A stretch of DNA of 52,813 nucleotides from a virus, in the IMG/VR virus record IMGVR_UViG_3300037502_004181, positions 1 through 52,813 of that record; one strand, written 5' to 3'. Shown one piece after another: positions 1 to 52,813 of the stretch (positions are counted from its first letter, which is position 1; each line of letters starts with the position of its first letter). The notes beneath the pieces were generated by a model. The model searched no databases, had not been told where the DNA came from, and worked only from the letters and a program-made list of their open reading frames with translations. Position numbers and translations under genes: made by a program.

Positions 1-1335
1 ATGAGCCAAGCCCACTGGCAAACCAGGCGCGAGCCCAATAACAGTCAGCGCCGAGACGATAATCGCAGTCCCTATCAGAGAGACAGAGCCAGAATTCTGC
101 ACTCCGCCGCCTTTCGGCGCTTACAGGCCAAGACTCAGGTGCTTGGAGTGGGCATGAACGACTTTTACCGCACCCGCCTGACCCACTCTCTGGAAGTCTC
201 ACAAATAGGTACGGGCATAGCCGCCCAGTTGAAGCAGCGCTATCCCGAAATGGCCTTTTTGCTCGACTCCATGAGTCTGCTCGAAGCCCTGTGCCTGGCC
301 CATGATATCGGCCACCCACCCTACGGCCATGGTGGCGAGGTGGCACTCAACTACATGATGCGTGAGCACGGCGGCTTTGAAGGCAATGGCCAGACCTTCA
401 GAATCCTTACCCGGCTTGAACCCTATACCGAACACTTTGGCATGAACCTGACCCGCCGCACCCTACTCGGTGTACTCAAATACCCGGCGCCGGTACGCAC
501 ACTGAAAGTGGATAGACCCCAGCCAGAATTGAGTCACTATCGTCAGCTAAGGCCGAGCCAATGGCCACCTGTCAAAGGGGTTTTCGATGACGATGAAGCT
601 ATCCTCGATTGGGTACTTGAGCCGCTGGACAGTAAAGACAAGCAAAGCTTTCTCAGCCATTATAGTCCGGGCGATGGGCTGCACCGCCGTACCCGTTACA
701 AGTCATTCGACTGCACTATTATGGAGCTGGCTGATGATATCGCCTATGCGGTGCACGATCTCGAAGATGCCATAGTGATGGGAATTGTCACCGGCTCCAA
801 TTGGCAAGAGGATATGCATGCCCCGCTGCAAGCCATTGAAGATGAGTGGATCCAAAGCCAACTCGGAAATATTGAGCTCAAGCTGTTTTCCCGCAAACAT
901 CACTTGCGCAAGGATGCCATTGGGACTCTGGTAAATGCGCTGGTCACCGCCATCAGAATCGACCAGACCCCGGACTTTGCCGAACCCTTGCTCAGGTTTA
1001 ACGCCAAGTTGGAACCGGCCTTTGCTGAGCTATTGGAGCTACTGAAGCAGTTTGTCCTTAAATATGTGGTGCGTAAGCCCGAGATCCAGATGCTGGAGTA
1101 CAAGGGGCAGCAGATAGTGATGGAGCTGTTTGAAGCCTTTGCCTCGGATCCTCTGAGACTCCTGCCCCACAATACCCAATCACGCTGGCAACAGGCCAAC
1201 AATAAAGGCGAAAACAGTCACAGAGTAATAGCAGATTATATCTCAGGTATGACTGATGAGTTTGCCGCCAGGTTACATCAACAACTGTTTAGCCCAAAGG
1301 GCGGTGCCATCATAGACTTGAGCCAGAATTATTGA
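1..1335 (+). CDS. dgt: Deoxyguanosinetriphosphate triphosphohydrolase-like protein (host dGTPase)
   Basis: Cytosolic HD-domain enzyme expected to hydrolyse dGTP or other dNTPs to the nucleoside and triphosphate. The 444-residue protein has the family N-terminus and the metal-binding HD signature: H62, then H101-D102 with H105 and H110 in a [12 protein letters not shown] motif, and a later acidic ELADDIAY segment near residue 245. Length is normal for the short dGTPase class. The window starts exactly on the ATG, so the ribosome binding site cannot be seen. It is the only complete host protein gene here and flanks the prophage. Family assignment is firm; the true substrate is not shown by sequence. 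Confidence 0.95.
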
Positions 1336-1703
1336 CCTCAGCATACAAGTGCCGATCAGTTAATAAGGGGCCAAAAAAGTTAAACTGTTAAAGGGATCCC
1401 ATTCATTTATTTCACATGAGTGAGATGCTATTTACACAGGCTTTGCCATATCGCTGTAAAGGGGCGCCAATAACCCGAGCTCATCAAGGCAGGTATATAA
1501 TAGCTGTTATTTTTTGATGATTTATACCAAGGGGAACATGGCGATAGTTTTACCATCATGAATCACTACATGATTGACCATGACCAACCACTATAGATGG
1601 CTGTATAGCTGCGCTGCTGCCTTTTACCTTGATGTATGAAAAAAGAGGTTACTTTTGTTGGGTAGCCATCTTAGAAAATATTCGGAATGCTAGCTGTGAA
1701 AAT
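1336..1703. other. Intergenic region between dgt and the tRNA-Leu terminator
   Basis: About 370 bases without a supportable gene. Short open frames here lack Shine-Dalgarno sequences and recognisable products. I see no RNA gene in it. It is host DNA between dgt and the terminator of the disrupted tRNA-Leu transcript. Confidence 0.6.
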
Positions 1704-1739
1704 AAAAAAGAGGCCGCAAAATTGCTTGGCCTCTTTTTT
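1704..1739 (-). terminator. Rho-independent terminator of the tRNA-Leu transcript
   Basis: A 12-bp stem (1704-1715 with 1728-1739) closes on a 12-base loop, with a GAGGCC core and A/T runs on both sides, so it could work in either direction. It starts four bases past the tRNA CCA end on the minus strand, which fits the host tRNA terminator that stayed with the 3' tRNA fragment after integration. Confidence 0.8.
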
Positions 1740-1743
1740 AATA

Positions 1744-1804
1744 TGGTACCCGAGGACGGACTTGAACCGTCACGCTGTTACCAGCGAGGGATTTTAAATC
1801 CCTT
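1744..1804 (-). other. Prophage att site: 3' part of tRNA-Leu(UAA)
   Basis: The minus strand carries the 3' 61 bases of a tRNA-Leu: anticodon arm with loop TTTAAAA (anticodon TAA), a long class II variable arm, a T arm with GACGG and CCGTC stems around TTCAAGT, the acceptor 3' strand and an encoded CCA. The acceptor 5' strand and D arm are absent: identity ends at about 1804-1806 and AT-rich phage DNA follows. This is the usual product of integration into a tRNA 3' half. The integrase at the opposite end of the window agrees. The intact tRNA should be rebuilt on the minus strand just right of position 52813. Confidence 0.88.
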
Positions 1805-1925
1805 GCCTATTCTATGAAAATCAGATATTTGCAAGGCAATTGCCTAATAAGTTTTCATTGTTTAAGGTGTTTAAACGCTTGTTTTTGTTGGTTTGATAAT
1901 TGAATATTAGGCCACTATTTATGAG

Positions 1926-2201
1926 TTAATTTTCAATCGATAGCGGATACCTAGCCTTTATCTCAGAAACTTTATCTCTCCATATCTTCTCCGCTTCCGG
2001 CGTGCCATCGTATTGCCACTCAAGAAAAAGAGGGTCTGATTCTTCCCTGTACGCCTTCTGCCTTTTTTCATAGTTTTGTGATAATTCAAAATCCCTTTGG
2101 CGTATCACCGACTCGATTTGTTCAGAATCCATTCCCAGAGATTTCATGTATTCTTCTGTAAAATCTGTGTGTGTTTTTCCTTTAAATATGTAACTAAACA
2201 T
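1926..2201 (-). CDS. Small phage protein coupled to the DGR reverse transcriptase
   Basis: A 91-residue acidic, mostly helical protein that starts at the ATG overlapping the last codons of the RT gene. A strong AGGAGG lies seven bases upstream, so the longer frame beginning inside the RT is unlikely. The C-terminal pattern (DPLF..W, then W..KV.EIKARYP) resembles small proteins often encoded right after tail-fibre genes in phages, some annotated as tail assembly proteins. That resemblance is from memory. It is the last gene of the late operon before the att site. Function unknown. Confidence 0.75.
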   Translation of the reverse strand: MFSYIFKGKTHTDFTEEYMKSLGMDSEQIESVIRQRDFELSQNYEKRQKAYREESDPLFLEWQYDGTPEAEKIWRDKVSEIKARYPLSIEN

Positions 2202-3471
2202 CTGTTTTCCTCCTGAATGGCTCAGCAAAAAGAGCCTTTTTAAGGTTGTAGGTGCTGGCGTGACCCGCATGGCCAAGCCATGATTGAATGTTCTGATTTA
2301 TATCAGAGAGACTTATCTCGCCTTTAGCGAACTGAGACCGATACTTTTTAAGTTTTGTCTTAATTCGCTTGACGCTGCATTTTCTCAGCAACCTATGGCT
2401 CGAATAAATTCGATACCCGAGAAAGTCCAAGCTCCTGCCGTTACTCGTTGAGATGGGGAAAACCTGCGTCTTGCTGTTCGTTTTTAATCTCAGGTAAAGG
2501 TGCAGAAATTCCTCTATATCCTTTCTCCACTGGTGCAGCACAGCCTTGTCGTGGTGAATGATGGCAAAATCGTCCATGTAGCGGATGTAGTGTTTTGCGC
2601 CAAGTGCGTGCTTTGCATATCTATCAAGCTCGTGCAGATACACGTTTGCAAAAATCTGACTGGTAAGGTTCCCCAGCGGAATGCCCACGCCCATTGATTC
2701 GCAAGGGCTGTTATCAATGATGTAAAACAGCAGTTCAAGCGTTCTCTGGCATTGTATTTTTGCCGCAAGGATAGACTTCAATACCTGGTGGTCTATGCTC
2801 GAAAAGTAACGGCTAATATCCGCTTTTAACGCATACGCCTTGCCATGCTTTGACTCCACCTTCTTAATAAAATATTGAGCCCTGTCAGCGCCTTTGTGGG
2901 TGCCTTTTCCTCGTCTACATGCGTATGAGTCATAGATGTAGGTTTTGTCAAACAGCGGCTCGATAACATTGTATATAGCCCGATGGACAACTCTGTCCTT
3001 AAAGTGCGGGGCTGATATCAGACGGCGCTTCGGCTCGAATACGTAAAAATGGTGATAGGGTGACATTTTATACATACCCCACATCAGCTCGTTTTGTATT
3101 TCTATAATGTTCTCTTCCAGATTATTGAAGAAAACTAGCGTTGCGTTCGCCTTTGTTTTTCCTTTTCGGCATGAGTATGCCGCCGATAAAAGATTCTCAA
3201 AATCAAATATCTTCTCGAATGAGCAGCCCAGTGACGCATCAATGGGCTTTATATCTGTTCCGGCTATGGCCGAGGAGGCGGCATCCTTTTCATGATTGCA
3301 CTGACAGCATCCCTTGGGATGGTTGTTTCTGGCTACATCAAGAGCGGGGCGAAAACCGATGTTACTGTTCGAGTTCGACCGCGCATTGTTCAGATTGAGC
3401 GCGCCCAGCCCGGCGTTCGAGCCATTGTTCCAGTTGCCCCCGCGAAGCGGGAACCGGTTCCGCGTATTCAT
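2194..3471 (-). CDS. DGR reverse transcriptase with TR-encoded N-terminal extension
   Basis: Error-prone reverse transcriptase that copies the TR RNA and drives adenine mutagenesis of the VR. RT motifs appear in order: KRRLISAPHFKDR (148-160), motif A KADISRYFSSID (216-227), motif B IPLGNLTSQ (264-272), whose LGxxxSQ form is the DGR signature, and the catalytic YMDD (298-301). The domain starts near residue 80. The ATG at 3471 forms an ATGA overlap with the avd stop and has AGGGGA upstream. Residues 5-43 are translated TR. There is no in-frame ATG, GTG or TTG between residue 2 and M130, inside the domain, so this start seems forced unless a rare start codon is used. Length 425, longer than typical DGR RTs because of the extension. 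Confidence 0.93.
   Translation of the reverse strand: MNTRNRFPLRGGNWNNGSNAGLGALNLNNARSNSNSNIGFRPALDVARNNHPKGCCQCNHEKDAASSAIAGTDIKPIDASLGCSFEKIFDFENLLSAAYSCRKGKTKANATLVFFNNLEENIIEIQNELMWGMYKMSPYHHFYVFEPKRRLISAPHFKDRVVHRAIYNVIEPLFDKTYIYDSYACRRGKGTHKGADRAQYFIKKVESKHGKAYALKADISRYFSSIDHQVLKSILAAKIQCQRTLELLFYIIDNSPCESMGVGIPLGNLTSQIFANVYLHELDRYAKHALGAKHYIRYMDDFAIIHHDKAVLHQWRKDIEEFLHLYLRLKTNSKTQVFPISTSNGRSLDFLGYRIYSSHRLLRKCSVKRIKTKLKKYRSQFAKGEISLSDINQNIQSWLGHAGHASTYNLKKALFAEPFRRKTDV
3343..3458 (-). repeat. DGR template repeat (TR)
   Basis: A 116-base segment that aligns without gaps to the VR at 3897-4012. On the coding strand it holds ten AAC/AAT codons, nine of which are changed in the VR. It ends with an 18-base run identical to the VR end (ATCGGTTTTCGCCCCGCT), the likely initiation-of-mutagenic-homology segment. 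It lies between avd and the RT domain, as in Bordetella phage BPP-1, but here entirely inside the RT open frame and in the same reading register as the target protein. Confidence 0.93.
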
Positions 3472-3824
3472 AATGCCGTCCCCTGTTGCTTGGCATTAAC
3501 GGAGCGTATCCAGCCGCCTATCATTTTTCCAAGCTCAACCAGTTGGCCGACCCATATTTCGTATCTCTTGATGTCGATATACCGCAAGTCCTTGGCGAGC
3601 CTGACTCGCCGTTTCAATATGGCAAGCTCGATATCTAAATCGGTCAGGGTCGTCTTCTTGTGGTATCGCTTAAATGCCGTGATGATCAATCTTTGAAGTT
3701 GCAGCATTGAAAGCCTGATTTCCGCGCCTAAAACATGGCGCTCATGTTTTGGAAATTGCTTTATTGCTTGATAGCCGTACATCATCATTTCCCGGCATTT
3801 TTCTTCAATGATTAGCGTTGTCAA
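3468..3824 (-). CDS. avd: Accessory variability determinant (Avd), four-helix bundle
   Basis: Small basic helical protein (about 118 residues) of the bAvd/four-helix-bundle family. In BPP-1 the protein forms a pentamer that binds the RT and the TR RNA and is needed for cDNA synthesis. The gene sits directly between target gene and TR/RT, the canonical place. The start is uncertain: the frame opens at a TTG at 3839, but a GGAGG four bases before the TTG at 3824 favours the latter. The stop overlaps the RT ATG as ATGA, indicating translational coupling. Confidence 0.85.
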   Translation of the reverse strand: MTTLIIEEKCREMMMYGYQAIKQFPKHERHVLGAEIRLSMLQLQRLIITAFKRYHKKTTLTDLDIELAILKRRVRLAKDLRYIDIKRYEIWVGQLVELGKMIGGWIRSVNAKQQGTAL

Positions 3825-3845
3825 CTTGCCTCCGCACAACTAAAG

Positions 3846-3863
3846 GGCGCACTACCGTGCGCC
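3846..3863. promoter_or_regulatory. DGR hairpin/cruciform downstream of the VR
   Basis: A perfect 7-bp stem, GGCGCAC paired with GTGCGCC, closes a four-base loop that reads GGTA on the target-gene coding strand. It lies 33 bases after the VR end and just past the target stop codon. DGRs such as BPP-1 have a required hairpin with a GRNA tetraloop at this place; GGTA fits GRNA. No good T run follows, so a plain terminator is a weaker explanation. Confidence 0.72.
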
Positions 3864-3884
3864 ATCCAAAGAATCAGTTAACAG

Positions 3885-5255
3885 TTACACAAAGAAAGCG
3901 GGGCGAAAACCGATGCTACTGTGCGAGAACGACCGCGCAAAGTTCAGAATGAGCGCGCCCAGCCCGGCGCCCGAGCCATCGTGCCAGCCGCCCCCGCGAC
4001 GCGGGAACCGGTCACCATAGTTTCTAGTGTATAGCACCCCTCCAACAGTCTGGTCTGATGCAGTCTCTAGCAGCAGCTGTCTGAGCAGTTCAACAGGGGT
4101 ATAACCGGCCGATTTTTGCAGAATCTTGAATTCGACAGAGTTGCTATATCCAGAGTTTATGTCGTCACCGACATTACCCATGCGATTTGTCACTGTTGAA
4201 TTGAGGATAGGTGAGCCGCCGGTAGTTGAAGTTGAATCGTAATATGCTGTGTGACGGTTCCATCCAGCCTCTGTTAATGATGGGTTGTTATCCAGCGTTG
4301 TCAGGATTTGGCCGTCATCCAATTTCATCTGGTCAATCCATTCCCAGACGTTGCCGACCAGGTCGCAAATCCCAAACTCTGTATGATCATGGCTCCATGT
4401 TGATGGCCCCTTGCCGGTGCCTGTTGCCCCATTTCCACTGGTGTCGCCAGGTAGTCCGTTATCGGCGCGGCGAGCGGTTTCCCACTTAGCCTCATGGCTG
4501 CGGCCATAGTTCGTATTACCGCGAGGCACAGTGCCATTAGCCAGAGACCAGAGCGCAATGGCGGCCCACTCGTGAATCGACATAAGATGCCAATTGTCAC
4601 CCTTTTGTGTACAAAGCTGTTTTGCAGCGTCGTAGTTAACTGAGGTTCGCGGCTGATTGCCGCCGATAACGGCAGAGCCGCCCGCCGCCGATGATGCCAG
4701 ATATTTGCCGACAAGGATTTCGCCACGAGGCGCTCCGTTTGTGATGAATGCAGGATGCGTTCCGGTGCCAAGATTCAATGCCGGAAGATTTAGATCTTCA
4801 ACGTTGAACCTTGGTATCACACACATGATGTTGGGATTTCCCTGGGCATCATATACGACAGTGTTTCTTCCACCTGAATTTTGTTCGATCGACTTTCGAT
4901 AGCCATCCGTTGCGATAATAGTTAAGTTGCTGACGTTCTGGTTATAGTCAGTCTCAAGTGTGTTCAGCGCATCATCATAGTCATTTATCAGTTCGGATGC
5001 CTGGTCTGCCAATTTCTTGGTATAACCTTGGACAGGAATGATAGAGTACCCTTGGCCTGATTGAGAATTGCTTTTGTAACTCGGATAAATTGATAGTGCC
5101 GAATCACTGGCAATATTCGTTATCTCATAGGTCAGCCCATCAGGGCCAACGAATGCATCACCTACCCGGCTGTTTGCCACCCACGCAGTGCCGCTTCCTG
5201 TTACTGTGGTGGAACCATTGGTTACCGTTACTGTGCCTGTTCTATACCATGCCAT
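3885..5255 (-). CDS. DGR target: tail fibre / receptor-binding protein with FGE-sulfatase (C-type lectin) fold
   Basis: A 456-residue protein at the end of the tail operon. Residues 1-75 are a beta-rich fibre N-terminus (MAWYRTGTVTVTNGS...), which probably anchors to the tail. A short helical linker near 76-115 follows, then a domain of the formylglycine-generating-enzyme/sulfatase-modifying type, with its hallmark GICDLVGNVWEW near residue 295. The VR spans residues 415-453 at the extreme C-terminus (RRGGGWHDGSG... to GFRPA), as in other DGR variable proteins. It starts 12 bases after gpJ with a GAGG site. Inferred role: host receptor binding, with DGR retargeting changing tropism. Confidence 0.92.
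   Translation of the reverse strand: MAWYRTGTVTVTNGSTTVTGSGTAWVANSRVGDAFVGPDGLTYEITNIASDSALSIYPSYKSNSQSGQGYSIIPVQGYTKKLADQASELINDYDDALNTLETDYNQNVSNLTIIATDGYRKSIEQNSGGRNTVVYDAQGNPNIMCVIPRFNVEDLNLPALNLGTGTHPAFITNGAPRGEILVGKYLASSAAGGSAVIGGNQPRTSVNYDAAKQLCTQKGDNWHLMSIHEWAAIALWSLANGTVPRGNTNYGRSHEAKWETARRADNGLPGDTSGNGATGTGKGPSTWSHDHTEFGICDLVGNVWEWIDQMKLDDGQILTTLDNNPSLTEAGWNRHTAYYDSTSTTGGSPILNSTVTNRMGNVGDDINSGYSNSVEFKILQKSAGYTPVELLRQLLLETASDQTVGGVLYTRNYGDRFPRRGGGWHDGSGAGLGALILNFARSFSHSSIGFRPAFFV
3897..4012 (-). repeat. DGR variable repeat (VR)
   Basis: A 116-base segment at the 3' end of the target gene. Against the TR it shows 14 substitutions: 13 at TR adenines (coding strand), giving N to G, H, D, G, I, F, F, H and S, and one T-to-G change at 4000 near the 5' edge, which changes L to R. 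The terminal 18 bases are identical to the TR. This pattern is direct evidence that adenine-specific retrohoming has acted here. Confidence 0.93.
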
Positions 5256-5267
5256 TTTTAGCCTCTA

Positions 5268-8200
5268 TTAAGTATTTTCTGTGGCGATTAGTGATAACCG
5301 CTGAGTTTTAAATGGGACGCTACCCGCGTTATAGGTCGTCACGCGAGCGCGGTAATAACGTGTTGCTGTTGTTTGGTCTGAGTCGGTAAAAGTGGCGCTA
5401 CCCGATAGGTTTGATGAGCCGATTCGGTCTGTTCCTTCTTGCGAAATTGTCCACGAACCACCGCATAAAATGGTTTGTACGACTGACCATGTTTTACCTA
5501 AATCTAGTGAGCGCTCTAATACGACAGTGCCGCTGGTTGAGCCGCTAGAAGATGTACCTGTTTGGTTTAAAAAGAATGAGCCGTGGCATTGCAGCGATAC
5601 GGCGATAGTGATGACGCCGCCTAAACTGCCGAACGTGGTTTCGACTGCTGCCGTTGAGCTGAGCTGAGATGATGTAACGGCATTTTTGTAGTCGCCAGTG
5701 GTGATGGCGCCACCGAAATAGGCGCTGCCATCTACTTTGCGGTATGACGTGGCATTAGCTTCGGTGCAGTTACTGATATCGCCCACATCAGGCCCAAACC
5801 ATTCCAAGAATTGATTGCTGCTACCAAACCCAATACCAAAGACCTGCAGCGAACTGCCAATACGTTGGATAATGGTTTTGTTATGAAGTGTTCCAATAAC
5901 GGCATTATTCATGTAGACCATGCCGTTCTGCACCACGAATGGTGACGTAACTGTGGTTGTTCCTGTGGTTTGATTGAGAATTGCAAATCTGTCAGCTAAA
6001 ACGAAAAAGTTAGACTGAAGGCCTGCAGAGCCGTTCTCATAGCTTAGCCCAAACCCTGAAGCATAGTATTTGCCATCAGCAGTGATATTCATGCTGACTT
6101 TCCACATTGCTTCGATATTGCCTTCAAGGTCTGCCTGAGCCTGAGACACTTGCTGAATCGCTGTGGTATTGTTGCCTACCGAGGATTGCAGCGTCGTTAT
6201 GTCCTGAGCAAGAGCGCTATCCGCATCAGCTCTGGCCGTAGCCTCAGACTGAATTGCGGCAGCGTTGTCTCCTACCGAGGATTGCAGCGTTGTTATGTCT
6301 TGGGCAAGAGCGCTATCCGCATCAGCTCTGGCTGTAGCCTCAGATTGAATCGCGGCTGCATTAGTTGATACGCCAATATTGGCCGCATCTGCGGCAGCTT
6401 GTGCCGCAGCAGCTGAAGCCTGAACAGTCGTTATGTTTTGAGCTAATGATTCATCAGCTGTAGTCCGAGCAGTACTTTCCTGCTGAATTGCTGCTGAGTT
6501 GTTTTTTGACTCTGCTGATATGGTAGTAATTTGACGCGCAAGCGCTTCATCCTCTGTTGCCCTGGCCTCCTGCTCTACGCGGATCGCAGCCTTTGACTTC
6601 CATCCGGAAAGAACATCAGCAAGGCGGCCATCGCCAGTGTCTTCCACCGTCGCCTGAACTGTATTTATTTTCCTGCTCAATACACTATCAGCATTGGCTC
6701 TGGCCGTAGCCTCAGACTGAATTGCGGCTGAGTTGTCTCCGACAGACGTTTGCAGCGTTGTTATGTCTTGCGCTAACGCACTATCAGCATTGGCACGGGC
6801 CGTAGCCTCAGACTGAATTGCGGCAGCGTTGTCTCCTACCGAGGATTGCAGCGTTGTTATGTCTTGGGCAAGAGCGCTATCCGCATCAGCTCTGGCTGTA
6901 GCCTCAGATTGAATCGCGGCTGCATTAGTTGATACGCCAATATTGGCCGCATCTGCGGCAGCTTGTGCCGCAGCAGCTGAAGCCTGAACAGTCGTTATGT
7001 TTTGAGCTAATGATTCATCAGCTGTAGTCCGAGCAATACTTTCCTGCTGAATCGCGGCTGAGTTGTTTTTTGACTCTGCTGATATTGTAGTAATTTGACG
7101 CGCAAGCGCTTCATCCTCTGTTGCCCTGGCCTCCTGCTCTACGCGGATCGCCGCTTTTGACTTCCAACCAGCAAGAACATCAGCAAGGCGGCCATCTCCA
7201 GTGTCATCATCGCGATAGGCGGCGATCATGGTGTCAGTGCGTGAAGTGTTGGCTTCTAGCTTGCCGTCAATCAAATCAACAGAGTTCTGAACATCTGTCA
7301 TTTGCGCCGTGAGTGCAGCTACCGCCTCACCAATACTGGCGTAATCACCTACATACTCCCAATAGTTGGTATCTGTTGGCAGAGTTCCAGCAGGAATGTT
7401 GTCCTGCTTTGCCCGGTATATTGATATACCTGTTCCGTCGTCGTAGGTGACGAATTCGCCGCTGTTATATACCGTTGAGGCGCTCCACTCTCCTGCCCCA
7501 GAAATGTCAGCCAGCTGCTGGTTTATACTGTCAATGTTTGCCTGGATCTGCGGTATTTTGTCTATTTCAATGTTTATGGAATCAAGGTTTGACTCAATTC
7601 CAGGTATTTTTTCTACCTCTATATTTATAGAGTCAAGGTTTGATTCGATTCCTGGTATTTTTTCAATGGGGTCAAGCAGACTCTGGGCCAGTTCGCTTTC
7701 TGATATCTGCCCAGTAAGGTAGTCGAGTATTGTGCCTGCATCTGATGATGATGCGCCCTGTACATAATCAGACCAGGGGCCAATGTTTCCTGTTCTATCG
7801 ACTATCCTGGCCCTGAACCAGAAGGCAATACCTGCTGCCAAACCGGTTATCGTGTGGTTGTCGAGTGGGTAAGCATACTGCCCAAGCAGAGCCTCATTGG
7901 CGCCATTGTTGTCAGTTGCATAGTTGATCTCGGTATAAAGCGTATCCTCAGACCCAGGTTGAAACGCCCACTTTAGGCCAATGCCAAATACCAATGAAGT
8001 GGCATTTAGGCTGGCAAGCGCAGGCGGTGACCCTGTTTTTCCTGTAATATCAGTAAGAACTGATGTTGCCGGTTTGGAGGATATGTCAGCAGCATTAACC
8101 GCGGTGACCCTGGCAATGTATTGGCCGGTGTACACTCCCCGCACATCAACGCTTCTTGTACCTGTTCTAGGCAGACGGATCCAGTCGCCAGAGTCTTTCC

Positions 8201-10208
8201 TCCACTCAACATCGTATGCCACGGCGTCCTCGGCTGCATCCCACTCTATTGTCATTACAGTCACAGACATCGTTTGCTCAATCAGCGTTTTTTGGCTGAT
8301 AACAACGTTGGTCGGTGGAGCCTGCACATTTGGCGGAATAACAGAAATAGGCCTGATATCTATCTGGGCGCCGTCATCAATGGCCTGGTGCTTTCCGGGC
8401 ACGCTGATAACCGCATTTATCTCATACTCGTGTTCTTCACTTCTTTTTATTGAAAGCACTCTGAACTGCATTACAGCGAGCTCGTCGGCGTCTACCGCCC
8501 AAACTGACTGAGCCTGAGGCACTTCTGAATAGTCAGCATCAACGGTAACTTGCGGTCCATTAACGGCGGTGATAGTTCGCCATTCGGCCTTGCCTGATGG
8601 CAAGTTTACAATCAGCCGGTTACCTACCGCTGCGGATGAGGTTTTATCCAGAGTGACTACGCTTGCAGTAGCAGAGCGGATCCTGCCGCCGTTAATTGCG
8701 CCCTGCAGCATTTCGTCTGCGACATTGATAATGTTGCCAGGGCGCGGAATTTGACCGTCAAGACCAACTCTGAAAGTTACCGTTCTTGTTTCAAGTTGCT
8801 CTGATTTAAGGGCCCACAGTCCGGCGCGCTGGGCCTGCCCTTCACTGGTGCAACCTATGGCCTCAACATCAAGCTGTGAAATGCCAAGAGTCACAGCTGA
8901 GTTGTCGAATACAACGGCTGTATCGTCCTTGAATGACTGTTCTGGGTTGCTCCAGCGCACGCTGGCAACACTGTGGCGATCACGCAGTGCGGTACCCTTG
9001 TACTCGAATATCCCGTCTATCACGTTGGCATTGGTGTATGTGTAGATTGGGTCTTCCGGCATGTCTGCCGTTACCATCATCTGCGAACCATCCCAGAAGC
9101 TGTTGCCGTGGAATATGCTCGTCAGTTGGTTTAGCAGCTGATAGGCCTGCCCCTGGTTCTGTATATACACGTTGCAGGTATAGCGCGGCTCTGTGCCTCC
9201 CTTGCCATCATCTACCATCACATCGCAATACTGGGCAATCTGGTACAGCTTCCACTTATTGACCATATTGGTATTGATGCGATTGCCAAGGCCAAAGCGC
9301 TTGTGAAGAACCAAGTCATACCAAACCCAAGCCGGGTTATTGGTGTACGCCTCTTTAAATGTTCCGTCCCAAACTCCGTTTGATGTTCCTGGGCCACTGG
9401 TTGCATAGGTTCTGGTCAGAGTATCGTAGTTAGCCGGCACCTTGATTATTCGCCCGCGGCAAAGCGCCGAGAACTTAGGAATATTGGAGAACTGCTCGGA
9501 ATCGTACTCAACTGCGATAAGTGCGGTGTGCGGGTATCTCAGCTTGGCATCAACCACCTCAGTGATTGAGTCAATTACCATCTTATCTTCTATCTTGAGT
9601 GATTCAGCGTTTGCCGTCAGCCTGCGCACTCTCACCTGCCAGCTGCTACCCTCTTGCGGCAAGTCAATTCTGTGGCTGCGCTCGTAACTCGACCCTGTTT
9701 TTCCATCAACGGCAGTATTGAGTACTTCAATAAAGCTGCCGCCATCGGTCGATACGTCAATGGCGTAGGCAATGCGATAGCCAACCAGGTCACCGTTATC
9801 CTTTTGTTCCAGAAGCCGTGGCCAGGCAAAGCGGATCCTGACAGCCGACAGCTGCGGATTGGTGAACTGGCGCACGAACGGGGTTCCGTAGCGCAGTTCT
9901 ACCCCAACAGACACCTCGTTGTTGGTTTCCGGGTACCCCTGAATATAGGTTTGATCAACAGTACCTGGGCGAAAGTCCACCTTAACGCCGTCAATATTCT
10001 CACCGCCGCCAGTGCTGCGAACCGGGGTGCCATCAAGCTTCACTGAGTTGTAGCCGTTTACCAGCCCTTCTATTTCGCCTTCACTGATGGCATATAGCAG
10101 TTTTGCGGTGGCGACAGAACGCAGCGTGTCAGGTGCTGTGTACGGCGTCTGAGAACCAGATCCACCAGATTTAGCGCCTTTTATTGGCTGCGCAGATTGC
10201 TGCATCAT
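5268..10208 (-). CDS. J: Tail tip / host specificity protein J (central tail fibre)
   Basis: Large tail-tip protein of about 1646 residues, homologous in layout to lambda gpJ. It has an N-terminal tip-attachment region (GSQTPYTAPDTLRSVATAKL and on), the conserved middle domains, fibronectin type III-like segments around residues 640-770, a coiled-coil stalk built of tandem repeats, then a DUF1983-like segment and a beta-rich C-terminus. Three short repeats of KIPGIESNLDSINIE type precede the stalk. The ATG at 10208 has a GGAG about ten bases upstream; an in-frame ATG follows at 10205. It would seal the tail tip and contact the host envelope. Having a separate DGR-diversified fibre next door suggests two layers of host recognition. 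Confidence 0.94.
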   Translation of the reverse strand: MMQQSAQPIKGAKSGGSGSQTPYTAPDTLRSVATAKLLYAISEGEIEGLVNGYNSVKLDGTPVRSTGGGENIDGVKVDFRPGTVDQTYIQGYPETNNEVSVGVELRYGTPFVRQFTNPQLSAVRIRFAWPRLLEQKDNGDLVGYRIAYAIDVSTDGGSFIEVLNTAVDGKTGSSYERSHRIDLPQEGSSWQVRVRRLTANAESLKIEDKMVIDSITEVVDAKLRYPHTALIAVEYDSEQFSNIPKFSALCRGRIIKVPANYDTLTRTYATSGPGTSNGVWDGTFKEAYTNNPAWVWYDLVLHKRFGLGNRINTNMVNKWKLYQIAQYCDVMVDDGKGGTEPRYTCNVYIQNQGQAYQLLNQLTSIFHGNSFWDGSQMMVTADMPEDPIYTYTNANVIDGIFEYKGTALRDRHSVASVRWSNPEQSFKDDTAVVFDNSAVTLGISQLDVEAIGCTSEGQAQRAGLWALKSEQLETRTVTFRVGLDGQIPRPGNIINVADEMLQGAINGGRIRSATASVVTLDKTSSAAVGNRLIVNLPSGKAEWRTITAVNGPQVTVDADYSEVPQAQSVWAVDADELAVMQFRVLSIKRSEEHEYEINAVISVPGKHQAIDDGAQIDIRPISVIPPNVQAPPTNVVISQKTLIEQTMSVTVMTIEWDAAEDAVAYDVEWRKDSGDWIRLPRTGTRSVDVRGVYTGQYIARVTAVNAADISSKPATSVLTDITGKTGSPPALASLNATSLVFGIGLKWAFQPGSEDTLYTEINYATDNNGANEALLGQYAYPLDNHTITGLAAGIAFWFRARIVDRTGNIGPWSDYVQGASSSDAGTILDYLTGQISESELAQSLLDPIEKIPGIESNLDSINIEVEKIPGIESNLDSINIEIDKIPQIQANIDSINQQLADISGAGEWSASTVYNSGEFVTYDDGTGISIYRAKQDNIPAGTLPTDTNYWEYVGDYASIGEAVAALTAQMTDVQNSVDLIDGKLEANTSRTDTMIAAYRDDDTGDGRLADVLAGWKSKAAIRVEQEARATEDEALARQITTISAESKNNSAAIQQESIARTTADESLAQNITTVQASAAAAQAAADAANIGVSTNAAAIQSEATARADADSALAQDITTLQSSVGDNAAAIQSEATARANADSALAQDITTLQTSVGDNSAAIQSEATARANADSVLSRKINTVQATVEDTGDGRLADVLSGWKSKAAIRVEQEARATEDEALARQITTISAESKNNSAAIQQESTARTTADESLAQNITTVQASAAAAQAAADAANIGVSTNAAAIQSEATARADADSALAQDITTLQSSVGDNAAAIQSEATARADADSALAQDITTLQSSVGNNTTAIQQVSQAQADLEGNIEAMWKVSMNITADGKYYASGFGLSYENGSAGLQSNFFVLADRFAILNQTTGTTTVTSPFVVQNGMVYMNNAVIGTLHNKTIIQRIGSSLQVFGIGFGSSNQFLEWFGPDVGDISNCTEANATSYRKVDGSAYFGGAITTGDYKNAVTSSQLSSTAAVETTFGSLGGVITIAVSLQCHGSFFLNQTGTSSSGSTSGTVVLERSLDLGKTWSVVQTILCGGSWTISQEGTDRIGSSNLSGSATFTDSDQTTATRYYRARVTTYNAGSVPFKTQRLSLIATENT
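6241..6648 (-). repeat. Tandem duplication in the gpJ stalk, copy with C-terminal position
   Basis: Nearly identical at DNA level to 6805-7212, at a constant offset of 564 bases (188 codons, in frame). It encodes the DTGDGRLADVL start followed by alternating blocks such as ARTTADESLAQNIT and SEATARADADSALAQDIT. Only scattered substitutions separate the copies, so the duplication is recent or kept homogeneous. Confidence 0.85.
6805..7212 (-). repeat. Tandem duplication in the gpJ stalk, copy with N-terminal position
   Basis: Partner of 6241-6648 at a constant 564-base offset. Homology continues below the stated left edge in degenerate form, because the shorter SEATARA(D/N)ADSALAQDITTLQ block itself recurs. 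The frame is kept throughout, so the effect is a longer stalk. Confidence 0.85.
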
Positions 10209-10231
10209 GGGGTAACGTCTCCCGACATTTA

Positions 10232-10258
10232 GGTACAAAAAAACCGCTTTCGCGGCCG
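10232..10258 (-). terminator. Rho-independent terminator between rha and gpJ
   Basis: On the minus strand a GGCCGC-GAAA-GCGGTT hairpin precedes a run of T. The same 28-base unit recurs at 16033-16058. It lies just after the rha stop and before gpJ, so late transcription must read through it, presumably by antitermination, or gpJ needs another promoter. Confidence 0.75.
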
Positions 10259-10264
10259 TTGTGT

Positions 10265-10804
10265 TTAGTTCTTTATTTCAACCAAAGGCAGGCTGAACTG
10301 CCCTTCTTGCTCAATCTTCTCTATTCTTGCCAGTAACTCGGGTTTCTTTACCCGGCCCCAGCGGTTAAGCAATCGGCCTGACATGCTGGCAACATCGCTC
10401 TCTTTCATATACTCAAGCATCAAAGCGTTGCGCTCTGCCTCGTAGTTGCGGCTTAGTTTTTGTAACTCTTCCGTCATCCAGTTAAAGGCATTTATGTATG
10501 CCTCTTTTACTGATGCAGCCTTGGCGCCATTAAATCCCATGACCACCATGACAAATCCACTGAAGTCCATGCGATAGAACCTTTGCTTTTTGTCAAATAT
10601 TCCTAAGTCATTGATTTTCTCGGAGGCCCAAAAGTGGGCCCTAAAGAAATCATCGGAGCACTTAAGGTTTTCAACCGCTCTGACAACATGTTGATGACGC
10701 TTTCCGAACGCGCTTGCTATTTGCACTGTATCTGTGGCTGGCGCCCCATTAGCCGCAGTCACAAGATCGCGAAAATCAAACGCAGTTTTTACTTGGCAAG
10801 TCAT
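10265..10804 (-). CDS. rha: Rha family phage regulatory protein
   Basis: Predicted DNA-binding regulator of the phi80 Rha family, about 179 residues from the ATG at 10804 (GGAG upstream). The Rha core covers SAFGKRHQHVVRAVENLKC to GFNGAKAASVKEAYINAFNWM. A C-terminal part of about 70 residues is not recognised. The frame continues upstream of the ATG without a better start. It lies between gpJ and a P22 immI-like cassette, has terminators on both sides and a large inverted repeat at its 5' end, so it looks like an independently expressed accessory gene. Its N-terminal core resembles that of the antirepressor at 11070-11846. Confidence 0.85.
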   Translation of the reverse strand: MTCQVKTAFDFRDLVTAANGAPATDTVQIASAFGKRHQHVVRAVENLKCSDDFFRAHFWASEKINDLGIFDKKQRFYRMDFSGFVMVVMGFNGAKAASVKEAYINAFNWMTEELQKLSRNYEAERNALMLEYMKESDVASMSGRLLNRWGRVKKPELLARIEKIEQEGQFSLPLVEIKN

Positions 10805-10813
10805 GGCAAAACT

Positions 10814-10892
10814 CCTATAGAGAACGAGCCTGGTAGCACAGAGATTCCAGCCCCCAGAGATAACTGGATCTCTCAGGCTCATTCTCTATAGG
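10814..10892. repeat. Nested inverted repeat directly upstream of rha
   Basis: Arms at 10814-10832 (CCTATAGAGAACGAGCCTG) and 10874-10892 pair over 19 bases with one mismatch. Inside, GAGATTCCAG and CTGGATCTC pair with one gap, so the whole 79 bases could fold as one long hairpin ending nine bases before the rha ATG, or serve as a paired operator. The rha Shine-Dalgarno overlaps the foot of the structure. Confidence 0.75.
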
Positions 10893-10935
10893 CTCTGGTT
10901 TTATAGCGCGTGCTACGGCGCGGTGAATTTCAGGC

Positions 10936-10998
10936 ACAAAAAAGCCCCGGCAGATGCCAGGGCTCAGAAACGAAAAAACCGCCAGAGTTTGGCGGCTT
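10936..10998 (-). terminator. Tandem terminators after the antirepressor gene
   Basis: Two hairpins on the minus strand: GCCGCCAAACTCTGGCGG with a T run, then AGCCCTGGCATCTGCCGGGGCT with a T run. They follow the antirepressor stop at 11070 and isolate the immI-like unit from rha. A similar pair occurs at 30955-31015. Confidence 0.78.
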
Positions 10999-11069
10999 TG
11001 TTGGTAGTACTACTTTTCTTCCATCATTAGGGCGATTTAATCACCTACTATCTAAAATTGCAACAGTGG

Positions 11070-11846
11070 CTAATGCTGGAAGCCGATCAACCCGCTCATC
11101 TGCTCGAGTTCATTTTTCACTGTTGATGAAAATGACATGCCAGCGAGAACGTGATCACGCAGTTCGGCACCAATGGGTGAGCGCATCTGCCGCAATGCAG
11201 GTTCCAGCTCAGAGATCCACGTTTTGTATATCCGCTGCCAGTGGTGAAATGATCCATTGGCACTATGCACCAGCATCCGCATGTCGTCGCTTCCTCGCGG
11301 CAACAGCTCGCCTTCAAGGGCTAGCTTGTGCACATACTCAATCGCTTCAGTTAACTGATTCTTGTCGAGTTGATCCAGATGTTCAACGTTAAAGCGCTGG
11401 TGAACCATGGCGTAAGCATCTGGATACATTAAGCCTTTCTTCGACACCAACAGGTTAACCGCGTTGCGCAAACCTGTGCGATCGTCAGTGGTGGTCTTTT
11501 GACGAGAGGCTCCACTTAGCTGTTCGGCCATCCAATTAAAAGCATTGATATATGCTTCCTTGATCGCAGCAGCCTTCTTGCCTGTGAACCCCATGACCAA
11601 GAACATGAAGCCGTCCTTTGTCATCTGCCACATCGGTAATTTTCGCCCTGTAGAATCAAGGTATCCACTGGGCGTAAAATTGCGCTCAGTAAAATCAGTC
11701 GAGCAATCTAACGCTTGCAAGCGGCGTAAAACATCTTTGTGTTGCTTGCCAAAAGCTTCCGCAACATTAATAGACGTAGTTATTAATGCGCCATCTTGAG
11801 CGCATACTAGGTGATTTAATGATTGAACGGTGGTAATATTCTTCAT
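11070..11846 (-). CDS. ant: Antirepressor: Rha-type N-terminus plus P22 antirepressor C-terminal domain
   Basis: A 258-residue protein from the ATG at 11844-11846. The N-terminal half is Rha-like (VAEAFGKQHKDVLRRLQALDC ... MGFTGKKAAAIKEAYINAFNWM). Residues from about 120 carry the P22 antirepressor C-terminal pattern (DRTGLRNAVNLLVSKKGL, DAYAMVHQRFNVE, EAIEYVH). P22 Ant inactivates prophage repressors. It lies 70 bases after a small arc-like gene and below a divergent operator region, as in P22 immI. The ribosome site before the chosen ATG is weak; a TTG at 11957 would overlap arc and looks worse. Confidence 0.85.
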   Translation of the reverse strand: MKNITTVQSLNHLVCAQDGALITTSINVAEAFGKQHKDVLRRLQALDCSTDFTERNFTPSGYLDSTGRKLPMWQMTKDGFMFLVMGFTGKKAAAIKEAYINAFNWMAEQLSGASRQKTTTDDRTGLRNAVNLLVSKKGLMYPDAYAMVHQRFNVEHLDQLDKNQLTEAIEYVHKLALEGELLPRGSDDMRMLVHSANGSFHHWQRIYKTWISELEPALRQMRSPIGAELRDHVLAGMSFSSTVKNELEQMSGLIGFQH

Positions 11847-11916
11847 GTCAGTTTTCTCGTTGTTAACTGGTAAACCAGAAACCTCGTTGGTGCCAGCCTC
11901 CGGGGTTTCGCCGTTT

Positions 11917-12078
11917 TTACGCCTTGATATACCCATCCTCCCTAAGGCTCCTCTCAATTCGTTTAATCACCTCTTTGTTTAGAGACCGCCCCTCTTCTTT
12001 CGCAACGCTTTTCAACAACCCCTTAAGTTGATCAGGAAATCTGATGCCAGTTGGCGGTATATCACGAACATTCTTCAT
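11917..12078 (-). CDS. arc: Arc-like ribbon-helix-helix repressor
   Basis: Small 53-residue gene (ATG 12078, stop TAA 11917). The protein has the MetJ/Arc layout: a short basic strand (PPTGIRFPDQLKGLL), a helix, a turn EEGRSLNKEVIKRIE and a final helix. The EEGRSLNKEV segment matches the Arc/Mnt family. It is cotranscribed with the antirepressor and divergent from the mnt-like gene. By analogy with P22 it should repress its own promoter and so hold down Ant. Confidence 0.8.
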   Translation of the reverse strand: MKNVRDIPPTGIRFPDQLKGLLKSVAKEEGRSLNKEVIKRIERSLREDGYIKA

Positions 12079-12088
12079 ACCATACTCC

Positions 12089-12137
12089 ATAGTTACATGC
12101 TGTAGTCATTGAAATACTACATGCTGTAGCTATTAAG
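12089..12137. promoter_or_regulatory. Operators and divergent promoters of the arc/mnt cassette
   Basis: Two copies of TACATGCTGTAG (12094-12105 and 12118-12129) are 24 bp apart; each sits in a partial palindrome of the CTACA-TGC-TGTAG type. A third partial copy (GGCTACATTATG) overlaps the mnt-like ATG. Candidate promoters: rightward TTGAAA (12109-12114) with TATTAA 16 bp later; leftward TTGACT with TAGTAT 16 bp later. The operators fall inside the promoter spacers, fitting repression by ribbon-helix-helix proteins. Confidence 0.7.
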
Positions 12138-12159
12138 TCAAGGCGTAAATGGCTACATT

Positions 12160-12456
12160 ATGAAATCATTTGCTAAGAATGAGTTTGTTATGAAAGGTGC
12201 TAGTAACATCGCGCCGTTTGGCTTGCGAATGCCAGAAGGCGTAAAAAGCCATATTGCTGAAATGGCAAAGGTACATGGGCGTTCTATGAACGCTGAAATA
12301 GTCTATAGGCTAGAGACTACAATCAAAAAAGAAGACGTTATCTGCCACAAACTAAACCTTCACAAGATACAGAACCCAGCAATAGCTGAGTTAGAGGCGA
12401 TCAAGGAGCAGATTGAGCGGGCCATAGAGAGACTAAAGGAAACTTCGCCGGGTTAA
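12160..12456 (+). CDS. mnt: Mnt-like ribbon-helix-helix repressor
   Basis: 98 residues from the first ATG; 88 if the ATG at 12190 is used, which would place the strand [11 protein letters not shown] nearer the N-terminus, as in P22 Mnt. Family marks are [21 protein letters not shown] and a C-terminal coiled-coil tail ([14 protein letters not shown]), which in Mnt drives tetramer formation. Divergent from arc-ant, the same arrangement as P22 immI. Neither start has a strong ribosome site. Confidence 0.82.
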
Positions 12457-12575
12457 TACTGAATAGCCAACCGTTCAGCTTGCGCAGTGGGATGCATAAA
12501 ACTTCTCGAATTTTGCTATCGGAAGCAACCATATTCATATGAATACAGTTGAATTTTCAACAACCAAGGACGTAG

Positions 12576-13007
12576 ATGATGAAGAAAGTAGCTTTAATCG
12601 CCGCCATGGCTTTGGCTGGGTGTGCAACTTCTCCAGTACCCATAGAACAGGCTCAAATTGCACCGCAGAACAAACTCCTGGCTTATCAAAACAAATCAGC
12701 AGTGAACAATTCTACTATTATTGTAGTTCGTGACTCTGGATTGTTTGGTGTTGGATGCGCACTTGCGGTGTACGTTGACGGAAAAAAGTCAGCCTTTCTC
12801 GATGCTGGCGAAAAAGCAGTTTTTTATGTTCCAGCAGGAACCCATAATGTTGGTGTTGGATCTTCAGAAAACGGCCTTTGCTCTGGAATGGTCATCAGAA
12901 ACCTGTCGGCAACAACTATCCCTGGAGTTCCGCAGAACTTTCGGATTAGCATGGACGGAAGTGGATTGTATTTCACTCCATATTTTATAAATGAAGGCGA
13001 GCTTTAG
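12576..13007 (+). CDS. Small phage lipoprotein, possible superinfection exclusion factor
   Basis: 143 residues with a lipoprotein signal: MMKK, a hydrophobic stretch, and a lipobox LAGC with the modified cysteine at residue 16. The mature part is beta-rich with a few cysteines and no recognised domain. It is on the strand opposite the late genes, has an AAGGA ribosome site and overlaps the tape-measure stop tail-to-tail by four bases. Lone plus-strand lipoproteins inside prophage tail operons are often lysogenic conversion genes such as receptor-blocking proteins; that role is inference. Confidence 0.8.
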   Translation: MMKKVALIAAMALAGCATSPVPIEQAQIAPQNKLLAYQNKSAVNNSTIIVVRDSGLFGVGCALAVYVDGKKSAFLDAGEKAVFYVPAGTHNVGVGSSENGLCSGMVIRNLSATTIPGVPQNFRISMDGSGLYFTPYFINEGEL

Positions 13008-16000
13008 CGGTTCCTGTCTAATAAGCCCATCGGGCGCTGTTCCTCGATGATTATCTTGCGAACAGCGTTCCCTATCATTACCCCAAGCTGTTTATAGTCT
13101 GCTTGAGGATCCCCACTTACTGTTGTTTCACCTGACTCGGCATCAATATTGACGCTTATGTAAACGTCTCCTTTCCCTCCACCAGCAGCCTGCTTCAAAA
13201 TGTCAGCAGTTGTTTGCCTGCTTGTCACATTGGCACCAGATACAATCTCAGGGCCGTACTCGCCAACGATCCCCCATTTGTTTGATGGAATACTCCCGCC
13301 ATTATCAAACATGCCAGCAAATGCAGATGACGATATCATTGTCACAAGAGGTGTCGTAGCAGCTATTGCAGCCGTAGCTGCGGCAGGTGCTGCTGCTGGA
13401 CCATAGACAGGAATTGCTGCTGTAGAGGAATAAGCGTTCAGGGCAGCCATTTGCTGAGTCGCCAAAGCATTAGCAACCATCCCCTGGCCAGCCATAGTCT
13501 GCGTAGTCTTTCCGACTAGAAGCTGAACGGCTTGGTAAACCAGCCACTGAGCAGCTATATCACTCAAGGCTTGCAACATCGATGAAGCAAATCCTTTAGC
13601 CATGTTCTGAAGAGAATCGCCAATTGATTGCGTTCCTGATGCCAATTCATAAAGATTGCTACTGATCGCTGACGTGGTTTCACTCAACACATCAGCGGTA
13701 GCATTCTGTACGTTCTGGTATATATTCGCTGCACTATCGGCATAATTTTGCAATGCCTCTCTTGAGCCGGTTATCCAACTCTGTTCTGCTGCTGCTTTTT
13801 GTAAAGCAGCTTGGCGAATGATCTCTATCTGCCTGCTTTCCTCATACTGAATATTTGCCAGTCTTTGCTGGTATGCCTCCTGGCTGATCCGTGTTGACTC
13901 AGATTGCTGATCCCGCTGCAGCTTCAGAACGGCATCCTTGGCCTGCTGCCTGATAATCAGTTCCTGCTCTTGCTGTTGGCGAAACTTATCTCCCATGCCC
14001 ATGCCGGTTATTGATAAGTTTTGTCGTTCCTGGAATACAGCGAGCTTCCTCTGGATTGCTGCGTATTCTTCTGCAGCTGCCTTTTGTTGTAAAAGCGCGT
14101 CCTTGGCCTGCTTGCGGCGATGGATTTCATCAACCAGTAGCTCAGCTTCTATTTTTTGCTGATCACTTAGGTTTGATGAAGCTATGGCCGCTTTTATCTT
14201 TTCGCTATTGTACTGCTCAAGCTGCTGCTTGTTCAGGGTTACAGCTGCGTATTGATCCTGCAGCTTGTCAATGAGGCTCTGAGTTGCACGGTCAAGCTGT
14301 GTTGTTGTGGTAGTTACCGTGTTACCTGCGCTATCCACGCCAGCCAGCGCATCTTTCAGCTTTTGCAGATCATCCTCTGCTTTTTGAAGCTGTTGAGATA
14401 ATTCTGAATAGGCTTTCGACCTTTCTGCATTCGCTTTACGTTCTGCCGCCCTATTCTCTTCCGTACTGGATAAAAGCCGCTTGCCGGCAGAAACCACCCC
14501 ATCTAGATAATCGCCGACACTGTCATATTGGGTGATCCTGTCAAATCGAACATCCTTGATTTGCTCTTTGAGGTTGGCGATAGCATCTGTTTGCTTTGTG
14601 ATAGCTTCGCTAAGCTGTTTTTTTCTGAGTTGATCCATTCGGCCAAGAAGGCTATCAATCTCATCGCTAAGCCCGGCAGTTTTCTGTTGTGAGTCCTGCG
14701 CTGAGGTAGCCCAGTAAGTCAGAGCTGCTGCGCCAAGAAAAACCAAACCTGCAGGGCCGCCGACGAGAGACATTGCTCCGTTAAATGCCCTGGTAGCAAT
14801 TGTGGCTTGGTTGGTTACAGCTGCCAAATTGGTGCGAGCTGCTGCGAGGCGCTGATCTGCGACTATTGCCTGGCCAGCAGTAAGCACTGATGCCCTTTTT
14901 GCCGTGGCAAGTCTGAGCTCTGCCTCTGCTGCAGCCACGGCCGCCATGCGCTCACGCTCTTTGGAAACAGCGTTGCGTATGGTTTCAATAGTGTTTGAGG
15001 TGAGGACGCCAGCATAGCGACTGAAAGCTGCTACGGCCGTTACCCCCACCATGGTAACCAGAGTGTCAAAGTTGTTTGATAGTCCGTTTATCCCATCAAC
15101 CATCTTTGCAGTGATGCCATAGACCTTATTCTGCTGACCGACGTATTCGGATATGGTGTTATTCATTTTGGTGAAAGCATCACGCACTGTGGTTGGCATT
15201 TTCTCCACTTGCTCGATGATCCGCCCATAATCCTCAGCCAGCGCTTTTGCCAGTTCTGCCCCGGTTATCTTACCTTCTGCACCAAGCTTTCGGAGTTCCT
15301 GTGCTGATTTACCGGTACTCTTTGCCAACGAATCAACAATCGTGTCGGCCGTACTGTAGATAGTGATCCAGGCATCGGCATCAACTTTGCCTTTTTGCAT
15401 TGACTTGGCCAGCGCCTGAATGGCTGCCGCGCCCCTCTCGGCATTGGCGCCGTTAACAACCAGCAACCCAGAAAAGGCATCCACGGCGTCTATTGACTGT
15501 GACAGTGTTAGGCCCATGTCACGCAACACTGGTGACAGGTTAATAAATGACTCTTTTGTCTCGTTGATACTCCGGAAGGTGTCTGCTGATGATTGCAGGA
15601 GGCGTTCGTTTACATAGGTGTACTCTTCAGTGCTTCTGATTGCTCCCCTTATGCGGGTGTCATACTGGCCCCATTGGTCTGCTATATCGATGATCTGCAT
15701 CGTGCTGATGCCTGCAAATGCGCCAATGAGCGTTCTTCTCATAGTGGCCGCAGCCGATGCCGCAGCAGAGTCAGTCTCTTTGAGTGACTTGTTGATCCGG
15801 TCTACACCTGACGCGCCGTTTTTTGCCTTTGAACCGGCCTCACCCATTGCGCTACCGGCGTTTTTGCTGCTGCTTGATACCTTGCTGTTGGTGTTGGTCA
15901 GTCTTACTCCGGCGCGCTCAAGCAGCTCAAGGGACTTCTGCATATCTTCGGCGCGCTGTTCAGCGGTGCGGCTGTCAATGGTAATCGACAGTCTTGATTC

Positions 16001-16009
16001 GTATGCCAT
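13004..16009 (-). CDS. H: Tape measure protein (lambda gpH type)
   Basis: 1001 residues, helical and low in cysteine, setting tail length and probably passing DNA at ejection. It has an N-terminal tape-measure domain, a hydrophobic region near residues 325-440, long coiled-coil tracts, and the lambda-type C-terminal motif WGIVGEYGPE in a glycine-rich context. The start has GGAG upstream. Its position is odd: it follows M, L, K and I instead of following G/GT. Confidence 0.93.
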   Translation of the reverse strand: MAYESRLSITIDSRTAEQRAEDMQKSLELLERAGVRLTNTNSKVSSSSKNAGSAMGEAGSKAKNGASGVDRINKSLKETDSAAASAAATMRRTLIGAFAGISTMQIIDIADQWGQYDTRIRGAIRSTEEYTYVNERLLQSSADTFRSINETKESFINLSPVLRDMGLTLSQSIDAVDAFSGLLVVNGANAERGAAAIQALAKSMQKGKVDADAWITIYSTADTIVDSLAKSTGKSAQELRKLGAEGKITGAELAKALAEDYGRIIEQVEKMPTTVRDAFTKMNNTISEYVGQQNKVYGITAKMVDGINGLSNNFDTLVTMVGVTAVAAFSRYAGVLTSNTIETIRNAVSKERERMAAVAAAEAELRLATAKRASVLTAGQAIVADQRLAAARTNLAAVTNQATIATRAFNGAMSLVGGPAGLVFLGAAALTYWATSAQDSQQKTAGLSDEIDSLLGRMDQLRKKQLSEAITKQTDAIANLKEQIKDVRFDRITQYDSVGDYLDGVVSAGKRLLSSTEENRAAERKANAERSKAYSELSQQLQKAEDDLQKLKDALAGVDSAGNTVTTTTTQLDRATQSLIDKLQDQYAAVTLNKQQLEQYNSEKIKAAIASSNLSDQQKIEAELLVDEIHRRKQAKDALLQQKAAAEEYAAIQRKLAVFQERQNLSITGMGMGDKFRQQQEQELIIRQQAKDAVLKLQRDQQSESTRISQEAYQQRLANIQYEESRQIEIIRQAALQKAAAEQSWITGSREALQNYADSAANIYQNVQNATADVLSETTSAISSNLYELASGTQSIGDSLQNMAKGFASSMLQALSDIAAQWLVYQAVQLLVGKTTQTMAGQGMVANALATQQMAALNAYSSTAAIPVYGPAAAPAAATAAIAATTPLVTMISSSAFAGMFDNGGSIPSNKWGIVGEYGPEIVSGANVTSRQTTADILKQAAGGGKGDVYISVNIDAESGETTVSGDPQADYKQLGVMIGNAVRKIIIEEQRPMGLLDRNR

Positions 16010-16032
16010 GACTGGGCTCCGTAAATTCCAGG

Positions 16033-16058
16033 CACAAAAAAACCGCTTTCGCGGCCGT
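16033..16058 (-). terminator. Terminator upstream of the tape-measure gene
   Basis: Same 28-base terminator unit as at 10232-10258: GGCCGC-GAAA-GCGGTT and a T run on the minus strand. It stands between a small membrane gene and the tape measure. Confidence 0.72.
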
Positions 16059-16082
16059 TGTATTTGGATTGATGAATAGGGG

Positions 16083-16271
16083 TTACATTTTCAGGGCAGT
16101 GATGATTTCTGCAAGATTGAACATCAGTGGCGCAGACGCTACCAGCAGCACCGAGAGCGCCACAATAACCACTGCAAACCCAATACATTTGCGGATCCAC
16201 TTGTCTGTGACTAATTCCATCTTCAAACCTCTTTTGGGATGAATTTCTACTTTTGACTTGCTATCATTCAT
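16083..16271 (-). CDS. Small single-span membrane protein
   Basis: 62 residues with a basic N-terminus and one clear transmembrane helix (FAVVIVALSVLLVASAPLMF). AGGAG precedes the ATG at 16271; an internal ATG at residue 18 with GAGG is an alternative. It is boxed between two terminators, 16306-16344 upstream and 16033-16058 downstream, which sets it apart from the tail operon. Function unknown. Confidence 0.7.
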   Translation of the reverse strand: MNDSKSKVEIHPKRGLKMELVTDKWIRKCIGFAVVIVALSVLLVASAPLMFNLAEIITALKM

Positions 16272-16305
16272 TTATGCTTTGCTCCTAGTGTGGATAGGGG
16301 TAAAT

Positions 16306-16344
16306 GCAAAAAACCCCGAATGTTCGCCGCATTCGGGGTTTTGC
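16306..16344 (-). terminator. Strong terminator after gpI
   Basis: A long stem (16306-16322 with 16330-16344, core CCCCGAATG/CATTCGGGG) flanked by A and T runs, able to work in both directions. It sits 25 bases past the gpI stop. Confidence 0.85.
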
Positions 16345-16368
16345 TTTTGGGATAAGTTAATTTGTTTT

Positions 16369-16953
16369 TTAGGCTTGGTCTTCTGTGTAGATGCCGCCTG
16401 ATAACACAGCTCCACCAACTTCAAACTCGCCATAAAGCAAGGGCACAGGGTGCCCGGCTGACGTTGTAGTTACCGGGCCGCCAAAGCCTGTGCTTGGATT
16501 GTTGCCATCCTCCTCGCCTGTTCCAGTAGTTTTTGGCATCGGAGAAAGCATTTGCACTACGCCGCCAAGTGCGACACCAAGGCCAGCAGCAATCAATCCA
16601 ACACCGTAGGCAGATGTGGTCCCAAATGTGAAATACCCCACGACCACCAGAACCACGCCAAGGATTACCTGAAACACACCTCCTTGTTTGCTTCCCTTGA
16701 TAATCGGCGCAATGCGGATCACCTCATCCTCGGTGCCACTGAATATCAGCTCGTCCTCAGATAGGTTTCGTTTGCCACTGAATACGGCAAACACCAACCC
16801 TTTTTGGTCTGCGGTTCTCATGAACTGCTCGAACCCTGGAACCATGTTGCACAGGGCCTGAACGGCATCTGCCGGCGAGTTGCAATCCAGTCGATATTCT
16901 CTGCCGAACTTGGAGCCCAGAACGCCATAAAGGCGGATAGTACGCATTCCCAT
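16369..16953 (-). CDS. I: Tail assembly protein I (lambda gpI type)
   Basis: 194 residues. It has an N-terminal ubiquitin-like fold (MRTIRLYGVLGSKFGREYRL), a central glycine/valine-rich hydrophobic region (VILGVVLVVVGYFTFG), and a C-terminal VPLLYGEFEVGG segment typical of the gpI family. Needed for tail-tip assembly with gpK and gpL. Directly downstream of K. Confidence 0.9.
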   Translation of the reverse strand: MGMRTIRLYGVLGSKFGREYRLDCNSPADAVQALCNMVPGFEQFMRTADQKGLVFAVFSGKRNLSEDELIFSGTEDEVIRIAPIIKGSKQGGVFQVILGVVLVVVGYFTFGTTSAYGVGLIAAGLGVALGGVVQMLSPMPKTTGTGEEDGNNPSTGFGGPVTTTSAGHPVPLLYGEFEVGGAVLSGGIYTEDQA

Positions 16954-16960
16954 GGTTACC

Positions 16961-17740
16961 TCACATTTTCGATTGGTGGCGCAGCACTACTTCGGTGCGG
17001 TTTGCCCAGCTGTGGCCGTATATCTCGCGGGTTGATAGCCGCCCGTACAGGTGGTGAAAGAAGAATGGCCCTGGGCCGTATAGCGTTGGAGCCTGCTCGC
17101 TCTTCAGTTGCGGATCGCTTCCGAGGAACACGGCGGCATGGTTTGGGTGGTGACAGGTAACCCCTGGTGTTTTGATGCGCATGATTAGAATGTCGCCGTA
17201 CTGGGGAGAGTCAACCTGCACAAAGCCCTCTTTCCTGAAATTATCCAGGTACAGGCTGGGGCCGTCTTGACGCTCCCACCAACCATCTTCCCTGTCGTAG
17301 TGACCAAGGTTGATATCAAACTCTCTGGCGTAGAAGTCTGAAATTGCCTGGTAGCAATCAAGCACGCCATGTACGAATTTGCGCCCAAGCAGCGGTGCTA
17401 TGAATCCGCAAGGCTCAAGCCATTCAGTTTCGTTGTCTCTGCCGATAATTAGCCACGGCAGCCGGTGTTTTTCACATTCAAGCCTATCGACAACTGATGG
17501 CCGTGGCAGCGCGTCAGGATGGCTGTGAACGATGGCAATCACTGTGCCGGCATCCTCAGCCTTGCAGTAATCAACCGGGTCAATGTGGAAGTGATTTTGC
17601 GGATCTGCTGCAATATTGGTGCATTGGTGGTAGCTGACTTTTCGCCCCACCATTACAAGCAAGCCGCAGCACTCATTTGGTGCGCACTCTTCGGCGTGCC
17701 CAGCTATATCTGCCATTACTTTCTTTGATAGTTTAATCAT
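16961..17740 (-). CDS. K: Tail assembly protein K: JAMM plus NlpC/P60 domains
   Basis: 259 residues. The N-terminal Mov34/MPN (JAMM) domain has E23 and H72-H74 ... S82 ... D85 (HSHPDALPRPSVVD). The C-terminal NlpC/P60-like peptidase domain has C129 and H201 as likely catalytic residues. Both are intact, as in lambda gpK. Expected to act in tail-tip maturation or in peptidoglycan cutting at entry. It lies between L and I as in lambda. Confidence 0.92.
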   Translation of the reverse strand: MIKLSKKVMADIAGHAEECAPNECCGLLVMVGRKVSYHQCTNIAADPQNHFHIDPVDYCKAEDAGTVIAIVHSHPDALPRPSVVDRLECEKHRLPWLIIGRDNETEWLEPCGFIAPLLGRKFVHGVLDCYQAISDFYAREFDINLGHYDREDGWWERQDGPSLYLDNFRKEGFVQVDSPQYGDILIMRIKTPGVTCHHPNHAAVFLGSDPQLKSEQAPTLYGPGPFFFHHLYGRLSTREIYGHSWANRTEVVLRHQSKM

Positions 17741-17744
17741 GGTT

Positions 17745-18443
17745 CTACCTCAATAAACCGGCGCTGGGGAAGCCGCCGAATGGCAGCTCGGCATCGGCGC
17801 CAAATCGCGGCTTGCATCCTGAATCGAGCAGACCTGAGCACTTGTCTTGCTCCGGATCCGTGGTTGGATTGCCATCAACATCAACATAAGGCCCGGTGTA
17901 ACCGCATGAGTCGCCTCGATACTCACCGCGCACGCACCAAGTGCAACGATTGGTAATCTGCCTGGTGGGAATAAGCATGTCGGCGTAACTCGTAGGTGAA
18001 GCCAGCTCAAACTGCACCTGCTGCACGTTCTCTGATGTTTTCTGCTCTATGTACCAAATGCTTATTGCTTCGCTGTCAGAGGCGTTTGGGTTGCCTTCCG
18101 GGAAATTTACCGCGTCAAGATAATGAGCAAATGTCTCATGCACAGTCAGCTTGGCGCCGACAAAGTCGTTGAAGTACAGGCACAGTGCCGACACCGCACC
18201 TCGCTGGCCGTTTATCATGTTGCCGATACTCAGAACCGGTGCGACAGTCTTGCCGCCGTTCATTTCCATACCGGTAACATCGATGGCTATTGGCGCATAC
18301 TCGAGACCCTGCCAGGTAATGATCCCGCTTTGCATGTGGCCATGAAAACGCTGAATGCCGCCGCTGTATTCGCTTAGGTCAAGCTCAAACAGCCTGATAA
18401 GGTTGCCGGGTTCCAGTTTTTGAACATCTGATTCCATACTCAT
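17745..18443 (-). CDS. L: Minor tail protein L (Fe-S tail tip protein)
   Basis: 232 residues with the gpL family layout. The C-terminal cysteine-rich part (RCTWCVRGEYRGDSCGYTG, then DKCSGLLDSGCKPRFG) matches the region that binds an iron-sulfur cluster in lambda gpL. The protein ends in LPFGGFPSAG, also typical. Its start overlaps the M stop. Confidence 0.92.
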   Translation of the reverse strand: MSMESDVQKLEPGNLIRLFELDLSEYSGGIQRFHGHMQSGIITWQGLEYAPIAIDVTGMEMNGGKTVAPVLSIGNMINGQRGAVSALCLYFNDFVGAKLTVHETFAHYLDAVNFPEGNPNASDSEAISIWYIEQKTSENVQQVQFELASPTSYADMLIPTRQITNRCTWCVRGEYRGDSCGYTGPYVDVDGNPTTDPEQDKCSGLLDSGCKPRFGADAELPFGGFPSAGLLR

Positions 18444-18793
18444 GGCTGGAAGGTCTCCTGCATGGTCCAGGTGATTGTTGTTTTACCGTTCTGGGAGTCG
18501 TTGGCCGTTGAGTAGTTCTCAGCCCTGAACAGGCCAATATCACCGCCCGGCGTTGTCCAATAGAATGACTGATAGCCCTGACGGGCCTTGAGGAAGTCGA
18601 GCACTGGCTTGATGTTTGGCGTGCGGATCCCGTCAACAAACCCTGAAACAGAAACGCTCCAACTGGTTGAGCGGTTGTTGATTCCTACACCAAACGCCTG
18701 GGTGTAGCCGTCACCAAATTCGTTTTTGAGAACCTTGTGCGTAGTTTCGCCGGTGGCTCCGACGTTTACAGGCCAGATGAATGTTTCAGTCAT
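18440..18793 (-). CDS. M: Minor tail protein M
   Basis: 117 residues, beta-rich, with the lambda gpM pattern (FGDGYTQAFGVGINN, DFLKARQGYQSFYW). It overlaps both neighbours by four bases and starts at the end of the GT frame. Structural tail-tip component. Confidence 0.9.
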   Translation of the reverse strand: MTETFIWPVNVGATGETTHKVLKNEFGDGYTQAFGVGINNRSTSWSVSVSGFVDGIRTPNIKPVLDFLKARQGYQSFYWTTPGGDIGLFRAENYSTANDSQNGKTTITWTMQETFQP

Positions 18794-19107
18794 TTGCTAA
18801 TGCTCTCCATGTACTCGCAATCCATAGCAAAGATGATGCTGTCAAGCGCTGGGCGGGCCATCACATCACCAAGCACAGCCACCACAGAGGTGATTTCTGA
18901 CATGGTTATGCGAGACGGAACAGCAGAAACCGGAGTCGCCAGCCAACGCCTGCCAGAGTCAAGCTGCCAGAACATCGAAATGATGTAGTCAGTTAGCGGA
19001 TCCGTTTCAGGCTCGTCTGGTATTTGAACGCCAAGTTTCTGATGGATTAGTGATTTCTTTTCCGTCTTGCCGACCCAGTTACGCTCCCAATCGAACCTGG
19101 CTAAGAC
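18790..19107 (-). CDS. T: T part of the frameshifted tail chaperone gpGT
   Basis: The frame has no good start of its own near its beginning but is open from the slippery site to a TGA at 18790. A -1 shift at A AAA AAG adds 105 residues (VLARFDWERNW...) to the first 137 of gpG, giving about 242 residues. Minor gpGT recruits tail-tube subunits to the tape measure in lambda. An internal ATG at 18975 would give only 61 residues and lacks support. Confidence 0.85.
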   Translation of the reverse strand, partial: VLARFDWERNWVGKTEKKSLIHQKLGVQIPDEPETDPLTDYIISMFWQLDSGRRWLATPVSAVPSRITMSEITSVVAVLGDVMARPALDSIIFAMDCEYMESISK

Positions 19108-19517
19108 TTTTTTTTAATCTGCGCCACATCAGCTTTCTTTTCGATTGCGACTACTGTGGACTTCTCCAACACCCAGGCAAAGAATGCCGCGTTGCTTTTC
19201 AACAGCTTCTCGGCAGCCTCGGCGCTGAACTCGGCTTCGCTGCCGTCTTCGTTTACAACACCATCCCAATCGCGGATCAGGAACTTGGCCATCAGTTGGC
19301 ACTGCACATCAAACTCAGTGGTGTCTGCATCAGATACTGAAATGTTGTGCAGCGACTGCCTGGCATCGGACTGGGTTATCAGCCTGCGGGCCCGGTCAAC
19401 TGCAATCTGGTATTTGTTCTCATCGATGCCGGCGACTTTTACGCGAGTGGTTTCATCAAAGTTGAACCAGCGGACGCCTGAGGCTACCAAATCAGAATTG
19501 GCAAGAGATAAGGTCAT
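19101..19517 (-). CDS. G: Tail assembly chaperone G
   Basis: 138 residues from the ATG at 19517 (GGAGAG upstream). A soluble, acidic protein located between the tail-tube gene and T, as in lambda. Its last codons contain the slippery heptamer (19107-19113), after which the zero frame stops at 19101. Expected to bind the tape measure during tail assembly. Confidence 0.88.
   Translation of the reverse strand: MTLSLANSDLVASGVRWFNFDETTRVKVAGIDENKYQIAVDRARRLITQSDARQSLHNISVSDADTTEFDVQCQLMAKFLIRDWDGVVNEDGSEAEFSAEAAEKLLKSNAAFFAWVLEKSTVVAIEKKADVAQIKKKS
19107..19113 (-). promoter_or_regulatory. Programmed -1 frameshift site A AAA AAG
   Basis: Eight A followed by G on the coding strand, in phase as AAA AAA AAG TCT TAG. 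The heptamer A AAA AAG is the slippery sequence used by E. coli dnaX. Slipping back one base avoids the TAG two codons later and enters the T frame. Confidence 0.85.
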
Positions 19518-19529
19518 GCTTCTCTCCAA

Positions 19530-19553
19530 GAAAAAGCCCGGGCGGTGCCGGGC
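19530..19553 (-). terminator. Terminator after the tail-tube gene
   Basis: GCCCGG and CCGGGC stem followed by T5 on the minus strand, just past the tail-tube stop at 19561. It would help make the tube gene the most abundant tail message. Confidence 0.75.
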
Positions 19554-19560
19554 GCTGAGA

Positions 19561-20712
19561 TTAAGAAACGGTAACTTCCACGCTGTCGCTGACAGTCTTG
19601 TTTACCGAGCTGGTTGCTGTGATAGTGGCTGTTCCGGAAGAAACACCGGTTACCAACCCTGCCGAGTCAACAGTGGCCACGGCTTCGTCAGAAGAGGTCC
19701 ATGTCACTGATGTGTTTCCGTTGGCCGGGGTTGCCGCAACTGATAGCTGCAGTGTTGCGCCGGTACCAACAGCAGAGCCGCCGCTAACTGTCAGAGCGGT
19801 GGGTGCAGGAGTGCGGATGATGACCGGGCTTTGCTTGGCAATCATCATGTTCAATTCCATTTGCAGAATGTCAGTCCGTCCACCGCTTGGCAGATCCCCA
19901 TCAACCTCAACTTTAGGCAGCTGTATCATGTACTGGTTGCCAAGGCTGTCGAGGATTGGGAACTCAACCGATACTGTTTCCCTGGTGAACTGGTTTTTCC
20001 AGATTTCCCAGGCCTTGGCAGAAAATGCCAGAGTCATGGTGCCGGTAAAGTTGGCCGCGGTCTCAATCAAGGCACCTGGGCCCAGTTTTGAGGTGCCAAG
20101 ACAGCGCTGGGTTTGCAGTGAGTTATCCAAAGACAGACTCATTGCTGAGATACAAGCAACGCCTTCAAGGCTCTGGCCATCAACTTTCACGTTGCCGACA
20201 CTCAGAGAACTCATGAACGGCGTGTCTGTTGCCTGGTCTGCGCCAACAACTATGGGCGCGCTTGCGTCTTCATAATCGAGGCACGACATGGTGAATGTGG
20301 TAGTCACCTTGCCTTCCTCCGGGATATCCAGAGCCCAAGTGGACACATGGGCGCCTTTGAATAATGCGTATACGCCAATATCCTTGAAGCCCTTTGCGAT
20401 TGAGTGGGTAATTCGGGTTTCACCGATAGTAAGCTGGTCTGCTGCCCAATCATTGTAGAAAGCAGCAGCCAGCAGAGAGTCGAATGTCTGATAAGACAAC
20501 TCACCGGCCAAATCGCCGCCGATATCAACACTGGTGGCAATACTGCCCTGGCCAATACGGGTGTCGGTGATCTCTTCGGACTCTTCAGTGTTTACTGTTG
20601 GTGTCATGGCATTACTGGTCAGGCGCATAACCTGCCAAACTGCCGGATCCGGGACTACCCCGGGAGTGGTTTCTCTCACGATGTGAGAAATAACTTTTGC
20701 CCCAGACGACAT
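19561..20712 (-). CDS. V: Major tail tube protein with C-terminal Ig-like domain
   Basis: 383 residues from the ATG at 20712 (GGAG upstream). The body matches siphovirus tail-tube proteins (early SHIVRETTPGVVP, mid CLDYEDASAPIV). The last 80 residues (PTALTVSGGSAVGTGATLQLSV to TATSSVNKTVSDSVEVTV) form a BIG2-type Ig-like domain that would decorate the tail surface, as in lambda gpV. A terminator follows the gene. Confidence 0.9.
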   Translation of the reverse strand: MSSGAKVISHIVRETTPGVVPDPAVWQVMRLTSNAMTPTVNTEESEEITDTRIGQGSIATSVDIGGDLAGELSYQTFDSLLAAAFYNDWAADQLTIGETRITHSIAKGFKDIGVYALFKGAHVSTWALDIPEEGKVTTTFTMSCLDYEDASAPIVVGADQATDTPFMSSLSVGNVKVDGQSLEGVACISAMSLSLDNSLQTQRCLGTSKLGPGALIETAANFTGTMTLAFSAKAWEIWKNQFTRETVSVEFPILDSLGNQYMIQLPKVEVDGDLPSGGRTDILQMELNMMIAKQSPVIIRTPAPTALTVSGGSAVGTGATLQLSVAATPANGNTSVTWTSSDEAVATVDSAGLVTGVSSGTATITATSSVNKTVSDSVEVTVS

Positions 20713-20752
20713 AATTGCTCTCCTGTTTCTGGTGCCCACGGAACGCGGGCAA

Positions 20753-20782
20753 TAAAAAAGGCCAGCACAATGGCTGACCTTT
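20753..20782 (-). terminator. Terminator upstream of the tail-tube gene
   Basis: An AAGGTCAGC / GCTGGCCTT stem with one wobble pair and a T run on the minus strand, between the tail-terminator gene and the tube gene. Confidence 0.65.
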
Positions 20783-20802
20783 GTTTTGGTGGCTGTGGCC
20801 TG

Positions 20803-21204
20803 TTAGTCGGCAACGAACCTGATATTCACGTTGATTTGATAAAACTGGCCGGTCTGGTCTTTACCAATGTCTAATTGGTTGGCCTCCCAGCATTCGAATT
20901 TTCCCTGCGACCAATAGGCAAAATGCACTTCAAGTGCAGAGGCTAGTTCGTTCAGGGCCCTGGTTCCCGTTTGCAGTCTTGCAAAGCACTGGATTACTAT
21001 CAGCCCTGGCTTTCTGGTGCATGGCTTATCGCCGACACCAGAGAAAAACGAGGTGCCATGCTGAATGCCCAAGCGACACCACAGCCCGGTTTCAGGTGGA
21101 TCGAATCGCTGAGGCTGGTTTGGGTACTCAATGCGCGATTGCTCAATGCCGGTGAATGTCACCATTCGGCCGACAATGGTTTGGCGTATTTCTTCAAATG
21201 TCAT
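20803..21204 (-). CDS. Tail terminator protein (DUF4128-like, gpU role)
   Basis: 133 residues; TFEEIRQTIVGRM near the start and the QIDVNIRF-like ending match DUF4128 tail terminators. Expected to cap the finished tail tube and join it to the head. It overlaps the preceding gene by four bases and precedes the tube gene, as in most siphoviruses. Confidence 0.82.
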   Translation of the reverse strand: MTFEEIRQTIVGRMVTFTGIEQSRIEYPNQPQRFDPPETGLWCRLGIQHGTSFFSGVGDKPCTRKPGLIVIQCFARLQTGTRALNELASALEVHFAYWSQGKFECWEANQLDIGKDQTGQFYQINVNIRFVAD

Positions 21205-21599
21205 TGCTTGCCACCATATTTGGCTGCGAGAGTTGCCATTGCTGGGCCGTAAATGCCTTGCGGTGCTTGCTGTGAGTGCCCCACTTCCAAAGACTCGCCG
21301 TATGGCAGGTTGTTCTGAATAACGATCTCTTTGTAAACCAGATTGGCACCATCAATCACGCTTGTTCCTCGGCTAATGGTTTCCTGCCCAGCCTTATCAA
21401 CATCATCCAGCGAGTAGCTGATATCGATGCCGTTAATGGTGACCCGATGATTGCCACGGTAAGCCCCTTTATCAACTGGAGAACCCATTACCACCATCGA
21501 TAGCGCATCCGTGGCTATGCGGCGCTGGAATCCGTTGATATACCCTTCCACCTCTGACATGAATCCAGATGGAGGATTAGACCAACCGCCCTTAGCCAT
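21201..21599 (-). CDS. HK97 gp10-like neck/tail completion protein
   Basis: 132 residues from the ATG at 21599, preceded by GAAGG; a longer frame lies inside the upstream gene. VVMGSPVDKGAYRGNH and the ending NNLPYGESLEVGHSQQAPQGI are characteristic of the HK97-gp10/gpZ-like family at the head-tail joint. Confidence 0.83.
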   Translation of the reverse strand: MAKGGWSNPPSGFMSEVEGYINGFQRRIATDALSMVVMGSPVDKGAYRGNHRVTINGIDISYSLDDVDKAGQETISRGTSVIDGANLVYKEIVIQNNLPYGESLEVGHSQQAPQGIYGPAMATLAAKYGGKQ

Positions 21600-21975
21600 T
21601 GACCTTCTCGCTTTCTTCAAACGCTTCAAAAAGGTCTTGGGCTATAGCCTGGATAGAGTAAGCCTCAAATTCTGAACTTGGCTTTTCCTCACCCATGCAT
21701 GTCCTTACTTCTTGCCATATGTGTACTGCCTCATGCAGTAGCAGCCCATGCACCTGCAACAATGAATGCTCAGTCACATCGCCAATCTGAGCAACACAAA
21801 GAGTCTCTTTCTTTTTGTCTGAAAAATGAGTCACACATGCATCAGCGCCAGAATCTAGAAACTTATCTCTTTTTCTGCCGGTGATTTTATTGTACTGCTC
21901 TTGGTTTCTGGCTAATGCGTACAACACATGCTGAAAAGGTGTTCTGTAAATGTAGGGACGATACTTAGCCATCAT
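21592..21975 (-). CDS. Conserved phage protein with HEXXH motif
   Basis: 127 residues with LLHEAVHIWQEV, a zinc-metallopeptidase-like HEXXH, followed by a conserved acidic SSEFEAYSIQAIAQ helix that could supply the third ligand. It is embedded by short overlaps in the neck-gene cluster; the ATG forms ATGA with the upstream stop. Similar proteins occur at this place in other siphoviruses, to my recollection. Whether it is an active protease, a scaffold-processing factor or only metal-binding is not known. Confidence 0.75.
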   Translation of the reverse strand: MMAKYRPYIYRTPFQHVLYALARNQEQYNKITGRKRDKFLDSGADACVTHFSDKKKETLCVAQIGDVTEHSLLQVHGLLLHEAVHIWQEVRTCMGEEKPSSEFEAYSIQAIAQDLFEAFEESEKVNG

Positions 21976-22343
21976 GCCTCCCTGAGCTGGATATTCCAGA
22001 TAACATCAGCCGGATCCTTACCCACCTTGATCACCTTCATTCCGTTGATAACGTCGTCAATTTCAGGTGTGAATTTTGATCCAGTAGAATCGACAGCTTC
22101 TGCCTGCAAGCACGTCAGTTTGGTGTCGGTGGCAAGGATATTTACACCGTCTATGATGTTGACAGCGTAGCTGCCGAACGTACCGCGACCTGTGTAGATG
22201 ATTTCTTGCTTTACTGGTTGCTCTGTGATGGGGTCATAGCCAGTTATCACCGTTCTTTTCCCGGTGAAAGATTTAACTGCATCGGCAAGATCACCATCAA
22301 ATGCATCAGCAATATCTGCTGCTATTTCGTCGCGTAAGCCCAT
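21972..22343 (-). CDS. Head-tail connector / head closure-like protein
   Basis: 123 residues. Position between the adaptor and gp10-like genes, length and a beta-rich middle (VKQEIIYTGRGTFGSYAVN) fit head-closure proteins. Similar phage proteins are often wrongly labelled glutamate 5-kinase. Assignment rests mainly on order and size. Confidence 0.7.
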   Translation of the reverse strand: MGLRDEIAADIADAFDGDLADAVKSFTGKRTVITGYDPITEQPVKQEIIYTGRGTFGSYAVNIIDGVNILATDTKLTCLQAEAVDSTGSKFTPEIDDVINGMKVIKVGKDPADVIWNIQLREA

Positions 22344-22344
22344 A

Positions 22345-22749
22345 TCAAACCCTCTTCAAAAACATGACATTTGGCATTTGGTTGATCCACGGCTTCAATA
22401 GAGCCAGGGCCAAAGATTCGCCAGCGGTGTATTTCTTGGAGTTGGTTGAGTATGTGCGGCTAGAAGAAACTGTGTCGGCCTTAACAGTTTTGCTGGTTAC
22501 ACCGGTTTCAGTTGCGCCATAAATATTGCCGGCGGCAGCATCCTTGGCCACTTCGGCACCGGCCTGTATCCATTCGTCTGGATACGGGACCTCATCAGGG
22601 TATGATTTGCCGTCGGCATCTTTCTGCGGCATGTTCAGATTGCTCAACCAGACGTTGGCGATCATCACTGCGCGTGACTTCTTGCCGGCATCGGCCCAGC
22701 CATCACCCAGCTTTTCATCAACATCCGCGACAGTGATGTATTCGATCAT
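22345..22749 (-). CDS. Head-tail adaptor-like protein
   Basis: 134 residues, with the pattern of short helical adaptor proteins that bind beneath the portal (ITVADVDEKLG..W; WLSNLNMP; SLALALLKPWI near the end). Some relatives carry the name DnaT-like. Placed right after the capsid genes. Confidence 0.72.
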   Translation of the reverse strand: MIEYITVADVDEKLGDGWADAGKKSRAVMIANVWLSNLNMPQKDADGKSYPDEVPYPDEWIQAGAEVAKDAAAGNIYGATETGVTSKTVKADTVSSSRTYSTNSKKYTAGESLALALLKPWINQMPNVMFLKRV

Positions 22750-22751
22750 GG

Positions 22752-23072
22752 TTATTTGCCTTTATCCATGGCATCAACAAGAGCTTGGAGCTCCGGCCTT
22801 TTTGCGTCAGCAGGAAATTCAACCTCTGCGTCGGTAAGCAGCTTTCTCAGATCAGCAACGCCAAGCGGCTTGTCTTTTTTGGCATCGGCTTCTGGCTCTT
22901 CTACCGATACATTGACCTCAGCTTTTTCATAGGCTGCCACAATGATCGGATAGTCGCCGTTAACCAGCACCTCATCAACATTGTTTTCAACACCAGAGAA
23001 GTAGGCTGCATTACGGGCTGAGAAGCCTTCAGGAGCTTTCACTCCGCGCTTTGAGTAGTACAGTTTTTTCAT
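22752..23072 (-). CDS. Small head protein with SAP/HeH-like C-terminus
   Basis: 106 residues from the ATG at 23072; GGAG lies upstream with a second ATG at 23075. The C-terminal part (GVADLRKLLTDAEVEFPADAKRPELQALVDAM) has the helix-extension-helix look of a SAP/HeH/LEM-type nucleic-acid-binding motif. Lies between capsid and adaptor genes. Function unknown. Confidence 0.7.
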   Translation of the reverse strand: MKKLYYSKRGVKAPEGFSARNAAYFSGVENNVDEVLVNGDYPIIVAAYEKAEVNVSVEEPEADAKKDKPLGVADLRKLLTDAEVEFPADAKRPELQALVDAMDKGK

Positions 23073-23130
23073 CATGAACTCCAATTTTTCAATTTAGGCT
23101 CAAATTTTTCATCATGAACTCCAAAGAAAA
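23069..23130 (-). repeat. Short direct repeat covering a start region
   Basis: The 20-base unit TTTTTCATCATGAACTCCAA occurs twice, 42 bp apart. On the minus strand it holds the ribosome site and double ATG of the 22752-23072 gene. The upstream copy opens an eight-codon frame (MMKNLSLN) ending before the real gene. Confidence 0.7.
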
Positions 23131-23150
23131 GGCGGGGAGAACCCCGCCAG
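23131..23150 (-). terminator. Terminator after the major capsid gene
   Basis: A perfect 7-bp GGCGGGG/CCCCGCC stem with a four-base loop, followed by TTTTCTTT on the minus strand, 23 bases past the capsid stop. Confidence 0.85.
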
Positions 23151-23172
23151 TCAATGGTTTTCGAATTGTCGT

Positions 23173-24126
23173 TTAGGGGGTTACCGGAGACAGGTCAATC
23201 AGCACGCCAGCCGTTGCCTTGTCGCTGGTAGCGTACTTGGTCCAGTTGGCTGTTGCCCCAAGAGCAGCCAGGTTGGGGTTGGTACTGCCTGCGGTCTCGT
23301 TCCAGCTGTATCCGAGCAGATCGACGTTGAACGTACCTTCACCACGATAACCAAGCGCCAGGTTTTCCTGGGTATTGATATCGTATGAACGAATACCTGG
23401 AGCCTGGGACTCAGTGACGGTCACTGCACCGGCCTGAAGGCCAAAGATAGACTCTTCAGGAATGGTGTCTGAAACCAGCACGGGCTTGCCCATAGTTCCC
23501 GGAACGCCGCCATAGATCACGATACCGGCTTCTTCATAAACCTTTTGGTCGATAGCGTCATCAACCAGGTCGAAGTAGACAGCACTGTTCATGCCAAACA
23601 TGGAGATCCTGTTGAAGCGGTCACCAAACTTACGCATGCCCTTGGTGAGCACTTTCTTGTGATCGGTTGCAAACGCAGCCGTAGTTACCATGTTGGCATT
23701 GGAGCCGATGGCACCAGACAGACCAGCGAATGCTGCCTGAATGTAGTAATCCAAAACCGCATCAGCCATGTCCTGGCCAACCAGCTCTGAAAACTCTTCA
23801 GGCGAGCGAGCCCGGCGCTTAAACGCTTCTTCCGTGGTTTCATAAGGGCCGTACTTCCATGGAGACTTAACGCCGATCATCTCACCAGAGCCGATTTTTG
23901 AGCCTGAAGGAGCTGCAGTGGAGTTGACGTCGCGGTGTGCCAGTGAGCCGCCAATTTTGTAGAAGGCTCGCTTACGCAGGTCGCCTTCGATCAATTCGTT
24001 GCGCAGCACAATCGCACCATTTGACGCAGTGTTAAACACCTCAAGAACGTCTTGAAGGCGCTCGAGGTATGCGGTCTGAGCCAGATCGTTGTAGATGATC
24101 ATGTCAGTATTTACGGTAGTAGCCAT
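23173..24126 (-). CDS. Major capsid protein
   Basis: 317 residues. It is the likely HK97-fold coat protein: located after a scaffold gene, without a large N-terminal delta domain, with TTVNTDMIIYNDLAQTAYLERLQD at the start, RFNRISMFGMNSAVYFDLV in the middle and a beta-rich C-terminus. A strong terminator follows. A scaffold gene rather than a protease gene precedes it. Confidence 0.88.
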   Translation of the reverse strand: MATTVNTDMIIYNDLAQTAYLERLQDVLEVFNTASNGAIVLRNELIEGDLRKRAFYKIGGSLAHRDVNSTAAPSGSKIGSGEMIGVKSPWKYGPYETTEEAFKRRARSPEEFSELVGQDMADAVLDYYIQAAFAGLSGAIGSNANMVTTAAFATDHKKVLTKGMRKFGDRFNRISMFGMNSAVYFDLVDDAIDQKVYEEAGIVIYGGVPGTMGKPVLVSDTIPEESIFGLQAGAVTVTESQAPGIRSYDINTQENLALGYRGEGTFNVDLLGYSWNETAGSTNPNLAALGATANWTKYATSDKATAGVLIDLSPVTP

Positions 24127-24136
24127 TTAGACACTC

Positions 24137-24901
24137 CTATTCTTTCGGTAATTTAAGAAACGCTTCCTGACCGTGCTTTTGAATGTATGCACGTTTTTCT
24201 TCAGGATTCATTTGTGAACGTGGTTTCACAGCCTTACCGTTACCACCACCTGAGGCGCCGCCTCCCTGAGCTCTTGGGAACAGATGAGGAGCACTTTCGC
24301 GCAAAGACTCAGCCCACTCCTTCGGTGTAAGCGGAGTCTTGGCATCCTTGCCGTAGACAATCTCGTCGTCCTTCATGGCGACAAGGTTCCCTTCGTCGTC
24401 CAGCTGCCAGAATCCTTGGCCGCGGAAAACGAAATCATCCAGAGCCGACTTTTCAGCTCCAGCTTCAATCGCACCGCTTTTGATTGCATCAGAAATTGCC
24501 CGGCCTTCGAGCGATTTGGCCTTCTTCTCGGCCTTGGTTCGCCCTTCCACTTCGGTATTGAGTTTTTTGTCGAGCTCAGCGCGCAGTCGCTCAGTACGGC
24601 GTGAGATAACCTCGTCGAGCTTGCCCTCGGCAATCAATTTGGTCTCTTCATCCTGTGATGCTCGCTGGAGCAATCCTTTGACTGACTCAATATCCAGGCC
24701 ATCGAACTGGGACTTTAGCGCCTCCAGCTCTTGCTTAGTGGCCTTACTGCTTTGGATTAGCTCACCGTTCTTGCTTTTAAGCCCGGTGACTTCCTTGTCC
24801 AGTGCGGATTGAAACAAACCGCTCAGTTTCTCCTTGAGTTCTGAGCCTTTGGTTTCATCCAGTTCTAAGCCGAGTTCGGCCAGGTCGATTTCTAATGCCA
24901 T
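24137..24901 (-). CDS. Capsid scaffolding protein
   Basis: 254 residues, highly charged and helical with a coiled coil over about residues 20-135. A glycine-rich linker (QGGGASGGGNGK) then leads to a basic C-terminal tail ending in a short helix, the usual coat-binding end of phage scaffolds. It lies 11 bases upstream of the capsid gene. Confidence 0.82.
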   Translation of the reverse strand: MALEIDLAELGLELDETKGSELKEKLSGLFQSALDKEVTGLKSKNGELIQSSKATKQELEALKSQFDGLDIESVKGLLQRASQDEETKLIAEGKLDEVISRRTERLRAELDKKLNTEVEGRTKAEKKAKSLEGRAISDAIKSGAIEAGAEKSALDDFVFRGQGFWQLDDEGNLVAMKDDEIVYGKDAKTPLTPKEWAESLRESAPHLFPRAQGGGASGGGNGKAVKPRSQMNPEEKRAYIQKHGQEAFLKLPKE

Positions 24902-24941
24902 TTTTCTATCCCCTTGGGACTGGTTGAGCCCGCCTGGCGGG

Positions 24942-24966
24942 CAATAAAAAACCCGCCGAAGCGGGT
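24942..24966 (-). terminator. Terminator after the head morphogenesis gene
   Basis: ACCCGC-TTCG-GCGGGT stem followed by a T run on the minus strand, between the head morphogenesis gene and the scaffold gene. Confidence 0.82.
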
Positions 24967-24986
24967 TGGTTTAAAATCTGTGTTGG

Positions 24987-26180
24987 TTATTCGCCAAATA
25001 TTTGCCGGAATGTATCGGCGTCTCGCATTCTCAGCTCATCAATTGAGTACTGCCGGCCTGTAAGCGGATCCGCGAATTTGCTAAGAGGGTATTTGCCCTC
25101 CGTATAGAGCTTGTATCGTGTTGGCCCGAGCCATTCACGCTTGAACTCGGCGTCTTGGTTAGCAAACCACTTGCTGTAGTTCGTTTTGGCATCTACCTGC
25201 CCTATCTCCAGGCCTGCTTTCTCTCGCTGTTTTTTTGTCATGTTGCCAATGCTGCGGAATGAGCGTTCGCCATCGCGCCCCCTGACCTTCAAAGCCCTGA
25301 CAAACGGCCTGGTGCCGATAACCTTCCCATCCAATGACGGGATCAACTGTGAGCGGCAATTAGGATGAAGTGGCGGCACAGGATGCGGATCACTCTTAAG
25401 CCACGACTTCCCGTCCAACGAGGCACATATTTTTGATGTTCGGCCATCAAGTGTTGCAAGAAAAACCACGTAATCAACACCAATTTCATCATACATTTGA
25501 TTGTATGCCTGGTTGCTGATGTGATTTCTCGCCGTTCGGATAAGCCTTTCCGCATCAATCTTGGCTTGGTATATCAGGCCGTCTTGATAGTTGAGTTTTG
25601 CAGTGCCTCTAATGGCTTTCACTATCTCGCTATTGGTGTTGCCCGCAACAACCCCGGCACGAATAGAGGCGTATATTGCATCTTGCTTTGGCTTGGAGAA
25701 CTCACTTAAAAGCGTGTCCACCAGCCTGCCACCAAAAGGCGCTGAACCAGAAAGCGGCCTGTCCATAGCCTTTTTATAGACCGTGTTATCTGCAATTTTT
25801 GGCTTTTTTATATCTTCAAAAACTCGGTCGAAAAGCTCATAAATGTATGTGGCTTCATATCCAGCAAGCGCAGCTGCTGAGTTGGACCAGTTGTTATTCA
25901 AAGCAGCTGACAGGCCTTGTCCGTAGTTATCAATCTGCTCCTTAATCCCTTTCAGTCTTGTTGTGTTGTACCTTCCAACAAGAAAACTCTCTAACTCTGC
26001 TAGGCCAATGCCATCCAACCGGTGAAGAAGTTCCTTTGCCAGCTCAATGGCGAGTTCATCAATTCTGGAGTTAACCTGATTGACTATCGCCGAAGATGCT
26101 CGATATTGGTAACTTGCGTGTTGTGATATGGCAGAGGCTATGGCATTTTGCGCTGCTCTGAGCTCACCACTTGTTGCCAT
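24987..26180 (-). CDS. Head morphogenesis protein (SPP1 gp7 / Mu F-like)
   Basis: 397 residues. The signature region YVVFLATLDGRTSKICASLDG ... VPPLHPNCRSQL is diagnostic of the minor head protein family. It follows the portal gene with a one-base junction. Expected to be a minor capsid component near the portal. Confidence 0.9.
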   Translation of the reverse strand: MATSGELRAAQNAIASAISQHASYQYRASSAIVNQVNSRIDELAIELAKELLHRLDGIGLAELESFLVGRYNTTRLKGIKEQIDNYGQGLSAALNNNWSNSAAALAGYEATYIYELFDRVFEDIKKPKIADNTVYKKAMDRPLSGSAPFGGRLVDTLLSEFSKPKQDAIYASIRAGVVAGNTNSEIVKAIRGTAKLNYQDGLIYQAKIDAERLIRTARNHISNQAYNQMYDEIGVDYVVFLATLDGRTSKICASLDGKSWLKSDPHPVPPLHPNCRSQLIPSLDGKVIGTRPFVRALKVRGRDGERSFRSIGNMTKKQREKAGLEIGQVDAKTNYSKWFANQDAEFKREWLGPTRYKLYTEGKYPLSKFADPLTGRQYSIDELRMRDADTFRQIFGE

Positions 26181-27532
26181 CAGATGCCGCCTGCATTATC
26201 GATCATCAGAAACTCATCTTCCCAGGAACGCTCAGGAAGCTTGCCTGTGCCAATGTATGTCCAGTAAGACTCATTACTTACCTTGCCAGCCATTACCGCC
26301 TGCAGAAGCTGTGCAGCCATCTGCGGATCAACGTCTGCAACAACAAAGTCTGGTTTAACTGCGAACTTCACTTCATCTGGATCTATATCCATAAACTGAG
26401 CCGCAAATCTGAGACACTGCTCAACAGCCTCTGCCGCATTCATGACTACTGTGTGGAGGGTGGCCTGCTGATCATCCTGTCTGGCGCGCCGTGCGTCACC
26501 TGACTCAATGCCTCCTACGTCCATAACCTTAGCGCCTGACTCAAGAGCGGAGCTTCGTTGCGTGTCCATGGCTGACTTGATCTTTTCTATTCCGTTCCCT
26601 GTGATTTCCAGATAACCACATTGAGCATCCTGAGGAAGAGCCCAAGCTGCAGAAGGCCCGGTAACCCTAAGGTTCTGATCCTCACTCAGGCCTGAAACCC
26701 ATGGTTGCGGGTGCGCAGTTCGGTGCAAAGCTTGGTAATAGTCTGCTGATAACTCGTAGTATTTCAGAGCGGCTTTGGCCATTGACAACAAGGGGATTTC
26801 ATCAGGATCGGGAGAGTTATCAGTTGATCCGGAAAACACAATAGGGATGTAGTTCAGCCCACGTACCAGATCACCATTGGCGCCATACATTCCTGGACGC
26901 TTTTCTTCATCAACATCAGCTCCGGCTGAATTAACTACCCTGGCCCGGTATATTCCATCTTCAAGATCCAGCACTCGATAAACGGTTTCTGATTCGTGAC
27001 TAAACTCGTCAGAGCTTTTGCTTTTAAGCTCCTGTAGCACTGTCAGGGTTAGGTCTTTGCGGCCATCGACCAAGCTCTCTTTCCAGTTAGTGGCGTCTTT
27101 GGCACCATAAACAGCGACAAATGGCAGTTGGTTATCGTCAACATCCACCAGCAACACATTGCGGCCATATCCAAGAGATGCAGCTACAGTTCTCTGAAAG
27201 AGCTGAACAAGCCCGAATCCATCTGCAGTAGCATTCTCCCGCATGGACTCCATTCGATCAGGCAGTACTATCTCAGGCGTTAGACGAGAAACAAGGCCCA
27301 TCATGGTTCTGAGCCCGTCTTTCACCCAGTGCGGATACTCGGCTCGGTGGAGGTAGCTTTTGTAAATATAGGCGTTATCTTGGCTTACTCTCTCAGCCTC
27401 CATCATCCCTTCGGTTTTTCTCAGCCGATTTGGGTTAGCCTTTACTGCATCTTCGCCTTCAAGGGCTTCGGCCATGATGTCCCAGTCACTTTCCATTTTC
27501 TTGTAAAGCGGGTGCAAGCTTGTAACTGGCAT
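26180..27532 (-). CDS. Portal protein (DUF4055 type)
   Basis: About 450 residues from the ATG at 27532, with AGAGG upstream; a longer frame enters the terminase gene. It shows the DUF4055 portal pattern: YPHWVKDGLRTMMGLVSRL near the start, GYGRNVLLVDVDD in the middle and ARQDDQQATLHTVV with an acidic helical C-terminus. Forms the DNA-packaging vertex. Stop and next start abut. Confidence 0.88.
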   Translation of the reverse strand: MPVTSLHPLYKKMESDWDIMAEALEGEDAVKANPNRLRKTEGMMEAERVSQDNAYIYKSYLHRAEYPHWVKDGLRTMMGLVSRLTPEIVLPDRMESMRENATADGFGLVQLFQRTVAASLGYGRNVLLVDVDDNQLPFVAVYGAKDATNWKESLVDGRKDLTLTVLQELKSKSSDEFSHESETVYRVLDLEDGIYRARVVNSAGADVDEEKRPGMYGANGDLVRGLNYIPIVFSGSTDNSPDPDEIPLLSMAKAALKYYELSADYYQALHRTAHPQPWVSGLSEDQNLRVTGPSAAWALPQDAQCGYLEITGNGIEKIKSAMDTQRSSALESGAKVMDVGGIESGDARRARQDDQQATLHTVVMNAAEAVEQCLRFAAQFMDIDPDEVKFAVKPDFVVADVDPQMAAQLLQAVMAGKVSNESYWTYIGTGKLPERSWEDEFLMIDNAGGI

Positions 27533-27533
27533 T

Positions 27534-28871
27534 TTATAAACCTCTGACTTGTAGAGTTCCGACAACTTTTTTGTTGATAGGCCACTCGACATCAATGCAA
27601 TAGCCTATGGCCGTTGTGATGTGCTGGTACTCATTTTTCTGGTCTTCTTGGAAGGTTGAACCCTTCTGAAGTTGAACTGTTGAAAGCCCCTTGTCACACC
27701 ATTTGGCTGTCACAGGGTTAACAAACAGGCTGCGGTGCCCGTCTGCAGTACATATCTTGGCTCTGACCGCGTTTTGCCTATCTTTAATGGCTGGGTGTGC
27801 TGGCTTTACCTTCCTGGTGTAGCGCCAGCCATTGGCCTTAAGAACGCCTTCAATATCGGTGTAGTCAGATGCGTGGCCATGCTTCTCACCAGCCTTGCCT
27901 GCAGGGTCTCCGTATATCAAAACGTGCTTGTTCTGGTGATTCTTGAACTTCTCAACGAATTCCATAGCGGACTGCTTTGAAATCGCACTTGTTAGAACAA
28001 TCTCATCGAGCAGGTAGAGATCCTTTCCGTCGTTTCTCCTAACTCCGATAGCAGAAGAAAGCGGCGTGTAGTTCTGGTCATGCATCCACATAAGCTGTTC
28101 ATGCGGTTTGATCCGCTCAGTTGTGTGATTCGCCTTGCTGTAGTCTTCGTATATTCGACCACTTGCTGTCTCAAAACTGGCTTCAAATTCTTGCCTGTAT
28201 TGCTTGAGTGACATGGCGCGCTTCATGGCGTCAATCACATCGGGAGGCAAAATCTCTGCTGATTTCCAGTGGAATACCCTAAAGTTTGGATCCTCACCTG
28301 AATCAGCTTTATGGCACAGGTCGTAGTAATGGTTTAGGCCATCAGGAACCCCAAGCAGCCAGCACCAGGCTCGATAATCAGGGTCCAATGGGTTAACAGT
28401 GTTAAGCGCCGGCAGGATGTTAGCCTCCCAGGCGTCAGGCTTAACATCGGCAAACTCGTCAATGCCACCACCCTTCCATGGGATCCCCTCAATACGCTGA
28501 GGCTTATCTAGCCCGAAAACATGAATTTCACTGCCGTTCGGCAAGTAAATTATCCTGTCTGACTCTGATGGCCGCTTAGGGTGCATGCACGAAAGCGTGA
28601 AAGCTTTCAGGTCATCCCAAAAAATCTTCTTTGCCTGGTCATGCGTTGGGGCTGCTGCAAAATACTGCCCTACCACCGCATTGGCCTGCTTTACCAGGAA
28701 GCGCTTAAATCTTTCTGTCTTTCCGCTACGGCGCCCGGCAGGAACAAGTGGGAACCTGATTCCACTTGGGACAGCGGCTATCAGGGCCAACTGTACCGGG
28801 TGATCCTTAAGCTCGTACCAGCGAGAAAGCTGCCTATCTAACAGCAAGTTTCCAGTTGTTAGCTGCACCAT
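27534..28871 (-). CDS. terL: Terminase large subunit
   Basis: 445 residues with a Walker A-type PAGRRSGKT (44-52), a Walker B GGGIDEF (134-140) and a C-terminal nuclease half with acidic clusters (IYGDPAGKAG). It powers DNA packaging and cuts the genome. It follows the small subunit by two bases and precedes the portal. Confidence 0.93.
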   Translation of the reverse strand: MVQLTTGNLLLDRQLSRWYELKDHPVQLALIAAVPSGIRFPLVPAGRRSGKTERFKRFLVKQANAVVGQYFAAAPTHDQAKKIFWDDLKAFTLSCMHPKRPSESDRIIYLPNGSEIHVFGLDKPQRIEGIPWKGGGIDEFADVKPDAWEANILPALNTVNPLDPDYRAWCWLLGVPDGLNHYYDLCHKADSGEDPNFRVFHWKSAEILPPDVIDAMKRAMSLKQYRQEFEASFETASGRIYEDYSKANHTTERIKPHEQLMWMHDQNYTPLSSAIGVRRNDGKDLYLLDEIVLTSAISKQSAMEFVEKFKNHQNKHVLIYGDPAGKAGEKHGHASDYTDIEGVLKANGWRYTRKVKPAHPAIKDRQNAVRAKICTADGHRSLFVNPVTAKWCDKGLSTVQLQKGSTFQEDQKNEYQHITTAIGYCIDVEWPINKKVVGTLQVRGL

Positions 28872-28873
28872 GA

Positions 28874-29401
28874 CTACCCCGGCAGCTTGTCTATAAGCTT
28901 CCCGAGAACGTCTGTCATGTCGTCGTTGCCGTCACTTGACTTGGCGATCATCTCAGCGCGTTTAGATTCAAGATCCCCAATTCGCCCTAGTAGAGTATTG
29001 ATAATTCCCTCGTACTCTCTGCGCTTGCGCTTTACTGTCGTCCTTCCGGCTGGAACATCTACACCTTCGGGAACTTCTATATCCTCTCCACCGCTCGAGG
29101 TGATTTCCTCAAACAGTTCAAGGTTGTCACCATCATCAGCCTTGTTCTGAGCCTTTAATGCTCGAAGAAGCTGAAGCTTTGCCACTTTTATCTCTTCATC
29201 AATGTTCCCGACCTCGATCGAATCGTAAATCTCCAATTCCTCAGGGATCATTGCCTTGGAATAAATGCCGTGTTTTCTGGCGTTCTGGTTACCCTTTGGA
29301 GCACCAGGGCTTGTTCCACCGTGCATCCTGCAGCGGCCATTCGCCATAGCCTTGCCTCTACACGGCTTACCGCTGCGAGTTTTAGCGCCACATAGTTTCA
29401 T
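28874..29401 (-). CDS. terS: Terminase small subunit candidate with HGGxTG motif
   Basis: 175 residues. The N-terminus CGAKTRSGKPCRGKAMANGRCRMHGG is a Cys/His zinc-type motif ending in the HGGxSP/TG signature (MHGGTSPGAPKGNQNARKHG), often found next to terL. A helical part near residues 55-85 and a C-terminal coiled coil follow. The position supports the small subunit role; no known helix-turn-helix was confirmed. Confidence 0.78.
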   Translation of the reverse strand: MKLCGAKTRSGKPCRGKAMANGRCRMHGGTSPGAPKGNQNARKHGIYSKAMIPEELEIYDSIEVGNIDEEIKVAKLQLLRALKAQNKADDGDNLELFEEITSSGGEDIEVPEGVDVPAGRTTVKRKRREYEGIINTLLGRIGDLESKRAEMIAKSSDGNDDMTDVLGKLIDKLPG

Positions 29402-29549
29402 GTGCTAGCCTCGCTTTCGTTAGGGGTTGTTTCGAGAAAAAAGGTAGTGTTTTGTTTTTGAGACAGTGCGCGCGGCATTATCTTCTGTTGTTTTCTGTAA
29501 AGTCTTTATTATTCAAATAATTAAAAACCTGATCGGTTAAGTATTTGAA

Positions 29550-29816
29550 TTACCGCTCTGCGCACTCGTCACCTTTAACTTGGCGCATCCTGGCTTCGTG
29601 GAATTCCCTCTCCATCAAACGCCTTTCATTATTCAGCTTGATTGCAGCTATCCAGTGCCGAAACTGAACCACACCAAGGACAATAGTCGTCAAAATACCG
29701 ATTAGAATTGCTATGTTGTTTAGTGACAACCACCCGCCAATGGCTGTTGACAGTGAAGCTACGTATGTCCAGAACGGCGTTGATTTGTCCATAATCTTCT
29801 CGACTATTCTCATGGT
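29550..29816 (-). CDS. Holin (probable, class II)
   Basis: 88 residues from the ATG at 29816. Two hydrophobic spans (TYVASLSTAIGGWL and IAILIGILTTIVLGVVQF) are followed by a charged C-terminal tail, the usual holin layout. Clustered with spanins and endolysin. Identity rests on topology and context. Confidence 0.75.
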   Translation of the reverse strand, partial: TMRIVEKIMDKSTPFWTYVASLSTAIGGWLSLNNIAILIGILTTIVLGVVQFRHWIAAIKLNNERRLMEREFHEARMRQVKGDECAER

Positions 29817-29844
29817 GTTGGCCTCCGGTGGTGGCCCTATCGTT

Positions 29845-30120
29845 TCAGTTGGCTTTCTTTGACTCTCTCCAGTCGCGCAATGCCTTCCAGTCCACATTGC
29901 AGCGAACTAAAGCAGCAATAGCCTGGTTTGAGTACCTATAGAGCTCTTGATTGGTTTTGCCCTGGTATACTGGGATTTCGCATCGACTCATCAGAGACTC
30001 TGGCGGTAGCACATACACTGTTTCCGTTACGGTTACTGTCCGCACAATAGGAGTTGTGCCAGAGCAGCCGATTAAGCTCATCAGGAACAGCAGTGACAGC
30101 CCAAGCCTGTGCGTCTTCAT
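29845..30120 (-). CDS. Rz1: Outer-membrane spanin Rz1 (lipoprotein)
   Basis: 91 residues from the ATG at 30120 with lipobox LIGC (C19). A proline-rich stretch and a conserved cysteine follow. It starts inside the Rz gene in another frame and runs 91 bases past its end, the overlapped Rz/Rz1 arrangement. Confidence 0.87.
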   Translation of the reverse strand: MKTHRLGLSLLFLMSLIGCSGTTPIVRTVTVTETVYVLPPESLMSRCEIPVYQGKTNQELYRYSNQAIAALVRCNVDWKALRDWRESKKAN

Positions 30121-30454
30121 CTTCCGGATCCTCGAGTAGTTCTCTTGTGGCCTGTTCGACAGCTTCAGCATTATCAGATGCTGCTAACCTGTCCCGCTCC
30201 CTGTCACCAAGTATTCGTTCAAGCCTGTCGGCATTGAGTCGCAAATCCGCTTTATCCTTCTCAGCTCTCAGCAGCTGTTTGGTGAGCAGATCCGCATCAA
30301 GCTGCAGCTGGGACTTCTGCAGTTCGGACGATTCGAGATTTGCCTTTGCAGTATCTAGGCTGGCGTTTGCCATCGATAAGGCGAAGACTAAACTCACGAC
30401 GATGAGCAACAGCAGGACCGTAGCCGGGCCCAACAGACGGTTTAAAGGGTTCAT
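29936..30454 (-). CDS. Rz: Inner-membrane spanin Rz
   Basis: 172 residues with an N-terminal transmembrane anchor (ATVLLLLIVVSLVFALSM) and a long coiled coil to about residue 110. With Rz1 it would fuse inner and outer membranes in the last lysis step. An AAAGGA ribosome site precedes it. Its first 158 bases also encode the end of the endolysin. Confidence 0.87.
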   Translation of the reverse strand: MNPLNRLLGPATVLLLLIVVSLVFALSMANASLDTAKANLESSELQKSQLQLDADLLTKQLLRAEKDKADLRLNADRLERILGDRERDRLAASDNAEAVEQATRELLEDPEDEDAQAWAVTAVPDELNRLLWHNSYCADSNRNGNSVCATARVSDESMRNPSIPGQNQSRAL

Positions 30455-30950
30455 TGGCGTTTCCTTTCAGGTTTGATAAACAAAGTTCGCGCTCTTTTGC
30501 GCGGCGATTAACTAGGCCATTTAGTTTGCGGCCTTTGGAGTAAACCCAGCGCGTGAGCTCGTTACATGCGCCAATGTGGTCACCGGCCAGCAACTTTTTG
30601 CGCAAGGTCGAGGTGCGGAACGCCTCGGCGCCGACGTTGTAGACGAAACTGAGGTAAGCGGCATTTTCGCCTTCCGTAAGTTTCACCCCGTCGGTGAGGC
30701 GCAACAGCTGGCGATTATAGGTAGCCAGATTGTCTGCCAGTTGATCCAGGCAGTACTCCATTGAACGAGGTTGCCCAGGCTCCTGCCCGTCGGCTCTCTG
30801 GCCGAAACACTCTGTTACGATGCCAACAGGGTCAACATATGTTCCAAGCACCAAACCTTCATGCTCAGCAATAAAAACGCCACCGGTTAGGGTGGCGCCA
30901 GATAAACCAGCAGCGATGAGATAGAGTCGTAATTTTTTCAACTTGACCAC
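30297..30950 (-). CDS. SAR endolysin, phage lysozyme (GH24)
   Basis: 217 residues, apparently from a GTG at 30950. A weakly hydrophobic N-terminal signal-anchor (LYLIAAGLSGATLTGGVFI) precedes the lysozyme triad E31, D40, T46 with E-8-D-5-T spacing. The normal lysozyme body ends near residue 160. About 55 further residues of low-complexity, basic sequence are read from the region that also encodes Rz. SAR endolysins are exported by Sec and activated on membrane depolarisation by the holin. Confidence 0.87.
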   Translation of the reverse strand: MVKLKKLRLYLIAAGLSGATLTGGVFIAEHEGLVLGTYVDPVGIVTECFGQRADGQEPGQPRSMEYCLDQLADNLATYNRQLLRLTDGVKLTEGENAAYLSFVYNVGAEAFRTSTLRKKLLAGDHIGACNELTRWVYSKGRKLNGLVNRRAKERELCLSNLKGNANEPFKPSVGPGYGPAVAHRREFSLRLIDGKRQPRYCKGKSRIVRTAEVPAAA

Positions 30951-30954
30951 ATAA

Positions 30955-31015
30955 ACAAAAAGCCCCTGAGTTACCCGAGGCCAGAAACGAAAAAACCGCC
31001 CAAATAAGGCGGTTT
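30955..31015 (-). terminator. Tandem terminators upstream of the endolysin gene
   Basis: Two hairpins on the minus strand: CCGCCTTATTTGGGCGG with T6, then GCCTCGGGTAACTCAGGGGC with T5. They resemble the pair at 10936-10998 and share CAGAAACGAAAAAACCGCC with it. They lie at the head of the late operon, where Q-type antitermination would be needed. Confidence 0.75.
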
Positions 31016-31076
31016 TCAGTGCTCAATGGGTTTTATCCCATCCTTGGGGCAATTTAATCACTATTAGTTAAATCTG

Positions 31077-31475
31077 TCAACATTTGCTCCAATAAGTCCT
31101 TGCTTTATAAATTATCGCAAGTCGCTGGCTAGGAGACATCTGCTTGATGGTCTCTATAAACAATTTTGATTGTTGTTCATCGCCCAAAAAATCCCTCACT
31201 TGATCGTCGAACTCGCATCCTTGCTCAATGTGCCAGGGAAGCATGTTAATCTCTTGGTTAATATCTGGGTGTGGAGCATACCCATTGAAACAGCAGTATA
31301 TCGCGTTCCACTGGTTTTCCTGCATCTCAGGCATGGCTTCTTTAATAAGCAGCTGGTATTGCTCAGCCATTGCGTTAATGCTTCCTGACCAGTTTACATC
31401 GCCTGCATCACTCAACGCTTTGCAGGTCTCTATTGTTGCGTCAGTCAAGCGAACTGATTTTTTTATTGATGCCAT
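31077..31475 (-). CDS. Conserved phage protein with ribbon-helix-helix-like N-terminus
   Basis: 132 residues from the ATG at 31475 (AAGGA upstream). The N-terminus SIKKSVRLTDATIETCKALS has the strand-helix look of an RHH protein. The rest (VNWSGSINAMAEQYQLLIKE, WNAIYCCFNGYAPHP, SQRLAIIYKARTYW) matches a conserved phage family of unknown role that I have seen in other prophages. Confidence 0.75.
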   Translation of the reverse strand: MASIKKSVRLTDATIETCKALSDAGDVNWSGSINAMAEQYQLLIKEAMPEMQENQWNAIYCCFNGYAPHPDINQEINMLPWHIEQGCEFDDQVRDFLGDEQQSKLFIETIKQMSPSQRLAIIYKARTYWSKC

Positions 31476-31548
31476 TCTATTTTCCTTAACGACGTATTTT
31501 TTCTGAGGTAAAACATAAAAAGGCCGCATTATGCGGCCCTATTGAATA

Positions 31549-31746
31549 TTAGCTACGACTTATGGTTTCTTCGCCCCAGTACAGCTCATCTTCTTCCGTC
31601 TTGGAGAACGCGATGTCTATAATTCTATCATCGCCATCTTCCCAGATTTGCTGAGCTTTGTTCTCATCGCCTTGGGCAAGCTCAAAAATTGCCTCAACTA
31701 CTTCGATTGATGTTTCGCGAGATACTGCCCATTCGTTGATATTCAT
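31549..31746 (-). CDS. Small acidic phage protein
   Basis: 65 residues, rich in Glu and Asp (QIWEDGDDRIIDIAFSKTEED), with GAGGAA before the ATG. No family recognised. Lies in the string of small genes between the Q-like gene and lysis genes. Confidence 0.6.
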   Translation of the reverse strand: MNINEWAVSRETSIEVVEAIFELAQGDENKAQQIWEDGDDRIIDIAFSKTEEDELYWGEETISRS

Positions 31747-31851
31747 GATTCGTTCCTCTTACTTTCGCCCTGCATTTAGCGGGCTTCTCAGTTGGTTTGT
31801 TTGCACTCGTTCTTGAGTACGGCTTAATTATGTCGCACCCATATCGCACTG

Positions 31852-32046
31852 TCAATGGCTTTCGTTGGTATTTTTAGGAATGTTGTCACTTTTTTGACTT
31901 TGAAGAACTCCAAGTACAATGATATCGAACTGGTGAGGCCTGGTTTTGAATGTGTTCCTGATGTTCTGAGGTGTGCAACCCCAGGCATCAGTTATTTGTT
32001 GTAGGCTCTTAGCACCAAGCTCCTTTGCTCTTTTAGCTGCGGTCAC
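31852..32046 (-). CDS. Small HTH-like phage protein
   Basis: 64 residues. AKSLQQITDAWGCTPQNIRNTFKTRPHQFDIIVLG reads as a compact helix-turn-helix similar to small conserved phage proteins. The start lies close to the preceding gene. Probable DNA-binding regulator; target unknown. Confidence 0.65.
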   Translation of the reverse strand: MTAAKRAKELGAKSLQQITDAWGCTPQNIRNTFKTRPHQFDIIVLGVLQSQKSDNIPKNTNESH

Positions 32047-32060
32047 TGCTAGCCCTCCAA

Positions 32061-32420
32061 TTATGCTGGGATGTTTTTGTTAACGTGACGAACCACCATG
32101 CTGGCGAAGGCCACTTCTGGAGTTTCCATTGATTTACCCTCAACGGCGCACTCTAACATCAGCGAGTCCAGTTTATTTTCAATGATGGCAACTGCGTCAT
32201 CGCCGTTAAAGATCGCTTCCAGCTTTTCAATTTCAACCAGTTGCTGACGGTACAGAGGAGCAAATTTGCTTGGCTTCCCTCTTGCAGCTTCTTTTTCCAG
32301 TGTTTTTTCCAGCTTCTCGGCGATATCAGCTTTCAGGCCTGGCATAAATTCTGCGAAAAATGCGTTTGCTTTTGCTGCGATGTCTTTTGCGTATGATACT
32401 TGCTTCTCTGTGCCTTTCAT
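32061..32420 (-). CDS. Hypothetical helical phage protein
   Basis: 119 residues from the ATG at 32420, chosen for its GGAGAT site. Lysine/glutamate-rich and probably all helical (SYAKDIAAKANAFFAEFMPG, IAEKLEKTLEKEAARGKPSKF). No family recognised. Confidence 0.65.
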   Translation of the reverse strand: MKGTEKQVSYAKDIAAKANAFFAEFMPGLKADIAEKLEKTLEKEAARGKPSKFAPLYRQQLVEIEKLEAIFNGDDAVAIIENKLDSLMLECAVEGKSMETPEVAFASMVVRHVNKNIPA

Positions 32421-32489
32421 TTTCTTATCTCCGTTGCGGTTGGCGTTTTGCCTCCCCATGAGTTAATAGTAGCAAATCTATTTTCCTTT

Positions 32490-32699
32490 TCAAGCCTTTT
32501 TGGAAAAAATATTTTCTTTATTTAGAAGCCCGGCTTTTGCCAGAGCTCTCGCTATTCCGTCAGCACTGGTTGTTCGGCAGCTCCGTATTACCTCAATGGC
32601 CTCGGATAATACATCGTGACAAGCTGGATTGCTCGATGCTGCATTCTGTCGCCTGGTTATGTTGTCGAATGCCTCCCTCTCTTCTGGTGTCTCTATCAT
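32490..32699 (-). CDS. Small hypothetical phage protein
   Basis: 69 residues from the ATG at 32699, which forms ATGA with the stop of the Q-like gene and is therefore probably coupled to it. No family recognised. Confidence 0.62.
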   Translation of the reverse strand: MIETPEEREAFDNITRRQNAASSNPACHDVLSEAIEVIRSCRTTSADGIARALAKAGLLNKENIFSKKA

Positions 32700-33277
32700 G
32701 CTGCACACTCCCCGGCCTCAATTCTAAGCAGCCTCTTGCATTCCCGTTCAGCGTCCCAAGACTCACGATGCAGCGCATCAACCGCAGAAGAAAACGTATC
32801 GTAAAACCCTGCTCTGAACTCTTCCTCTGTGACTTCTCTTTCAAGCTGTCTTCCCAGCTCGCCGGCAAGCGCTTTACAGTCCATGATGATACGCCCAACC
32901 CCGAAGCACTTCCGACACTCAAGCTGTCGCCGTGGCCCTTCCCTGTTAGTATGCGTATACCCGCGCCCATTGCACTTTGGGCAAACATTGGTGCCGCACA
33001 CTTCATGAATTACCATCTTCGACATGGCCTTGGCCACAGTCAGCTCCATGCCATCGCTAAGCAAAGCGCTTTTGATGGTTTCACGCAGAGTAAAGGCAGA
33101 CTGCTCAATCCCCGATATACTCGCCTCAAGCACTTTAACCCCAACGGGGAATTTCGACTGTGCCTGGGCAATAAGATTCTCTGCATCGTTCCGGCTGAAT
33201 ACGCCGCGTCCCTGGATAATTTGAACAGGCATACCGCTTGGTGAAATCAGTAAAAACAGTTTCTCGATAGATATCAT
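32696..33277 (-). CDS. Q-like antitermination protein with zinc-binding motif
   Basis: 193 residues with a DnaJ-like zinc motif, CPKCNGRGYT ... LECRKCFGVGR (two CxxCxGxG-type units near residues 98 and 120), as in the phage 82-type Q family. C-terminal helices follow. It stands at the end of the early leftward genes and before the lysis and morphogenesis genes, the expected place for the late antiterminator, and many terminators downstream would need one. Family call is moderate. Confidence 0.68.
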   Translation of the reverse strand: MISIEKLFLLISPSGMPVQIIQGRGVFSRNDAENLIAQAQSKFPVGVKVLEASISGIEQSAFTLRETIKSALLSDGMELTVAKAMSKMVIHEVCGTNVCPKCNGRGYTHTNREGPRRQLECRKCFGVGRIIMDCKALAGELGRQLEREVTEEEFRAGFYDTFSSAVDALHRESWDAERECKRLLRIEAGECAA

Positions 33278-33289
33278 GGCGTCCTCCGG

Positions 33290-33976
33290 TTAGAACTTTC
33301 GCTCTTTTTCCATGCGGCGTAGACACTGTTCGACAGTCTCTCCTGGTAGCATGTCGTAACTGCAACCAATGCATCCTCCCTTCCAGCTTCCAGCCTCTTC
33401 TCCAACCTCTCCTGAAAATGATATGTCGATGCTGCGGCGGATCATTCTAGATAAACGAAACCACTTGCGATGCCATTGCCATAATTCTTCAGTACATGTT
33501 GCTTTTACTTTCTGTATGTCACCGTTGTTCAGAATATATGTGTAATCAAAAACCTCTTTCTTTGCTTGTGGCATATCATAGCTATATGTCTCAAATTCAC
33601 CGCTATCAGTTTTTACTAGATGAAAATCAAACTCCCAAGACACGAATGGAATATCCCACGATTTATAAAGATCCCCCCATCTCCATACAAAAGATTTTTC
33701 ATAGTACATCAGCCCATAAGTAAGCCATTCACATGATTCCTCTCGCTTTGTTTTAAATGGCAGCACTATATGAAATGCACCCCACAAAAAGCAGATGTTT
33801 ATTGAATAGTTCTGGCTAAAGTACCCACCTTGGTTCAACTGGAGTTCTAGCCCAAGCCTAGGCGCGAAATAGCCCCACTTGAAGTCGATTGAATCTTTAT
33901 TGATGCGCCACATAGTGGTTAGTTTTGCGAATAAACGCTGTGCCGAGTTAAATTCGTGTTTATAGGTTTCTTTCAT
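33290..33976 (-). CDS. Conserved hypothetical phage protein
   Basis: 228 residues rich in aromatics, with a conserved-looking C-terminus (SWKGGCIGCSYDMLPGETVEQCLRRMEKERKF) that I have seen in other prophages near SSB or Q genes. No enzymatic motif recognised; one CIGC pair may bind metal. AGGGGA lies before the ATG. Confidence 0.7.
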   Translation of the reverse strand: MKETYKHEFNSAQRLFAKLTTMWRINKDSIDFKWGYFAPRLGLELQLNQGGYFSQNYSINICFLWGAFHIVLPFKTKREESCEWLTYGLMYYEKSFVWRWGDLYKSWDIPFVSWEFDFHLVKTDSGEFETYSYDMPQAKKEVFDYTYILNNGDIQKVKATCTEELWQWHRKWFRLSRMIRRSIDISFSGEVGEEAGSWKGGCIGCSYDMLPGETVEQCLRRMEKERKF

Positions 33977-33993
33977 GGTTCATCCCCTGTTAT

Positions 33994-34530
33994 TTAGCAG
34001 CAAAGTAATAGCGCTGGGTATTGCTTCCCAATCGGTGCAAACGGGATGTCATCATCCCAACCTTCCCCCAGATCAGGCGTGTAGTTTTGTGGTTGTGGTT
34101 GTTGTTGCTGCTGAGGCTTTGGCGCATAACCTTGGTTTTGCTTAGGCACTGGCATTTGGTTGCCGCCATGCTGATGGTTTTCAGGACGGCTGCCGAGCAT
34201 CTGCATCGTTCCACGCTGGTCAATCACGACCTCAGTAGTGAATCGCTCGACTCCAGAGCTATCTTTCCACTTGCGGGTCTGCAGCTTGCCTTCCAGGTAC
34301 ACTTGCGAACCTTTACGCAGGTACTCACCGGCAATTTCGGCCAGCTTCCCGTACATGACGACCCTGTGCCACTCGGTACGCTCTTGCTGTTGGCCCTGTT
34401 GGTCCTTCCATGACTCACTGGTGGCCACGGTGATATTTGCTACGGCGTTTCCGTTGGTCATGAAGCGAACCTCAGGATCCTGACCAAGGTTTCCAACCAG
34501 AATGACTTTGTTAACCCCTCTACTGGACAT
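33994..34530 (-). CDS. ssb: Single-stranded DNA-binding protein
   Basis: 178 residues. The OB-fold ([37 protein letters not shown]) is followed by a Gln/Pro-rich linker and the acidic DDDIPF motif that normally ends SSBs and binds partner enzymes. Here 14 residues ([14 protein letters not shown]) follow the motif, so the free C-terminal Phe is not available. Coats ssDNA in phage replication and recombination. Confidence 0.93.
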
Positions 34531-34711
34531 TTTTGGTATCTCCTGAAATAGTTCTAGCCTCTATGTGCGTAGCTGCCAATACAGCGTTCTCAGAACCATC
34601 AGCATTACGGCATGCTAATGATTCAAATATGACCTCTTTGAGCACCACACCGTGCGCCTGCTTGCATTCATTGAAAGCGTCATCAAGAATTTGTTTAATT
34701 GATTTAGCCAT
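34520..34711 (-). CDS. Small hypothetical phage protein
   Basis: 63 residues from the ATG at 34711 (AGGTG upstream; the frame could also open at GTG 34717). The stop overlaps the SSB start. No family recognised. Confidence 0.6.
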
Positions 34712-34718
34712 ACCCACC

Positions 34719-35021
34719 TCACCCTATCTGAATTAACCCGGCCTCAAACAGCCGCTCTTGTGTTTCTTCAAGCGCTCTCAGCTTTTCAGCATCCAAGTAC
34801 TCTGTGTCCATAATCCGGGTGCGCCTGTCGATCTCGTCATGACACGAGCTGCATGCATACACCCCGAAGTAATCATCACACTTGATACCCATTCCACGGC
34901 GCCGGCCGACATGAGCAAAAACCACTGTCTGCGGATCATGGTTGCAAATACCTGGCAACCTGAGAGTGCAGTTTTGCCCATTTGCGCTATCAGTTATCTT
35001 CTTGCTACGAGCTGTCATCAT
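34719..35021 (-). CDS. DUF1364 family putative nuclease (YbcO-like)
   Basis: 100 residues with LRLPGICNHDPQTVVFAHVG and YACSSCHDEID, the Cys/His pattern of the DUF1364/YbcO family, which has an HNH-like zinc fold. Common in the nin region of lambdoid phages. Overlaps the upstream gene by four bases. Confidence 0.85.
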   Translation of the reverse strand: MMTARSKKITDSANGQNCTLRLPGICNHDPQTVVFAHVGRRRGMGIKCDDYFGVYACSSCHDEIDRRTRIMDTEYLDAEKLRALEETQERLFEAGLIQIG

Positions 35022-35491
35022 GCATACCTCAGCAACTGCTCAACGGCCGCGTCCACCTCAGCCGATGATTTGAATTTCCCGAATAAAACGTGAGCCAGCA
35101 GTACATCAATCGTCGCGCTGTACAGCCCTGAAAACTCGTCTTCACCCATACTTGCGAAGCTTATGGACTTAGCCCTTACCCTCACGCTGCCGTCCGGGTA
35201 CCCAACAACGTCATAAAACCCAGCCTGAACCGCAATCCAGCGCCTGAACTCATCAAAGTTCTTGGCCGGTGTTAACTGATGGCCGCGATACTTGACCGGT
35301 TTAGGTTCGAAGTAGTCGAAAGCCAAATTGAGCAGCGACATGTATTTTCGGTGAAACTGCGGGTTGCGATCCTTCTTGAACTTGCCCCGGGCTATCTCAC
35401 CGATTTTCATCTTCTGAACATAATCCGCATCGTTAGCAGCAAGCGGTGCCAACTGGCCAGTGGCAGTTTTAATCAGAGCGAGTTCTGCCAT
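35018..35491 (-). CDS. DUF1367 family phage protein
   Basis: 157 residues from the ATG at 35491 (GAGGTG upstream); the longer frame lies in the preceding gene. Pattern NPQFHRKYMSLLNLAFDYF and FDEFRRWIAVQAGFYDVV matches DUF1367, a lambdoid nin-region family of unknown function. Confidence 0.82.
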   Translation of the reverse strand: MAELALIKTATGQLAPLAANDADYVQKMKIGEIARGKFKKDRNPQFHRKYMSLLNLAFDYFEPKPVKYRGHQLTPAKNFDEFRRWIAVQAGFYDVVGYPDGSVRVRAKSISFASMGEDEFSGLYSATIDVLLAHVLFGKFKSSAEVDAAVEQLLRYA

Positions 35492-35943
35492 GATTTCACC
35501 TCTGTATTTCCCCATAGCGCTATCAAAGCCGCGTCTCGACTGTCTGTGTTGCTTCGCCCTGTCCACCCGGTCAGCTTGTTGAAGTAAGCACCGTTTTTCT
35601 TGGCCTGCATCTTCACTTTTCCACGCAGCGGTTTGACCATGACGGGGGTGATCCCCTTGCTCTTGAGTTGCTCGACAATGTCCCTACCAGACTGTTTCAC
35701 CTGTCCGACGTTCTGCGCGATTTTTAGCATTTCAGCTCTACTAGCACCTGGTCTGGCGTAAGTAGGTTTTGAGGCCTCCACGTCCTCAATCTTGACGATA
35801 AGCTGATGGGTTGCAGCCAAACTGACTATGTGCTCAATCAGCTCAGGCTGTGGCATGCTACGCAGCTCAATGATTTTCTGCCCATGGGTAAGCGCGAAAC
35901 CAGGCTTGCTCGCGTCTGGGTCTATTCCAACCACGTAATTCAT
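35473..35943 (-). CDS. RuvC-like Holliday junction resolvase
   Basis: 156 residues with an RNase H-fold start, YVVGIDPDASKPGFAL (catalytic Asp 8), a conserved acidic KIEDVEA near residue 53 and a C-terminal SRDAALIAL with an Asp, matching the spacing of RuvC catalytic residues. Expected to cut branched DNA made in phage recombination. Coupled to both neighbours by overlaps. Confidence 0.78.
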   Translation of the reverse strand: MNYVVGIDPDASKPGFALTHGQKIIELRSMPQPELIEHIVSLAATHQLIVKIEDVEASKPTYARPGASRAEMLKIAQNVGQVKQSGRDIVEQLKSKGITPVMVKPLRGKVKMQAKKNGAYFNKLTGWTGRSNTDSRDAALIALWGNTEVKSWQNSL

Positions 35944-36320
35944 GAAGCCCTCCCAAGATAAAACTGCTTGGCCACACCCTTGAGCCAGGTGTTTGCCTGA
36001 CGGCGGCGATCCGCGTTTTTGGTGGTCAGAAAAATTCGCTCATACTCAAGCGAAGCGTTGTGTCTAAGCTTTGGCGGCTCGGCTGGTATGTAGCTCATGG
36101 TTTTGAGGATCCAGTCTCTGTCAGAGCTATGCGCTCGGCCGTGGTAAAACCGTGGGTATTCAAGCCATGGTTCAGCAGGTGTCCCGATGCTTGGTGAATG
36201 CACAAACTCGGGTATTTCGAAATCATGTGCATCATTGGCCGCTGTTACAGATCCGCTGTTGGCAGCCTTCAAGAATTCAAATCCGTCAGGCGCATCTTCA
36301 GGCAATGGCTTAACCAGCAT
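35940..36320 (-). CDS. Hypothetical protein of the replication region
   Basis: 126 residues from the ATG at 36320 (GGAGG upstream). Proline-rich N-terminus, then LEYERIFLTTKNADRRRQANTWLKGVAKQFYLGRA. No family recognised. Overlaps the P-like gene and the RuvC-like gene. Confidence 0.65.
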   Translation of the reverse strand: MLVKPLPEDAPDGFEFLKAANSGSVTAANDAHDFEIPEFVHSPSIGTPAEPWLEYPRFYHGRAHSSDRDWILKTMSYIPAEPPKLRHNASLEYERIFLTTKNADRRRQANTWLKGVAKQFYLGRAS

Positions 36321-37041
36321 TCGACCTCCGATACTTGAATGACTCGCCACGGCCCTTGCTGCGCTGCTGCTGGCGTAACGCAGCCATGCGCTGTTCGATT
36401 GGAGTCAGCGGCCTGCTGCTGCTTGCCATGCGCTCAGATATTTTCTGCTCGATGAAATCCCGGGAGCTCGGCGCAGCGTTCTCGAGTAACGGCGTTGACA
36501 TGCTCGGGATCCGCTCACCACGTTGCACCTGGGCCGTTATTCGGACGAATGCCGACTTGAACAGAGCCAAAGCCTTGTCAGCGGGTAGCTGGTTGCGGCA
36601 AGCAAACTGCACTTCAAGTCGGGTGGCGTATTCGATATCGTCTGCCGGTTCCTGGCGGTTGATCATCCTCTGAAACGCTGAGGTGATCTGCTCATCGCTG
36701 ACGCCGACTCCGAGGCACCATTGAACTACCTGGCCGATTGATGGCCACCATGGGCGACTATCAGCCCTGGCCGCAGCCAGTCCTCGCTCAATCTGTTCAA
36801 TCGTGTTGATACCGTTCTCAACCATCGCCTGACGCATCTGCTGCTTCCAGCGTTGGACGTCTTCGGTTGTTGGCAGAGACTGCTTCCAAGCCGGGTAAAT
36901 CGAACGCAGCTGCTTGCCAAGTTCGCCAAGCACAGCTTCAACCCTGTCGTTATGAGTTGATTGACTTGCTTGCTGTCGCTTATCGGGAAACTGGTTAATC
37001 TGGGCCAATGCACCGGTCATTGCTTGCTGAATAGACTTCAT
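36310..37041 (-). CDS. Replication protein P-like (helicase loader)
   Basis: 243 residues from the ATG at 37041, which forms ATGA with the O-like stop. It shows gpP-like features: INQFPDKR near the start, WPSIGQVVQWCLG in the middle, RAMLRQQQ-type basic C-terminus. In lambda, P brings DnaB helicase to the O-origin complex. The order O then P supports the call. Confidence 0.78.
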   Translation of the reverse strand: MKSIQQAMTGALAQINQFPDKRQQASQSTHNDRVEAVLGELGKQLRSIYPAWKQSLPTTEDVQRWKQQMRQAMVENGINTIEQIERGLAAARADSRPWWPSIGQVVQWCLGVGVSDEQITSAFQRMINRQEPADDIEYATRLEVQFACRNQLPADKALALFKSAFVRITAQVQRGERIPSMSTPLLENAAPSSRDFIEQKISERMASSSRPLTPIEQRMAALRQQQRSKGRGESFKYRRSNAG

Positions 37042-37898
37042 ACAACCTCCCCTTCGATGTAATTGGAGTTGTAACCGTAGCTGGGTACATCCCAATCGAT
37101 GTTGTCCGATCCTTGTGGCTTGCTGGCGCTTCCGCCCCTCTGAACAGGAGCGTTATTTTGTGATTTGCTTAGCCAGCGCGTGATGAACGCCTTGATCCCC
37201 GTTTTCGTCTTTCGGTTCTTCGGTCTGGCATCAAGCCAGGCATACATGCCTCGCAGTTCCTGCATGACATCAAGCGCTGGGTACAGCTCTTGATATTTCA
37301 AAAGGTCAGATTTGCTTACAGGATAAAAACCATCTTGATGCACAAGCGGTAATGAAATAACCGGTGGTTCTTTGGTGGTGGCGTCGAGATTTTTTATCTC
37401 GGCGCAAGATCTTTTATCTTTCTTTCCTATTCCCTGTTCCCCTTCCCCTTCCACTTGTGCACTTCCGTGACGCGTGGATGACGCGTCGCTTACGCGTGAT
37501 TTTTCTTCGTTATTAGTCTCTTTTTTTGCAACAGATTCAGTATGTTGAAAATCCCCGTCATCAGGTGAAGGCAACTCGCTTTCTCTTTCCCTGTTATTTA
37601 TGACTTGGTGACGCTTGAATGTTGGTATGCACCCGTAGTCGGAGCCGTCAACGCGATATTTAACTATCAATCCACGCGTGGCCAACGCGTCAAGCACGCG
37701 TGAAAAATCGTGGTTGTCGTATGGCAAAACATCGAGCTTAAGCTGTCTCGGGCGCCATTCGAACCTGCCTTCTCTGTCGCAGCAGCAGAACAACCCTATA
37801 AATGCGATCCTCAAAGGAAGTCCTGTCTCCTGCTCTGCTTCGAACAACAGTTCATGCCTGAAAAGCTCAGGCTTGACTGTGCGGATACGTGTAGACAT
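37038..37898 (-). CDS. Replication initiator O-like protein
   Basis: 286 residues. The N-terminal winged-helix domain (RIRTVKPELFRHELLFEAE ... GLPLRIAFIGLFCCCDREGRF, DVLPYDNHDFSRVLDALATRG) is typical of phage O-type/DUF1376-like initiators. A polar linker follows, then a C-terminal domain (YPALDVMQELRGMYAWLD) likely to bind the loader. Six ACGCGT iterons and AT-rich 13-mers lie inside the gene, as the lambda origin lies inside O. Confidence 0.8.
   Translation of the reverse strand: MSTRIRTVKPELFRHELLFEAEQETGLPLRIAFIGLFCCCDREGRFEWRPRQLKLDVLPYDNHDFSRVLDALATRGLIVKYRVDGSDYGCIPTFKRHQVINNRERESELPSPDDGDFQHTESVAKKETNNEEKSRVSDASSTRHGSAQVEGEGEQGIGKKDKRSCAEIKNLDATTKEPPVISLPLVHQDGFYPVSKSDLLKYQELYPALDVMQELRGMYAWLDARPKNRKTKTGIKAFITRWLSKSQNNAPVQRGGSASKPQGSDNIDWDVPSYGYNSNYIEGEVV
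37388..37497. other. Candidate replication origin: AT-rich 13-mers and iteron cluster 1
   Basis: ACGCGT hexamers start at 37470, 37481 and 37492, exactly 11 bp apart. Beside them are two AT-rich 13-mers, GATTTTTTATCTC (37388) and GATCTTTTATCTT (37408); the second differs from the oriC 13-mer consensus GATCTNTTNTTTT at one position. Inside the O-like gene. Confidence 0.68.
37674..37701. repeat. Iteron cluster 2
   Basis: Three ACGCGT hexamers at 37674, 37685 and 37696, again 11 bp apart. An imperfect ACGCGA lies 24 bp to the left. Inside the O-like gene. Confidence 0.75.
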
Positions 37899-37916
37899 AA
37901 GCTGTAACTCCGTCGG

Positions 37917-38420
37917 CTACGCGTCGCTGACGCGTGGTTCACGCGTGATACTTCTAACCTGAGTGCTAACCACTGCATCAAGTTTCAGCACTTCATTGAC
38001 CGTCTTTCTCAGTTCAACGCGGATTCGGTCATACTCGTCAGTTGTGATCACACCATCCGCCCGGGCGTCTTTAACCTTGGCCAAGGCGCTACCAAGCTGT
38101 GATGTCAGGCCGAGAAGTTGATCGCTAAGGTCTTCATCACAAGCCACTTCCTCAGGCAGCGGAACGAACACCCCGCCACGCTTTGCGCACCAGGCTTCCA
38201 GGATCCGGTTGTCGTCGGTGAGCTCTGTCAGAAAAACGGCATCACGCAGATAGAGAAAATTGGTTTCGTTGTCCGGGTTCAGCTTGTTTGCCAGAACGGC
38301 CGGCCGAATGTTCATCTTCTCGGCCAGCTCCCGCACACCATGCTCCAGGCCAACCACGTGGGCCGCATCTTCCGGCTCGATACATGAGGTCTTGCGGTGC
38401 TTTAATGTTTGTTTAAGCAT
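37917..38420 (-). CDS. CII-like regulator (CP76 family)
   Basis: 167 residues with the pattern of the phage 186 CII/CP76 family: an HTH in LAEKMNIRPAVLANKLNPDNE, then LRDAVFLTELTDDNRILEAWCAKRG. Probable activator or repressor in the lysis-lysogeny choice. Located between Cro and O, as CII in lambda. Its last codons contain iteron cluster 3. Confidence 0.83.
   Translation of the reverse strand: MLKQTLKHRKTSCIEPEDAAHVVGLEHGVRELAEKMNIRPAVLANKLNPDNETNFLYLRDAVFLTELTDDNRILEAWCAKRGGVFVPLPEEVACDEDLSDQLLGLTSQLGSALAKVKDARADGVITTDEYDRIRVELRKTVNEVLKLDAVVSTQVRSITREPRVSDA
37919..37946. repeat. Iteron cluster 3
   Basis: Three ACGCGT hexamers at 37919, 37930 and 37941, 11 bp apart, at the end of the CII-like gene and just upstream of the O-like start. 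Confidence 0.75.
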
Positions 38421-38438
38421 GAGTTTCTGTATCCTGTT

Positions 38439-38687
38439 CTACGTGGCCATTTGGGCAGGAGTTTGCCCGGCAGTATTGGAGTCAACTGGATTAGGGAACA
38501 CATCCATGAAAGAGCAATTCGCGCCGAGTTGATTTAGCGCATTCACAATCTTCCAGCATTGGTTGAAGTCAGGGGTTCTTCGCCCTGTCTCGTAGTGATA
38601 TACCGTCGAAACATCAGTTCCGATTACCTTTGAGAGGTCTTTTACGGAGATTTCTGCTCCAACTCTTACTTGTCGTATTTGCTGCAT
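38439..38687 (-). CDS. cro: Cro-like HTH repressor
   Basis: 82 residues from the ATG at 38687, with AGAGG upstream. HTH of the XRE type: VKDLSKVIGTDVSTVYHYETGRR. A tail of about 35 residues without a known domain follows. Divergent from CI with the operator array between, so it is the first gene of the leftward early operon. Confidence 0.85.
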   Translation of the reverse strand: MQQIRQVRVGAEISVKDLSKVIGTDVSTVYHYETGRRTPDFNQCWKIVNALNQLGANCSFMDVFPNPVDSNTAGQTPAQMAT

Positions 38688-38718
38688 TTTCACCTCTGCA
38701 TTTAGGGTTTATTGCAAA

Positions 38719-38791
38719 TGTACATTATGTATATTGAAGACGCAACAAAATGTACATTCTGTTCGTTGATTGATTTTGTACATAACGTACA
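38719..38791. promoter_or_regulatory. CI/Cro operator array in the divergent switch region
   Basis: Three 15-bp sites of the form TGTACATNNYGTACA: 38719 (TGTACATTATGTATA), 38751 (TGTACATTCTGTTCG) and 38777 (TGTACATAACGTACA, nearly symmetric), starting 32 and 26 bp apart. They fill the space between cro and cI. A leftward promoter is plausible with TATACA 17 bp after TGTACA. Confidence 0.82.
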
Positions 38792-38806
38792 TTTTGAGGA
38801 ATGAAA

Positions 38807-39466
38807 ATGAATTGGACTGACCTGGTTAAATACAGGATTAAAGAGCTGCGCATTACTCAGGAGAAGCTTGCCGAAATGGTTGATGTTACTCCTGGGGGGA
38901 TGGGCCATTGGCTAAATAGGCGTAGAGAACCGTCACTTGAGCAGATCGCGAAGATACTTAAGGCCGTAAAACTTGATGCTCTTACCTTGCATTCTGACGG
39001 TTCTCTTGAGTATCCAGATGAGGCATTGGCCAACGTGAAGCATACGCCGTCACCAATTGAATATCAGAACTCATTCCCAGTAATTAGTGCCGTTCAGGCC
39101 GGTATGTGGACTGAGGCAGTTGAGGTATGTCAGCCATCGATGTCTGATGAGTGGTATCAGACCACGGAACGCACAAGCGGAAAGTGTTTCTGGTTAAGAG
39201 TTCAGGGAGACTCAATGACATCACCATCCGGGATCAGCTTTCCTGAGGGAACATTGATTCTGGTAGATACTGAGAAAGACTATCAATCAGGATCATTCGT
39301 GGTGGCAAAACTCACCGATGTAAATGAGGCAACTTTCAAGAAGCTGGTTATCGATGCTGGTCAGCGCTTCCTCAAGCCACTAAACACCTCATACCCCACT
39401 CTACCAATCAATGGGAATTGCAAGATCATCGGCGTTGTGGTCGATGCCAAGATCAAGATTTTTTAA
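38807..39466 (+). CDS. cI: CI-type prophage repressor with S24 autocleavage domain
   Basis: 219 residues from the ATG at 38807 (GAGG upstream). N-terminal HTH (ITQEKLAEMVDVTPGGMGHWL). The C-terminal LexA/S24 domain has cleavage site A98-G99, nucleophile S136 in GDSMTSP and general base K178. RecA-stimulated self-cleavage is therefore expected to induce the prophage. It binds the TGTACA operators at 38.7 kb and, by sequence match, at 40.3 kb. Confidence 0.93.
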   Translation: MNWTDLVKYRIKELRITQEKLAEMVDVTPGGMGHWLNRRREPSLEQIAKILKAVKLDALTLHSDGSLEYPDEALANVKHTPSPIEYQNSFPVISAVQAGMWTEAVEVCQPSMSDEWYQTTERTSGKCFWLRVQGDSMTSPSGISFPEGTLILVDTEKDYQSGSFVVAKLTDVNEATFKKLVIDAGQRFLKPLNTSYPTLPINGNCKIIGVVVDAKIKIF

Positions 39467-39480
39467 GCAAAGGAGAGATC

Positions 39481-40014
39481 GTGTCTGCTGGGTTGAATAA
39501 GTTCGACAGGGAATTGCAGTTAGCAATATTGAAGGTAAGTACCGCTAAATATCCATGCACTACGGAGCCATCAGACTTCAATAAAACCGAAGTTGCTAGA
39601 TCATCTAGCGACGTGGACAAACTATTAGCCAATGTGCTGTATCTTGAAGAGCATGGTCTCATCAAGATTGAGCACCACATTAGGGGCTCTATAAGCGCCA
39701 TGAAAGAAAATCTCCGAATTCTTTCAAGCATCTCAGCGACTAAAGACGGCATAGATTTTATGCTTCAAGACGGAGGTTTGAGTGCAATACTCAAAGTGAC
39801 AACCATCAAATTGCATGACGACACACTTAGCCTTCTAACCGAATTCATAAACAAGCATGTTGAAAGCCAAGAAGATAAGCAGAAATTTTTCTCTCGGATT
39901 CGAGAGCTGCCTTACGAGTCGACAAAACACATCGCGCTTCAACTGGTGAGCAAGGGGCTTGATCAGATGCCGAACGCAGTTCAGTGGCTAAAAACAATGA
40001 TTCATTTGGCCTGA
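39481..40014 (+). CDS. Hypothetical protein downstream of the repressor
   Basis: 177 residues from a GTG at 39481 with AAGGAG seven bases upstream, 14 bases after cI, so it is probably expressed in the lysogen. Soluble and helical. VDKLLANVLYLEEHGLIKIEHHIRG looks like a winged-helix part. No family recognised. Genes in this place often concern immunity or exclusion; this is only context. Confidence 0.72.
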   Translation: MSAGLNKFDRELQLAILKVSTAKYPCTTEPSDFNKTEVARSSSDVDKLLANVLYLEEHGLIKIEHHIRGSISAMKENLRILSSISATKDGIDFMLQDGGLSAILKVTTIKLHDDTLSLLTEFINKHVESQEDKQKFFSRIRELPYESTKHIALQLVSKGLDQMPNAVQWLKTMIHLA

Positions 40015-40206
40015 GTCTTTCAAACTTAATCCAGCCCAAGCTGCTAGACAGCTTTAGCCAAAATGAGTCTTCTTTAGCGGCCGATTCAATGGTAACTGTG
40101 TCATTTATAAAAATAAGTGAGTCGATTTTCATACCCTACCCCCGTTTTTCTCTTATTCGTGATTATATTTGATGACAATTTAATTGTGTACAATCATTTA
40201 CACCTA

Positions 40207-40287
40207 ACCCGCTTCGGCGGGTTTTCTTTTGCCTGATCCCCACCACTTAGCCACCAATACAAGCCCGCTAGTTCGCGGGCTTTTTTG
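40207..40287 (+). terminator. Tandem terminators of the repressor transcript
   Basis: CCCGCTTCGGCGGG followed by TTTTCTTTT (40208-40231), then AGCCCGCTAGTTCGCGGGCT followed by TTTTTT (40262-40286). Together they isolate the lysogenic transcript from the rightward early operon. Confidence 0.82.
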
Positions 40288-40304
40288 TGCCCGCCTAAAA
40301 TAAA

Positions 40305-40346
40305 TGTACATTTTGTATTGACAGTAAAATATACGTATCGTACATT
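40305..40346 (+). promoter_or_regulatory. Rightward early promoter with two CI operators
   Basis: TTGACA (40318-40323), a 17-bp spacer and TACATT (40341-40346). Two sites match the switch operators: TGTACATTTTGTATT (40305-40319), overlapping the -35, and TATACGTATCGTACA (40330-40344, inverted), overlapping the -10. This gives a PL-like, CI-repressed promoter for the recombination operon. Confidence 0.8.
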
Positions 40347-40351
40347 TACCA

Positions 40352-40698
40352 CATCGGCAGAACGCCACGCTCTTTAACAATCAGCCCCATGAACGACTAA
40401 CCTTGGCACCCTCACGAATGAGGGAACCAAACTAGGTCACTCCGAGGAACACGCAGCGGAGGACAGAAATCTGCGTAAATAGACTTGTGCGCCTCTTGCG
40501 GCGACCGGGTATCAGATTGCTCAGATAGGCAAACAACGGCCGGAAAAACCGGCTGGCTGATAAGGATCTTGAGTCCGCCCTGAGAGCACGACCCGCAACG
40601 CGCACAACCCCGCCCAGTTCCGGCGGTGAGGTAGGAACAGGTTCTACAGCTGGCTCTTGCGAGAGTCAGCGATAAAGCCAACTGATAGGAGGGCTCCA
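40352..40698 (+). ncRNA. Untranslated structured leader of the rightward operon
   Basis: About 345 bases between the promoter and the first gene with no supported frame. Hairpins on the plus strand include CCCTCA-CGAA-TGAGGG (40409-40424), ACGCAG with CTGCGT (40451-40476), GCCGG-AAAAA-CCGGC (about 40538-40553) and CTGGCTCT with AGAGTCAG (about 40650-40669). It starts with a boxA. Could be an antitermination (nut or put-like) leader or a regulatory RNA. Transcription is inferred, not shown. Confidence 0.5.
40368..40380 (+). promoter_or_regulatory. boxA antitermination element
   Basis: CGCTCTTTAACAA differs by one base from the E. coli rrn boxA (TGCTCTTTAACAA) and lies about 16 bases after the expected transcription start. 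A small hairpin 29 bases later could be a boxB analogue. boxA binds NusB-S10 and counters Rho on untranslated RNA. Confidence 0.72.
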
Positions 40699-41070
40699 AT
40701 GGCTAAACGTGATGTAAAAATCAAGCCGGAGCAGTGGGACATACAGTCTGAACTTATTTTTGAGGTTGATGATGAAAAGTTCACTGAGACTCTTGCTGAT
40801 GAAATACACAGCTTCTTGGGCGGTAGTGAATCCAGAGTTGAAGATTCTGGAGGTTCAGTAATAGATGCTGCTTTGAGATTGTACGCATGCGAATGTTTTC
40901 GGTTAGTGGCTTTCAACAACTTCATGGATGAATACTATGTGACTGAGAAGTTCAACTTGTCATCAGGACATGGCGTAGAAGGTTTTAGCAGCTTCGAAGA
41001 AGCCAGGTTGAAGCGGAAGGAAATTGAATACTGGCATATCGAATTTGATCATGTAGAAATCTCTAAGTAA
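40699..41070 (+). CDS. DUF2528 family phage protein
   Basis: 123 residues from the ATG at 40699 with AGGAGG upstream. VKIKPEQWDIQSELIFEVDDEKFTE matches the DUF2528 N-terminus. Acidic and of unknown function. It stands alone between two long untranslated segments. Confidence 0.78.
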   Translation: MAKRDVKIKPEQWDIQSELIFEVDDEKFTETLADEIHSFLGGSESRVEDSGGSVIDAALRLYACECFRLVAFNNFMDEYYVTEKFNLSSGHGVEGFSSFEEARLKRKEIEYWHIEFDHVEISK

Positions 41071-41564
41071 TACAGTGCCCCTGGAAACAGGGCGCATTGG
41101 GAAGGTGGGTCAAGGATGTAACGCGAGAAGCGCCCTAGGGTAATGTACTCGGCCAGTGTGATATAGAGCCACCTTCGCCAATGCGATGACAGATAGCGCT
41201 GTAAGTTGGCGAATCTCTTAATAGTCGCGCAAGCCGCTAAACAACTTACCATCGCATTACCGGGTGACGCGGTTAACGGTCTGGTATTCGCGGAGTAACG
41301 AGGCGGCGCCGTGAATGCCGATACCGCCTAGAGCTCAAACTGTGAAAGCAGGTTCAAGCTCCACGCAGGCTGGAAGGTCTGCAACTCCCACACTGTATGG
41401 CACATGCAGGCCGCAGAAGTACCGAGCTGTTCCACCAAGCGGTGAGGACTTTTGACCACGGTGAATGTGCAAGCCAAGACTCCGCATAGCACTGGTAGCT
41501 GCGCCAGTGGCGACAGAGCAGCACCATTCTCTTTTAAACCCATCAGACAACACAGGAGAGCACT
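41071..41564 (+). ncRNA. Long untranslated structured segment
   Basis: 494 bases without a supported gene. Strong complementary pairs: TTCGCCAA (41174-41181) with TTGGCGAA (41206-41213); AAGGTGG (41102-41108) with CCACCTT (41169-41175); ACAG/CTGT inside the first; TACCA/TGGTA (41247/41282); GGCGG/CCGCC (41302/41324); ACTGG/CCAGT (41491/41504). GC content is like that of genes, and it is not tRNA- or rRNA-like. Candidate structured RNA; alternatively a decayed gene or packaging/regulatory DNA. Confidence 0.45.
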
Positions 41565-41948
41565 ATGGACGCTCGATTTACCGTACCCGAAAAACGCCTG
41601 CTGCACGCGCTGAAAATAGCGATCCTCAGCTGCCCACCTGGCGCGCTGATGGATTACGCAGCAGTGAAAAATTGCATGAGCTCATTTGAGACTCATTATC
41701 TCACCGGCAACCCAAGCCGAGCATTCCAGCGCACGTTCTGCGACTTCACCGGCTTCATAGTTCACAAAGACGAGCGCATCGCAACGCTGCGGATTAACTA
41801 TCTCGGTCATGCCAAGGTCATGCGCCAGCAGCGGATTGAAGCTGCTTTCGAGCTTACACGCGTTGACCGGCGCCAAGCGTACATTCAGCGACGGATGATG
41901 AGCGCTGATAGGCCGGAAATTCAATTTCAGGAGGTAGCGACATGTTAG
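41565..41948 (+). CDS. Hypothetical phage protein
   Basis: 127 residues, basic, with AGGAG before the ATG. YAAVKNCMSSFETHYLTGNPSRAFQRTF suggests a small helical fold. No family recognised. Overlaps the next start by seven bases. Confidence 0.7.
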   Translation: MDARFTVPEKRLLHALKIAILSCPPGALMDYAAVKNCMSSFETHYLTGNPSRAFQRTFCDFTGFIVHKDERIATLRINYLGHAKVMRQQRIEAAFELTRVDRRQAYIQRRMMSADRPEIQFQEVATC

Positions 41949-42262
41949 GTAATCAAGATGAAGCTAGCAGCGCAAGCAAATTTAGATGCTCAAAATGTTC
42001 AAAGTTCAAACTCCCAGACCCTACGTCTTTTTCTGTTGGTGACAGAGTCAAGTTTATGAGAATCAAGCACGGAGCTAGAAATAGCAGCTTCAGTTCCGTG
42101 TCTGGAAGAATTGTAGCGCTTGATGGTGATGATGCTGTTTTAGTTCGAGTTCGCGGTAAAGATACAAGGGTTTTGCGAACAGGTATCACCCATGAAAATC
42201 AACCAAGCCCTGTAAGTTACGCATTCATTGGAACATGCACCTGCGGAGGTGAATCATGTTAG
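41942..42262 (+). CDS. Hypothetical protein with terminal cysteine pairs
   Basis: 106 residues. CSKCSKF near residue 16 and CTCGGESC at the end could bind one zinc. The middle (VGDRVKFMRI ... GRIVALDGDDAVLVRVRGK) reads as a small beta-barrel, KOW/SH3-like. Role unknown. Confidence 0.68.
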   Translation: MLGNQDEASSASKFRCSKCSKFKLPDPTSFSVGDRVKFMRIKHGARNSSFSSVSGRIVALDGDDAVLVRVRGKDTRVLRTGITHENQPSPVSYAFIGTCTCGGESC

Positions 42263-42585
42263 TCGATGCAAATGCCGCCAGTGATTATCTGACTGACATG
42301 CTGGCCAGCGCCTCTGCAAACGATTCCCTGGAGCAAGAGGCTATTGACGCAAAGGCCGAGTGGATAGCGCGGGCCATTGCGAACGGCGGTGAGGTTGAAG
42401 GTCACGACATAGAAACCGTGCTTGAGACAGTGCTGCCTGAGCCCAAAGCGCTTGAGGCTCTAGCCCAGGTTTTCACGATTGATGATGCGCGCGAGTTCAA
42501 AGCGTTGGTTCAGGTCGAAATTGACCGTGTTGCACATGTGATAGCACCCGACCTTGTGCGCGCAGAACGTGAAGGAGGTTTTTGA
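42256..42585 (+). CDS. Hypothetical acidic phage protein
   Basis: 109 residues, acidic and helical, starting inside the end of the previous gene with GGAGGT upstream. No family recognised. Confidence 0.68.
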   Translation: MLVDANAASDYLTDMLASASANDSLEQEAIDAKAEWIARAIANGGEVEGHDIETVLETVLPEPKALEALAQVFTIDDAREFKALVQVEIDRVAHVIAPDLVRAEREGGF

Positions 42586-42836
42586 TGAAAAACGCAGACA
42601 TGCCAGCAATGCCAGCAGAGTACGATCATAACAAGGAATCGACAGGCAATATTGAGCAGTACACTGGACTCATGAAGCGTGAGGCTTTTGCCATGGCAGC
42701 ATTGCAGGGGCTTTCTGGGGCGCATAACCATGACGGAGAGTGGAGTCACGATTCAAAACTTGTAGCTGGAGTAGCTGTGGAATACGCAGACGCACTACTG
42801 GAAGAACTGGAGCGAACATCATGCAATTCAAACTGA
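42585..42836 (+). CDS. Small hypothetical phage protein
   Basis: 83 residues from the ATG at 42585 (TGATG overlap with the previous stop; GGAGG upstream). MPAMPAEYDHNKESTGNIEQY and LMKREAFAMAALQGL match a small conserved prophage family of unknown role. Confidence 0.7.
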   Translation: MKNADMPAMPAEYDHNKESTGNIEQYTGLMKREAFAMAALQGLSGAHNHDGEWSHDSKLVAGVAVEYADALLEELERTSCNSN

Positions 42837-44050
42837 CATTTGAACCCATGGCCGCGGCAAGAAAAGCTCGTGGCCTGGTCTCTATCAGCTACATAGTTGA
42901 AGCTGATACTCGAGTAAAAGCCGAGTTAATTGCCGTTGAAAATCTGGAGTCTGAGGGTTACGTCCGCACCGACTTCAAGCGCGCAATCAAGTGCACTGAA
43001 GTCGCGCCGGAACCTGCACCAGAGCCAGAGCCTGATGAAACTGAGCTGCCAGCTGCCGCAGTAGCTGACAAGAGTGATTCAAATCAGGAAGCGGCCAATG
43101 ATACCTGGGATAGCTGGGATGACTTTGATCTTGCGCCAATAGCCAATGCCGCTCCGGTTTGGACCATCGAAAGCCTCAACGCCAGGCTGGAGCAACTGAG
43201 GCCAGGTGAAATCCTGATAATCGACAACCTCAGTGACGAGATTTATCACGGCTCAATTGGCGTTAGCTGCAGCAAGATAAAGCTGTTTTTGGAATGCCCT
43301 CAGAAATATCACGCCAAGTACAACCTGGGTATCTGCCGTGAAACTGAAAAAGCGTACTTCGACTTTGGCAAGGCTGCGCACTGCGCACTGCTAGAGCCAT
43401 GGCGTCTAAATGAGTTTTTTATCCGCCAACCGGATGAAATCAAGGTGCGCAATGGCAACAAGTGGGCCGAATGCAAAGCAGCTGCTGAAGCTGCCGGGCA
43501 AACGGTTCTGACAGCTAACCAATGGGATGATGTGCAAATTATCCTCAATGCAGAAAAGCCGAAGGCGCTGCGCGAGCTGATCACAGGTGGCATTTGTGAG
43601 CGCAGCATCTTTAAGCGCGATGAAGAAACCGGCCTGATTATCAAGTGCCGCCCTGACTACACGATTGGCCGTCTTATAACTGACCTTAAAACATGTGCTG
43701 ATGGCGAGCCAAGCACATTCAGTCGCAATGCTAAAAAGCTGGGCTACCACATTCAGGATGCCATGTACTCCGATATTGCTGGCGCTGAAATGTTCGTTTT
43801 CCTTGCTATTGAATCAAGCAGTCCATTCGTTGTGACGGCACCAATAGTGATGGATGCAGACGCCAAGCGCCTTGGATATCTTCAGTACCGCAAAGGCCTG
43901 CGCGGGATCAAGCAATGTATTGATACCGGGGTCTGGCCACCGTACACCACAGACCACGTAAGCGTCAGCCTCAGCCAGTGGGAAAAGCAGCAGCTTGAGT
44001 ACCTCGAAGCTGAATTAATGAATCTCGAACATAAGGACGATGCAGCATGA
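42821..44050 (+). CDS. RecE/exonuclease VIII-like PD-(D/E)XK nuclease
   Basis: 409 residues from the ATG at 42821 (GGAG upstream). The C-terminal 270 residues hold the exonuclease VIII / DUF3799 pattern: SCSKIKLFLECPQKYHAKY, FDFGKAAHCALLEP and the catalytic CRPDY ... ITDLKT. The N-terminal part is acidic and proline-rich. It degrades one strand from dsDNA ends to feed RecT. ATGA overlap with recT. Confidence 0.88.
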   Translation: MQFKLTFEPMAAARKARGLVSISYIVEADTRVKAELIAVENLESEGYVRTDFKRAIKCTEVAPEPAPEPEPDETELPAAAVADKSDSNQEAANDTWDSWDDFDLAPIANAAPVWTIESLNARLEQLRPGEILIIDNLSDEIYHGSIGVSCSKIKLFLECPQKYHAKYNLGICRETEKAYFDFGKAAHCALLEPWRLNEFFIRQPDEIKVRNGNKWAECKAAAEAAGQTVLTANQWDDVQIILNAEKPKALRELITGGICERSIFKRDEETGLIIKCRPDYTIGRLITDLKTCADGEPSTFSRNAKKLGYHIQDAMYSDIAGAEMFVFLAIESSSPFVVTAPIVMDADAKRLGYLQYRKGLRGIKQCIDTGVWPPYTTDHVSVSLSQWEKQQLEYLEAELMNLEHKDDAA

Positions 44051-44976
44051 ACGCATTTAACCACCCGACGCAGCCAAGCAGTATCAGCAATCAAACTCAT
44101 ATGAATGGTGCAGCCAAAGCGCCAACAGTGCAGCCTGCTCGCTTCCTGACACCAAGCAATTATCAGGAGGCATGGCAGATTTCAGAAATGCTGGCTCAAT
44201 CTGAAATGGTACCAAAGGACTATCGTGGTAAACCTGCGAATATCTTGATTGCCATGGCAATGGGTTCTGAGCTTGGATTTCAGCCACTTCAGTCGATTCA
44301 AAACATTGCAGTCATCAACGGCCGCCCATCTGTTTGGGGTGATGCGTTCCGCGCCATGATTGTTGGCTCACCGGATCTGGTGGACTTAAAAGAGTGGTTT
44401 GATGAAAACACACGCACTGCTCACTGTCATATCAAACGCCGCCTTAGTTCTGGCACCGTAGCGGAGTTCAACGGAGCATTCAGCGAACAGGATGCAAAAA
44501 CTGCCAATCTTTGGGGAAAGCAAGGCCCATGGACGCAATACCCACGGAGACAGCAGCAATGGCGAGCCCTGGGTTTTGCAGGTCGTGATGCTTACGCTGA
44601 CAGACTGCGCGGCATTTGGATTGACGCCGAAGCGCAAGACTTGCCGCCTGAAAAGGAGATTAACCCCAAAGAGTTTGCAAAAGACACCAGCATTCGCTGT
44701 GCTCTCGAAGAAGCAAAGCGGGTTATCCCGGAAGAAACTGAAGCTGTATCTGAGCAGGCACCATCGTTAGACAAGTTTCAAGAACTGTGTCTAGCAGTAC
44801 GTGACTGCACAGACATGGAGTCACTCACTGAAGTAAAAGAAGCTGCAATTAAGGCTGGAAATAACGGCGAATTTAACAAGGAGCAAGGTGAACAGCTCAA
44901 GAAAGCGCTAAATAGCCAGCGGTTAAAAATAACAGCTCCGGTCGACACCGAAACAGGCGAAGTAGCGACAGCATAA
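44047..44976 (+). CDS. recT: RecT-family single-strand annealing protein
   Basis: 309 residues. AMAMGSELGFQPLQSIQNIAVINGRP and the WxQYPRRxxQWRALGFAGRDAY region are RecT family hallmarks. A variable C-terminal tail follows. Anneals ssDNA made by the upstream nuclease in phage recombination. Confidence 0.92.
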   Translation: MNAFNHPTQPSSISNQTHMNGAAKAPTVQPARFLTPSNYQEAWQISEMLAQSEMVPKDYRGKPANILIAMAMGSELGFQPLQSIQNIAVINGRPSVWGDAFRAMIVGSPDLVDLKEWFDENTRTAHCHIKRRLSSGTVAEFNGAFSEQDAKTANLWGKQGPWTQYPRRQQQWRALGFAGRDAYADRLRGIWIDAEAQDLPPEKEINPKEFAKDTSIRCALEEAKRVIPEETEAVSEQAPSLDKFQELCLAVRDCTDMESLTEVKEAAIKAGNNGEFNKEQGEQLKKALNSQRLKITAPVDTETGEVATA

Positions 44977-45022
44977 CCTCTACCCATATAGCCAGGCGTA
45001 TGTCGGGCCACAAGGATCACCA

Positions 45023-45595
45023 ATGAAAATCGCATTCTTAGACACAGAAACCACGGGTCTTCCAGATTGGAAGTCACCAAGCGACGCAGAACACCAGCCG
45101 CACCTTGTACAGTTGGCCTGCATTCTAGCCGATGACCAAACAGGCGAAACGCTCGAGAAGTTTGAAGTGATAGTGAAGCCTGACGGCTGGATCATCCCTG
45201 ACGAAGTTGCTGCTATCCACGGTATTACCACTGAGCGAGCTCTCGCCGAAGGCGTCCCGGAACGCGATGCGCTGGACAAACTGCTTGAACTGGTGAGCAA
45301 AGCGGATAAGCGCGGCGCCCACAACAAGACATTCGATCAACGCATTATTCGCATTGGGCTCAAGCGTTACGGCTACAGCGAAGAAGTCCAAGAAGCCTGG
45401 GCGCAGAAGGACGACTTTGAATGCACCATGCGCCTTTTTCAGAAGAAGTTTGGAGGCAAAAGTACTGCGTTGTCCAAGTGCTTTGAACAGCTGACCGGAA
45501 AGACGCTGGAAGATGCGCACACCGCCATGGCTGACACCAAGGCGTGTATGGAAGTTTACTTTTCACTTAACGACAACCAAGGCACCCCAGCCTAA
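45023..45595 (+). CDS. DnaQ-like 3'-5' exonuclease (DEDDh)
   Basis: 190 residues. Exo I FLDTETTGL (D7, E9), Exo II AHNKTFDQRII, Exo III HTAMADTKAC give a complete DEDDh set. Third member of the recombination group; it may trim ends or act in repair. AAGGATC before the ATG. Confidence 0.9.
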   Translation: MKIAFLDTETTGLPDWKSPSDAEHQPHLVQLACILADDQTGETLEKFEVIVKPDGWIIPDEVAAIHGITTERALAEGVPERDALDKLLELVSKADKRGAHNKTFDQRIIRIGLKRYGYSEEVQEAWAQKDDFECTMRLFQKKFGGKSTALSKCFEQLTGKTLEDAHTAMADTKACMEVYFSLNDNQGTPA

Positions 45596-45711
45596 CCCAC
45601 CACAAGCCCGGCTCTTGGCCGGGCGACACCTCACAACAACTGCATATCAGAGTGCGCTCACAATCGAGTGCGCTGCGCTATGTATTTGTCTATTGCAGCA
45701 AGGAGCAATCA

Positions 45712-46890
45712 ATGACTGAGAAAACCACCCTGCCTGTACCATTTGAGGAAATCACCGAAGCCAAAGCCGTCGAACTGGGCCCCAAACTTTACTCGGTAGC
45801 AGGCGCACTGGACGCCTACTTTGAACACATCCGCACCGAAGCCACCAGCGAAGTGCCGGACTTAACAACCAAAAAAGGCCGCGACCGCATCGCTTCACTG
45901 TCAGCACAGGTAAGCCGCAGCAAGACAGCCATTGAAAAACCCGGCCGCGCCTACCTCAAGCACATCAAGGAATCGGTAAAGCCGGTCGAAACCAACCTGC
46001 GAAGTTTTGTCAATGGATGCGACCAGCTGCGCGATGACGTGCGCAAGCCTTTGACTGACTGGGAAGAAGAACAGAAAGCCAGAGCCCAGCGGCTACAAGC
46101 CATGGTCGATGAGTTTGGCGATCAAGTGCAGTCTATGCGCCAGACGCTGCTCAGTATCGACGTCCACGAGCGTGAAGCGTTTATCGACGAGATCATTGCA
46201 GAGGTACAAGAAACCCCTGTGGATGAGTCATTTGAAGATTTTCAAGAGGCCGGTCAACAGGCGAAGGACGCAGCACTGCGTGACCTGCGGCAATCTCTTG
46301 AAGTCGCGATCATTGAGTCAGACAAAGCTCGAAAAGCCGAGGAAGAAGCCGAGGCACAACGCCAGCGCGAAATCAAAGAAGCTGCCGACAAGGCAGCTGC
46401 TGATGAAAGGGCCAAGGCCGAAGCGGATAAAGTCGAGCGCGAGCGACAAGAACAGCTGGCAAATGAGCACCGAATGACCGCAGATGCGGCCATTACCAAC
46501 CTCACAGACAAGCTATCGCAAATAGGTAGCATCAAAACTCGGGTCGATGCCTCGGCGTTTTATCAGGCTATTGCAGGGGCTGACTTCACTATCGGAACAG
46601 GCCAAGAGTCCGGGCGAGTACTGGATGCTTACGACAAGGTTTATGACGCAGCTCAAGCCAAGTTAGACGAGCTTACAAAGGCCGAGGAAGAATCAGCGCG
46701 CCAAGCTGAAGCTGAGCGCTTGCAGCGTGATGAAGAAGAACGCAGAGCATCAAACGTAGCTCACCGCAAGGCTGTAAACAACGATGTGCTGAGCAAGCTC
46801 AAAGCGCTTGGACTCGATGAACAGACTGCCAAGATGGTAATCACCGCGGCAGCCAAGGAAGAGACTGGCGCCCTTAAGATGATTTACTGA
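45712..46890 (+). CDS. Coiled-coil phage protein
   Basis: 392 residues from the ATG at 45712 (AAGGAG upstream). Long coiled coil, heavily Glu/Lys/Ala, around residues 110-265, with globular ends; PVPFEEITEAKAVELGPKLYSVAGALDAYF near the start. Similar proteins accompany RecT or Gam modules in other prophages, to my recollection. Function not known. Confidence 0.75.
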   Translation: MTEKTTLPVPFEEITEAKAVELGPKLYSVAGALDAYFEHIRTEATSEVPDLTTKKGRDRIASLSAQVSRSKTAIEKPGRAYLKHIKESVKPVETNLRSFVNGCDQLRDDVRKPLTDWEEEQKARAQRLQAMVDEFGDQVQSMRQTLLSIDVHEREAFIDEIIAEVQETPVDESFEDFQEAGQQAKDAALRDLRQSLEVAIIESDKARKAEEEAEAQRQREIKEAADKAAADERAKAEADKVERERQEQLANEHRMTADAAITNLTDKLSQIGSIKTRVDASAFYQAIAGADFTIGTGQESGRVLDAYDKVYDAAQAKLDELTKAEEESARQAEAERLQRDEEERRASNVAHRKAVNNDVLSKLKALGLDEQTAKMVITAAAKEETGALKMIY

Positions 46891-46898
46891 GGATTGCC

Positions 46899-47078
46899 AT
46901 GCAACATCAAAAGACAAAGCCGCAGCCACTGCCAGATGGAAGTATCCATTTAGGCAAGGCTGTTATATGCGCCACAAGCACCGGCGACTGGATAGCACCA
47001 GGGCGCCGGGTAATCACTGACAGAGCCACAGCTGTTGAAGTGGCTCGACGCATGCACAGGATGATGTGCAAGGAGTAA
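46899..47078 (+). CDS. Small basic phage protein
   Basis: 59 residues (ATG 46899, TAA 47076-47078), eight bases after the coiled-coil gene, with GAGG upstream. Contains ICATSTGDWIAPGRRVITD and a helix ending in MHRMMCKE. No family recognised; kept because of the tight spacing and ribosome site. Confidence 0.6.
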   Translation: MQHQKTKPQPLPDGSIHLGKAVICATSTGDWIAPGRRVITDRATAVEVARRMHRMMCKE

Positions 47079-47082
47079 TCCG

Positions 47083-47262
47083 ATGTCACCACTTGATGAA
47101 GCTTTTGGTCGCCGGGTTGGCGGCTTCAATAATAGACACGCTCTGGGCGACATGCGACAGTCCGCTGAAGTCCATCAAACTCAACTGAAACGCGGCCAGG
47201 TTCGCCGGCGGATCGAAGATATTCTCGAAGACCGCGAGCTCAATAAGCAATTAGAGATATAG
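47083..47262 (+). CDS. Small basic helical phage protein
   Basis: 59 residues (ATG 47083, TAG 47260-47262) with AAGGAG upstream in the end of the previous gene, four bases away. Arg-rich helix KRGQVRRRIEDILEDRELNKQ. No family recognised. Confidence 0.6.
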   Translation: MSPLDEAFGRRVGGFNNRHALGDMRQSAEVHQTQLKRGQVRRRIEDILEDRELNKQLEI

Positions 47263-47270
47263 GAGGCAGA

Positions 47271-47861
47271 ATGAAAGTAACCCCTATTAAATTCAACACC
47301 GAAATGATGGATGCCATCATTGCCGGCCGCAAGTCACAAGCTCGCTTACTTGTTAATCCAAAGATTGTTTCGTTCATCGAATTTATGGGCGGTAGCGATG
47401 AAGAAAACTCCAGTTTTGATTTTGTCGGGCTCAGACATGGGGAATGGGAAAGTGACGACGGGACTGTTTGGGGCCCTGAATGGCTTGTTTACTGCACCGA
47501 ATATCCTGAAGAAGGCGTGGTGCCTGTTGGAAGTCTTTACGGCGCCATTGGTGACCAGTTGCTTGCTACTGACGGTGAGCGCAACACCACAATTGAAATA
47601 GCTGGTTTCCGAGTCGAGCGCTTACAGGATATCAGTGAGCAAGATGCAATTGCTGAAGGTGTTTTAGCCGATGAAGATCCCTATTGGATTCCTTCTTTTA
47701 ACGATCCAGACAGTGGTGGCAGGCCATCATTTAAAAAGTCTTTTGAATACCTTTGGTCATCAATTTACAGCGATGTTGGCTGGCATTCAAACCCTTGGGT
47801 ATGGGTAATCGAGTTCAAGGTGTTGACAACTAACGGTGTCATTGGGGAGGAGACAGCATGA
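47271..47861 (+). CDS. ASCH-like phage protein
   Basis: 196 residues. Opening IKFNTEMMDAIIAGRKSQARLL and later GAIGDQLLATD, RVERLQDISEQDAIAEGV and SNPWVWVIEFK follow the prophage ASCH-superfamily pattern (RNA- or modified-base-binding fold). GGAGG before the ATG. The usual KTQTRR is KSQARL here. Confidence 0.8.
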   Translation: MKVTPIKFNTEMMDAIIAGRKSQARLLVNPKIVSFIEFMGGSDEENSSFDFVGLRHGEWESDDGTVWGPEWLVYCTEYPEEGVVPVGSLYGAIGDQLLATDGERNTTIEIAGFRVERLQDISEQDAIAEGVLADEDPYWIPSFNDPDSGGRPSFKKSFEYLWSSIYSDVGWHSNPWVWVIEFKVLTTNGVIGEETA

Positions 47862-48178
47862 CCAAACCGCGCCAAATGAACTACCTGCTTCCTGGCGGAG
47901 AATCGGAAAAGCGCTTTGAGCTGTTGCTTTCACGCACCAAGATCCGCTCTGAGGCCGTCATTGGCGCACTGCGTGAAATATACGTCAATGGGCTGCCACA
48001 GGAGAGAGCAGCGGCACGGTTCGGACTCGATAAAAGCAACCTGTCACGCGACATGAGCAAGCTCGAAGAAGTAGCCGCAACGGTTGAGGCTATCAAAGAG
48101 ATTGATTACTGCCACCTCAGTGAGCGCAAGATTCTGCGCGTTCCAGTCCCACAAGTTAAATCCATTCCAGTTAAATAA
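47858..48178 (+). CDS. PapB/FocB-like transcriptional regulator
   Basis: 106 residues with an HTH, VNGLPQERAAARFGLDKSNLSRDMSKLE, of the adhesin-biosynthesis regulator family; LLPGGESEKRFELLLSRTKIRSEAV precedes it. ATGA overlap with the ASCH-like gene. A 14-bp perfect palindrome, GTCAGTTAACTGAC, at 48185-48198 right after the gene is a possible binding site. Confidence 0.78.
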   Translation: MTKPRQMNYLLPGGESEKRFELLLSRTKIRSEAVIGALREIYVNGLPQERAAARFGLDKSNLSRDMSKLEEVAATVEAIKEIDYCHLSERKILRVPVPQVKSIPVK

Positions 48179-48221
48179 ATTCAAGTCAGTTAACTGACAA
48201 CTTTCAACAAGGATTTACCGA

Positions 48222-49136
48222 ATGAACAACTATGCCCGCCGCTTGGCTGAGCTGAAGGCGAAGCCTTGCCATTTACTCAAAGAGGTCGGTGACCAATGGC
48301 GCACACCGGATGAACTGTACTGGGGGATATTCGCTAAGTTTGGCCCGTTCATCCTCGATATATTCACCGACGGCGACAATGCTAAATGCCCTAACTTCTA
48401 CACAGTTGAAGATAACGCCCTCACCCAAGACTGGACCAAAGACCTAGCTGGCGGCAAAGGCTTCGCTAACCCTCCATACTCGCGCTCAAGCTATGAGGAT
48501 GAGCAGGCTGTCACCGGCATGCGCAACATCATCGCCAAGTCTATCGAGGAACGTGCCAAGGGTGCCAAGTTCGTCTACCTCATCAAGTCGGCCACATCAG
48601 AGGTTTGGTGGCCAGAGGATGCCGATCACATCTGTTTCATCCGTGGACGCATCAGCTTTGACCTGCCTACATGGTTCAAGCCAGCCAACAAGAAGCAAGA
48701 ATCATCAAGCGCCGGATTCGCCTGCGCAATTGCGGTATTCGATAAGACCTGGCGCGGCGAGCGTATGAGCTATGTCAATCGCGACGACCTACTGCGCGAC
48801 GGCCAAGTAATGCTCGATATGATTGCTGCGGCGGCCGAGAAAAAAGCCTCAACCTGCATCACTGGTACAATTGAAACGCGACCGAATGATTCAGCGCCAG
48901 GCACTAGAATCGACCAGCAAGTCGATATGGAGAAACAGATATCACAAGCAGAAAACAACGTCTGGTCTGCAGAGGTCAAGGAGCTAGTTGAGGCTGCTTT
49001 GGATATTGAACCATGCGAGCCAACAGACAGCTTTTATCAGGCTCTGTGCTTTATAGCTAACGAGCGATTGCTGTCGCAATGTGGCAAGCAAGAGATTGTC
49101 AGTTATCTTGTTACCCATCTAAAGGAGGCAGCATGA
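48222..49136 (+). CDS. Phage DNA N6-adenine methyltransferase (Dam-type)
   Basis: 304 residues. QWRTPDELYWGIFAKFGPF, LDIFTDGDNAKCPNFYT and catalytic FANPPYS place it in the phage N-6-adenine methyltransferase family (PF05869 type). About 110 C-terminal residues beyond the methylase are not recognised. Might protect phage DNA from restriction or regulate it; the site is not shown. Confidence 0.88.
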   Translation: MNNYARRLAELKAKPCHLLKEVGDQWRTPDELYWGIFAKFGPFILDIFTDGDNAKCPNFYTVEDNALTQDWTKDLAGGKGFANPPYSRSSYEDEQAVTGMRNIIAKSIEERAKGAKFVYLIKSATSEVWWPEDADHICFIRGRISFDLPTWFKPANKKQESSSAGFACAIAVFDKTWRGERMSYVNRDDLLRDGQVMLDMIAAAAEKKASTCITGTIETRPNDSAPGTRIDQQVDMEKQISQAENNVWSAEVKELVEAALDIEPCEPTDSFYQALCFIANERLLSQCGKQEIVSYLVTHLKEAA

Positions 49137-49360
49137 AAAACAAACTGATAGACCTCAATAACCATCTATTCGCCCAGCTTGAGCGCCTGAATGATGAAGA
49201 TCTGAAAGGCGATGAACTGCAAGCTGAGATAAACCGCTCCAAGGCCGTTAGCGGTGTTGCAACACAGATAATTGGAAACGCCCGTCTCGCACTCGATGCG
49301 CAGATTGCTGCCAGTGACATGGGTATCAGGCAGGAAGGTTTACCTAAAATGCTGGAGTAA
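49133..49360 (+). CDS. Small conserved phage protein
   Basis: 75 residues from the ATG at 49133, which forms ATGA with the methylase stop (AAAGGAGG upstream). ELQAEINRSKAVSGVATQIIGNARLALDA matches a small conserved helical family found beside methylase or HNH genes in prophages. Function unknown. Confidence 0.75.
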   Translation: MKNKLIDLNNHLFAQLERLNDEDLKGDELQAEINRSKAVSGVATQIIGNARLALDAQIAASDMGIRQEGLPKMLE

Positions 49361-49365
49361 TCAAA

Positions 49366-50163
49366 ATGAGCCGGTTTATATACACCGAACCTATGATTGA
49401 GTTCTTGAAAGTCACATACCCTGAATGCTCTATTGCTGACACGGCAAGGCTATTCAACTACGCATTTGGCACCAGCAAGAGCGAGAAGGAAATAAAGTCT
49501 TGCATCAAGAATCATGGCATCAAGTGCGGCAGAGTTACCGGCAGCATCAACAAGGGTAAGCTGCGCCTGTTTACTCGAGAGCAATTCGAATGGGTAGAGG
49601 AAAACTATAAGCAGCTATCGCTTCCTCAGTTAACTGAAGCCTTTAACCTAAAATTCGGTACTGAGAGAACCGAAAAGCAGATACGGTCATTTACCCGCAA
49701 CCACGGCATAAAAAGCGGTCGCACTGGCCGTTTCGAGAAAGGTTCCGATTCATGGAATAAAGGAATGAAGGGGTGGCAAGCAGGAGGTAACGCGAAGAAA
49801 ACTCAGTTCAAGAAAGGAATCATCCCACTAAACCACAGGCCAGTAGGCAGTGAACGGGTCAATGTTGATGGCTATATCGAGATAAAAGTTTCAGAGCCAA
49901 ACAAGTGGCGTCTGAAACATCGTGTTGTTTGGGAGCATCACAACCAACAAATTCAGCCTGGACAGATGATCTGGTTCAGGGATAACGACCCCAAAAATTG
50001 CAGCATTGATAACCTGATGCTTGTCACTAGAGCTCAGCATGCAGTGGTTAATAAGCTCGGTCTCCAGTGCGCCACACAGGATTTAAAGGAAACTGCGGTT
50101 TTGCTTGCTGACATAACTATGGCGGCCACAAGACGCAAGAATTCAAGGTGTGGCCCAAGTTAA
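49366..50163 (+). CDS. HNH endonuclease with duplicated DNA-binding repeats
   Basis: 265 residues. Two related N-terminal repeats (near 8-55 and 67-117; ...EKEIKSCIKNHGIKCGR and ...EKQIRSFTRNHGIKSGR) look like tandem DNA-binding units. The C-terminal HNH nuclease has KHRVVWEHHN, IWFRDNDPKNCSIDNLMLV. Probably a free-standing homing-type endonuclease. Confidence 0.85.
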   Translation: MSRFIYTEPMIEFLKVTYPECSIADTARLFNYAFGTSKSEKEIKSCIKNHGIKCGRVTGSINKGKLRLFTREQFEWVEENYKQLSLPQLTEAFNLKFGTERTEKQIRSFTRNHGIKSGRTGRFEKGSDSWNKGMKGWQAGGNAKKTQFKKGIIPLNHRPVGSERVNVDGYIEIKVSEPNKWRLKHRVVWEHHNQQIQPGQMIWFRDNDPKNCSIDNLMLVTRAQHAVVNKLGLQCATQDLKETAVLLADITMAATRRKNSRCGPS

Positions 50164-50241
50164 TCGGCCAACATCTTACCTGCGCTGATCACTTTCTTTC
50201 TCATAAAACCACCTGAAACCAAACCAAACATGGAGGGCCCT

Positions 50242-50367
50242 ATGCGCATCGACAAACGTGAAACCGACAGAGGATTGCATGCGATAGCCTGCATTATAGC
50301 CTCTGTCATTCTCGGCGCGCTGGTGCTCGCCTTTCACTTCCTTATGGGGGATATACCATGGATATGA
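50242..50367 (+). CDS. Small membrane protein
   Basis: 41 residues (GGAGGG before the ATG) with a single hydrophobic span, AIACIIASVILGALVLAFHF. It overlaps the next start. Small and so uncertain, but the ribosome site is good. Confidence 0.55.
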   Translation: MRIDKRETDRGLHAIACIIASVILGALVLAFHFLMGDIPWI

Positions 50368-50738
50368 GCCAACAACTCGCAGAAGCTCGGCGAGAAATAG
50401 AATCGCTTAAGGCCGCCGTCAGGCTTTCAAACCAGATAATTCACGATCAGGTTGTTGCTAACCAAGCGGCCTGGATTGAGTGGCGCCACGGTAAAGGTGC
50501 TGAAGCGGCTATGAACTGGATCCAGAATGGACTCTTTGGCCCTGTCCATATACCGGATGAAAACGCTCTGTGGGGGAAGGATGCGCAAGCATGGTTTGAT
50601 GCCTACCAATATGAGCCATTCCCAGAGTGTGCCTGCGGCAGACCATCAAACATTCTGTGGATGGGGAAAGGTGCATGTAGTTCAGAATGCTTAACAGTTA
50701 TGAAAGAACAGGCGGTACCAAATGACAGACGCAAATAA
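50358..50738 (+). CDS. Hypothetical protein with C-terminal cysteine cluster
   Basis: 126 residues. An N-terminal coiled coil is followed by a likely zinc site, CACGRPSNILWMGKGACSSEC, near the C-terminus. GGGGG site upstream. No family recognised. Confidence 0.7.
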   Translation: MDMSQQLAEARREIESLKAAVRLSNQIIHDQVVANQAAWIEWRHGKGAEAAMNWIQNGLFGPVHIPDENALWGKDAQAWFDAYQYEPFPECACGRPSNILWMGKGACSSECLTVMKEQAVPNDRRK

Positions 50739-51024
50739 TGACTTCCTGCACCGTCAGCTGATAAAGCTAGGTGACATGATGGGGGACGGCCTTCACCATG
50801 AGCCAGATGGCAAATGGATCTCTAAGGAGTACACCAGAATATTGAAGGAGCTGGGGATGCTCCCAAAAAGAAAGCGGGTTAACAGTGACAAAGTCAACGA
50901 AGCCATGCTGCGCCGGGTATCAGACGTTAACTGCGGAAAATGTGGCGGCAAGCTCACCCAAACCCGTTCAGGCTCAAAACGCGCCATCTGCCAAAACGGG
51001 CACAAATGGCAACTTTTAAAATAA
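50722..51024 (+). CDS. Hypothetical zinc-ribbon protein
   Basis: 100 residues ending in a ribbon-like CGKCGGKLTQTRSGSKRAICQNGH. The N-terminal part begins TDANNDFLHRQLIKLGDMMGDGLHHEPDG. Overlaps the previous gene by 17 bases. Confidence 0.7.
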   Translation: MTDANNDFLHRQLIKLGDMMGDGLHHEPDGKWISKEYTRILKELGMLPKRKRVNSDKVNEAMLRRVSDVNCGKCGGKLTQTRSGSKRAICQNGHKWQLLK

Positions 51025-51035
51025 GGCGGTGAGTG

Positions 51036-51380
51036 ATGTTTGTTTACAGGGTCCAAGACAAGCGAGGCCGAGGGCCGTTTGGTCCATGGTTGGCCATTAA
51101 GTGGCTCGAGCCAAGAGCGGATCATGACAACCTGACGCCATACTATATCCAATGGCCTGAATTTAGGCCTACCGCGGAAAGTAACCACGGCTGTGCTTGT
51201 ATCAACCTGAACCAGCTCAGGCGTTGGTTTACAGAGTCTGAATACAAGAAGCTTCAGGCATTGGGGTTCAAGGCTGTAAGAATGAAGGTTGATGAAGTCC
51301 TTCGGCAAAGCGAAATCCAGTGCATTTTCAGGAGAAAAAAAGCATTGAGAAAGGATGTTGAGCCCATAGCTCTTTATTAA
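51036..51380 (+). CDS. Hypothetical phage protein
   Basis: 114 residues from the ATG at 51036, with GGCGG/GAG upstream; a GTG at 51033 is also possible. YRVQDKRGRGPFGPWLAIKW and the Cys pair CACINLNQLRRWF resemble small early phage proteins seen elsewhere. Function unknown. Confidence 0.7.
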   Translation: MFVYRVQDKRGRGPFGPWLAIKWLEPRADHDNLTPYYIQWPEFRPTAESNHGCACINLNQLRRWFTESEYKKLQALGFKAVRMKVDEVLRQSEIQCIFRRKKALRKDVEPIALY

Positions 51381-51445
51381 CCAACTATCCGGTGAGTTCA
51401 GTCTCGATAAGCTGGATAAGCCACTTCTTCAATAGACCTTAATTT

Positions 51446-51469
51446 GGTACCGACACAGATGTCGGTACC
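51446..51469. repeat. Perfect inverted repeat between early genes and xis
   Basis: GGTACCGACA-CAGA-TGTCGGTACC: a 10-bp perfect stem with a four-base loop. It is not followed by T, so it is not a standard terminator. It lies between two copies of CCAACTATCCGG (51381-51392 and 51471-51482). Confidence 0.75.
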
Positions 51470-51515
51470 ATCCAACTATCCGGAATCTCCGGATCCTTCA
51501 ATTGCCACCATACAA

Positions 51516-51540
51516 CCCGCTACGGCGGGTTTCTTTTTGA
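51516..51540 (+). terminator. Terminator upstream of the xis-like gene
   Basis: CCCGCTACGGCGGG stem followed by TTTCTTTTT on the plus strand, just before the xis-int pair. The pair may need antitermination or its own promoter. Confidence 0.8.
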
Positions 51541-51550
51541 GGTAATCAGA

Positions 51551-51799
51551 ATGCAAACAGCAACGGTACTACCAGAAATCGACTCAATGCGCACGCTGAT
51601 GACCCATGAGGACATTAGCGAGATTACTGGCGCCAAGCAGCCATCAAAGCAAATCGCTGTATTGTGCCGAAACGGCATCCCTCATACTGTAGACGCTAAT
51701 GGGCGGCCAAAGCTCACTTGGTACCAGTACAACAACGCGCACTTGATGCGCCAGCCGGCAAATGATGGGCCAGACTTTGGAGCCCTGGACAGGAGGTAG
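51551..51799 (+). CDS. DUF4224-like protein, probable excisionase
   Basis: 82 residues; LMTHEDISEITGAKQPSKQIAVLCRNGIPH has the short winged/HTH look of DUF4224 proteins, which regularly precede tyrosine integrases. Three bases separate it from int. Probable recombination directionality factor; GAGG lies 10 bases upstream of the ATG. Confidence 0.75.
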   Translation: MQTATVLPEIDSMRTLMTHEDISEITGAKQPSKQIAVLCRNGIPHTVDANGRPKLTWYQYNNAHLMRQPANDGPDFGALDRR

Positions 51800-51802
51800 T
51801 AA

Positions 51803-52813
51803 ATGGGCAGGAAGCGCCTAAATGCAGCAGACAACAAATTGCCGCCCCGGGTGTACCGCGGGCGAGCATCTTTTGAGTGGCATCCAAAGGGAGGCGGATC
51901 AATTCGACTATGCTCACTTGATGCGCCTCTATCTGAAGTTTGGCTGCAGTATGAGCACCATGCAGAACGCCTGAGCAAAACTAACACTGTAGAGCACTTG
52001 GTCAATGCTTTCATGGCCAGTGCCGAGTTTTCAGAGTTGGCCAGGGAAACCAGAAAGGACTATGAGAAGTACAGCAAGCCCCTGTTGAAAGTTTTTTGCG
52101 CCATGCATGTTGATAAAGTGGAACCTCAGCATGTGCGGATTTACATGGACAAGCGAGGCCTGCACAGCGCGATACAGGCTAACCGTGAGCATGCATTTTT
52201 CAGTCGATGTTATCGGTATGGGTATGAGCGCGGCATGTGCAAAGGCAATCCCTGCAAAGGGGTTCGAAAATTCAAGGAGAAAGCTCGCACCCGCTACGTG
52301 ACCGATATTGAATATCAGGCGCTGTACGATGCTGCTGATCCTGTGGTTAAGGTGGCCATGGAGCTGGCATATCTGTGCTGCGCCCGTCAGCAAGACGTGC
52401 TTTCCATGCGCACCAGCCAGTTACTGGAGCGCGGGATCTTCATTGCACAGAGCAAAACTGGCGTTGAGCAAATCAAGCTGTGGACGCCAAGACTCAGAGC
52501 AGCCGTCACCCTGGCAAAATCACTGGCACCGGCCGGAGTGGTATCAACTTTCGTGATCTGCAAGCCTGATGGCGGTTCTTGGACAAGGGACGGATTCAAC
52601 ACGCGCTGGCGTAAAGCGAGGCAGCAGGCCAGAGCGATATCTGGATTGCCACTTGATTTCACGTTTCACGATCTAAAAGCAAAGGGAATATCTGACCTAT
52701 CAGGGAGCCTTCAGGATAAGCAGGCAGTATCCGGTCACAAGCACATAGGCCAGACAGCAAGATATGATCGAAAGGTCAAAGAGGTTCCGGTGGTCGGAGG
52801 CGACAGCAAGTGA
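51803..52813 (+). CDS. int: Tyrosine integrase
   Basis: 336 residues. N-terminal arm-binding and SAM-like core domains to about residue 160, then the catalytic domain with R195 (CARQQDVLS), K218, H289 in FHDLKAKG, H312 in SGHKH and nucleophile Y321. Box II reads HDLK rather than HxxR. GGAGG upstream. It ends at the window edge, directly next to the expected right att site. Confidence 0.92.
   Translation: MGRKRLNAADNKLPPRVYRGRASFEWHPKGGGSIRLCSLDAPLSEVWLQYEHHAERLSKTNTVEHLVNAFMASAEFSELARETRKDYEKYSKPLLKVFCAMHVDKVEPQHVRIYMDKRGLHSAIQANREHAFFSRCYRYGYERGMCKGNPCKGVRKFKEKARTRYVTDIEYQALYDAADPVVKVAMELAYLCCARQQDVLSMRTSQLLERGIFIAQSKTGVEQIKLWTPRLRAAVTLAKSLAPAGVVSTFVICKPDGGSWTRDGFNTRWRKARQQARAISGLPLDFTFHDLKAKGISDLSGSLQDKQAVSGHKHIGQTARYDRKVKEVPVVGGDSK

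Follow-up and report, generated by a model that had tools for sequence, protein, structure and literature searches.

Positions 1926–5255 of the window, by which we mean the whole 52,813-nt stretch of viral DNA that was analysed, hold on the minus strand a complete and apparently intact diversity-generating retroelement (DGR), arranged in the order of the prototype, the DGR of BPP-1. Within the known VHML/VP58.5/ACA1 family the cassette is a new and ordinary member. We are highly confident in the reading as a whole, namely a DGR of this family that varies the C-type-lectin-type tip at the C-terminus of a prophage side fibre. The mechanism by which it would do so, adenine-biased retrohoming onto the variable repeat (VR), stands on homology together with comparative variation. 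The complete DGR proposed in the initial annotation was recovered with every listed element in its place, on a single strand and in the BPP-1 order of target, VR, hairpin, avd, template repeat (TR), and reverse transcriptase (RT). The features are:

1926–2201, minus strand: small gene, PHROG 5714, with an 8-nt overlap at the RT stop
2194–3471, minus strand: RT open reading frame (ORF), 425 aa; codons 5–43 are the TR and 44–84 the spacer, with RT homology from about codon 86
3225–3344, minus strand: spacer (Sp) RNA region, with a full-length, sub-threshold match to Rfam RF02921 (RT-14) and covarying helices among relatives
3343–3459, minus strand: TR, 117 nt, contained in the RT ORF and read in the frame of the VR
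3468–3839, minus strand: avd, 123 aa
3846–3863, minus strand: post-VR hairpin, 7-bp stem and GGTA loop of the GRNA type (consensus from PMC3240598)
3885–5255, minus strand: target gene, 456 aa, with a side-fibre-like N-terminus (about 1–105) and an FGE-sulfatase/C-type-lectin-type body, the VR at its C-terminus
3897–4013, minus strand: VR, 117 nt, the repeat pairing with the TR
5268–10238, minus strand: gpJ, lambda-type tip attachment protein, given as context and outside the DGR

The target had been described as a fibre with a C-terminal VR that sits beside gpJ and is separate from it, and this description holds: the target is an ORF of its own, 12 nt from that of gpJ, and its residues 1–95 match the F2-pyocin side fibre 25ve. 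The body matches Pfam PF03781 (33.4 bits, cut-off 23.3) and, in two stretches of which the second includes the VR, 5vf4 (E 1.7e-58), which we take to be a Thermus DGR variable protein, as would fit the listing title of PMC6328139. By sequence, the gene is thus predicted to be a C-type-lectin-type target with a C-terminal VR; its structure model, with a mean pLDDT of 38, is too poor to inform on the fold.

The TR and VR share a 116-nt repeat (3343–3458 and 3897–4012) with 88% identity. Thirteen of its 14 mismatches fall at the 23 TR adenines, the other being a T>G, and with an additional A>G just outside the repeat (3459/4013) the differences lie mainly at TR adenines, in 14 of 15 cases (Fisher 6e-11). 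The mismatches are less biased towards adenine in a few relatives: 15/32 in L141, counted with the 5' part of its VR out of register, 10/16 in L160, and 11/17 in L138. Invariance of the VR in related prophages, which would have spoken against the initial annotation, was not seen. Across nine close relatives, 22 of 25 adenine sites of the VR are variable, against 4 of 92 other sites; variation confined almost entirely to adenine sites is the trace expected from past activity. A DNA search of the 52.8-kb record (E 0.001) found no second VR or TR.

The hairpin that had been noted after the VR, GGCGCAC-GGTA-GTGCGCC, lies 33 nt past the VR end, and its loop fits GRNA. This agrees with the rule for phage DGRs, given in an excerpt of PMC3240598, of a GRNA-loop hairpin 4–34 nt after the VR. 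Using a stem of 6 or more and a 4-nt GRNA loop as the rule, such a hairpin follows the VR in all 45 locus entries in which a VR was found (48 entries have a TR, and some contigs are counted twice), and the same rule finds none after the TR in the locus entries. Since the GRNA loop is kept while the stems change, we take this element to be the DGR hairpin, possibly with a terminator role alongside. A simple terminator scan also lists it.

Both proteins of the machinery were identified by the profile searches that had been proposed for them. The Avd-size protein matches NCBIfam NF033474 (108.6 bits, cut-off 80) and Pfam bAvd (108 bits, cut-off 40), while its direct sequence match to BPP-1 4dwl is weak (E 0.006). 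The RT matches PHROG 1423 (E 6e-176), the bRT of BPP-1 (PDB 8ub7_A, E 6e-59), and Pfam RVT_1. LGxxxSQ is the RT motif of DGRs, and the translation reads LGNLTSQ and YMDD, as annotated. A group II intron/maturase, a retron, or a defence RT was rejected, as the NCBIfam RT matches all lie below their cut-offs; the PADLOC matches shown are to generic or DRT-type RT models and are far weaker than that to PHROG 1423. The structure model of the RT has a mean pLDDT of 49, with residues 1–90 at 25–31, and is likewise uninformative. The interval takes in one gene absent from the original list of elements, that at 1926–2201, which probably encodes a tail-fibre assembly chaperone, because its relative in L059 has a Phage_tail_APC C-terminus.

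Relatives with a broken RT are known: L138 lacks RT residues 131–328, and proACA1-A is frameshifted. The cassette could by the same token be a degraded, inactive remnant with an old VR difference, but we regard this as very improbable, because the window has an intact RT, Avd, target, hairpin, TR, and spacer, and close relatives carry different VRs on cassettes that are otherwise alike.

The closest known systems are the DGRs of the Vibrio phages VHML (AY133112; named in the legend of Fig. 5 of PMC3240598) and VP58.5 (FN297812), which have the same gene order and DNA identities of 86% over 88% and 89% over 89%, respectively, of the 3.4 kb queried. However, the first 105 or so residues of their targets are unrelated to those in the window, and the targets adjoin other tail genes, P2-like by the VHML annotation, where the window has lambda gpJ. 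The comparison shows that the attachment domain joined to the fibre body and DGR can differ. The Pseudoalteromonas phages ACA1 and ACA2 likewise have avd, an antireceptor target, and a third small gene, but are more distant (71% DNA identity over 65% of the query) and have a P2-like phage context. According to portions of PMC10612066, the differences between ACA1, ACA2, and a prophage lie mainly in the VR, and the TR of ACA1 is translated as an N-terminal extension of the RT, so that the overlap of TR and RT has already been published. The DGR of Bordetella phage BPP-1 has the same order, a homologous RT, and an Avd of the same family; its spacer lies between TR and brt (an excerpt of PMC12875486), whereas here both TR and spacer lie inside the RT ORF. 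By its description in part of PMC3521204, the architecture class of the DiGReF group 3 DGRs is also similar. No near match of the cassette was found in E. coli genomes, and whole-genome pattern searches of 394 genomes of the order and 395 of the family (partly overlapping sets) returned only the already known Paraglaciecola locus.

The TR is present, as had been claimed, but not as an element separate from the RT; that both it and the spacer RNA lie inside the RT reading frame had been missed. Translation of the RT most likely starts at an ATG sharing bases with the avd TGA (as ATGA) and runs through TR and spacer. Alternatively, the RT could arise from an unseen start past the TR, by a non-canonical codon or by processing, with the open frame of the TR a mere by-product. 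Indeed, the TR has to be free of stops in the VR frame regardless, one in-frame ATG/GTG/TTG occurs inside the spacer of 11 of 39 relatives, and outside the family 57 of 68 TR-resolved loci have an open RT frame that stops short of the TR. We nevertheless consider a downstream start unlikely. The ATGA overlap is present in 39/39 loci; in the window, no ATG, GTG, or TTG occurs between RT codons 1 and 130; and the spacer, which has no counterpart in the VR, can be read through without a stop in the RT frame in 20 of 21 loci, the exception being VHML, where one extra nucleotide in the deposited sequence breaks the frame. The spacer is also under coding constraint, with dN/dS of 0.10–0.42 in the 15 pairs that allow the calculation, out of 16 that were chosen and are not independent; these values exceed those of the RT core where both are computable (core 0.02–0.05, three pairs), and synonymous difference is lower in the spacer than in the core in 16/16 pairs. 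In the 20 TR-resolved loci, out of 27 with over 70% RT core identity, the distance from TR end to RT core is 122–124 nt, and the TR lies inside the RT frame in 19. The window shares the traits of this VHML-like subgroup, that is, a TR in the RT frame, an ATGA start, and a spacer of about 123 nt. Translation through TR and spacer would make the same nucleotides template, structured RNA, and coding sequence.

The spacer covers the full RF02921 model at 37.4 bits, below the gathering threshold of 48.1, and so falls outside RT-14 as defined. Three of 10 relatives are listed at 41.9–44.7 bits, likewise sub-gathering, and seven have no listing at E 0.1. The helices of RT-14 fall where the alignment predicts them, but here within a coding frame. 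Cells in which both partners of a pair have changed number 73, compared to 24.1 in shuffled and 2–10 in slid alignments; the count of covarying pairs taken alone exceeds that of shuffles only modestly (9 versus 7.1, with 20/500 shuffles reaching 9). By itself, the spacer of the window shows no folding advantage over shuffled sequences (z 0.04).

In a few relatives, the TR looks as if it had been rewritten by its own machinery. On four of 43 tree branches (L053, L052, L138, and L149/L154, chosen after seeing the data), 31 of 34 TR substitutions are at adenines, compared to 12 of 166 elsewhere. After correction for 43 branches, L053 (2e-8) and L138 (0.007) stand alone, while L149/L154 (0.11) and L052 (0.47) are not significant alone. 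The branch of L138 is long because its RT core is lost; against its sister L158 the count is 7/9 instead of 7/8. A control clade comprises 20 lineages; of its 168 TR changes, 21 are at A, and the top share on any branch with at least 3 changes is 3/7. Adenine-biased branches number 0/27 there and 4/43 in the family, a difference that is not significant (Fisher 0.15). Some members of that clade (L019, L024, L100, and L101) also have the TR in an open RT frame. In a pairwise control, L104 versus L114/L115, A is on one side in 9 of 13 TR differences, over just 76 nt of poorly aligned TR.

We tentatively suggest, at rather less than an even chance, that the TR is not immutable in this family and that the DGR machinery occasionally homes onto it, erasing adenines. 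The TR is part of the RT gene and shares the VR frame, in which no asparagine AAY codon can turn into a stop; such hits would therefore vary the N-terminus of the RT but leave it unbroken, and a lineage may lose or narrow its hypermutation repertoire while keeping its RT. The lack of a GRNA hairpin after the TR counts against efficient homing onto it. The adenine-only changes could instead stem from VR-to-TR recombination, with the phage's own VR or that of a co-infecting phage, or from assembly error, an explanation to which we give a nearly even chance. VR and TR are 116-nt repeats 554 nt apart (start to start), the L149 VR has the TR base at all five changed adenines and at the one changed non-adenine, the L053 contig is without a VR, and L053 has a further non-A change (G>T) two bases beyond the counted region. 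However, the VR keeps A at two of three sites in L052 and three of seven in L138 where the TR has lost it, so the resident VR is not the sole source there, and the stretches shared by TR and VR that flank the L053 changes measure, by inspection, about 23 and 13 nt, short enough to make a double assembly switch unlikely. A literature search found no published account of adenine-specific bursts of TR substitution.

By analogy with BPP-1, the avd-TR-RT transcript would serve as both RT mRNA and template, the spacer would recruit RT–Avd, and the RT would copy the TR, placing random bases at its adenines; the resulting cDNA would then replace the VR at the IMH plus hairpin, giving new receptor specificities. 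We infer receptor switching by the diversified fibre from BPP-1 and from portions of the ACA1/ACA2 paper (PMC10612066).

With the window, a known Vibrio/Pseudoalteromonas DGR family gains a prophage whose tail tip is of the lambda type. With its translated template and covarying spacer, the cassette is a compact case in which one RNA is likely mRNA, template, and structural RNA. The usual statement, as in a passage of PMC10907252, is that the TR stays unaltered; rewriting of the TR by its own machinery, if true, would contradict it, and the protection of the TR and the wearing-out of DGRs would become testable.

The stretch 1926-5255 carries, on the minus strand, a genuine, ordinary and apparently complete diversity-generating retroelement (DGR), with, in 5′ to 3′ order, the target gene, variable repeat (VR), hairpin, avd, template repeat (TR), reverse transcriptase (RT) and a small ORF.

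5255-3885, minus strand: target ORF, with the VR at its C-terminal end
3839-3468, minus strand: accessory gene avd
3471-2194, minus strand: RT
2201-1926, minus strand: small ORF

The single-strand arrangement proposed in the initial annotation, with every element it listed, is borne out by the ORFs, the repeat pair, the hairpin and matches to profiles and to proteins of known structure. The RT matches BPP-1 bRT (chain 8ub7_A, E 6e-59, aligned from residue 86), Avd scores above its NCBIfam cut-off, and the target matches 5vf4 over a region that includes the VR segment, while its first 95 residues match an F2-pyocin side fibre. TR and VR form a 116-nt repeat pair (88% identity, starts separated by 554 nt) in which 13 of 14 mismatches lie at the 23 TR adenines; the flanking base (3459/4013) adds one A>G, giving 14 of 15. 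The hairpin, GGCGCAC-GGTA-GTGCGCC, lies 33 nt 3′ of the VR and fits the rule of a hairpin 4-34 nt after the VR with a GRNA loop, as given in PMC3240598.

The element is a fresh member of an already known family. Its nearest named phage records are the Vibrio phages VP58.5 (89% DNA identity over 89% of the queried stretch) and VHML (86% over 88%), followed by Pseudoalteromonas ACA1/ACA2 (71% over 65%). Among nine close cassettes (the window, VP58.5, VHML and the related loci L049-L052, L062 and L069), 22 of 25 adenine sites in the VR are variable, vs 4 of 92 other sites, with A replaced by G 74, T 27 and C 13 times; the TR varies at four adenine sites and one other. Adenine-limited VR variation of this kind is the trace expected from past adenine mutagenesis.

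In this family the TR is most probably itself translated. The start codon of the RT and the stop of avd share an ATGA in all 39 loci examined, and no ATG, GTG or TTG occurs between codons 1 and 130 of the window RT, though RT homology begins around codon 86; codons 5-43 correspond to the TR, in the same frame as the VR, and codons 44-84 to the 123-nt spacer. One possible start codon is present in the spacer in 11 of the 39 loci. Their RT frames are complete and long in 31, run off the locus end in five and are broken in three (VHML, proACA1-A and L138). Among 27 loci with >70% RT-core identity, the TR was resolved in 20, and in all of these it lies 122-124 nt from the RT core; the RT frame covers it in 19, the exception being VHML as deposited. 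Elsewhere, an open RT frame reaches the TR in 11 of 68 TR-resolved loci, one of them partly. Both the element and the TR/RT overlap, published for ACA1 (PMC10612066), are already known, the translated template being a known, uncommon variant. In the deposited VHML sequence (L133, ~4230-4400), the RT frame is interrupted by a single surplus nucleotide within the spacer, whereas it stays open in the other 20 loci compared; this reflects either a sequencing error or a dead RT.

The spacer shows signs of coding constraint and of covarying RNA helices. In 16 chosen, non-independent pairs, it has diverged less at synonymous positions than the RT core has (it is identical in one pair), with dN/dS of 0.10-0.42 in the 15 computable pairs; the RT core has a lower dN/dS, 0.02-0.05 where computable. 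From 30 distinct spacer sequences, RNAalifold predicts 26 pairs, nine with compensatory changes. Pairing is retained in 97.6% of cells, whereas shuffles retain 89.8% and slid versions 26-45%. Cells changed on both sides of a pair number 73, vs 24.1 in shuffles and 2-10 in slid versions; the slid control is biased toward the structure, which was derived from this very alignment. Taken alone, the window spacer is no more stable than shuffles. The Rfam family RT-14 (RF02921) matches this spacer from end to end and scores 37.4 bits against a gathering score of 48.1, with E between 4e-4 and 9e-4 when a short stretch is searched. It is absent from a gathering-threshold scan of the whole window, and is listed for three of ten relatives searched (41.9-44.7 bits). 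By analogy with BPP-1, in which spacer RNA recruits RT-Avd (PMC12875486), the window spacer may be read as the equivalent RNA, which would recruit RT-Avd while lying within a coding frame.

The target is an ORF of its own beside gpJ, as the initial annotation had it, and lies 12 nt from this lambda-type gene. Over residues 111-340 it shares 88% identity with the targets of VHML, VP58.5, L049, L051 and L052, and over its first 75 only 7%; this N-terminus is instead common to L062 (97%) and L069 (99%). The VHML and VP58.5 targets adjoin other tail genes (P2-like according to the VHML annotation), whereas that of the window adjoins gpJ. From the differing N-termini and tail neighbors, we therefore infer that the fibre body, together with its DGR, has been combined with more than one attachment domain. 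The small gene (1926-2201) belongs to PHROG 5714, of unknown function, as is its homologue gp45 according to PMC10612066. Its homologues keep their N-terminus and differ in their ends: that of L059 terminates with a Phage_tail_APC domain (69 bits against a cut-off of 26.6), that of L164 with a DUF4376-like stretch (24.0, just under the cut-off of 25), because of which the gene is likely, on sequence grounds, a chaperone for tail-fibre assembly whose ends have been exchanged.

The prophage lies beside a host dgt-like gene with an HD domain (1-1335), with a tRNA-like fragment (1752-1837) between the two and the integrase (51803-52813) at the opposite end. The fragment, which is present once in the window and scores weakly against the Rfam tRNA model (19.4 bits against a cut-off of 29), is a probable attachment site. 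Two DGR contigs of the family, L138 and L162, are filed under one IMG genome number (2802429360), which suggests that a single host carries two such prophages.

TR evolution was followed in 39 contigs with reconstructed ancestors on a tree of the avd and RT flanks. Substitutions at ancestral A make up 43 of 200 in the TR (A, 22% of sites), 308 of 797 in avd (34%) and 1119 of 3364 in spacer plus RT (33%). Four branches account for 31 of these 43, among 34 TR changes (L053, 16/17; L138, 7/8; L149+L154, 5/6; L052, 3/3); on the remaining 39 branches with changes, 12 of 166 are at A, one being the single TR change of the window, and TR adenines are otherwise conserved. All 31 fall at first or second codon positions and at sites variable in the VRs of the family. 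Correcting for 43 branches leaves L053 and L138 as the only ones that are individually significant. The RT frame is still open in L053, L052 and L149. At the changed sites, the VR is still A at two of three in L052 and three of seven in L138, and therefore the VR of the same element was not the sole donor there; in L149 it equals the TR at all five, and that of L053 lies off its contig. The L053 TR (325-441, on the same contig as L146) sits in an intact RT ORF and has 10 adenines where its sister L062 has 24, through 15 losses and one gain; the N-terminal peptide that it gives the RT is VR-like. In L138 (10540-11274), the RT has an internal deletion (residues 131-328) beside the TR changed at seven adenines. 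A control gut-phage clade of 20 lineages, in which A makes up 26% of TR sites and takes 21 of the 168 changes, has no branch of A-concentrated TR changes, and the branch contrast (4/43 vs 0/27) is not significant; in ten close pairs from other clades, TRs are identical and VRs differ at 15-31 sites. Among the papers listed in literature searches that covered few subscription journals, none was recognized as describing TR self-rewriting. Occasional rewriting of the template, a possible reading of these reconstructions, may be the sole result here that is new.

Follow-up and report, generated by a model that had tools for sequence, protein, structure and literature searches.

A marine phage DGR whose template and spacer RNA appear to be translated as part of its RT

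The templates of diversity-generating retroelements (DGRs) have been described as RNAs that are not themselves protein-coding (PMC8867640), and the template repeat (TR), whose copy in the target gene is the variable repeat (VR), is intergenic "in most cases" (PMC8144416). In the DGR analyzed here this usual, though not required, trait is missing and the TR sits in codons of the reverse transcriptase (RT). We analyzed a 52,813-nucleotide stretch of viral DNA (hereafter, the window) together with relatives drawn from genome contigs, IMG/VR, and phage and plasmid records. For 203 nonredundant loci, we recorded the TR/VR pair, its register, whether the frame is open, and the start codons. On the evidence of these sequences, we consider it very likely that the RT starts upstream of its template, that the TR and a structured spacer are both translated, and that the same RNA is selected for both jobs.

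The cassette and the start of its RT

The cassette and the ORF adjoining it are composed as follows.

3885..5255, minus strand: target gene, 456 aa, of the FGE-sulfatase/SUMF1 type (C-type-lectin-like) by Pfam, with the VR at its C terminus
3897..4012, minus strand: VR, a 116-nt copy of the TR
3846..3863, minus strand: hairpin 3' of the VR, GGCGCAC-GGTA-GTGCGCC, with the GRNA-type loop GGTA, 33 nt past the VR
3468..3839, minus strand: avd, given as the longest ORF (bAvd, 4.5e-31; DivGenRetAVD, 1.7e-31)
3479..3484, minus strand: AGGGGA, the likely ribosome-binding site of the RT; AGG is kept there in 33 of 33 clade loci
2194..3471, minus strand: RT ORF, 425 aa, identified by Pfam, with its ATG overlapping the avd stop (ATGA) and the RT domain from codon 84 (3222)
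3343..3458, minus strand: TR, corresponding to RT codons 5 to 43, located by its repeat match to the VR
3225..3344, minus strand: structured, RT-14-like spacer RNA, corresponding to RT codons 44 to 83, supported by Rfam, a covariance model, selection, and synonymous divergence
1926..2276, minus strand: small ORF overlapping the RT end, which travels with the cassette in VP58.5 (gp21) and ACA1 (gp45)

The element is a DGR that is ordinary in all its parts except the location of the TR and the spacer, and its host is a lambda-like prophage. Avd was identified by both Pfam and NCBIfam, and the RT and the FGE-sulfatase-type target were identified by Pfam. The RT ORF contains GNLTSQ, with the SQ of the GxxxSQ motif expected of a DGR-type RT, and in the PDB its product is closest, in both sequence and fold, to the DGR RT of BPP-1 (8ub7, residues 86 to 410). 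TR and VR are 88% identical over 116 nt, and of their 14 mismatches 13 are at adenines of the TR, each in the first or second position of a codon. These adenine mismatches, the C-terminal VR in a C-type-lectin-like target (12 nt from the VR end to the last base of the target), the presence of Avd, and the structured spacer RNA all mark the element as a DGR; the TR peptide, moreover, resembles the C terminus of the DGR variable protein 5vf4. Phage DGRs, including that of VHML, carry a hairpin with a 7- to 10-bp stem and a GRNA loop at a distance of 4 to 34 bp from the VR (PMC3240598), and the hairpin at 3846..3863 conforms to this pattern. Near-identical phages differ in their VRs mostly at TR adenines, which we take as an indirect sign of past mutagenic retrohoming.

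Some further features of these genes deserve mention. The small ORF at 1926..2276 had no match in Pfam or NCBIfam, and the annotated homologue in Vibrio phage VP58.5 (NC_027981) would put the avd start near 3788. The TR of one near-identical phage (L052, 5565 to 5680) shows three A-to-G changes at TR offsets 42, 68, and 69 (RT N19S and N28G); at two of the three changed sites its own VR keeps A, and homing into the TR itself is possible.

An earlier note on this DNA had placed the RT start upstream of the TR, and its readings of the sequence proved correct. On the minus strand, the RT ATG (3471) and the avd stop share an ATGA, with the end of AGGGGA 7 nt ahead of this ATG. The TR (3458 to 3343, minus strand) falls in codons 5 to 43, so that RT residues 5 to 43 are the translated TR; our codon-by-codon reading agrees that there is no in-frame ATG, GTG, or TTG between codon 1 and codon 130; and the TR in the RT frame and the VR in the target frame share the same register. 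The comparison with BPP-1 is also right, as its TR (2699 to 2832) precedes the RT start (brt from 2977; locus L138). Synthesis of the RT as a fusion with the TR peptide, the main claim of the note, is well supported at the sequence level, because the start, the coupling to avd, and the open frame are conserved and the linker (codons 44 to 83) is under purifying selection in this frame. An open, in-register TR frame is too weak to serve as proof of a fusion: some nonfusion relatives have one, and in most of these the RT has its own start downstream.

Two further proposals of the note held in part. That one RNA is both message and template stands as a description of the layout: both lie on one strand, and a promoter scan found sites no more numerous than in shuffled sequence. 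At the level of molecules, any single RNA would presumably be in use as either message or template, not both at once. The coding constraint predicted for the TR is strong (TR dN/dS is very low), but nonfusion relatives show the same, because the VR must encode the target. A constraint on the TR specific to the fusion was set aside, being inseparable from the target constraint; constraint attributable to the fusion itself appears only in the spacer.

Codons 44 to 83 as protein linker and as spacer RNA

Conservation of the linker is not explained by the target protein, because its 40 codons lie outside the TR and the VR. In 24 representatives, the linker dN/dS is 0.27 in the RT frame and 1.0 to 1.1 out of frame, and the gain of the codon model over omega = 1 (2dlnL) reaches 81.7 in the RT frame versus 3.0 and 0.15 in the others. 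Independent close pairs revealed a third-position excess in the linker (57 versus 31 and 35; p = 0.008), which was absent from nonfusion relatives (p = 0.49) and from the four nearest nonfusion spacers. In RNA-paired columns this phase signal is strong; in unpaired ones it is weaker (p = 0.18). Spacer indels within the clade are of +3 and +6, codons 77 and 81 vary, and many of the conserved linker residues coincide with invariant RNA motifs.

The same stretch matches a known RNA family. The Rfam model RT-14 (RF02921) aligned over its full length with 3344 to 3225 (minus strand), from the TR end to codon 83, with a score of 37.4 bits, which is below the gathering cut-off of 48.1 bits; most matched relatives scored 31 to 44 bits at the spacer. 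Full-length matches were also found at the spacer of L129, L135, L136, L137, and others, and whereas the RNA is translated in the window, it is untranslated in L137. The consensus fold of 24 coding spacers has 96.5% of cells paired and compensatory changes at 13 of 29 pairs, and its covariation score of 0.383 compares with at most 0.083 when partners were slid and 0.157 with shuffling. The helices fall in the window as follows.

3304..3326, minus strand: spacer hairpin 1 (helix 3), compensatory changes at 5 of 8 pairs
3261..3272, minus strand: spacer hairpin 2 (helix 4), compensatory changes at 1 of 4 pairs, the rest invariant
3226..3247, minus strand: spacer hairpin 3 (helix 5), just before the RT domain, compensatory changes at 7 of 9 pairs
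3281..3345, minus strand: possible closing helix (helix 1) of the TR 3' end (3345 to 3340) with 3287 to 3281, conserved, without covariation

Folded alone, the window spacer is not unusually stable (z = 0.32, single-sequence folding), and the case for the RNA therefore rests on covariation and homology. Synonymous divergence is 0.29 to 0.30 in the TR and spacer and rises abruptly at codon 84, to 0.72 in the RT domain; even the lowest 40-codon segment of the RT domain is not below 0.516. R1, a covariance model built from coding spacers only, locates the RNA where it is expected in about 50 relatives, and in the 28 examined for geometry the RNA nearly always ends before the RT start. Since a model derived from coding sequence finds the RNA ahead of the RT start in these relatives, the comparison indicates one homologous RNA that is translated in the fusion clade and untranslated in its neighbors. 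We conclude that the same 40 codons are both the protein linker and the structured spacer RNA of the element, a feature that the first reading of the window had missed.

The arrangement among relatives and competing explanations

We looked for the arrangement among related DGRs and found it in 33 of the 34 loci in which RT identity was 66% or more and a TR/VR pair was detectable. All 33 have the ATGA, an AGG upstream, an open frame, and a TR in both the RT and the VR register. Because it recurs in every locus at this level of identity, VHML aside, the arrangement is not due to chance. A search of 395 genomes of one host order yielded only two further relatives. The fusion loci form one RT clade with 99/95 support, in which VHML is nested (IQ-TREE, RT domain), and among the loci examined the ATGA overlap, which comes from a longer Avd C terminus, is confined to this clade. 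Some ATG, GTG, or TTG occurs between the TR and codon 95 in 14 of the 33 members, at unconserved positions.

Homologues whose frame is broken upstream of the RT domain, which the earlier note had named as evidence against the fusion, do exist, and we judge that neither kind refutes it. A 1-nt insertion breaks the frame of VHML, but compared with VP58.5 its record shows about 40 bases gained or lost over the avd-RT region, and one base of avd is ambiguous; given these many small defects, we set it aside as weak evidence. The remaining cases are relatives below 57% RT identity, in which the TR frame is broken or out of register and the RT has its own start at codon 77 or 84; since they have this start, they represent a different arrangement. 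The nearest of these nonfusion relatives, Vibrio phage ZX4290 (L137/L235), L070, L072, and L305, have spacers of 127 to 136 nt that R1 matches; in contrast to the window, their TR is in another register and the RNA ends just ahead of the RT start at codon 84. In most other relatives below 57% identity the RT starts at codon 77 or 78, and the spacers are mostly of 164 to 264 nt. The Aeromonas relatives (L132, L157 to L162) have an open in-frame TR, yet also ATG84 with AAGG before it, and in one of them (L160) a G-run insertion breaks the upstream frame by one base; this group may represent an intermediate state. In a Photobacterium damselae plasmid (L136, 2899 to 3849), the RT ORF stops at 316 aa and RT similarity continues downstream, and this RT looks truncated.

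These relatives bear on the question of whether the RT could instead initiate downstream of the TR, at CTG81, at ATT77, or by internal entry. The upstream frame would then be open incidentally, because a TR in the VR register tends to lack stops, and indeed some nonfusion relatives have an open, in-register TR, while below 57% identity the RTs of relatives do begin at codon 77 or 84. In a predicted structure (shallow alignment, mean pLDDT 61), residues 1 to 81 are disordered and the RT fold begins at about residue 82, as a downstream start would have it; this predicted disorder is also consistent with a tolerated N-terminal tail. However, the fusion clade has no conserved start codon or Shine-Dalgarno site near codons 77 to 84, whereas the ATGA and the AGG are kept in 33 of 33 loci, and the linker evolves as protein in the RT frame only, with the candidate codons 77 and 81 themselves varying. 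We regard a downstream start as very improbable.

If the tail is made, it might have a protein function of its own, for instance as a mimic of the target C terminus that binds a partner or the chaperone of the target. The match of the peptide to the C terminus of 5vf4 and the very low dN/dS of the TR fit such a role, but the likeness to the target already follows from the identity of TR and VR, and the coding constraint on the TR is present in nonfusion relatives too. With a tail that is predicted to be disordered (from a shallow alignment) and carries N19S and N28G in a near-identical phage, and with many conserved linker residues overlapping invariant RNA motifs, we consider this function unlikely. 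Somewhat more plausible, though still doubtful, is a selected coupling of translation to templating, in which spacer-bound RT-Avd would block its own message or the RT would prefer the RNA that encodes it, a sharper version of the link between RT translation and template availability suggested in the earlier note. Throughout one clade, the site that RT-Avd presumably binds does fall within the codons of the RT itself; compaction, however, accounts equally well for the lost ribosome-binding gap behind the spacer, and the spacer is 130 nt downstream of the start, where a bound complex would hinder elongation, an obstacle often overcome by ribosomes. Were such a control to operate, RT-Avd binding would turn message into template (or the RT would act in cis), and the element would meter its own mutagenesis.

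Proposed route, origin, and known systems

Our preferred reading, an RT start upstream of the template, implies the following route. Ribosomes would end avd and initiate the RT at the overlapping ATGA, then cross the TR (codons 5 to 43) and the structured spacer (codons 44 to 83) before reaching the RT domain, and the product would be an RT with an 83-residue, probably disordered tail. In BPP-1, the spacer recruits RT-Avd, and an adenine within the spacer serves as the primer for cDNA at the 3' end of the TR; template adenines are copied with errors, and the resulting cDNA homes to the VR (PMC12875486). By analogy, RT-Avd would here bind the spacer, prime cDNA at the TR 3' end, and miscopy the TR at its adenines, and the VR would be rewritten by this cDNA, with RNP formation and retrohoming presumably as in BPP-1. 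As to the origin of the arrangement, a relative with an RT start at codon 77 to 84 likely lost that start and the ribosome-binding site behind the spacer RNA, and an extended avd C terminus likely supplied the upstream start.

The locus is a real, conserved variant of a known system, and its layout has already been published. Schillinger et al. (2012) grouped DGRs whose TR overlaps an RT ORF end as group 3 (PMC3521204); that grouping relies solely on where annotated ORFs end, and the authors inferred that RT and TR are separate RNAs, leaving translation of the TR out of consideration. The 2023 paper on ACA1 states in one sentence that the TR is translated as an N-terminal RT extension (PMC10612066). 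Pseudoalteromonas phages ACA1 and ACA2 and Vibrio phage VP58.5, whose RT is 99.8% identical to that of the window, belong to the same clade, with the order avd-ATGA-RT and the TR inside the RT ORF. BPP-1, which has the nearest solved RT (8ub7), shares the order target-avd-TR-spacer-RT and carries the Phage_DGR RNA (RF03022) at the equivalent place between TR and brt; unlike in the window, its TR and spacer RNA occupy the gap from avd to brt and belong to neither gene. A literature search, outside which most subscription journals lay, found no report of a coding spacer, dual-layer selection, the clade, or its origin; the dual-coded spacer and the evolutionary route, not found described there, appear to be new.

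A clade of marine phages and plasmids thus appears to translate both its template and the spacer that the RT is thought to bind. The RNA fold is kept through compensatory changes that also respect codons, which makes the clade a natural test of which parts of DGR RNAs matter. The arrangement suggests that a DGR can still work when ribosomes pass over its template, and it renders a switch between message and template directly testable. It also carries a warning for annotation, since residues 1 to 83 of these RTs correspond to the TR and the spacer.

The DGR cassette (window 2164 to 4947) is about 95% identical to that of VP58.5, and the rest of the first 20 kb of the window has no near match to any phage record. 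The window carries an integrase and lambda-like tail genes; VP58.5 belongs to another genus, Vhmlvirus. These observations suggest that the cassette is transferred whole between phages that are not related. At the left end, a partial tRNA-like sequence (1744 to 1812, recognized by reading) lies beside a dgt-like gene and recurs in another locus (L062) beside the same cassette. We found neither a second copy in the window nor a complete tRNA, and the sequence is possibly an attachment-site remnant. Finally, the GpJ-like tail tip gene contains long internal repeats (6153 to 7066), comprising 300 nt at 92% identity and units of 46 to 50 nt.
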